Notes under the pieces: generated by a model | Told to the model about the DNA's origin: nothing | The model's input: only the letters and a program-made list of their open reading frames with translations | Database searches by the model: none | Virus record (IMG/VR): IMGVR_UViG_3300048930_000169 | Span: 1 to 28,859 of that record | Length of the DNA: 28,859 nucleotides | Source of the DNA: a virus | Reading direction: 5' to 3' (one strand) | Program-made: the position numbers and the translations under genes | Shown: positions 1 through 28,859 of the stretch, piece by piece | Layout of the letters: each line of letters opens with the position of its first letter | Position numbering within the stretch: the first letter of the stretch is position 1

Positions 1-10
1 CTCTCTACAC

Positions 11-15
11 CCTCC
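11..15 (-). promoter_or_regulatory. Possible ribosome binding site for a gene beyond the left edge
   Basis: On the minus strand GGAGG lies 10 bases from the window edge. It would suit a start codon just outside the window. The start itself cannot be seen, so this is only suggestive. Confidence 0.25.
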
Positions 16-55
16 GCACCCAGATATTCGGGGAGGCGAGCGATGGGGAGTGAGA

Positions 56-100
56 CTTGTGTAACGTCAAATAATCACAAAGCCGCTTGTGTAACGTCAA
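56..100. repeat. Two direct copies of a 15-bp repeat
   Basis: The 15-mer CTTGTGTAACGTCAA occurs at 56-70 and again, identical, at 86-100, a spacing of 30 bp or about three helical turns. The gap also holds CACAA, which can pair with the TTGTG of the first copy. The repeats lie in the gene-free 1-150 stretch after the last beta-helix gene. On the minus strand each copy begins with TTGACG, like a -35 box. Operator, regulator-binding or promoter-repeat roles are all possible; none is proven. Confidence 0.75.
71..100 (-). promoter_or_regulatory. Candidate leftward promoter inside the direct repeats
   Basis: Reading leftward, TTGACG (100-95) is followed after 18 bases by GATTAT (76-71), which matches four of six -10 positions and has TG one base upstream (extended -10 form). 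It would drive the gene beyond the left edge. The second repeat copy lies directly downstream, where a repressor could act. This is inferred from base composition only. Confidence 0.3.
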
Positions 101-150
101 CCGCCATTTCACTAAACACAAAGGAGCCACCCCATGGACGCTGAGGGGAC

Positions 151-1089
151 CTAAATCGCCCCAATAGAAGCCAGAGCGGCCCGTACAGCGTCTTTCTGCG
201 CTTGGGTGAAGGAAACGCCCACTGAAACAGGAATAGGCTCTGTGGGCGCTTCTACGGGCGTTGCGAACACCCTCGCGCGCCATGCCGCAACGAGAGCAGC
301 TTCTTGTGAGGGATCAATCGCCGTATTGAGATAATTGTCCACTGGTGCCAGTTTGGAGAATGTGTCTAGTTTATACTGCTTGGCTTTGTTGCCTTTGAGA
401 GTAACTCCCGTCCCGGTTCGCGTGATTTTGGAAAGCAGGTCCGTAAAGCTTACAACCTCGTTATCTTCGCACCCCCCCCGACCAGACACGGTAATGCCAT
501 TTGCCAAGCCGATGACAAGGTTTCGGCTTACTTCCAGATTGATGTAGCTAGACCACCCCTTGCTGTTCGCCCCCGCTGGGTCTTGATAGCGCACCGAGAT
601 GCCTTGAAACTTGTCTCCGTTGCCACGATGAGCGCAATTGTCGATAATCTTAAGCCCATCTGAGGGACGGCCAAGGTGCGGATTCCACGGCTGCACTGCG
701 TCAGGATGCTTGCCCAGATTAACCCGGAAATCGGTGAACTCGTTGCGGCTGATAGTCACGTTATCGGTGTCGAGTGGGCGAATGCCGTCTTCGTTCAACT
801 CATGGAACAGGTTCGCGTCAATGAGACTGTCCGTCACATTATCCAGCGTCAGGCCGATGGATCCGCGCGAAACATCATTGCCGGTGAAGCTGATGCCCTT
901 GCTGTTGCTGATTTGCACGGGTCGATTAGTGAGCATGCGGACATCACCTGCCCCTTGATCCCCTACCTTCATATTGCGGATGATGACGTTCTCACACCCG
1001 TCAAGGGTTATGCTGTCCGCTACGCCGTTCTCAATGATGAGAGGAGCGTCGGCGCGGTATTTCTTGTCCTTAAAGGTGATGGCGGTCAT
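151..1089 (-). CDS. Beta-helix receptor-binding or depolymerase-like protein, 312 aa
   Basis: The first two thirds read as short parallel-beta-helix coils with regularly spaced Asn/Asp turns (NVIIRN, GISFTGN, NVTISRN). Residues 128-133 read HPDAVQ, an H-x-D-x-x-Q motif that also occurs in the 998-aa spike upstream. A short alpha-helical tail closes the protein (about 292-312). The ATG overlaps the preceding stop as ATGA, so the two are translated together. I infer a virion-attached accessory spike or polysaccharide-binding/cleaving protein. No catalytic residues can be assigned safely. The coding strand carries a run of eight G (472-479) at residues 204-206, where a one-base slip would remove the last third. 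It is the last gene before the repeats at the left edge. Confidence 0.8.
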   Translation of the reverse strand: MTAITFKDKKYRADAPLIIENGVADSITLDGCENVIIRNMKVGDQGAGDVRMLTNRPVQISNSKGISFTGNDVSRGSIGLTLDNVTDSLIDANLFHELNEDGIRPLDTDNVTISRNEFTDFRVNLGKHPDAVQPWNPHLGRPSDGLKIIDNCAHRGNGDKFQGISVRYQDPAGANSKGWSSYINLEVSRNLVIGLANGITVSGRGGCEDNEVVSFTDLLSKITRTGTGVTLKGNKAKQYKLDTFSKLAPVDNYLNTAIDPSQEAALVAAWRARVFATPVEAPTEPIPVSVGVSFTQAQKDAVRAALASIGAI

Positions 1090-4082
1090 GCGTATGTCCC
1101 TGTTTGCTTGGTCATAGACCCACCGCCGTAGCCAAGGTTTGTAATGCCTCCGGTCGCGTTCCAGGAATTTGCCGTGCTGCCGTCTGTTGCCCCGACCGGG
1201 CCTTGAATAAAGACCATAGGCTGCGTGAGCACGCCAGTAACCGAACCATCTCCGTTTACGCTGAGCATATCTTTGGTGAAGGCGTTGATCACATCAACAT
1301 CTGTAATGTCTGGAATATTAGCCGGATCTTCATAAAGCTCAATCCAAAGTGCTTGCATAGAACCATCCATATTTGTGGAAGTTCCTGCATAGACATCGAA
1401 CAAGCCAATACCTGACGCACCGAAGAAATTGCCTATCGTAAAGGTCTTGGTGCCATTTGTATTGAATACCTCGGTCCCGCCATGAGTGCACAGGGCGTAG
1501 TCTTTGACACACTTGACCACAGTGTCATTGCTTGTCTGAGTAAAGTCGCCAGCAAAAATATATGTGTGCCTGTTGGTCGTATCGGTGCCTATGTCAAAGT
1601 TGACGATAGTTCCGCCTTCTGTGCTGGTATTACCAAGCCACTGGGTCGAGAGCCTTCCAGAACCCAAGGTGGACAACCCAATCTTAGCATAGCCATTAGT
1701 GCCTTTATCCGCCATAACGATTGCGCCATTTGTGAAAGCATCAAACTTCACACCGATGAGAGCAACAACAAAGCCCTTAAACGTGCGTGCATCAGAGGGC
1801 TTCGCTATACGGCTGTATGCTGTGGTTTGGTTATCCGCTGTCGTGTAGAAAGTTGCGGGCGCAGTGATACTCCTGAAAGAATAATCCACACCATCAAGCG
1901 CCACGGTAGAAAGCTTTTGTGTCAGTGCAGATGCAGAGGTAGTGTCCTGAATAACCAAATCCTGCCCCGCCAGCATCGTGCTAGAGCCTGTTGCAATAGC
2001 ACGAATGACCGTCCCGTTCGATGGGTCATATGTCCCCCATGACACACCCGAAGCTGGAACAACATTGATAGAAGTCCCTTCAATTCCGTGCACATAAGCC
2101 CGCGCCGAGGTCACTGTGGCGCTTGTGGTCAAACCTGCCTGATCTTGGAACGCGGTCCATACCTCATGCTCCATATCCGCCGACATCATCGCCGCCAGCG
2201 TTGTATATTGCGTACCTCTAGTGCCTGAAGATACCCCCTTTTCCGCAAGCGCAAGGAAATGGTCATTGACCGTTGGGGTGGCCCTGTTCAAATCAGCAAA
2301 CAGTGGACCAGTCAGAGATGACCTACCAACCGCGCTGTAAATCGGAAGATCAGTAGTATTGTCGCCAGCCGTAATAATCGGAGCGGCTTGACTGGTCGAG
2401 CTAAGCCCCTCGGCAATCATATTTTCAACCCTGATCGGGCCTACAATTGTACTATTGCCAGATGGCTTTGCATTGATGCCTAGCGTTACCCTCGGGAAGT
2501 TGCTGGAATTAGGGCGCGAACCTTCTGGGCTAATATAGACGCTATTCTTGAACCATGATTGGCGCTGGCTGTTAGCAAAGAATCCCTTGTTGGCCGAAGC
2601 GACAAGGTTCTCGAATGATTTTAGGCCGACAAGCACATTGGTATAAAGCATCTGGAAGAATTGGTGCTGGAAAATACCTCTGCACAAAAGATTCACGGAC
2701 GCGAGATTTAGGCCAATGTTCCATCCATATTGACCGGTTTCCGAAGACGGTGCGGTGTTACCGTAGGCTTGAGACGCGTCGCCATGGCTATCGAAGCTGT
2801 CAGATACACCAGGAAGTGGATCAAGTTCAATATTTCGCAGGGCTGTCACCCTGACGCGGCCATTAGAGTCCCAGTTATACCGCAGATAATCATGATACAT
2901 TCGCTCGATCTGATTGTCACAGATTATCATATGGCGACGGGCGCTGGCATTGGCCGTGACTCTTATGCCATCAAACATGTCGTGAATGTAATTATCTGAT
3001 ACGGTAACGGTCGTTCCTGTCCAACCTGCCACATATACAGCCGATGGCATGAAGTATGCGCGGTTATACGCCGCATATGTAGCATCGCCCCAGCCGGTAT
3101 AGATCCGCGTTCCGGTGACTTCAGAGATGAAAATGCTATTTCCGCTATCGCCTACGGTGGACGTATAGGTGTTATTCCCCGATGCTGTTACGCTCATCTG
3201 ATACGTGCCGACGCCGCCCGGCGTCCCGGTCAATTGAGCGAGAATGGTGACGCTGCCAGCCAACTCGGAGATTGTACCGCGCTTGACCACAGTGTCACCA
3301 ACGGCGATGGATTTTCCCGCATGAACGGTGACATTAAGGACATCTGTTCCGCTTGTCACAGACGCGGTAATCATGCCAACGCGGCTCAGTCTGTTGCCGA
3401 ACGCATTCCAATAATCCGGCGAATTGAAGTCGAGCAGTTTTTCCGTAATGTCAAAAGGCGTATGGCTCGCATCCTTGCCGATATAATACTCATTCCACCG
3501 GAATGATCCATTGAAAGCGCCTGACGCATAGTCGAGATAATTAGGCCGTATTCCGCTGTTCTGGACGCCGATATTCTCCCATGTCTGGTACGAACCGGGC
3601 CACGCATTTGGCGCAGTGGGGAAAAGATCAATCGTCCGCTTGAACCCCCATAGATGGACATCGGAAGAGTATTGAATGAAGCCACGCAAAGTGCAGGGCA
3701 ACGCAAGGCGCCTGGTATATCTGTTACCATCGCCCATGGGGTTTGATGTGTAACTGAAATTCTGCGCGTAGAACGATGCTGGCGCGATATAGATCGTGGA
3801 TGTTGCCTTGGTCGGCAATATCCATGTCAGATCAGTCGTGGTCGAACCATTATTATAGTTCGTGCTTCCAACATCCCAATCCGCCCCATCTGGAACAGCG
3901 ATATAATAATTACCTGAAGGCGCGCTGGATACCAGAGACTTAAGATTAGCGACATCAGTGGCCGTCGCATCAGGCGATGCTGGAAGACTTGTAGGCAATG
4001 TGCCAACCGTTAGGACTGTTGAACCGCCGCCACCAACCCTCTGCCCCGAAAGCGACAGTCCAAGACTAAGCCCCATGCTCAT
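1086..4082 (-). CDS. Large tail spike, 998 aa, beta-helix with inserted domain and lectin-like C-terminus
   Basis: A Gly/Ser-rich N-terminus (1-25) probably anchors it to the particle. A beta-helix-type region follows (roughly 130-235 and 335-600, with turns such as SDNYIHDMFDGI) containing H-G-D-A-S-Q at 433-438. It is interrupted at about 236-310 by a beta-rich module with the GTPGGVGTYQMSV signature seen in many phage structural proteins. The C-terminal third (about 750-920) resembles a laminin-G/concanavalin-like sheet fold. These traits fit a host-range tail spike that binds or degrades surface polysaccharide; the enzymatic activity is inference. GGGGA lies six bases before the ATG. The leader upstream holds a long inverted repeat (4117-4186). 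It ends in an ATGA overlap with the 312-aa gene. Confidence 0.85.
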   Translation of the reverse strand: MSMGLSLGLSLSGQRVGGGGSTVLTVGTLPTSLPASPDATATDVANLKSLVSSAPSGNYYIAVPDGADWDVGSTNYNNGSTTTDLTWILPTKATSTIYIAPASFYAQNFSYTSNPMGDGNRYTRRLALPCTLRGFIQYSSDVHLWGFKRTIDLFPTAPNAWPGSYQTWENIGVQNSGIRPNYLDYASGAFNGSFRWNEYYIGKDASHTPFDITEKLLDFNSPDYWNAFGNRLSRVGMITASVTSGTDVLNVTVHAGKSIAVGDTVVKRGTISELAGSVTILAQLTGTPGGVGTYQMSVTASGNNTYTSTVGDSGNSIFISEVTGTRIYTGWGDATYAAYNRAYFMPSAVYVAGWTGTTVTVSDNYIHDMFDGIRVTANASARRHMIICDNQIERMYHDYLRYNWDSNGRVRVTALRNIELDPLPGVSDSFDSHGDASQAYGNTAPSSETGQYGWNIGLNLASVNLLCRGIFQHQFFQMLYTNVLVGLKSFENLVASANKGFFANSQRQSWFKNSVYISPEGSRPNSSNFPRVTLGINAKPSGNSTIVGPIRVENMIAEGLSSTSQAAPIITAGDNTTDLPIYSAVGRSSLTGPLFADLNRATPTVNDHFLALAEKGVSSGTRGTQYTTLAAMMSADMEHEVWTAFQDQAGLTTSATVTSARAYVHGIEGTSINVVPASGVSWGTYDPSNGTVIRAIATGSSTMLAGQDLVIQDTTSASALTQKLSTVALDGVDYSFRSITAPATFYTTADNQTTAYSRIAKPSDARTFKGFVVALIGVKFDAFTNGAIVMADKGTNGYAKIGLSTLGSGRLSTQWLGNTSTEGGTIVNFDIGTDTTNRHTYIFAGDFTQTSNDTVVKCVKDYALCTHGGTEVFNTNGTKTFTIGNFFGASGIGLFDVYAGTSTNMDGSMQALWIELYEDPANIPDITDVDVINAFTKDMLSVNGDGSVTGVLTQPMVFIQGPVGATDGSTANSWNATGGITNLGYGGGSMTKQTGTYA

Positions 4083-4116
4083 TGTGTATTCCCCAGATTT
4101 GATGTAGTGTTCATGT

Positions 4117-4186
4117 GTGACGCGGCGCGGCTACGGACTTTGAGCGCGTGAGCCGAAGCAAGCTGCAACACTGAGGCCCGCGTCAC
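4117..4186. repeat. 9-bp inverted repeat with inner stem between HNH gene and tail spike
   Basis: GTGACGCGG (4117-4125) and CCGCGTCAC (4178-4186) are perfect inverted partners 52 bases apart. CGGCT and AGCCG inside them can form an inner stem. The outer arm covers the stop codon of the endonuclease gene (4183-4185), and no T-run follows, so an ordinary terminator is unlikely. It could be a folded mRNA leader of the tail spike or a mark left by endonuclease-gene insertion. Confidence 0.6.
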
Positions 4187-4788
4187 TCCACACCCCCGGC
4201 GATCATGTCATATTGAGCGGGAACAGCCTTTTTCTCTTTGCCATGCCGCTCTTCAAAGCCGTATTTTACTTCAGCCGCGCTTCTCGCGGCGACAGCGTCC
4301 CCGAAGTCAAGGTATGACCCCAAGCAGATCCGCCGCCTGTCGGCCCTAATATGCGCGATCCACTTCCTTTGATGTTTGCACCAGTAAACGCCGGTCACGC
4401 CTGATTTATTATCTCGGCGCATCGGCATGTTTTTGTGGTTATCCACATGCTTGCAATCTCGTAGATTGGCGATGCGGTTATCCTGCTTGTCGCCGTTAAG
4501 ATGATCGATCTCGCCGCTTGGCCACTCGCCATATACAATCGCCCAAATCACTCTGTGCGAAATACTACTCACACCCATTATCGCGCCAGTTAGATATCCC
4601 AATCTACTTACTTGCTTGAACGCCTCCTTGCCAGCAAACCGGCGATTCCAACTCGCATACACAGATACCCTCGTTGGCCCCCGAAACGATGAAAAGGGCC
4701 TCTCTTTCCAAAATAGCTTTCCGGTTTTTTGATCGTAGTGCAGAAGTTGGCGACACAGTTCAGGCGTGATATTGAGTCGGTTAGCCAT
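4183..4788 (-). CDS. HNH homing endonuclease with AP2 DNA-binding domain, 201 aa
   Basis: Residues 78-110 hold the HNH core: H78, the DH pair at 95-96 and Asn at 104 and 108 (IDHLNGDKQDNRIANLR). Residues about 129-175 match an AP2-type DNA-binding domain (SGVTGVYW, then WIAHIRA and LGSYLDF). Such free-standing genes cut cognate DNA and spread by repair. I start at the ATG at 4788 because the protein then opens MANRLNITPE, as family members do. The reading frame stays open to 4887, where ATGA overlaps the Rz stop, but that extension looks unrelated. It sits between lysis and tail genes, a common landing place, and I see no interrupted gene or obvious intron around it. Function is clear by family; the target is unknown. 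Confidence 0.85.
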   Translation of the reverse strand: MANRLNITPELCRQLLHYDQKTGKLFWKERPFSSFRGPTRVSVYASWNRRFAGKEAFKQVSRLGYLTGAIMGVSSISHRVIWAIVYGEWPSGEIDHLNGDKQDNRIANLRDCKHVDNHKNMPMRRDNKSGVTGVYWCKHQRKWIAHIRADRRRICLGSYLDFGDAVAARSAAEVKYGFEERHGKEKKAVPAQYDMIAGGVE

Positions 4789-4883
4789 GACGAAATAATC
4801 CTTCGTTTTGGTTAGGGCTGGGAGCAGTGTTCGAGCACTGTTCCCGCCCGCTAATTCTACCATTTTCTGATGAGAAGAACAAA

Positions 4884-5378
4884 TCATAACCCGTTATTCT
4901 CGCTGGAATCTTCAATCATTTTGTAGGTTCGGACGCAGGCGTTGTGTCTTGCTTGGAGTTCGGCAGCGGCGGCAGCGTACCTTGTAAGAAACTCCGCATC
5001 ATCCCTTGCCAGTCCCAATCCTGTTCCTGCACATCCATTACCGGAGGCTTCGGCGGTGCCGGGGGCGGGGCGACGTGGACGGTTCCGCAGCTCGGCAAGA
5101 GCAGCGTCGCGCTCATGAGCAATGTCCTTGATTTCATCGTCTCGTTCCTTCTGGATCTGGTAGGCAGTCACCTTCCATGTGTTCTCGGTCGCCCGCCAAC
5201 GCTTGTCGGTTTCGGCTGTAACCGCCGCCATGACCGCTATCTTGGCTGTCAGCTTCTCCAGCGCCGTCTGCGTCCATGACAGGCGTAATGTCTGGATGCC
5301 TGCGAAGATGGCGAGCAAGCCAATGCCCAGCAGCTTCCAGTGCGAGCGGGCGAAGGTGAGGATGGCGAGAGGGGTCAC
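4884..5378 (-). CDS. Rz-like inner-membrane spanin (i-spanin), 164 aa
   Basis: An N-terminal membrane segment (about 13-30, WKLLGIGLLAIFAGI) is followed by a long charged helix likely to form a coiled coil (about 35-100), the plan of lambda Rz. It would span the periplasm and, with the nested lipoprotein Rz1, fuse inner and outer membranes at the last step of lysis. The GTG at 5378 forms a GTGA overlap with the upstream stop and has GGTGG four bases before it, which decided the start; an ATG at 5390 in the same frame is the alternative. The presence of Rz/Rz1 shows a Gram-negative host. Confidence 0.8.
   Translation of the reverse strand: MTPLAILTFARSHWKLLGIGLLAIFAGIQTLRLSWTQTALEKLTAKIAVMAAVTAETDKRWRATENTWKVTAYQIQKERDDEIKDIAHERDAALAELRNRPRRPAPGTAEASGNGCAGTGLGLARDDAEFLTRYAAAAAELQARHNACVRTYKMIEDSSENNGL
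4916..5137 (-). CDS. Rz1-like outer-membrane lipoprotein spanin (o-spanin), 73 aa, nested inside Rz
   Basis: The protein opens with a basic start and a hydrophobic stretch ending in a lipobox, L14-P15-S16-Cys17, the signal-peptidase II cleavage and lipidation site. A proline-rich segment follows (APPPAPPKPP, about 23-32), as in Rz1 proteins. The frame lies wholly inside the Rz gene in a different register, the fully embedded arrangement known from lambda. Together, lipobox, proline richness and position make this a firm call. The mature protein would sit in the inner leaflet of the outer membrane and bind the end of Rz. Confidence 0.85.
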   Translation of the reverse strand: MKSRTLLMSATLLLPSCGTVHVAPPPAPPKPPVMDVQEQDWDWQGMMRSFLQGTLPPLPNSKQDTTPASEPTK

Positions 5379-5722
5379 TGATCCACCCATTCAAAGCGCC
5401 TATCAAACTCCTTTGCTGCCGCGTTATCGGTCACAGCATCAGTGCGAAGCATCTCAGCAATGTAGGATGGGAATAATTCGCGAGGTATGTGGGGAGACAT
5501 GCGATAGGCGAGTGAACGACAGCCATCGGCCCATAGCCCAATGACAACATAACCATTCAAATCACCCTCATAAGAAGCGATCTCCTTGGCATTCTCTATC
5601 ATCTTGCCGCGCCAGTTTTCCGGCTCATCTCCTCCGTCCAGCATAGGGGTATGGAGAACGCGAACCTCAGCGCCGCCATTTTTCATGCGGATACGGCCAA
5701 TTCGAGTGCGAAATTCGCTCAC
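5375..5722 (-). CDS. Uncharacterised protein of the lysis cassette, 115 aa
   Basis: I do not recognise a domain with a known function. The sequence is soluble-looking, with no signal peptide or membrane segment. It starts MSEFRTRIGRIRMKNGGAEV and includes a conserved-looking core (GYVVIGLWADG, about residues 57-67) and MSPHIPRELFPSYIAEMLR (76-94). The start is a GTG at 5722 whose GTGA overlaps the stop of the small membrane protein before it, with a G-rich stretch upstream. Longer readings of this frame only run antiparallel to nothing useful and through the upstream membrane-protein gene in another register. It ends inside the Rz start region. Its tight placement between holin-like and spanin genes suggests a role in or timed with lysis, but that is context only. 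Confidence 0.75.
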   Translation of the reverse strand: MSEFRTRIGRIRMKNGGAEVRVLHTPMLDGGDEPENWRGKMIENAKEIASYEGDLNGYVVIGLWADGCRSLAYRMSPHIPRELFPSYIAEMLRTDAVTDNAAAKEFDRRFEWVDQ

Positions 5723-5961
5723 TGCCCCGCCCCCCGCTGTTGTATCGCCTTTGCAACCCCAAGGTCTTTCGCTGCAACGCCACCACCGCCAAGCAGAATG
5801 AGCGAACCCATACCAGTGCCGAACTCGATAATCGAAAAGACATGATCCGCGAACAAATGCCAGCCGGAATACCCAAGCCCGCACATCGACGAGAGAACCC
5901 AGAGGATACGGCCTGCGTCATAACCCTGATCGTTGACGCCTTTGAGGATGTTCCTGATCAT
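5719..5961 (-). CDS. Small membrane protein, candidate holin or antiholin, 80 aa
   Basis: Two hydrophobic segments (about 17-32, ILWVLSSMCGLGYSGW, and about 46-62, GTGMGSLILLGGGGVAA) separated by a short loop, with a charged N-terminus and a short polar tail, fit a small phage holin with two transmembrane helices. The ATG forms an ATGA overlap with the muramidase stop, and the stop forms a GTGA overlap with the next gene. A second membrane protein lies on the other side of the muramidase, so one may be the holin and the other its partner or inhibitor. Which is which cannot be told from sequence. Confidence 0.7.
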   Translation of the reverse strand: MIRNILKGVNDQGYDAGRILWVLSSMCGLGYSGWHLFADHVFSIIEFGTGMGSLILLGGGGVAAKDLGVAKAIQQRGAGQ

Positions 5962-6473
5962 GCCGACATCCCCTTTGCCCTTGCCTCGACCTGATCGACG
6001 CGGCGCATCCAGCCCTTGCCGAATTGTCCGAATGTCGGGAGTTGCTGTAAAAATGCCCTGCGGCGGTCGCACAGCGCGTCTATGAGCGAGTCAGGGTCTT
6101 TTATCGCTCCGAGCGTCAGTGGCCCTATCTTGCCGTCCTGCGTGGCAAATCCAAGGCACTTTTGCAGATACCGTGCCGCACGGTTCACGCCGCTGTTCAC
6201 CGCGAAGTCGAACACAGCATAATCGAGACCGGAAGGCAGCTTGTCGCCGCTCACTGCATCCCAATACTGCTTGCGGTAGATCGCGCTCACTTCAGGCGGA
6301 GCAATCAGGCGCACGCTCTGCTTCATGAGGCCACGCGCAGCACGCCAGTCGTCATAGACGGCCTGCGTTACACCTTTGTTGGTAGCGCCACCCGGATCGG
6401 CGGGATGATTGACATAGCCGCCCTCGTTTTCGAGCACGTAGGAAAGGGATTGTGGGAAGTTGGTGGCGGTCAT
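5958..6473 (-). CDS. Endolysin, GH108-type N-acetylmuramidase, 171 aa
   Basis: The N-terminus carries the glycoside hydrolase 108 signature ENEGGYVNHPADPGGATNKG (15-34), in which Glu17 is the expected catalytic acid. The C-terminal half (about 95-165) resembles the peptidoglycan-binding domain paired with it, including QDGKIGPLT. The enzyme cuts the glycan backbone of peptidoglycan. There is no signal peptide, so it should need a holin to reach the wall. The ATG at 6473 overlaps the stop of the 90-aa membrane protein as ATGA; an upstream reading to 6596 passes through that gene in another frame and is rejected. Length is usual for the family. Confidence 0.92.
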   Translation of the reverse strand: MTATNFPQSLSYVLENEGGYVNHPADPGGATNKGVTQAVYDDWRAARGLMKQSVRLIAPPEVSAIYRKQYWDAVSGDKLPSGLDYAVFDFAVNSGVNRAARYLQKCLGFATQDGKIGPLTLGAIKDPDSLIDALCDRRRAFLQQLPTFGQFGKGWMRRVDQVEARAKGMSA

Positions 6474-6742
6474 TTCAGCGCCCCCGCTACTGCCAGCTTG
6501 ATCGCGGCCCAGATCACGGCACCAATGGCCCCTAGTGCAACGATGACCTTGCTCACCGCCTGCACCATGCCGCCAAACCATCGGACCGACTTCCACGCCT
6601 CGACAATCTCGCGCGTCTCTTTCACGTCTGTCTTAAGTTCCCCGACTTCCCCGGTTAGCTTTTCCACTGCATCGACAAGCGCCTTAACTTGCGTCTCCAA
6701 GCCCCCGATCCTCGCGTTCATGGTGGTGTGATCCGGTGTCAT
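6470..6742 (-). CDS. Coiled-coil membrane protein, holin-like, 90 aa
   Basis: Residues about 10-48 form a heptad-like charged helix (LETQVKALVDAVEKLTGEVG), and residues about 62-88 a single hydrophobic segment (KVIVALGAIGAVIWAAIKL). This soluble coiled coil plus C-terminal membrane anchor resembles XhlA-type lysis proteins and other one-helix holins. The gene starts two bases after the stop of the 615-aa tail spike and overlaps the muramidase start by ATGA, so it opens the lysis cassette. I call it a holin candidate; an accessory lysis factor is the alternative. Confidence 0.7.
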   Translation of the reverse strand: MTPDHTTMNARIGGLETQVKALVDAVEKLTGEVGELKTDVKETREIVEAWKSVRWFGGMVQAVSKVIVALGAIGAVIWAAIKLAVAGALK

Positions 6743-6744
6743 GG

Positions 6745-8592
6745 TCAGTTCACGCTTCTGCCTGTTTCATACCAAGCGGACCCGTCCGAATATAAAGAGA
6801 TGGTATCTTTGTCGGTGGCGGAGAAATTCGCCGCTCCGGCGAGGTTCATGTTGCCGCCAGTGATGACGGTTAGAGAGCCTCCAAACTTGAGTGTGACGGT
6901 CTTGCCTGCATAAGCTGCGACAGGGGAGAGCGTGCCGCAGTTCGTCGTTCCGGTTACGGTCCAATGAAGTGATTCGCCGTCCAGAACAATGGACGAGCCA
7001 GACGCTACAGATGGAACATATGGGTTGGTCGCTATAGTCGTGTTGCTGGCGAATGAACAGTTGCGATGTCTTAACTGGACTGTGGTCGCATAATTATCGA
7101 ATACAGTCGTGAAGGCCCGGAAGTCCGTGCCATCGACTACTACCTTGCCAGCATTAGCGGTTGTCTTGATCGCACTGGCCCCGGTACGCATGAAGCCTTC
7201 GGATATATCGACATCGCCGTCATCGACGAGAACCGCTGCCGTGGTCGTGGACCATATGGATGGATTGACGATTGCGGCCACAATCCTCACTGAGGAATAA
7301 TTGCTGTTTACATTGATGCCATATTGTTTTGCTGCGATCTGTGGGCTGATAATGCGAATTTCCCGCGCGCTTCCATCAACCTGAAAACCTATAGCCCCAT
7401 CACTCAGCCCAGAGACGTGATCCGCACCGCAATTCGTGAAAGACACAGAGTTTACAGAATCTGCGGCCCTGAACTCGATAGCGTGGCCGTAACCAAAACA
7501 ATGAGCGACATCGCACCAGTCGTTGATGGTCCCGCCGATGTGTATGAATGTACCAGAACGCAATAGCTGTGCATTATTTGTTTCCACCGCCGAACCTACG
7601 GTGACAAAAGGCCAGCCATGCACGTAATAGATACTGGACGTATCAGCTGCATTTTCCAGATAGATGCCATTCAGGCAGTCCAGATTTACGCGATTGATGT
7701 TTACCCTGTTGGCGCGATGATTGGATGCCAAGGTGCGGATTCCATACTGAAACCCAAGGATCGTGAGATATTCCAATGTCGCATCGCAGGAATAATCCCC
7801 GAGCGTAATAGCTGAACCGGCGAATGTCGAAGCTACTTGTGCAGCCGTGATATTGAATTGAAGACCCTTGCGAAATATCGCCAGATTACGGATGCCCGAG
7901 GCTGAATTGACGGTGATCGTATAGGTAGGATCGACATATAGCGCCGGAGTCCATCCCAGAAGATTGCTCTCGGCATCATTGAAATCGCCGCGATCTCCAT
8001 TCGCTTCGCCTTCGATTATCACATTGTCGGGGATATTGAGATTGGCCCCGATCAGGCACTTGAAACCCATGTCGATGATAACGCGACCACCAGACGCCCC
8101 AAGAGAGGTTATTGCAAAAGCTATAGCGGAAGCATCATTCGTCCCTGTGCCTGCGCCGGTATCATAATCGCCGACAGCTCCGTAATCGCTGGCGTAGACC
8201 GTCTTTTGAAGGCGCTTACCAACCGTCCCTGCGGCGTATGCGGCGGCGTGGGAGAAGCCTACAAGCCCAGCCCCCTTGCCCGATGCGGTGGAGGCGAGGT
8301 CGGCGAGAGCCCCGCCGATGTCATCTCGCGTTCTGGTAAACGAACCATCAGCCGGTTGGAATTTTACCGTATAGAATGTATCATCGAGCCAGATCGCGCC
8401 CCAGCGGCCATTGGCATCCGCCACAACTGGGTTAGCATTGGCATTTGTGCCAGCTTCAGCATCGGCTTTTGTCGGATATGTATTCTTGAGGGTTGTCGTT
8501 CCGTTGTCGTAAAACGTCAGTTTCGCCCCAGAGAGCGAAGCTCCTGAGCTATCATTTGCGGCAAATATGCCAGTATCGAATAGATACGCCAT
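6745..8592 (-). CDS. Tail spike with N-terminal particle-binding domain and pectate-lyase-like beta-helix, 615 aa
   Basis: Residues 1-95 resemble the N-terminal domain of many phage tail fibres (GAKLTFYDNGTTT, then PVVADANGRW), which attaches the spike to the virion. After a linker, VYASDYGAVGDYDTG with NDASAIAFAI opens a pectate-lyase-3-type right-handed beta-helix (about 132-530). The last part is a small beta domain. It should recognise and perhaps cleave a surface polysaccharide; the enzyme activity is inferred from the fold. The start is well set by the family-like opening MAYLFDTGIF, yet no good ribosome binding site precedes it. Instead the ATG lies inside the base of a long stem-loop (8589-8637), suggesting translational control or strict dependence on RNA structure. 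Confidence 0.88.
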   Translation of the reverse strand: MAYLFDTGIFAANDSSGASLSGAKLTFYDNGTTTLKNTYPTKADAEAGTNANANPVVADANGRWGAIWLDDTFYTVKFQPADGSFTRTRDDIGGALADLASTASGKGAGLVGFSHAAAYAAGTVGKRLQKTVYASDYGAVGDYDTGAGTGTNDASAIAFAITSLGASGGRVIIDMGFKCLIGANLNIPDNVIIEGEANGDRGDFNDAESNLLGWTPALYVDPTYTITVNSASGIRNLAIFRKGLQFNITAAQVASTFAGSAITLGDYSCDATLEYLTILGFQYGIRTLASNHRANRVNINRVNLDCLNGIYLENAADTSSIYYVHGWPFVTVGSAVETNNAQLLRSGTFIHIGGTINDWCDVAHCFGYGHAIEFRAADSVNSVSFTNCGADHVSGLSDGAIGFQVDGSAREIRIISPQIAAKQYGINVNSNYSSVRIVAAIVNPSIWSTTTAAVLVDDGDVDISEGFMRTGASAIKTTANAGKVVVDGTDFRAFTTVFDNYATTVQLRHRNCSFASNTTIATNPYVPSVASGSSIVLDGESLHWTVTGTTNCGTLSPVAAYAGKTVTLKFGGSLTVITGGNMNLAGAANFSATDKDTISLYSDGSAWYETGRSVN

Positions 8593-8637
8593 CCAGACAG
8601 TCCAAACCGAATTTCAGGTTTGAGGTCTGTCTGATGG
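8589..8637 (-). promoter_or_regulatory. Long stem-loop covering the start codon of the 615-aa tail spike
   Basis: The two arms pair in three helices: CCAT (8589-8592) with ATGG (8634-8637), CAGACAG (8594-8600) with CTGTCTG (8627-8633) and CAAACC (8603-8608) with GGTTTG (8617-8622). That is 17 base pairs with one bulged base and one internal loop. The first helix contains the start codon of the tail spike (8590-8592). No T-run follows and no clear ribosome binding site lies in the open. A translation-controlling leader is the simplest reading. Confidence 0.65.
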
Positions 8638-8640
8638 AAA

Positions 8641-8673
8641 GTGCGGCCCTCAACCGCACGGCGGACATGCCGC
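8641..8673 (-). promoter_or_regulatory. Two further hairpins in the tail-spike leader
   Basis: GTGCGG (8641-8646) pairs with CCGCAC (8654-8659) across a seven-base loop. GCGG (8661-8664) pairs with CCGC (8670-8673) across five bases. With the start-codon hairpin they make three stem-loops in a row over 85 bases. The rest of the 8593-8806 gap shows no convincing gene: an 18-codon frame (8775-8719) lacks a ribosome binding site. Confidence 0.5.
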
Positions 8674-8806
8674 TTCCAGAAATATGCTTACCATGTTTGC
8701 GCGAGAAAGCAAAGCCTACTAAAGCAATGGGGTGAGCCTTACTTTCCTCATGAACATCACCGCCTTGTCTGCCATATTCACGCGCAGCAAATGGCTTACC
8801 GGTGGG

Positions 8807-11446
8807 TTATTGGCCCTGACCGTTTTCGTTATCTGATGCTGCGGCTGTCGTTGGCGCATTGTCGTTGGCACCGCTAAGCAGCCACCTTTCAACCGCGCTC
8901 AGTTCATTCGCGATAGCTGGGTTCTTTGCCGCCATCTTGCCGAGTTTTGAAACATGAGCAGCCATCTGTTCACTACGAGCAGGAGCGTTAACCAGCCAGC
9001 GTGCGAAAACTGGCGATGCGAGCAATTTACCCAATGGGCGCTGCACAAGGACCGGGGCGGCGGTGAGTGCAGCCAATAATGGCTTCCCAGACGCCAGTAG
9101 CGTCGCAGAGCCGGAAACCGCCCCCATTGTCGCTAACAAGGCGTTGATGCCGCCTGTATTGGACGAATTGGCGTATTGCTGCGCATTACGCGAACCCTCA
9201 GCAACCTTGGCGATATCATCCAATACCGAACGCTGCTGCGGATTGAATAGTGCAACTTTGGCGCGTTGGTCGATCTTGTTCCAGTTTGTAAGGAACGTAG
9301 CAAGCGAAAATGCCTCACCAGAAGCATCTTGCTTGCCCGGGGTCGCCTTGCCGATCATGTCAATCATTGCGCCAGAAACGATGTCCGCCTCGTCTTTGGG
9401 CAGTGAGCGCATCATCTGGCCGATGCGCTGGCTCTCACCGCGTGTTGTGGACCAGTTCACAATCTGATTGAATGCGGCCTGAGCGCCCTTGTCCTTATCC
9501 TTGCCGAGAATGGCGGTTGCGACGTTCTCCAGCCTATCCTGACGTGCGCGCCAATAGGTGTTGGCCCGCTGGAATTTCGCCAAAGCCTCCGGACCCTGTG
9601 CGCGTGCCGTCGCCTCCATATCCTGCGACAAAGAGCCGTAGAGCGCGCGTAGATCAGATTGGGCGGTATCCTGCTGTAGGATCATGCCATCGAGTTTTTC
9701 GCCAACCAAAGAGCGGAATTGCTTGAGGTCATTCCACGACAGCCCACCCTTCGACAATGCCTGCTCATACGCTGCCAGTTTTTTGTCGGCCACCAATCCC
9801 GCCAATTCAGGGTTTGACGTGATTTTGTTATTCAGCTTGGAGAGTGTCGCCTTGGTTTCCGAAAGACTGGACGGTGCATCCGGACTGATCGGGATATCCT
9901 CATAAAGCTTACCGCCCTTGGTTTCGGTCGCGCCAATCCATTTATCCATACCGCGCTGCGCCGCCCGTCCGGTAGCGTATCCGTCCGCCTTTACTCCACC
10001 CGCCGCGTTCGCTGCGGCATCCGCGACGCCCTCGACAAGCTTCTGACTGCGATTCACAATCGGTCCAGCCCCAAGGGGGGTTTGCGCCGTTCCAGACGTG
10101 ATCTTGCCAACGGTAGGGCCGCCAACATCGGCAGGCAAAGGCTCGACATTCAGCCTGTCCGCCGCCGCCATTATATCAGCGCCACCACCCCCATCAGGCG
10201 GAAGTTTCTTTGGTGCGAAGCGTTCTAACAGTTTCCCGCCACCGTAGCCAAGGCCATAGCCAGACAACGCGCCAAGCGTTCCGCCTTTTACGCGATCTTC
10301 CAAAGTATCGCCAGAGCCGACGCCGGAGACGCCACCCATAATGCCGCCGACCTTGCCCAATTCCTGAGCAGTCTTTGCTCCGCGACCGAACGGGATCAAC
10401 GCGCCGCCCGTAAGCTGTCCTGCGATATTGGCGATAGGATGTTCTGACGCCATCGCGTCTTGAGCAAGCCGCGTCTGCCCGGTATCACCCCCGAATATCG
10501 GCGCAAGTTCATCCATGAAGCCGCCAGAAAGAACGTCGGCAGCACCACCAAAATAGGAGCCAGCAGCACTGTTCGCCATCGCGCCTATGGCAGACGCCTC
10601 TTTTTTGCCGATTGGCGTTATCTGGAAATCTGCCTGTGGATTGCCAGAATCCCTGCTTTTCAGAGCCTCATCAAGATCGGGACCGAAGCCACCACGCCCG
10701 AATTTCTTGGCGAGATCATCGAACTGCTGGCGCGTTCCGCCAGAGCGAAACAACTCATCAGACTGACGCTGAAATTCGCGATCTTCCGGCGTGATAACCT
10801 CACCCGAACCGTCATCGGTGGGCTTGGCTTCGGGGTCCGCTGGCGGCGGAGCGGTGTCGATGAAGTCCGCACCAAACTGCCCTACCGCTGCATCCAGTGC
10901 ATCGGGATCGTACTTATTCCCCCTCAAAACACCGACCTGCCTTTTCAGTGCGTCCTGAATGATCTTCTGGCGAGCAGCAAGGTTCTGCCTAATAATCTTC
11001 GGGTCCATATTTGGCGAAATTGTCGTCGCCTCATAGGCCGCTTTTTCGGTTTCCGTCAGAGCAGAGCCAAAAAGATCGTTTCTGATTTGGTTGTCTACAG
11101 ACTTAAATCGTGACCACCAGTCACGCTGCCCCGGTGTGCCAAAATCACTGTTCAGGCTTTGAATGCTGTTTTCCAAGCCGCCCGTAATGGTGTTACCGGC
11201 GTATTCATCATTGAATGAACCCCCCGCCGTTTTCAGCGTGGAGTAAATGCCGACATTCTTTTCCAGATCCTTGCGTGCCGGTTCCGGCAATGGTTTTCCA
11301 AACGGCTTCAACAAACCCTGTTGGCGGTATGCGTCAAGCTTTGCCTTCACCTTGGCCTTGATTTCAGGCGTGATCGATGGGTCACCTGTTAATCCGCGAC
11401 GCTCGAGCTCAAGGAGTGCATCTGTTTCTTTGGGTTGATCTGGCAT
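8807..11446 (-). CDS. Large ejection (internal virion) protein, 879 aa
   Basis: It is the third and largest of three coupled genes after the acetyltransferase gene, the place and size range of P22 gp16-type ejection proteins. The N-terminal half is charged and helical. Around 290-410 comes a glycine/alanine-rich stretch with repeated small hydrophobic patches (SAIGAMANSAAGSYFGGAAD, then GALSGYGLGYGGG) able to insert in membranes. The C-terminal half is helical and ends with another hydrophobic segment (about 765-810). Such proteins ride in the capsid and leave first to build a channel across the envelope. No lytic transglycosylase motif is evident. The start forms TAATG with the stop of the gene before. 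The assignment rests on position and composition, not on a conserved motif. Confidence 0.75.
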   Translation of the reverse strand: MPDQPKETDALLELERRGLTGDPSITPEIKAKVKAKLDAYRQQGLLKPFGKPLPEPARKDLEKNVGIYSTLKTAGGSFNDEYAGNTITGGLENSIQSLNSDFGTPGQRDWWSRFKSVDNQIRNDLFGSALTETEKAAYEATTISPNMDPKIIRQNLAARQKIIQDALKRQVGVLRGNKYDPDALDAAVGQFGADFIDTAPPPADPEAKPTDDGSGEVITPEDREFQRQSDELFRSGGTRQQFDDLAKKFGRGGFGPDLDEALKSRDSGNPQADFQITPIGKKEASAIGAMANSAAGSYFGGAADVLSGGFMDELAPIFGGDTGQTRLAQDAMASEHPIANIAGQLTGGALIPFGRGAKTAQELGKVGGIMGGVSGVGSGDTLEDRVKGGTLGALSGYGLGYGGGKLLERFAPKKLPPDGGGGADIMAAADRLNVEPLPADVGGPTVGKITSGTAQTPLGAGPIVNRSQKLVEGVADAAANAAGGVKADGYATGRAAQRGMDKWIGATETKGGKLYEDIPISPDAPSSLSETKATLSKLNNKITSNPELAGLVADKKLAAYEQALSKGGLSWNDLKQFRSLVGEKLDGMILQQDTAQSDLRALYGSLSQDMEATARAQGPEALAKFQRANTYWRARQDRLENVATAILGKDKDKGAQAAFNQIVNWSTTRGESQRIGQMMRSLPKDEADIVSGAMIDMIGKATPGKQDASGEAFSLATFLTNWNKIDQRAKVALFNPQQRSVLDDIAKVAEGSRNAQQYANSSNTGGINALLATMGAVSGSATLLASGKPLLAALTAAPVLVQRPLGKLLASPVFARWLVNAPARSEQMAAHVSKLGKMAAKNPAIANELSAVERWLLSGANDNAPTTAAASDNENGQGQ

Positions 11447-12408
11447 TATTTAAGCCCCGCAATACCAAGGATTGCATCGGTAGAGAGGCTGGAAACATCG
11501 CCGGATGGCCCGGACCCCTTGGCCGAAATGCGCCCTGCACGCTGTTTCGCTATGCCTAGCGCGCCTTCTGCTATACCAATCCTACGCTCGCCCTGAGCCT
11601 CGCTCACTTTGTTATGCCGCGCAGTTTCGGCATCGCTGGCACGTTGACGGGCTTCAGACATAATGGTCTTCGTATCCATCGACATACGGATGTAGCTATC
11701 AAGTCCTTGGTCGGATAGGTCTGCTTCTGATAAGTCTTCTGGCGTCCAACCGGCTGCGAGCAACTGCGGCGCAATAATGCGCTGGAACAGGGATATGCGC
11801 TGCTGTTGCGGCATTCCCCTTAGCTGATAGGCCGCAGACCCCATCGCACTCATCTTGTGGTCATATGCCTTGCGCGCGCTTTCATCGACCTTGGCGAAAT
11901 GATCTTCAAGCTGCATGGCTGTGTCTGGGTCGATAGCGAATAAGCGAAGCTGCGCGGCCTTGGCTGCGTCATTGCGCGGGTCAGCAGATATGGGAGCGGT
12001 TATGGAATTATCCCCGCCGCCTGTCTCAACCATCCCCGGTGTTGCGCCATTGGGATCATAAACGGGCGGAGCCTTGAACCCAGGTGCGCTGTAGCCATCA
12101 AGCTGCTTCGCTTGTTCCGGCGTCATGAAATGCTGCGGAGGGGTGGCCTGATTCCCATCAACACCATAAGTCCCGCCGCCGTAACCAATAACAGGGCCGG
12201 GCATGGACGGCGTTTCAGCGGGGGCGTCCTGCTTAGGCGCGACCTTACTACCAAGTCCACCATTAACACGTGCATCAATAACGGCCTGAATAGCAGATTT
12301 GCGTTCAGCGGCCTCTTTCAGCTTACGTGCCTTTTCGGCGCGCAATTCCGCCTCCTGCCTGCCGAGGCGATAAAGCCCTAGAGACTGCCCTGCGTTGAAT
12401 AGAGGCAT
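11446..12408 (-). CDS. Second ejection protein candidate, 320 aa
   Basis: The first 45 residues form a strongly charged helix (AELRAEKARKLKEAAERKSA). A low-complexity Gly/Pro-rich segment follows (about 52-140), then helical sequence to the end with several Gln/Arg/Ala-rich stretches. No catalytic motif or membrane segment is obvious. It lies between the two other presumed ejection proteins, joined to both by TAATG stop/start overlaps, so the three are likely made in fixed proportion and packed together. In P22 the analogous set is gp7, gp20 and gp16. The role is inferred from this context. Confidence 0.65.
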   Translation of the reverse strand: MPLFNAGQSLGLYRLGRQEAELRAEKARKLKEAAERKSAIQAVIDARVNGGLGSKVAPKQDAPAETPSMPGPVIGYGGGTYGVDGNQATPPQHFMTPEQAKQLDGYSAPGFKAPPVYDPNGATPGMVETGGGDNSITAPISADPRNDAAKAAQLRLFAIDPDTAMQLEDHFAKVDESARKAYDHKMSAMGSAAYQLRGMPQQQRISLFQRIIAPQLLAAGWTPEDLSEADLSDQGLDSYIRMSMDTKTIMSEARQRASDAETARHNKVSEAQGERRIGIAEGALGIAKQRAGRISAKGSGPSGDVSSLSTDAILGIAGLK

Positions 12409-13214
12409 TATTTACCGAACCCTCCACCAAAGCCATACATGCCAATATCAGTGACATTCTGTATGGCGTTCTGCCATGAGTTCGCGCTGTTCTGATAACC
12501 GGACGCCCGCGCATTCCCAGCATTGGTGTATGCCGTAGAAGCACCGTTCGCATATTGCTGGCCTGCTTGCGCGACTGCGCTTGTCGCGGTCTGGCCTACA
12601 CCAGCGAGCGACGCCAGCCGATTGGCATAGGTATCAAACGCCCCCGCAGCCTCGCCCTGATTAAAGCGATCAAGGGATTTGATTGTAGCCCCACTGTTCC
12701 ACAAACCTCTGGCAGCAGCGGCGCGATTGATCGCCTTCTCGCCTTCCTGCAACCGAAACTGGTAATCGGGAGATTTGTAGAAATCGGCGTAAGGCTCGGC
12801 AGTGCTCGGCGTGGTTCTATAGGGCGTCAAATCGCGTCTAGACCCGTCCTTCGCATAATGATATTCACCGAACTTGCCAATGTTTCCACCGAATATATCG
12901 GATTGCGTTCCTACAACCTGTTTCCAGTTGGAAAGCGCATCGGGGTTCCCCCTGACGTAAGCCTCCCAATCCGTGCTTGTGGATTCAGGCATATTTATGC
13001 CATAAAGGCCAGCAAGCTTCCCTAGCGCGCCATAGCCAACATCACGATAGGGCTTATAATCCTCGCGCGTGGTATCGTAGATATACTTCTGAACCGCAGC
13101 GGATTCCTGCGCAGCCTGAACCTGCGCCTTGGCGGCTTTTTTGGATGCTTTGGATCCAATTAGACCACTGGCAGCAGTTGCGCCCACCAGAGCCAGTGCA
13201 CTACCCAGCGCCAT
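12408..13214 (-). CDS. DNA-transfer (ejection) protein candidate, 268 aa
   Basis: The N-terminus has a hydrophobic Ala/Gly-rich stretch (about 5-20, SALALVGATAASGLIG) followed by an Ala/Lys/Gln helix (SKKAAKAQVQAAQESAA). This opening is typical of phage DNA-transfer proteins of the P22 gp7/gp20 type. The centre has YKPYRDVGYGALGKL, a motif common among such proteins, and RAAAARGLWNSG near 165-176. The C-terminal third is Ala/Gln/Asn-rich. The gene begins as TAATG on the acetyltransferase stop. I judge the family call good though no enzymatic residue is known for it. Confidence 0.78.
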   Translation of the reverse strand: MALGSALALVGATAASGLIGSKASKKAAKAQVQAAQESAAVQKYIYDTTREDYKPYRDVGYGALGKLAGLYGINMPESTSTDWEAYVRGNPDALSNWKQVVGTQSDIFGGNIGKFGEYHYAKDGSRRDLTPYRTTPSTAEPYADFYKSPDYQFRLQEGEKAINRAAAARGLWNSGATIKSLDRFNQGEAAGAFDTYANRLASLAGVGQTATSAVAQAGQQYANGASTAYTNAGNARASGYQNSANSWQNAIQNVTDIGMYGFGGGFGK

Positions 13215-13687
13215 TAACCGAGCCTCTTGATATAGCTATGCTCAGACGCGCGATAGCCACGGCGGCGATACAGGGCACCAACAGCTTCCGGCCTCACCTT
13301 GTCGAGAGCTATCATCGCCCACGACTGCGCTCCTGCGTTCATTGCCGCCAGCTCGAGACAATCCAGAAGGTGCGCCCCAACTCCTTTTCTAGCTTCAGGC
13401 TCGACCCACCAGAACAGTTCTTGGCCCGTGATATGGTTGCAATTGAAATAGAGAGGATACACCAGCCCGCCCGCAATGCCGCAGATCACCCCCTCCCTGA
13501 TTGCAATGAGTACAATGCCGTTAGGATCAGCAATCATGCCCCGGAGCGTGGAGCATATGCTGTCATGATCCCACTCGGCTACGTCTGCCCATTCCGCCTC
13601 ATCAAAGAAACGCGCGCCAATGCGAGCAATCGCGGGAATATCATCAACCGCTGCTGGCCTGATTTCGATGTCGGATGAAAAGCGCAT
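13214..13687 (-). CDS. GNAT-family N-acetyltransferase, 157 aa
   Basis: The fold pattern is that of GNAT enzymes: an N-terminal IEIRPAAVDDIPAIARI strand-helix, a central strand (GIVLIAIREGVICG) and motif A (VEPEARKGVGAHLL, 95-108), which would hold the pyrophosphate of acetyl-CoA. Between the arginine and the GVG there is one residue fewer than in the usual R-x-x-G-x-G loop, so cofactor binding may be altered. Related acetyltransferases occur near tail genes in other phages; their substrate there is not established. It lies directly upstream of the ejection genes and overlaps the first as TAATG. No strong ribosome binding site is seen; an 8-bp hairpin ends five bases before the ATG. Confidence 0.82.
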   Translation of the reverse strand: MRFSSDIEIRPAAVDDIPAIARIGARFFDEAEWADVAEWDHDSICSTLRGMIADPNGIVLIAIREGVICGIAGGLVYPLYFNCNHITGQELFWWVEPEARKGVGAHLLDCLELAAMNAGAQSWAMIALDKVRPEAVGALYRRRGYRASEHSYIKRLG

Positions 13688-13692
13688 GTAAC

Positions 13693-13721
13693 CCAGACAG
13701 TCTGTAATGCGCTCTGTCTGG
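13693..13721 (-). promoter_or_regulatory. 8-bp hairpin just upstream of the acetyltransferase start
   Basis: CCAGACAG (13693-13700) and CTGTCTGG (13714-13721) pair perfectly around a 13-base loop. On the minus strand the hairpin ends five bases before the ATG at 13687. It shares the 10-mer GACTGTCTGG with the hairpin at the tail-spike start (8593-8602). No T-run follows. Confidence 0.55.
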
Positions 13722-13764
13722 TCGCCGCACGCGCTTAACGGCTGCTATTCTGTTACCATATAGC

Positions 13765-14100
13765 TCAGGTATATTCAACACCGGATGCTATGATAGAAAT
13801 AGATGTAGCGGATGAGGCTAAAGCTTGAATTGTCCCGCCAGCCTCAAGCCATTGTGCAATAGCCCCAGGAACCACATAACTGTCGCCCGCATTGATGGAT
13901 TTCGCCGACAGGATGCAATTGCTCGCTGTGGCAGAGCCTCCATTGGGAACCAAGTGGACGGTCGCAGTCAAAGATCCCCCGGTCGTGTTCACAAGCGTCA
14001 GATTGTCAATTCTCGCCTTAACCCCTGTGGCGGTATAATATGTAGCCGCTGAAGTGGTGAGCTGCGAACCCGCAATGAGCCGCTTTGGTGTGGTCGCCAT
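13765..14100 (-). CDS. Small beta-rich virion protein candidate, 111 aa
   Basis: The whole protein looks like a compact beta sandwich: alternating hydrophobic/Thr-Ser strands (ATYYTATGVKARIDNLTLVN, SLTATVHLVPNGG, SYVVPGAIAQWLEAGGTIQA). Small proteins of this style are common beside tail and neck genes in phages of Proteobacteria, where they act as minor structural or fibre-associated parts, though the exact role is not known. GGAG lies eight bases before the ATG. It is followed by a 77-bp gap holding the hairpin at 13693-13721. Confidence 0.65.
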   Translation of the reverse strand: MATTPKRLIAGSQLTTSAATYYTATGVKARIDNLTLVNTTGGSLTATVHLVPNGGSATASNCILSAKSINAGDSYVVPGAIAQWLEAGGTIQALASSATSISIIASGVEYT

Positions 14101-14103
14101 GGA

Positions 14104-14400
14104 TTAAACTCCGTATCTCGGTGGATTCATAAGATCGTCAAATTGCAAGGGCTGATAAACAGGGGGCGGTATATCCGGCTCTTGCATCATGATAAGCGAA
14201 GGCGTAAACATATCCCCATCATCCTGTCCAAGCAGAGCTTGCATCATAGGCACCGCGCTCAAGGTAGTATCATCTATAGGGCTGTTCGTTTGTCCAATGA
14301 CTTGCTGTATCTGGACAAAAAAACGATACCATGAAGGCGTTATATTGCCTCGCTTATCAGCTATTGGTTCACGGGGAGGGTTGACGGTAAACATTGTCAT
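14104..14400 (-). CDS. Small tail-region protein, 98 aa
   Basis: The N-terminal half has PREPIADKRGNITPSWYRFFVQIQ (residues 8 onward; the first 20 of these carry the signature), a D-x-x-G-x-x-T-x-x-W-Y-R-F-F pattern widespread in short phage proteins near neck and tail-fibre genes. The C-terminal half is rich in Pro and Met. The ATG at 14400 makes an ATGA overlap with the gp10-like stop; a second in-frame ATG follows two codons later. The longer frame to 14556 runs through the gp10-like gene and is rejected. It may help attach the tail spike, but this is a guess from context. Confidence 0.65.
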   Translation of the reverse strand: MTMFTVNPPREPIADKRGNITPSWYRFFVQIQQVIGQTNSPIDDTTLSAVPMMQALLGQDDGDMFTPSLIMMQEPDIPPPVYQPLQFDDLMNPPRYGV

Positions 14401-15752
14401 CGCACATCCGCGTGATAGCTCATGACAAAGCGCCTGACCGGATCGGTGCAGCGCAGGCGAATATTCATCTGGCGGAACTTGCCGAGCTTTCTCCATATCG
14501 CGCGGGTTGTATATTCGCCCACCGCGCCAAGACTGCGCTCCATCCATGATGACCAACTATGCCCGCCATCACGAGAAAGAGACATGGACACTAGAGGCGC
14601 AGGCGCATCGCTATTGCCGACACCTGTCTCAAACAGCGCCTCGAAGGCGTACATGGTCTGCCAGCCACGATCACGCGAAACGATAGTAGGCAACGTCACT
14701 TCAAATTCTATTGGGTCGCCGTCCTCCTCAAAAACATCGAAGTCGGCCAGATATACGTTGCCGCCGCCCTTTTCGATGAAGGCCGTCGTATTCCAGATCG
14801 ACAATGCCCCGTCAACGCGCCAATCTTCACGATTGCGGGACTTTCTGCGGTGCCAGAGATTAGTAGAGACATCGAGCGCGAAGCATCCAACATCCGTATT
14901 TATGACGTAGAACTTATGCCCCTCGTGCGTATAGGTAAAGCACGCGACCTCGGTGCAATTGCGAAGCTGATATTCTATTGCATGGGTGGAAACGCGAATT
15001 GGCGTATATCCGTCAAGGCGATAGACTATGCGGTCGTCGCCGTAGAAATACACGCTATTATCGAGTTTTACGACGCTCTCTTTTGCGAAGCATCCGCGCT
15101 CAATAAAAGCATTGCCCTGTCTCGAAAAAGGAAAATCGGCATTCCCGCTATTATACCAAATTTCTATGGTTTTCGTGCCATAAAGCTGCAATTCCCGGTG
15201 ATCGTTGATGAGGCCGATAAGATTATCCGGTGCACCTTCCGCGTTCGCGATGTCTGCGGCGTCATAAATCAGGCCATTATTGATGTCCGTGATCGTGAAA
15301 TATCCGGTGTCCGCCTGCGTCCATGCAAAATATCCATCGATAAAGGCAACGTCAGTGACATCGGGCAGGTCTGGAACGGCGGTAATTGTCGAACCGTCCC
15401 AGATATAGCCGGTATTCTCAATCACCATACCAATCTGGGTGAGATTGGTCGCCATTCTGACCGTGGATGATGCGCCTGTTGGCAGCGCGGAGTGGGTGGT
15501 TACTGTTCCAGCCTCAGAAACACTGAACAATGTTGTAGCAGTCGCAAGATATATCTCATTGTCAAAGTCTATATACCCGAATATCTCACCCCCAACATCC
15601 GCAAGGCTTGTCAGGCCGGGAATAAGCATCACAGCAAAACTGGAACGCTTATCGCCCTCCGATCGCTCGGCATAGCCATTCTGAAGTGATGCGCCGGACC
15701 ATGGCAGCGAGCGCCCAGAAGCTTCATGAAGAGCAGGGGATACCTCAAACAT
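14397..15752 (-). CDS. P22 gp10-like packaged-DNA stabilisation protein (tail plug/hub), 451 aa
   Basis: The sequence is mostly short beta strands in repeated propeller-like blades and matches the style of P22 gp10 (near 470 aa): N-terminal EASGRSLPWSGASLQNGYAE, central ELQLYGTKTIEIWYNSGNAD (191-210 approx.), CFAKESVVKLDNSVYFYGDD and C-terminal LSRDGGHSWSSWMERSLG. In P22 this protein closes the portal channel after packaging and forms the tail hub. The gene overlaps the gp4-like gene before it by 8 bp, the same neighbour as in P22, which supports the call. Confidence 0.85.
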   Translation of the reverse strand: MFEVSPALHEASGRSLPWSGASLQNGYAERSEGDKRSSFAVMLIPGLTSLADVGGEIFGYIDFDNEIYLATATTLFSVSEAGTVTTHSALPTGASSTVRMATNLTQIGMVIENTGYIWDGSTITAVPDLPDVTDVAFIDGYFAWTQADTGYFTITDINNGLIYDAADIANAEGAPDNLIGLINDHRELQLYGTKTIEIWYNSGNADFPFSRQGNAFIERGCFAKESVVKLDNSVYFYGDDRIVYRLDGYTPIRVSTHAIEYQLRNCTEVACFTYTHEGHKFYVINTDVGCFALDVSTNLWHRRKSRNREDWRVDGALSIWNTTAFIEKGGGNVYLADFDVFEEDGDPIEFEVTLPTIVSRDRGWQTMYAFEALFETGVGNSDAPAPLVSMSLSRDGGHSWSSWMERSLGAVGEYTTRAIWRKLGKFRQMNIRLRCTDPVRRFVMSYHADVR

Positions 15753-16440
15753 GGCCGTAATCCGGTTGCAGATCGACCGATGCGGGTTCGTTATCCCAAC
15801 CTGAGAGATCGGCCAGCAATCTTGCTGCCTTTGCCTCTATCTTGATCGCCAAGCGGCTGTCAGTGACGGGGTATTCCGGCTCAAGTTCGTTCGCAAGGTT
15901 CCAGATTAGGGTCTGCAGCCACTCCTGCGGCAGATCGGCCTCGTTATTGCTCGCATCTATGTCCTCGATGCGCCGCAGATAGGTCACAGACAGCGTCTGC
16001 GCGCTCGCAGTTGCAGAGGACGCCGTGGGCCACACATAAAGCTTGCCGGTCGATAGCTGCGGATCGAAATAAAAGGCCGTTGGAACGCTCTCGACCGTTT
16101 TGTTGGGCTGGTTGTAATAATCCGAGCGTGACAATTCATTCAGCGGAACCTCAATCCCGCTCGATGTCGTCTTTCTGCGAACCGAAAGAACCCTCATGGC
16201 CCTTGGGCTGGTTGTATAATTGGTTGTGCCTTGGGTAAGGGTTATGGATTGCTCTGACTTGACCCATAGATGCGGTTTTGCCCCCCATGTTTTCAGCAGA
16301 AGGTTAAGTGAGAGCATGCCGTCAGCAGACATTCTGGCGGTTAATGCCTCACCTTCCTGCCCGACACCGAGAATCTGAAAAGCCTTCTCGATGATCTGGG
16401 CAGATGTCAGCGTAAAATCGGTCGAGCCGGACGTAGCCAT
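15745..16440 (-). CDS. P22 gp4-like tail accessory factor / head-completion adaptor, 231 aa
   Basis: The opening TSAQIIEKAFQILGVGQEGE followed by SLNLLLKTW is the characteristic start of the gp4-type tail accessory family, and PTAFYFDPQLSTGKLYVWPT and LPQEWLQTLIWNLANELEPE (about 168-187) fit its later blocks. These proteins bind the portal after DNA packaging and form the first ring of the tail. The length is greater than P22 gp4 (166 aa) but usual for relatives. Its ATG follows the preceding stop with no gap and it overlaps the plug gene by 8 bp. No active-site claim is made: some homologues have a muramidase activity, which I cannot see here. Confidence 0.85.
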   Translation of the reverse strand: MATSGSTDFTLTSAQIIEKAFQILGVGQEGEALTARMSADGMLSLNLLLKTWGAKPHLWVKSEQSITLTQGTTNYTTSPRAMRVLSVRRKTTSSGIEVPLNELSRSDYYNQPNKTVESVPTAFYFDPQLSTGKLYVWPTASSATASAQTLSVTYLRRIEDIDASNNEADLPQEWLQTLIWNLANELEPEYPVTDSRLAIKIEAKAARLLADLSGWDNEPASVDLQPDYGHV

Positions 16441-16662
16441 TTACAAATCCCCCGGCTGAACCTCGTTGGTGGAGAGAAAAACATCCGCTGGCTCTGGATT
16501 GGATACGGGCAACATCTGCTTATCGACCGGCACTTTCAGAAAGTCCTGCGGATTACGCCGGTCTGCAAAACGATGATGCACGAGATGCCCGTCCCAATTC
16601 TTGACGGCTTGGGTCAGCGGGTACTTAAACCCAGAGAAGGCGCAGATGAAGTTCCCCGCCAT
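16441..16662 (-). CDS. Conserved small phage protein, degenerate zinc-ribbon type, 73 aa
   Basis: The pattern C-x-x-x-G-F-K-Y-P, then WDGHLVH (23-29) and RRNPQDF (35-41) followed by a VDK-x-x-LP tail, resembles a widespread short phage family in which two Cys pairs usually bind zinc. Here only Cys7 remains and the second pair is replaced by His residues in VHHRF, so ordinary zinc binding looks lost. The gene follows the spike-base-like stop directly (TGA then ATG) and abuts the gp4-like start. Function is unknown; position suggests a head-tail joining or assembly role. Confidence 0.7.
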   Translation of the reverse strand: MAGNFICAFSGFKYPLTQAVKNWDGHLVHHRFADRRNPQDFLKVPVDKQMLPVSNPEPADVFLSTNEVQPGDL

Positions 16663-16923
16663 TCAATACAGCGCAGTCACATTCGCGGCGGCTGTGCCAT
16701 TAGCCGTGCTGTATATCTTGGATATTTGATGAGCATGCGGCACACCGGCAACACACGAATACAGTGTTATCCCAGTAGCGCCGCCGACATAATCAACCTT
16801 GACGTTGCCCGCCGTTCCGACCTGAAATCCTCTGCACCCAGCTGGCAGTGAGGTATCACTCGAAAGGTCTATAGCAATTGCGTTGAAAGCGGAACTAATA
16901 TCCCTTTGTACGCGTCCAGCCAT
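16663..16923 (-). CDS. Head-spike-base-like protein (Rcc01079-type), 86 aa
   Basis: The protein follows the plan of the spike base protein known in the Rhodobacter capsulatus gene transfer agent: AFNAIAIDLSSDTSLP, then CRGFQVGTAGNVKVDYVGG, then VPHAHQISKIYSTANGTAAA and a closing NVTALY. Members are about 80-120 aa and form pentons on the head vertices to which spikes attach. A beta-helix protein that could be the spike itself is encoded just upstream. The match is from memory of the family pattern, not an alignment. GGAG lies nine bases before the ATG, itself preceded by an 8-bp GC-rich hairpin (16945-16969). Confidence 0.65.
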   Translation of the reverse strand: MAGRVQRDISSAFNAIAIDLSSDTSLPAGCRGFQVGTAGNVKVDYVGGATGITLYSCVAGVPHAHQISKIYSTANGTAAANVTALY

Positions 16924-16944
16924 TATAAAAATCTCCTATCACAC

Positions 16945-16969
16945 AGGGGCCGAGACACGCCCGGCCCCT
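16945..16969 (-). promoter_or_regulatory. GC-rich hairpin before the spike-base-like gene
   Basis: AGGGGCCG (16945-16952) pairs with CGGCCCCT (16962-16969) over a nine-base loop, and flanking ACAC and GTGT can lengthen the stem. On the minus strand the stem ends eight bases before the ribosome binding site. A TTTTT run lies past that site, 12 bases from the stem, too far for a normal terminator. RNA processing, attenuation or transcript protection are possible. Confidence 0.5.
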
Positions 16970-16976
16970 AAGTGTC

Positions 16977-17945
16977 TTAGCTGTCAGCCGTTGGCAGGAC
17001 GTAGCCGGTTGCGCCAGCCACACCAGATGCGCGGTTTTCAAAGAACCCATAACCGGACGATGCCGTTACCAGAACCTCCGCCGCCGTATCCGCGTGCTGC
17101 GCGAAATTGTTGGCGATGATCCCGGTGTTGGTCGAGACGTCCGTGGTGATGAGAAGCCCGCCCGTCGCCGTGTCGGTGTTGAGGCGGTAAACCTGATTCC
17201 CGGTGCAGCGAAGGCCGGTCACAACCTTGGTGGTTGCCTGCGCCATCAGTGTCGCCACGTTGTTGTTGACGCCAATCACGCAGTAGTTGTCCTGAATGGT
17301 GACGCCCGCGTTTGTGCCGTCCATCTTCACCATCGCAACGGTGGCAAGATCAGGCTCAATCCAGCGGTTATTGATGAGAGCAAGGCCGTTAGTGTCATTA
17401 CTGGTCGCGTTGGTATCCACGACATACAGGAAATTCATGTTCGTCGCGGTCGCCTGAATGCGGCAATCCTCAACCGTGAAATATTTCGCGGTCGTGGTCG
17501 TGAATACCGAAACGATGTCCGCGAAGTTCGCGGAGAAGATCATGTTCTTGAACGTGACGTTCGCCGCAGTCACCGAAATAGTAGTCGTGGTTGCCGTGTC
17601 GAGCGTAAGCGTCGGGCGAGCCGTACCAACGCCCAAACCGATAATCGCAACGCCAGCAATGTCAGCCGTAATTGCTCCGGCGCTCGATAGCGTTTCAGTG
17701 TGACCCGGCTTCACAAAGATGACATCGCCACGGCCCGCGGTGCACATGCCGATGGCAGCGTCAATCGTCGAGAGCGGGCTTTCGAAGGTGCCGCGATTGG
17801 CGTCCGACGCGCCACGATGGCCGGGGAGAAGGCTGGACGAGCTGTTGCCCACCCAGAGAACCTGACCGGGATGAGATTGAACAAGGGGAACGCCGCGAAT
17901 GGTGACGCCCTGAGAGAACCCATTAGGGAAATTGGATGCAGACAT
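16977..17945 (-). CDS. Beta-helix virion protein, possible head spike/fibre, 322 aa
   Basis: The N-terminus (VLWVGNSSS, then PGHRGASDANRGTFESPLST, 41-60) and the block GRGDVIFVKPGHTETL are typical of right-handed beta-helix proteins encoded next to phage capsid genes. Residues about 65-310 form regular coils rich in Thr, Val and Asn (TTISVTAANVTFKNMIF). A perfect AGGAGG lies five bases before the ATG. It is separated from the capsid gene by a terminator and a 257-bp gap and is followed by the spike-base-like gene, so I infer a spike on the head. A tail-attached fibre is the alternative. Confidence 0.7.
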   Translation of the reverse strand: MSASNFPNGFSQGVTIRGVPLVQSHPGQVLWVGNSSSSLLPGHRGASDANRGTFESPLSTIDAAIGMCTAGRGDVIFVKPGHTETLSSAGAITADIAGVAIIGLGVGTARPTLTLDTATTTTISVTAANVTFKNMIFSANFADIVSVFTTTTAKYFTVEDCRIQATATNMNFLYVVDTNATSNDTNGLALINNRWIEPDLATVAMVKMDGTNAGVTIQDNYCVIGVNNNVATLMAQATTKVVTGLRCTGNQVYRLNTDTATGGLLITTDVSTNTGIIANNFAQHADTAAEVLVTASSGYGFFENRASGVAGATGYVLPTADS

Positions 17946-18017
17946 TTAGACCTCCTACGGACCCTCTTGGGGCCACACGGAAAACCCGTAGTTTGGGTAA
18001 GGCCGCATTTGTCTGCT

Positions 18018-18037
18018 ACCGGCTCGCGGTTGCCGGT
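18018..18037. repeat. 6-bp stem-loop in the gap after the capsid gene
   Basis: ACCGGC (18018-18023) pairs with GCCGGT (18032-18037) across an eight-base loop. It is a minor structure with no T-run, part of the 17946-18202 gap, which shows no gene. Confidence 0.35.
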
Positions 18038-18114
18038 GCCGCATGTCATAGCATGGATAGAAGGCTAGTTCTAGTCCCTGTTTCTGATACGCCTTTCCAG
18101 AAGTACCTTATGTG

Positions 18115-18141
18115 ATTCTGGCACATGATACCACGTGTCAA
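18115..18141 (-). promoter_or_regulatory. Candidate promoter directly after the capsid terminator
   Basis: TTGACA (18141-18136), a full consensus -35 box, is followed after 15 bases by CAGAAT (18120-18115), four of six -10 positions, with TG one base ahead. The spacing is short. An imperfect palindrome containing CACGTG lies between the boxes and could bind a regulator. It would restart transcription for the spike and tail genes. Confidence 0.35.
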
Positions 18142-18170
18142 ACAAAAAGCCCCCGGATTTCTCCGAGGGC
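18141..18170 (-). terminator. Rho-independent terminator after the major capsid gene
   Basis: On the minus strand GCCCTCGGA, a GAAA loop and TCCGGGGGC form a 9-bp stem with one G-T pair (18170-18149), followed at once by TTTTTGTTT. It begins 32 bases past the capsid stop. It is the only classical terminator I see in the window and would cap a highly expressed capsid transcript. Confidence 0.85.
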
Positions 18171-18202
18171 CGAATTTGATAAAATCGTTAGATTTTAAGG
18201 GC

Positions 18203-19111
18203 TTACGCCCCCATCCCGTTCGTATACAAACCGCGAAAATCGGTCCAGCCGAAGGAATATCTTTCGTAACTTTTGTATTTCAAGTTACTCGTATCGAAAT
18301 CCTCATCCTGCGCGAACTCGGCAGAAATACGCTGGAACCCCTTCATTCCATCCGGGCAGTTGGTCCGAATGAAGAAGGCGTCCGTGTCGGTGAAATAGTG
18401 GTTCACCTTCACGCCACCGGGGAAAGCCCCCGATGCACGCAGCGCATTGATGTCGTTGTTCGCCGTGCCCGACTGCTGCACCGACTTCAGAATACGCATG
18501 GCCTCGAATTCCAGATTATACGGGATAATCAGGGTATCGGGGCGCAACGCAATGCGAAGTCCGCGAGAGTTGGTCGCCGCCTGAATCTGAATGCACAGAT
18601 CCTCAAGGCTCGCTTCCGAAAGATCAGCCGCCGTGGTGAGACGGTTGGACTGATTGCCCGCAAGCGTGGGGTGCGACGTAGAGGAAAGGATTACGCCATC
18701 GCCGCCGGTATAGCCAGACGTTTGCGCCCGATTGTAGACGTTGGCTGCGACGTTTTCCTTGGTCTGGCGCATGGAGAATGCAAGCGCGCGGGTATTCCGC
18801 AGGCCAGCCTTCTCATACTTGTTGTCATCAATCGCCTCGCGGGTGATGATGAAACCCAGACCGAACGCGGTGTGCGTATAGCGCGCAGTCGTTCCCTGAG
18901 CGAAGGTGTCATACTGCGTGGCAGCGCCCTCGGCTTTCACCGGAGCGAGGCCAAGACCAGTCACTTCCTGCTCTTCCTCATAGTTCATATCCGACGATTC
19001 CATGCTGAACAGGTCAGTATATTCGGTCGGATATTCCTTGTAGTCGCGTCCCCAGACAGCGTTAAGGCCGGGCCAGAGAAGTTTGGCGATATTGCCAGTT
19101 GATACGGTCAT
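18203..19111 (-). CDS. Major capsid protein, Mu gpT-like, 302 aa
   Basis: The sequence has the order of motifs of the Mu gpT-type head subunit: EGAATQYDTFAQGTTARYTH, then FGLGFIITREAIDDNKYE (107-124 approx.), MRQTKENVAANVYN, GDGVILSSTSHPTLAGNQSN, PDTLIIPYNLEFEAMRILKS, NDINALRASGAFPGG and a closing YSFGWTDFRGLYTNGMG. This family has the HK97 fold and builds the icosahedral shell. The length is close to gpT (about 305 aa), not to the P22 coat (about 430 aa), although the tail machine here is P22-like. AAGGAGG overlaps the upstream stop, eight bases from the ATG. A strong terminator follows. Both fit very high expression. Confidence 0.88.
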   Translation of the reverse strand: MTVSTGNIAKLLWPGLNAVWGRDYKEYPTEYTDLFSMESSDMNYEEEQEVTGLGLAPVKAEGAATQYDTFAQGTTARYTHTAFGLGFIITREAIDDNKYEKAGLRNTRALAFSMRQTKENVAANVYNRAQTSGYTGGDGVILSSTSHPTLAGNQSNRLTTAADLSEASLEDLCIQIQAATNSRGLRIALRPDTLIIPYNLEFEAMRILKSVQQSGTANNDINALRASGAFPGGVKVNHYFTDTDAFFIRTNCPDGMKGFQRISAEFAQDEDFDTSNLKYKSYERYSFGWTDFRGLYTNGMGA

Positions 19112-19124
19112 TGTTCAGCCCTCC

Positions 19125-19712
19125 TTATGCGCCAGCCACGCCATCGACGTAGAAGTGGTTGTTCAGGCGAACATTCCACTTGCAGTACGTGTCACCGACG
19201 ACGTTATCAGGACGGTTTGCAGCACCGATGATCAGAACATCCTCCGTGCCGTCGCCAGAAGAGGTGACGGTTGTGCTGGAAATCTGGATCGAGCTGCGGC
19301 CTGTGGTGGTGGACCCGCTGGTAAAACCGGTCAGGTCAGCGGCATTGCCGACAACCGTTGCGGTCAGTGCGCCCGAAGCCGAGTTGTCCTGCACCTCGAA
19401 AACAAGGTTTGGATCGTCAGCCACCAGCACATAGCGGGAGGTGGAGTTTTCGCGATAGATGGTGCTGTCGCGGGTGATGGGTTCGACCGCCACGATAACG
19501 CCCACAACCGGATTGCCGGTAGAAACGTTAGCGGTAACAGTCATGACGCCATTGGCGTCGGCGGAACCGGCAGGCTTAACCAGTGCGCCGATATAACCAG
19601 CGGCGTTGGTGTCAGTTGACGGCATGTAGTAGCGGTTGGTTGCGCCGTTGTAAGGCGCGCCGCTCAGATAACGGACAGGGGTAAGCCCTGTCGCAACGTT
19701 AGCGTTTGCCAT
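19125..19712 (-). CDS. Head decoration/stabilisation protein candidate, 195 aa
   Basis: A small beta-rich protein without charged helices: MANANVATGLTPVRYLSGAP, then TNRYYMPSTDTNAAGYIGAL and VSTGNPVVGVIVAVEPITRD, ending in NVRLNNHFYVDGVAGA. Proteins of this style immediately precede the capsid gene in many phages and bind the shell surface. It is 13 bases upstream of the capsid gene, with GAGG six bases before its own ATG. A short GTTC/GAAC hairpin lies in the 40-bp gap before it. The role is inferred from position and style. Confidence 0.7.
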   Translation of the reverse strand: MANANVATGLTPVRYLSGAPYNGATNRYYMPSTDTNAAGYIGALVKPAGSADANGVMTVTANVSTGNPVVGVIVAVEPITRDSTIYRENSTSRYVLVADDPNLVFEVQDNSASGALTATVVGNAADLTGFTSGSTTTGRSSIQISSTTVTSSGDGTEDVLIIGAANRPDNVVGDTYCKWNVRLNNHFYVDGVAGA

Positions 19713-19752
19713 TGGAAACCTCGTTCAGCAGCGCCGAACGCGGTGTCAGGGA

Positions 19753-20256
19753 TTATCCCTCGGCGCTCGACGTGATGGACCCATGGGAAGCACGAGAATG
19801 GATATTCTCGATTTGCCCGGTTTGGTCACGTCCAGCGCGGATAGCCTCGTCAGTCTGGCGGACTGTTGCTTCTCGTTCGTCTACGCCCTGGGCATAAAGC
19901 TCGTCAGGGGTTTCCATGAGATATGCGTGCATTGGTTCGCCGTTGGCCTTGGTGCCAACCAGTCGCGAGACACGCGAGCCGACACCATCTTTTGCTGCGG
20001 TGCCGCTTGGAACAAATTCATAGCCCAATTCCTGCAATTCCGCAAGCCTGTTGCCATCATCGTTCACAAAGCGGGTTGTATGGCCCGGAATTTTGGGCGC
20101 GGCGAGCTTCTGAGCCAGCCCATCAAGTGCCTTCCTGCGTCGTCTGCGCCCTTCCGGCTCGACCGCACGGGTTTCGCTGGTCACAATCTCCGACTTGACG
20201 ATCTGGTCACGATCAACCGGAGGACGGCCACGGCGGCGGGGTGCTGTATTTTCCAT
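19753..20256 (-). CDS. Basic AT-hook-like head-region protein, 167 aa
   Basis: The N-terminus contains RRRGRPPVDRDQ (8-19), an AT-hook-type GRP core that could grip DNA, and a second basic cluster GRRRRRKALDGL follows (about 37-48). The middle (IPGHTTRFVNDDGNRLAELQ, then LGYEFVP) is a pattern seen in uncharacterised proteins beside phage capsid genes. Its tail is acidic and Gln/Glu-rich. I start at the ATG at 20256, two bases after the scaffold-like stop; a GTG at 20271 would lie inside that gene. It may link DNA or scaffold to the shell. That is inference; the function of the family is not known to me. Confidence 0.65.
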   Translation of the reverse strand: MENTAPRRRGRPPVDRDQIVKSEIVTSETRAVEPEGRRRRRKALDGLAQKLAAPKIPGHTTRFVNDDGNRLAELQELGYEFVPSGTAAKDGVGSRVSRLVGTKANGEPMHAYLMETPDELYAQGVDEREATVRQTDEAIRAGRDQTGQIENIHSRASHGSITSSAEG

Positions 20257-20258
20257 GT

Positions 20259-21041
20259 TCAAGAGTCCCACTGATAGTTTTTAAGATAGTCCTTGGTCGA
20301 GCAGATACCATCGCGCTCCCATTTCTCAGCCTGCCTGCGCGCTTCTGGGGGGAGATCGGCAAGGGTCTTTTCTCCCCGCTTGGTATTGCGGGGTGTAGAA
20401 CCTTCAACCGCGCTCTTGGCTCTGGACTTTTCGGCAAAACGCTCATCAACACGGCGAGTAATCTCGTCAAAGTCTTCCTTGGTTAGATTGCCGCCGCGCT
20501 TCTCTGCCAGTTCATCACCGATCAGGTCTGCAAAAGCAGTCTTACTATGGTCGCTCTTGTACCACGGATTATCGGCAAACCAGTTCGCCAAATCCTCACG
20601 GCTGATCTGTTCCGCTTTGGGCGATTCGGCTGGCTTGTTGAGTTTCGCGGCCTCGTCCATCGCGGCACGAACCCCGGCCTTGTCACCAACCTCGGCGGCG
20701 GCTTCTGCCTTGGCCTGAATATCGGCCATTGCCCGCTCATAGCCGCGCTGTTCGGAATTGGAAAAGAACTCGTTGGCCTTGCGAAATTCCTTGCGCATCT
20801 CAGCCAATTCGCCCTTGAGCGTCTTAAGCTGACTCTTGAGGATGGGCATGACCTCTTCACCGCGCTTCACGAACGTCTGCGCATCGACCCAGAGGCTCTT
20901 GTCGCCCTTGAAGTCCTCTTCGGGACGCCAGCCAAGATCACGCGCCTCGGTTTCCCAATCGCGCTCCTGACTATCGTTCCCGCCTTGTGAAACGTCGATT
21001 TCCTGCGACTCCTGCGCCGCAACGTCCTGTAGTGCGGTCAT
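20259..21041 (-). CDS. Scaffolding protein candidate, 260 aa
   Basis: The protein is acidic at the start, then mainly charged helix with a coiled-coil stretch (about 67-120, LKSQLKTLKGELAEMRKEFR) and a basic C-terminal part ending YLKNYQWDS. Residues 28-50 (DWETEARDLGWRPEEDFKGD and following) match a motif frequent in scaffold-like proteins between portal and capsid genes. Scaffolds guide capsid assembly and leave before packaging, often through a basic C-terminal coat-binding segment, which is present here. The ATG at 21041 overlaps the GroES-like stop as ATGA with GGGAGG seven bases upstream; a TTG five codons earlier is not needed. Confidence 0.75.
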   Translation of the reverse strand: MTALQDVAAQESQEIDVSQGGNDSQERDWETEARDLGWRPEEDFKGDKSLWVDAQTFVKRGEEVMPILKSQLKTLKGELAEMRKEFRKANEFFSNSEQRGYERAMADIQAKAEAAAEVGDKAGVRAAMDEAAKLNKPAESPKAEQISREDLANWFADNPWYKSDHSKTAFADLIGDELAEKRGGNLTKEDFDEITRRVDERFAEKSRAKSAVEGSTPRNTKRGEKTLADLPPEARRQAEKWERDGICSTKDYLKNYQWDS

Positions 21042-21358
21042 TGTGCTGCCTCCCAAAACCCGATCACGTCCTCATCATTGCAGATGCGGTAATCCTCACC
21101 GTCCGCGCCCTTGTGCATCTTGCCGGAATACTGAGCCATGATGACCTCATCGCCAGCCATGGGGATGCGGCATTCATCGCCCCAATCCTTGAAAGCGTTG
21201 CCCCCGCCAGCGATGAACGTGGCGCGGGTCTGCGCGTATTTCTCACGCTCTTTGGTGACATCAGCGATAATGATCCCGCCCTTCGTGACCTCTTCGACGG
21301 GGTGAGGCTTGATCAGCACCCGCATGTCGCTCGGAATGATTCCTGATTTATTCTGCAT
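21038..21358 (-). CDS. GroES-like co-chaperonin, 106 aa
   Basis: The sequence follows GroES from end to end: RVLIKPHPVEEVTKGGIIIA (13-32), the loop region EREKYAQTRATFIAGG, AGDEVIMAQYSGK (68-80) and a closing YRICNDEDVIGFWE. The stretch EEVTKGGIII corresponds to the mobile loop and its hydrophobic GroEL-binding tripeptide. It would cap host GroEL and help fold the capsid or portal protein, as T4 gp31 does for its coat. GAGGAA lies six bases before the ATG; the gene overlaps the upstream gene by 11 bp and the scaffold gene by ATGA. Its place inside the head module suggests it serves head assembly. Confidence 0.88.
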   Translation of the reverse strand: MQNKSGIIPSDMRVLIKPHPVEEVTKGGIIIADVTKEREKYAQTRATFIAGGGNAFKDWGDECRIPMAGDEVIMAQYSGKMHKGADGEDYRICNDEDVIGFWEAAQ

Positions 21359-21596
21359 CGTCTTCCTCTATAGGCTCCAAATCGAACACACCGCGCACGG
21401 CATTACAGTCCAGTTCCACCATCTGTTGGCACAGGAACGCCTCCATCTGGTCCGCCTCCTGCAACACCCGGCCCGACCCCCATGCCTCCATCAGGTTCAC
21501 CCGACGCTGGCTCAGGTATTCCAGATACGCCTTCGTCAGCCGATGCTCCTTCCACATCCGAAACACTTCCGGGTCCGTGAGTTTGTTCGTTGCCAT
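21348..21596 (-). CDS. Uncharacterised 82-aa protein overprinting the portal 3' end
   Basis: The ATG at 21596 has GGGGA four bases upstream and the frame runs 194 bases inside the portal gene in another register before continuing 55 bases beyond it. The protein looks well folded: LTDPEVFRMWKEHRLTKAYL (6-25) and a second helix with LMEAWGSGRVLQEADQMEAF (35-54), ending in an acidic tail. By contrast, the portal residues encoded by the same DNA are Gly/Pro-rich and disordered-looking. I do not recognise a function. Its place between portal and co-chaperonin suggests a head-assembly part. A longer start at 21659 is possible but lacks a clear ribosome binding site. Confidence 0.7.
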   Translation of the reverse strand: MATNKLTDPEVFRMWKEHRLTKAYLEYLSQRRVNLMEAWGSGRVLQEADQMEAFLCQQMVELDCNAVRGVFDLEPIEEDDAE

Positions 21597-23493
21597 ATTC
21601 CCCGCTATCTCCCGCCAGTTCGCGGGCTTGGATGATGAAGAAATTCGCGTCATTCGCACTGCCCATTTCAGCAGCAGCCTTCGCGGCCATTACGAGTTGC
21701 GCCGCAGCTTGCGCGTCCTTCAGTCGGATCGACGCCACTGTCTCATCACGCTTGTTAGCCATGTCGGCCTGCGCCATCAGGAAGGCAGGGTCTTGATCCG
21801 GCCCCTTCGGCTTCAGAAGAGCTTCGATGTCGGGCGTCCCCGCCGCTTCCATGGCTCTGCGATCCAGTTCCACCTGATCTACGTTAGGATCGCCCCTGAA
21901 TGTCGCCATCAGGAAGTCGATACGGCTCATCTTCTGCAAGTCTGTGACCGCCGTGGGGTCCGACATCGGAGACACGTCCAGATCGTCCTCACGGTAATCA
22001 GCGGCCATAATCTCGCCCGGAACATCGTTGAGATTGAAATAGACCTGTTCGTCCATGTGATAGCGGTTCAACTTGAACAGCATGCGCAAATCGGTTTTGA
22101 ATGCTCGATGGATACGCTTGTAGATTGCGGAAAACACCTTCATGCCCTGCTCAATGCGGGCGAGCGTCGTTCCCACAGGAGCGGTCTGGGCATCTTCTCC
22201 CCCGGTCATCACGTCCTGAACCGATGTGATGCCCTTCGCCATGTCCACCATGAAGCCAAGCAGCTCAAACAGCGTGGGATTGGGGCCGGGAAGCTGGAAC
22301 GGTACAAGGTTTTCACGCAGCGTACCGCCAGTCACATCGACGCGGTTCCATTTGCCCATCGTCATCTTGAGCGCGCCGCCCTTGATGTTTACGCCAGAAC
22401 CGATGAAGCCACCCTGAGAATTGGCTAAAGCGCCCGCATCCAATAGCTGGTTGATTGTCGCGTTAATGACTGCTCCCGGATGCTCCAGTAGCATGCCGAA
22501 GCCCATGTCGTAGAACGAGCCGTCAGGAGAGGGGAGAAAGCCATATTTACTGAAATACTGGCTGCGTTCGATCCGAACTACCGCGCCTTTGCCGCCATCG
22601 TCAGAGAGGACAACATCCTCTTCCTCAAAGCACACCGAGACACGCACGACCTGCCCGGTGTCCTTGTGGAACGTCACCACATAAGGCTCAGGGTAGCCGT
22701 CATCATCCAGATCGATACGGCAATGCTGTTCGATAAAGACAATCAGGCCATCGTCGTCGCTGCTTTCGTTGCGCCTGTCATCGGAAGGAAGGACAGTCCC
22801 TATATCCCTCCACAAGCCTGCTGTGATGCGTTCCTTCACCTGATGTGGATAGAAGCGGAGTATCTGGCTGTAACGCGGCGTGTCCTTGAGTGACTTCGCC
22901 CAATAGTTGACGACAAAATCCTCTGCCGAAACCATTTCAGAGACATTGCGACGCTCGACGGGATCAAACCAAGTCTTGCGAAACACGCAACCAATGATGG
23001 GCAGCATCAACAGCAGTCGGTCAGTCTCTTCCTCCCATGATGGCATATCCTCGGTAAGCTGCCATGCCATGTGATCGGAAATACGGTCAGCGCGAGCGCT
23101 CTTGTCCTCATTCTGGGGGCCAAGCGCCTTGACCTTCACAAGCTGCGCATTGTCCACGATGGCAGGATACGCGCGGGCATGAAACTGGATCGATGCCGTG
23201 GTGAGTATGGGGACGATAACATTCGCCGCACCCGGCCAAGGCGTTGTCTTAGACTTCGCCACCTGCATGGCCGTATCGAGCCATTTGCGATATGATACAA
23301 GCCAGTCCTTGCGGCTGTTCTCGTCAATCTCAAGGTCAGTGAGACAGCGCTGCCCGATATTGGCAAGCTGCGTGTCGTCAAGCAGATCGGTCACGCTCTC
23401 AGCGGCAATAATGTCACGGATATGCAGAGGCGAGTTTTCAACCTCCTGCCCGGTTTCGTTCATTTCATCGTCAAGAATAGGCTGTGAGGCCAT
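21403..23493 (-). CDS. Portal protein, P22-like size, 696 aa
   Basis: This forms the dodecameric DNA gate at one capsid vertex. The N-terminal and middle parts show the usual portal pattern: WLDTAMQVAKSKTTPWPGAA, EEETDRLLLMLPIIGCVFRK, VSAEDFVVNYWAKSLKDTPR, a receptor-like strand block (YPEPYVVTFHKDTGQVVRVS), and the long clip/crown helices from about 380 onward (GITSVQDVMTGGEDAQTAPV). P22 gp1 is 725 aa, close to this. The last 60 residues are Gly/Pro/Asp-rich and are co-encoded with the 82-aa gene. The ATG at 23493 lies two bases after the terminase stop; a start at 23538 would lie inside the terminase gene and adds residues with no family look. Confidence 0.88.
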   Translation of the reverse strand: MASQPILDDEMNETGQEVENSPLHIRDIIAAESVTDLLDDTQLANIGQRCLTDLEIDENSRKDWLVSYRKWLDTAMQVAKSKTTPWPGAANVIVPILTTASIQFHARAYPAIVDNAQLVKVKALGPQNEDKSARADRISDHMAWQLTEDMPSWEEETDRLLLMLPIIGCVFRKTWFDPVERRNVSEMVSAEDFVVNYWAKSLKDTPRYSQILRFYPHQVKERITAGLWRDIGTVLPSDDRRNESSDDDGLIVFIEQHCRIDLDDDGYPEPYVVTFHKDTGQVVRVSVCFEEEDVVLSDDGGKGAVVRIERSQYFSKYGFLPSPDGSFYDMGFGMLLEHPGAVINATINQLLDAGALANSQGGFIGSGVNIKGGALKMTMGKWNRVDVTGGTLRENLVPFQLPGPNPTLFELLGFMVDMAKGITSVQDVMTGGEDAQTAPVGTTLARIEQGMKVFSAIYKRIHRAFKTDLRMLFKLNRYHMDEQVYFNLNDVPGEIMAADYREDDLDVSPMSDPTAVTDLQKMSRIDFLMATFRGDPNVDQVELDRRAMEAAGTPDIEALLKPKGPDQDPAFLMAQADMANKRDETVASIRLKDAQAAAQLVMAAKAAAEMGSANDANFFIIQARELAGDSGEYGNEQTHGPGSVSDVEGASADEGVSGIPEPASGEPDGGMGVGPGVAGGGPDGGVPVPTDGGTGL

Positions 23494-23495
23494 TT

Positions 23496-24821
23496 TCAAT
23501 ACCCCGCTATGCTCGACCGGCCATCGTCGGCCTGCCAACCTTCAAAATCGTCGTCGTTTTCGTGAACCCTTGGAATTAATAGCGGCCTAGCCACAGCAAT
23601 CAGGCCAAATGCGTCTGCCCCGTGTGAAGACCAATCATGTTCAGGACCAAGCCCTATTCCGCGCTCATCGTCTCGCTTTTCGTGATACCATCCGATTGCT
23701 TCCAGTCCGGCTTGGCAAAACTCCTCATCAAACACCATTTGCGGAAATAGTCTACGCGCCGCCTCAATCCGCTGCATCGCTGCGCCACGGCCCTGATTAG
23801 GCACCACCAGCACATCGAACTCAGCAGCCCTTAGTGCACCCTCGTAGGTTGTATCATGCACGCGATCATGCGCTGCACCGTCATGAGGAAGGATGCACAG
23901 CGCTTTGCCATATCCATTGTCGCGCAACCAATTCACATGCGCAGCAAGGGGTTGACCAACAGCCTCGTAATAATCGAGAATGCGTATTTCAGCACCGATA
24001 TACTGGACTATCCAGATGGCGGTGGCGTCCGCCTTTGCGCCAGTGCCACCAATGTCCCAGACGGCATAGATGCGCATGAGCGGATCTTCGTTGACCTTGC
24101 AGATACGACGATCTGCACGTGCATCAACAATCTGGCGGGCGTAGTAAGCTCCCTCGGCCACGGTCAGGAACTCCCCCTCCCATATATGCCCATACTGCTC
24201 CGGGCGCTCTCTCATGTCCTTAAGGCGCTGACGCTCCAATATGTCAGGAAACCAAGGATTGTCCCGCCAGTTCATCTCGACAATCTTTGAACGCGCATCG
24301 TCGGTCTTGTAGAACCGCTTGTTGGTCGATGATGTCTTGCGCTCCGGATTCCATGTCAGCCAAAGCTCGCTGTCTTCTTCGCGAAGCGTGGGAATAAGCT
24401 TGGTCCACGCTTCATCGGTTACAGGTTCGGCCTCGTCGATCCACGCAAGCAGGATGCGAGACTTCGACTTGATGCTGTTGACGTTTCGGTCAAGGCCATA
24501 GAAGCCATAGGACACCTTGCCACAGGCTGTGCGAATATATTTGTCACCGATCTCGAAATGCGGAACGAGCCATTCTTCTTCACGGATGGCTTCCTTGATC
24601 TCCTCTAGCGAGCTGTCGGCCAAACTGTTCATGAATTGGCGACCGCAGAAGATGATCCCACTTCTACCCGCCTGCGCCCACATATGAGCGCGAACAGCGG
24701 TCATCTTGGCAAATGTGCGCGTCTTTGCTGATCCGCGACCACCATAGGAACCGCGCACATCAGCCTCGCCTGTGAATACAGGGACAAGCTTTGCCGGGAT
24801 GCGTACTTCTGCTGTGCTCAT
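23496..24821 (-). CDS. terL: Terminase large subunit, 441 aa
   Basis: This motor ATPase and nuclease pumps DNA into the prohead. The Walker A motif is GGRGSAKT (27-34), Walker B is ILLAWIDE (123-130, catalytic Glu130) and the coupling motif LTWNP lies at 155-159. The C-terminal RNase-H-like nuclease shows Asp256 (AVWDIGGTG), the LPHDGA-x-H block near 311-318 and the HDWSSHGADAFG block with Asp403. This is the Terminase_3-like arrangement found in Sf6/P22-type and PBSX-type headful phages. It overlaps the small-subunit gene by ATGA and ends two bases before the portal. Confidence 0.93.
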   Translation of the reverse strand: MSTAEVRIPAKLVPVFTGEADVRGSYGGRGSAKTRTFAKMTAVRAHMWAQAGRSGIIFCGRQFMNSLADSSLEEIKEAIREEEWLVPHFEIGDKYIRTACGKVSYGFYGLDRNVNSIKSKSRILLAWIDEAEPVTDEAWTKLIPTLREEDSELWLTWNPERKTSSTNKRFYKTDDARSKIVEMNWRDNPWFPDILERQRLKDMRERPEQYGHIWEGEFLTVAEGAYYARQIVDARADRRICKVNEDPLMRIYAVWDIGGTGAKADATAIWIVQYIGAEIRILDYYEAVGQPLAAHVNWLRDNGYGKALCILPHDGAAHDRVHDTTYEGALRAAEFDVLVVPNQGRGAAMQRIEAARRLFPQMVFDEEFCQAGLEAIGWYHEKRDDERGIGLGPEHDWSSHGADAFGLIAVARPLLIPRVHENDDDFEGWQADDGRSSIAGY

Positions 24822-25150
24822 TTTGGCATCACCCCGCGCAAAATGATTTCATGCACCGCTCTGATAGCCCCGCCTTCGCCATCACCATCTACTGGCTGAG
24901 CAGGCTTGCCGTATCCCCGATCAAGGATTGAGTTGGCCGCCGATACTCGTGCGGCAGCAGGCGCTTCCACGTCATCCAAAACATTGAGTAAGGCGTTGAC
25001 CGCCTTCTCCATGTGCTGACGGGCTATTTCACGAAGGGGAGCAGATGATTTTCCTGGCTTGCGGCCAGAATTAGGGCGCGGGCCTCCATGCTGCCCTGAG
25101 CGAGCAACTTGGTTTTTTTTCATCTCTGCGGATGGTGTCTGCCCGCTCAT
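24818..25150 (-). CDS. Terminase small subunit candidate, 110 aa
   Basis: It lies directly before the large terminase and overlaps it by ATGA. Residues about 20-40 read GGPRPNSGRKPGKSS, a basic, glycine-rich opening frequent in DNA-packaging proteins. It is followed by a helical core (LREIARQHMEKAVNALLNVL) and APAAARVSAANSILDRGYGK (about 65-84). Proteins of this pattern often sit before terL and are annotated as packaging or small-terminase proteins, but no helix-turn-helix is clear. The start is uncertain: ATG 25150 is chosen, with ATG 25123 as an alternative, and neither has a good ribosome binding site. A run of eight A (25113-25120) lies at the second start. Confidence 0.65.
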   Translation of the reverse strand: MSGQTPSAEMKKNQVARSGQHGGPRPNSGRKPGKSSAPLREIARQHMEKAVNALLNVLDDVEAPAAARVSAANSILDRGYGKPAQPVDGDGEGGAIRAVHEIILRGVMPK

Positions 25151-25198
25151 GGGCAAACCAGATATGCCTAATTTTCAGGCCTGCCTATGCGGCAAAAA

Positions 25199-25480
25199 TC
25201 AAATACCGTGCTTTTTTCTCAGCTCGTCAACATAGGCCGCGTATAATTGCTCTGCTCGTATTTGTGCCGCGCGGGCGATGATTGAGGCTTGCTTGCCTTG
25301 CATCCTGACAATATAGGCTCTTGGCTTGGTCCAATCAGGGCCAGAGCCGCACTCGATGGATGAAATTGCAGCTTCTCTCAATTTGGCATTGGTCTTGGAT
25401 GTATGCCGACATAGCACGGCGGTTATCCATCCACTCAATACCATTGAGATGCAAATCGAAATCATTTCTCCTGCGCTCAT
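25199..25480 (-). CDS. Uncharacterised small membrane protein, 93 aa
   Basis: The N-terminus holds one membrane segment (about 4-23, GEMISICISMVLSGWITAVL), followed by a basic, helical soluble part (KTNAKLREAAISSIECGSG, then QASIIARAAQIRAEQLYAAY and a KKHGI end). I do not recognise the family. The ATG overlaps the stop of the HTH-like gene as ATGA, and AGGTG-like sequence is present upstream. A 48-base gap follows before the small-terminase gene. Its place before the packaging genes says little about function. Confidence 0.7.
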   Translation of the reverse strand: MSAGEMISICISMVLSGWITAVLCRHTSKTNAKLREAAISSIECGSGPDWTKPRAYIVRMQGKQASIIARAAQIRAEQLYAAYVDELRKKHGI

Positions 25481-25641
25481 ACCACCACCATATCAGCTTT
25501 CTCCGCAGCACGGAACATTCTTTGCACATGCCTGCGATCCGCCCCCGTTGCCCTGCACACCTGCATGATGGAGCAAGGCCCATGCTCGCGCCAGTAGTTC
25601 ATGACGCGGGCGCGTGTGGCAGGAGGGCGGCCTCTAGCCAT
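25477..25641 (-). CDS. AT-hook/helix-turn-helix-like small DNA-binding protein, 54 aa
   Basis: The protein opens MARGRPPATRARV, an AT-hook-like GRP core, and continues with CSIMQVCRATGADRRHVQRM (23-42), which reads as a helix-turn-helix: helix, turn at TGAD, recognition helix with Arg and His. It ends AAEKADMVVV, like the start of a wing. The ribosome binding site is excellent (AAGGGGGTGA four to five bases before the ATG), and the stop overlaps the next ATG as ATGA. It may regulate the packaging genes or bind the packaging site. This is inferred from sequence pattern only. Confidence 0.7.
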   Translation of the reverse strand: MARGRPPATRARVMNYWREHGPCSIMQVCRATGADRRHVQRMFRAAEKADMVVV

Positions 25642-25798
25642 TCTCACCCCCTTTGATGTGTTCCCCGCGCTGGACTAACACGGCGGCAAACTCCAACGTA
25701 TCGCGCACTGTGGCCGTTTCGCGCGCGGTGAACTTATGTTGGATGTCACGCAAGAATCTCGCCACAGCCTCTCTCTCCTGCTCTGCTGTGTGTGTCAT
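25634..25798 (-). CDS. Uncharacterised small helical protein, 54 aa
   Basis: The sequence (MTHTAEQEREAVARFLRDIQ, then HKFTARETATVRDTLEFAAV) is charged and likely all helical, with no membrane segment or known motif. The ATG at 25798 overlaps the previous stop as ATGA and GAGAGGA lies upstream; the end overlaps the next start by 8 bp. These junctions on both sides are the main reason to accept it as a gene. No function can be proposed. Confidence 0.65.
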   Translation of the reverse strand: MTHTAEQEREAVARFLRDIQHKFTARETATVRDTLEFAAVLVQRGEHIKGGENG

Positions 25799-25923
25799 GG
25801 CCCTATTTTCCTCTCAGAAGCCCGTACAGCGCAATTAGATGAAAAAGGCAGTCTGGTAAGGGTATGATGCCGCTTTGCCTCTGTGCGCGTCTCTGGCAGT
25901 GAAATAGAGGGTGTTTCTTCCAT
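25795..25923 (-). CDS. Uncharacterised small protein, 42 aa
   Basis: The short frame MEETPSISLPETRTEAKRHH continues to a basic end (ASERKIGP). It is accepted because its start forms TGATG with the stop of the 98-aa gene and its stop forms ATGA with the next start, so it fills the gap exactly. Composition is polar with no recognisable domain. It could be a translated linker that only keeps ribosomes on the transcript. Confidence 0.5.
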   Translation of the reverse strand: MEETPSISLPETRTEAKRHHTLTRLPFSSNCAVRASERKIGP

Positions 25924-26219
25924 CACTTCTTCTCCAGCGTGTAGTTTTGTGTGAGCCAGCGGGCGAAGGCGCGTTCTTTCTCGCCATCAAAATACTTTGT
26001 AAGATCCGGCTGGCCAAAGCTCTCCCAATATTCCCGCACCAGCTCCTCCACTGGATCCGGCAGCAGGGCTTCGAGGGCGGCGCGGGCTGCTTCATGTGCA
26101 AGCCGCACTGGCCCGCTACATGCTGCGTGCGGATTCTGCAAATAGGCTTTCGGCAAAGCCTCGATGCAGTCACGCACGCCGTCTTCGTATGTGCGGGTTG
26201 TGGGGGATGGTTGGGTCAT
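25923..26219 (-). CDS. Uncharacterised protein, 98 aa
   Basis: A mostly helical, acidic protein: YEDGVRDCIEALPKAYLQNP (11-30), then VRLAHEAARAALEALLPDPV and a tail with REYWESFGQPDLTKYFDGEK. I recognise no domain or catalytic motif. The ATG overlaps the stop of the 27-aa membrane peptide as ATGA, and the stop overlaps the 42-aa gene start as TGATG. It belongs to the short-gene run between the replication and packaging modules. Confidence 0.65.
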   Translation of the reverse strand: MTQPSPTTRTYEDGVRDCIEALPKAYLQNPHAACSGPVRLAHEAARAALEALLPDPVEELVREYWESFGQPDLTKYFDGEKERAFARWLTQNYTLEKK

Positions 26220-26299
26220 TGGGCCAATGTCTCCATCAGACGGATCGCACTGTATGTTAACAGCGCCATGCCAATTACGATTGATGCTCGGTTCATCAT
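26216..26299 (-). CDS. 27-aa single-helix membrane peptide
   Basis: The frame encodes MMNRASIVIGMALLTYSAIR and seven more residues, a short basic start and one hydrophobic helix (about 6-18). AAGGAG lies seven bases before the ATG at 26299, a textbook spacing, and the stop overlaps the next gene as ATGA. These signals support true translation despite its size. It is too short for most gene callers. A membrane-acting regulator, superinfection-exclusion peptide or toxin-like peptide are possibilities; none is shown. Confidence 0.6.
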   Translation of the reverse strand: MMNRASIVIGMALLTYSAIRLMETLAQ

Positions 26300-26311
26300 C
26301 CTAGCGCTCCT

Positions 26312-26494
26312 TCATACTGGTTTGACCGCGACGATATCCCAATCGTCATCCATGCCCTTGCGGTGGTGGCCCCATTGCATCTGCTTGGCAGTGTAGGGTT
26401 GCTTGCTTTCCTTGCCGTTGCGGAAGAGTAGCCAATAGGGCTGCTCTCGCTTCTGTGGCTCGCGGCCTTTGGTTTCGATCCAGTCATGCTGCAT
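26312..26494 (-). CDS. Uncharacterised small protein, 60 aa
   Basis: The frame from ATG 26494 gives MQHDWIETKGREPQKREQPY, then WLLFRNGKESKQPYTAKQMQ and an acidic GMDDDWDIVAVKPV end. It looks like a compact beta-rich protein with many aromatic residues. It overlaps the primase stop by 11 bp. A competing frame from 26487 (ATGA on the primase stop) has a low-complexity Ser/Arg-rich product and is less likely. No known domain is seen. Its place after the primase suggests a replication-linked or host-takeover role, on context alone. Confidence 0.6.
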   Translation of the reverse strand: MQHDWIETKGREPQKREQPYWLLFRNGKESKQPYTAKQMQWGHHRKGMDDDWDIVAVKPV

Positions 26495-27383
26495 CAGCCC
26501 AATCCGTGCCGATGTGGTCCGGTATCTCCACCCGCACGTCGATCGGGTGTCGTGTCGCGAGGCGATGGGCAAGATCATATGCAGCAGCCTGCCCTCCGAA
26601 TTTCGTGTCATTGTCTCCGAATATCCGAAGTCCGACACACTCCGGCGGCGGAACAAAGCCCCTCATGTTGTCCGCACTGATAAGCGCCCAGCAAGGAACA
26701 TTGAACCGGCGGCTTGCGCGTATGGCCGTCTCGATACCCTCCGCTATCCCCATGATGCGCGCAGGCTCGGAAAGAGCGATATAGCTCCCCTTAGGCAAGT
26801 CACCCGGCATCATGCGGCGCGGGCTGGCAATCTTGGCCTTCTCGCCGTCCTGCAAATAGGTTCGATGCAGCGTGATAGGCTCACCTTGTGGATTGCGCAC
26901 AACGGCAATCATCGCGGCGAGAAAGGGGACACTCTCCCCCGTAACCTTTAGGCGCGGCACGAACCGCAACGCCTTACTGAACGGTGGTTCAATCCCCCTA
27001 GACACCAGATAGCGGCCCGCCTCATTCTCAAGCGATACAGGTTCGCTCTGACCCCAGATCGACTTGAGCGCCCGCAACCGTGCATCGGCATCGATCTCGC
27101 GTTTCTGGACAACCGGGGCCGTGTCGATCAGCGGTTCAACCATCGCCGCAACCCGCTTGAAGTCCAGCTTGTGAAACTTCTTGAGCAGCTCGACACCATC
27201 GCCCGCACCGCACTGGTTGCAGTAGTAGGTTCCTCGCCCATCCTTGTCGTCGAAGCGGAAGCGGTCACGCCCACCGCATATCGGGCAAGGGGTCTGGCGT
27301 CCGGTCAAGAACGAGGTCGCAATACCTAATTGGGGCAGGATCGAAGGCCAGCGGTTGCGGCATTTTTCGGATAGGGGAGTCAT
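26484..27383 (-). CDS. DNA primase with zinc finger and TOPRIM domain, 299 aa
   Basis: The N-terminal zinc finger has CPIC at 33-36 and CNQC at 55-58, with RDRFRFDDKDGRGTYY between, as in P4-alpha/T7 gp4-type primases. The TOPRIM core shows EGIETA (215-220) with catalytic Glu215 and GDND (256-259) with the metal-binding acids. It should make RNA primers for lagging-strand synthesis. There is no fused helicase domain; the SF2 helicase is the separate gene just upstream, which overlaps by ATGA, so the two probably act together. Confidence 0.9.
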   Translation of the reverse strand: MTPLSEKCRNRWPSILPQLGIATSFLTGRQTPCPICGGRDRFRFDDKDGRGTYYCNQCGAGDGVELLKKFHKLDFKRVAAMVEPLIDTAPVVQKREIDADARLRALKSIWGQSEPVSLENEAGRYLVSRGIEPPFSKALRFVPRLKVTGESVPFLAAMIAVVRNPQGEPITLHRTYLQDGEKAKIASPRRMMPGDLPKGSYIALSEPARIMGIAEGIETAIRASRRFNVPCWALISADNMRGFVPPPECVGLRIFGDNDTKFGGQAAAYDLAHRLATRHPIDVRVEIPDHIGTDWADAA

Positions 27384-28831
27384 GCCGCCTTCGCCTTTCC
27401 TTTGACGTAGCGGATGTGGCGCGAGCGCACATAGCTCTCGACCTGAAACGACTGCACCGGATTTTCCGAAAGCCCCCTAGGCCATACCCCGAAACGCTCC
27501 CGATACTGGTTCGCAACCCATCCCGGTTTATACCCTCGCTCCCGCTGAATATGCAGGAGGCCCGAATACCAGTCTTGTTTGTCGCGCATGGTAACAAGCC
27601 GCTTCTTGCCGCCGATCTGGATAAGCTCGCCTTCCTCCTCCTCAAGATCGGAAGTCACTTCCGGCACGAACTTGCACACCGGACATTCCCGCGTCTTAGG
27701 CGGTTTCAGGAAATTGCAGGCGGGGCACTCCTTGGGTAGCGGGTCTTTCTGCTCCGGGTCTTTACGCTCCCCCTTGCGCTTACGGCACAGCGGCTCATCC
27801 CCGATGTCCGTGGGCAGGCCGAGGCGCAGCATGTTATCGCTGTGATCCAGCACAAGCCCATCGGGATAACCGCTGTTCGCACGGATCACCCGGCCCGCAA
27901 TCTGGACGTGGAGCATCTTGGATTTTGTCGGGCGGGCGATGATGATACACCCGATTTTCCAGTCGATCCCCTTGGTGAGGGTGGCGATATTGCAAACGAT
28001 CTTGGTCTGCCCGCTTTCCAGCCTTTGCTGAATTTTGCGGCGCTCGTAGCTGTCCGTCGCCATGTCGATGTACTCAGCCGGAATACCTGCATCCAGGAAC
28101 CGCTGCTGCACCTTTTTGGCATGGGCGCGGTCCACGCAGTAGCATAACGTCGGGCGGTTCTCCCCGAGTTTTACCCATGTTGAAACGATGTCGGCGATAA
28201 GCCCACTATCCCCCATGCGGTCGCCAAGCTGTGCGCCGTTGTAGTCCCCGCCGGTAGTGGCAACGCCCGTCAAGTCGGGATGGCTCGGCGCGTACACCCG
28301 GAAGTCCAGCAACCGGCCCTGCTCGATCAGATCACGCATCGAGATAGGCGCGATCAGGTCATCATAAACCAAACCAAGCCCCTTCGCCCACGGCGTTGCG
28401 GACAGGCCGATGACGGGACGCGATGCCCATTCCCCCGCTGTGATTTGCTGCTCAAGCCACTGGTTGCGGACATGCGCTTCGTCGATAATCGCCAGATCAG
28501 CATCCGGCATTCCCCGGCGCTGCAACGTCTGCACCGAAGCGACCTGTATCGGGCGACTCCAATCCGTCATGGGATGGTCCGCCTGAATAACTCCGATCTC
28601 ACGCAGGCCGAGTTCGTAAAACGCTTCGACGGTCTGGTCGATCAGCGAGATGGCGTCCACGATGAACAGCGCCCGCTTGCCACGTTCACGCATCCGCTCG
28701 ATGATAGCTCCGGCAGTGCGGGTTTTGCCACCACCTGTCGGCACTTTGAGCATCGGTCGCTTTTTCCCTGCCGAGAGTGAGCGACGGAGCAGATCGACGG
28801 ATCGGGCCTGATGCCCCCATAGCTCAATCAT
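27380..28831 (-). CDS. SF2 (DEAD/DEAH-type) helicase with zinc ribbon, 483 aa
   Basis: Helicase motifs appear in order: HQ near residue 7-8, Walker A VPTGGGKT (30-37), DEAH (117-120), SATP (144-147) and motif VI QIAGRVIR (310-317) with the arginine finger. After the second RecA-like domain a zinc ribbon has CPAC (369-372) and CPVC (383-386), and a positively charged tail follows. It should unwind DNA using ATP during phage replication or recombination. GGGGAGG lies just upstream of the ATG. The family is common in small podoviruses, in place of a replicative hexameric helicase. Confidence 0.9.
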   Translation of the reverse strand: MIELWGHQARSVDLLRRSLSAGKKRPMLKVPTGGGKTRTAGAIIERMRERGKRALFIVDAISLIDQTVEAFYELGLREIGVIQADHPMTDWSRPIQVASVQTLQRRGMPDADLAIIDEAHVRNQWLEQQITAGEWASRPVIGLSATPWAKGLGLVYDDLIAPISMRDLIEQGRLLDFRVYAPSHPDLTGVATTGGDYNGAQLGDRMGDSGLIADIVSTWVKLGENRPTLCYCVDRAHAKKVQQRFLDAGIPAEYIDMATDSYERRKIQQRLESGQTKIVCNIATLTKGIDWKIGCIIIARPTKSKMLHVQIAGRVIRANSGYPDGLVLDHSDNMLRLGLPTDIGDEPLCRKRKGERKDPEQKDPLPKECPACNFLKPPKTRECPVCKFVPEVTSDLEEEEGELIQIGGKKRLVTMRDKQDWYSGLLHIQRERGYKPGWVANQYRERFGVWPRGLSENPVQSFQVESYVRSRHIRYVKGKAKAA

Positions 28832-28859
28832 GGGCGGCCTCCCCGGATCACGTCAAACG
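28828..28859 (-). CDS. Possible 3' end of an upstream gene (partial)
   Basis: An open frame enters from the right edge and ends FDVIRGGRP with a TGA that overlaps the helicase start as ATGA, the usual junction in this genome. Only nine codons are visible, so identity cannot be judged. A TGA in another frame also occurs here, so the gene may end there instead. Confidence 0.3.
   Translation of the reverse strand, partial: FDVIRGGRP

Follow-up and report, generated by a model that had tools for sequence, protein, structure and literature searches.

Conserved 5' untranslated leader with a predicted pseudoknot at the tail-spike gene of a group of uncultured P22-like podoviruses

The tail-spike gene of the viral contig studied here is preceded by a leader of about 86 nt, a structured 5' untranslated part of the spike mRNA. 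The contig is IMG/VR record IMGVR_UViG_3300048930_000169, and its positions 1–28,859 (28.9 kb) make up the whole stretch of DNA that was analysed, called the window below. Comparison of ten phages gives good support for the leader being a conserved RNA, with helices P0 to P3 and a predicted pseudoknot occurring in a fixed order and at a fixed place between a promoter-like block and the start codon. By its position and computed pairing, the leader would act on the initiation of spike translation.

Tail spikes determine which host a phage infects. To our knowledge, little has been established about the timing and dosing of spike synthesis at the RNA level in short-tailed phages. A leader that covaries across phages with head-closure proteins of about 50% identity, and with spikes that differ past the adaptor, implies selection on RNA control of the spike; the leader probably sets the timing or the amount of spike synthesis.

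The gene order of the window is that of a P22-like podovirus, with a helicase, terminase, portal, capsid, head closure, ejection proteins, spike and endolysin, and no tRNA was found in it. The spike gene (6745–8592, minus strand) encodes 615 aa, of which approximately 90 N-terminal residues form a conserved adaptor; beyond the adaptor, most of the ten phages have spikes unrelated to one another. The start codon is an ATG at 8592–8590 (minus strand), and residues M1, A2 and L4 align with the annotated spike starts of Pseudanabaena phages Pan3 and Pam1. Upstream of the spike lies the gene of an 879-aa ejection protein from a P22-like injectosome region (8807–11446, minus strand), which is the upstream neighbour of the spike also in the related contigs where this was checked.

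A minus-strand fold of positions 8560–8700 had a minimum free energy of −50.8 kcal/mol (z = −3.4), and none of 200 shuffled sequences folded as well. The three hairpins proposed in a preliminary description of this DNA were recovered at their positions. All leader elements are on the minus strand. P0 (8661–8673) has the form GCGG-CATGT-CCGC, and its stem is paired in 10/10 leaders by hand segmentation. P1 (8641–8659), identified by folding and comparison, pairs GTGCGG with CCGCAC around the loop TTGAGGG, in which GNGGG is conserved. P2 was identified in the same manner and is formed by a 5' strand, CCATCAGACAG (8627–8637), containing a conserved CAGA, and a 3' strand, CTGTCT-G-GATGG (8589–8600), that includes the start codon. 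P3 (8604–8621), AAACC-TGAAATTC-GGTTT, was defined from the fold and hand segmentation. The segment 8589–8637 had been described as a three-helix arm of 17 bp that carries the ATG; the arm and its ATG stand, but the pair count does not, as the minimum free energy arm has 18 pairs (5 + 6 + 7). Two features had been overlooked: a pseudoknot of 8651–8648 with 8625–8622, and a promoter-like block at 8713–8685. The pseudoknot strands are GAGG in the P1 loop (8648–8651) and the complementary CCUC between P2 and P3 (8622–8625). When the pseudoknot is unformed, P3 grows to 7 bp with the UC of the latter strand.

The proposal that the start region is hidden agrees with a start codon P(unpaired) of 0.06 in the window. 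The spike had also been said to lack an exposed ribosome binding site, and the sole Shine-Dalgarno-like stretch, TGGA in the joint between P3 and the P2 3' strand (8601–8604, 8 nt before the start codon), is mostly paired with a P(unpaired) of 0.27. Such an element appears to be undescribed, as previously supposed. No family of Rfam 15 matched anywhere in the window at gathering score, permissive E-values produced nothing convincing or relevant around the window leader or in its homologues, and no description of such an element was found in the open-access literature.

Single-sequence protein searches with the spike N-terminus or the ejection protein returned nothing or only distant phages, and alignments were needed. 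The spike N-terminus was aligned with those of Pan3 and Pam1, and a scan of this alignment against IMG/VR identified 80 spike or fibre loci. Within the 130 bases upstream of the best 20 of these 80, a common layout was found before the spikes of L180, L181, L182, L185 and L199, and a DNA pattern drawn from those leaders led to L268/L298. An exact search of viral contigs with the P1 sequence gave about 100 matches, nearly all of them due to chance; L099/L281, which represent one phage region, were recovered from them by a structural filter and are real. The L281 spike begins with GTG, and that GTG is also inside the P2 3' strand. A search with the exact pseudoknot pattern of the window produced no additional member after the stem filter.

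A covariance model was then built from eight leaders and run on loci that had been fetched by a protein-start pattern, independently of any leader sequence. The known loci were recovered, and two others, L338 at 44.4 bits and L352 at 31.6 bits, were new; neither had been used in model building, and both matches end exactly at the start codon. A control set picked for the P1 sequence itself scored 18–34 bits from P1 alone, and the L352 assignment, at 31.6 bits, rests mainly on position and a manual check. One clear copy of the leader was present in each phage record searched. Among the fetched data, spikes with the N-terminal signature (F/Y)(D/N)..G(I/V)(F/Y)(S/A) were preceded by the leader in 10/10 distinct cases, a count that is partly ascertained as L268/L298 and L099/L281 entered through the leader or P1 sequence.

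The leader was absent from every other spike or fibre relative tested, including more distant ones. Among distant isolated phages, it was not present in Pan3, Pam1, Pam5, VSN-002, P26218, VvAW1, PBR31 and others; Pan3 and Pam1 have ordinary terminators at the corresponding place. No match was obtained in 385 alphaproteobacterial genomes under strict filters and with no positive control. One weak match in Gluconacetobacter (L334, E 0.014) was taken as chance, being surrounded by ribosomal-protein-like frames. All ten leaders come from uncultured contigs of the P22-like podovirus type. Their head-closure proteins are 47–52% identical to that of the window, and their terminases, where found, range from 32% to 81%.

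From 5' to 3', each of the ten leaders is composed of the promoter-like block, 16 to 19 nt, P0, P1, P2, P3, P2' and the start codon. In the window the block reads TTTGCT, 17 nt, TAAGCA (8685–8713, minus strand), with a spacer ending in TGG where most relatives have TGC. The 29-nt consensus, TTTgcT-N17-TAgaam, is conserved 16–19 nt upstream of P0 in 10/10 leaders. Among 1472 positions scored with a leave-one-out matrix, the block came first in nine leaders and second in the remaining one; a scan with a strict sigma-70 consensus did not flag it. The block is a putative promoter, with transcription predicted to start near 8678. If so, P0 follows the transcription start by a few bases, and the 5' untranslated region consists almost entirely of the structure. 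A leaderless mRNA arising from a start inside the stem had been raised as an objection; as far as the sequence shows, the block would not give one, being upstream of all hairpins in 10/10 leaders.

The P1 loop is approximately 7–8 nt long and ends in GNGG followed by one or two bases. The 5' strand of P2 carries a conserved CAGA(C)AA, with CCNC directly after it and then P3. The joint between P3 and P2' varies from about 1 to 11 nt across the ten leaders (3 in the window, GGA), with no letter conserved. The P2 3' strand reaches or crosses the start codon in 10/10. The P0 stem occurs as GGGC/GCCC, GCGC/GCGC, GCGC/GCGU, AUGC/GCAU and other variants. By hand segmentation, P0 and P3 pair within each leader and mostly not across leaders, where 22/90 and 11/90 cross-pairings, respectively, are possible. 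In a MAFFT alignment, P1 and P2 contain seven pairs with double changes, a number that none of 500 shuffles reached, and sliding the structure along the alignment lowered the paired share from 88% to 29–39%. With the pseudoknot included, 1/500 and 0/500 shuffles were as high, two rows of that alignment being misregistered. RNAalifold recovered only P1 and P2 from the MAFFT alignment since P3 and the pseudoknot are misregistered in it. Loss of pairing in homologues, named earlier as the result that would speak against the structure, was not observed; the pairing is kept with compensating double changes. As for single sequences, the L181 fold is not better than shuffles (z +0.65) and that of L352 is weakly better.

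The P1-loop GNGG is complementary to the CCNC between P2 and P3 in 10/10 leaders, as GUGG:CCAC in seven and as GAGG:CCUC in the window, L281 and L338. These three are scattered on the head-closure tree, and its starred branches indicate at least two independent switches from U:A to A:U. This natural exchange is a ready-made compensatory test of the pseudoknot. The P1-loop GNGG was also considered as a distant Shine-Dalgarno sequence in the style of T4 gene 25 and ruled out, as it is GUGG in 7/10 leaders.

In computed folds, positions −15 to −1 are mostly paired in 10/10 leaders (mean P(unpaired) 0.07–0.37). A weak Shine-Dalgarno-like tetramer is found 8–9 nt before the start in 8/10; in L185/L199 it stands at a spacing of 5, and in L338 the sequence is just CGAA. 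In the nested fold of the window and of most relatives, a GG shortly before the start codon is paired to the CC of the pseudoknot strand or to its neighbours. When the pseudoknot strands were kept from nested pairing, at a cost of 3.7–7.6 kcal/mol, accessibility of the Shine-Dalgarno-like stretch rose in 7/10 leaders, with P(unpaired) increasing from 0.27 to 0.79 in the window and from 0.00 to 0.51 in L180. The stretch was not freed in L281, L298 and L352. The start codon is nearly fully paired in six leaders in either form and is partly free in both forms in L180, L298, L338 and L352, so that masking is not uniform. A four-pair GNGG:CCNC helix is worth an estimated −7.6 kcal/mol or so before loop penalties by general nearest-neighbour values. 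As this is similar to the cost of giving up the nested pairing, the two forms are, on paper, about equally stable.

There is roughly an even chance that the leader controls translation and that CCNC has two alternative partners in it, the P1 loop and the GG of the Shine-Dalgarno-like stretch. In the closed, nested form, CCNC or its neighbours would pair with this GG, and P2 and P3 would make one long arm. In the open, pseudoknotted form, CCNC would instead pair with the P1-loop GNGG, the Shine-Dalgarno-like stretch would be released, and only the short P2 would be left for the ribosome to open. Co-transcriptional folding, ribosome traffic or a protein of phage or host, for which the spike adaptor domain itself is a candidate, may set the balance. 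The switch, its direction and its trigger, like the control of initiation itself, are inferred.

Among known elements, the translational operator of E. coli rpsO (S15) is unrelated to the leader in sequence, gene and layout. It does contain a pseudoknot, as does the leader (PMC3014915). In the phage T4 gene 32 mRNA leader, unstructured A+U-rich RNA follows a pseudoknot placed 67 nt before the start codon, and the autogenous translational control of this gene may serve as a model for how the spike leader could work (PMC3014915). The T4 and spike elements are both phage mRNA leaders with a pseudoknot upstream of a start codon; the spike leader differs in reaching the start codon, in having three further helices and in belonging to a different gene. 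In T4 genes e, soc, 49 and I-TevI, the Shine-Dalgarno sequence or start codon is sequestered in single hairpins (PMC3014915). The computed pairing likewise places the initiation region of the spike in a helix, whereas the spike leader has a pseudoknot in addition, and all of it is downstream of a conserved promoter-like block of its own. For this last reason, the promoter-choice mechanism of gene e would be inapplicable to a transcript from that block. In T4 tail genes 25 and 38, a hairpin between the Shine-Dalgarno sequence and the AUG promotes initiation (PMC3014915), which again is RNA structure beside the start codon of a phage tail gene; in the spike leader, however, the Shine-Dalgarno-like stretch and AUG are both in or beside a helix.

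A role in mRNA stability or maturation, with no translational switching, is possible but unlikely. P0 and the long arm would keep exonuclease and RNase E off the spike mRNA, or provide an RNase III site. The predicted transcription start a few nucleotides upstream of P0 is what would be expected for a 5'-protecting hairpin, and the nested P2–P3 arm is long and helical; yet protection leaves the conserved CAGA(C)AA strand, the GNGGG loop and the pseudoknot unexplained, as well as the fact that the start codon is where the arm ends in every case.

The topology of the leader also invites comparison with the pistol ribozyme (Rfam RF02679), which has three stems, a pseudoknot from the P1 loop to the left P2–P3 junction, and a right P3–P2 junction of strictly 2 nt, GU (PMC4604425). 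It is doubtful that the leader represents a new catalytic or ligand-gated class of phage RNA with this topology, whose pseudoknotted state would cut itself or flip beside the spike start. Were this true, spike synthesis would be timed by RNA folding and not by a promoter. The narrower idea of an undescribed self-cleaving ribozyme, which would cut in the P3–P2' joint and leave only a very short leader on the spike mRNA, is improbable. The order of P1, P2 and P3 and the P1-loop pseudoknot are as in pistol (PMC4604425), and pistol ribozymes are likewise associated with phages, but the joint of the leader ranges from about 1 to 11 nt with no conserved letters, and the Rfam pistol model did not match it at E-values as permissive as 3–5. 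Membership in the pistol family was rejected on the absence of both the invariant 2-nt junction and an Rfam score. The leader is further set apart by a pseudoknot of four conserved pairs and by being fixed to the spike start codon.

Control by a leader peptide is just as improbable. Here, a short frame running from the P0 loop to a stop in the P1 loop would be translated and thereby open or close P1. The window, L185, L199 and L298 have an AUG in the P0 loop, and five-codon frames that stop in the P1 loop exist in L185, L199 and L298 (AUG) and in L281 (UUG). Against this, a frame of this kind is present in no more than about half of the leaders, no ribosome-binding sequence precedes it, and in the window the frame from the P0 loop (region 8669–8641) continues to 38 codons and crosses the spike start.

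There is very little likelihood that the conserved unit acts as DNA, either as a protein-binding palindrome or as a recombination or cassette border for spike exchange, the latter having been suggested in the preliminary description. Although the C-terminal parts of the spikes vary between phages, protein similarity among the ten crosses the leader into the first 70–140 residues of the spike before it fades, and the ejection gene is found upstream in related contigs, where checked. The suggestion of a border at the leader is thus not upheld; judged from protein similarity, the exchange border is inside the spike gene and not at the hairpins. In addition, P2 tolerates one-sided changes of C-G to U-G and A-U to G-U, and a pseudoknot is meaningless in duplex DNA. 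Chance hairpins, with just the weak folding of the single members L181 and L352 in their favour, can be dismissed: the structure is conserved in ten leaders with compensating changes, and it was recovered blind at the start codon.

Other features were noted in the window and its relatives. In L199, a small lipoprotein-like frame (L199:2143–2367, minus strand) starts MMRSVILIALALTGCAP and has the lipobox LTGC; it lies on the opposite strand, in the gap that separates the ejection gene from the promoter-like block of the spike. Similar opposite-strand frames apparently lie upstream of the spike in L180, L185, L338 and L352, and a clear equivalent is absent from the window. The window encodes a second beta-helix protein of 312 aa downstream of the lysis region (151–1089, minus strand; Pfam Beta_helix), adjoined by a 998-aa protein (1086–4082) with no Pfam or PHROG match. 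An HNH endonuclease (4183–4887, minus strand; Pfam HNH_3) is possibly a free-standing homing-type enzyme, and a GNAT-type acetyltransferase (13214–13687, minus strand) is present within the block of ejection and head-closure genes. The adaptor-bearing protein that follows the leader is only 210 aa in L182, 189 aa in L281 and 71 aa in L352, which suggests that some relatives have the adaptor as a protein of its own, carrying other receptor-binding subunits.
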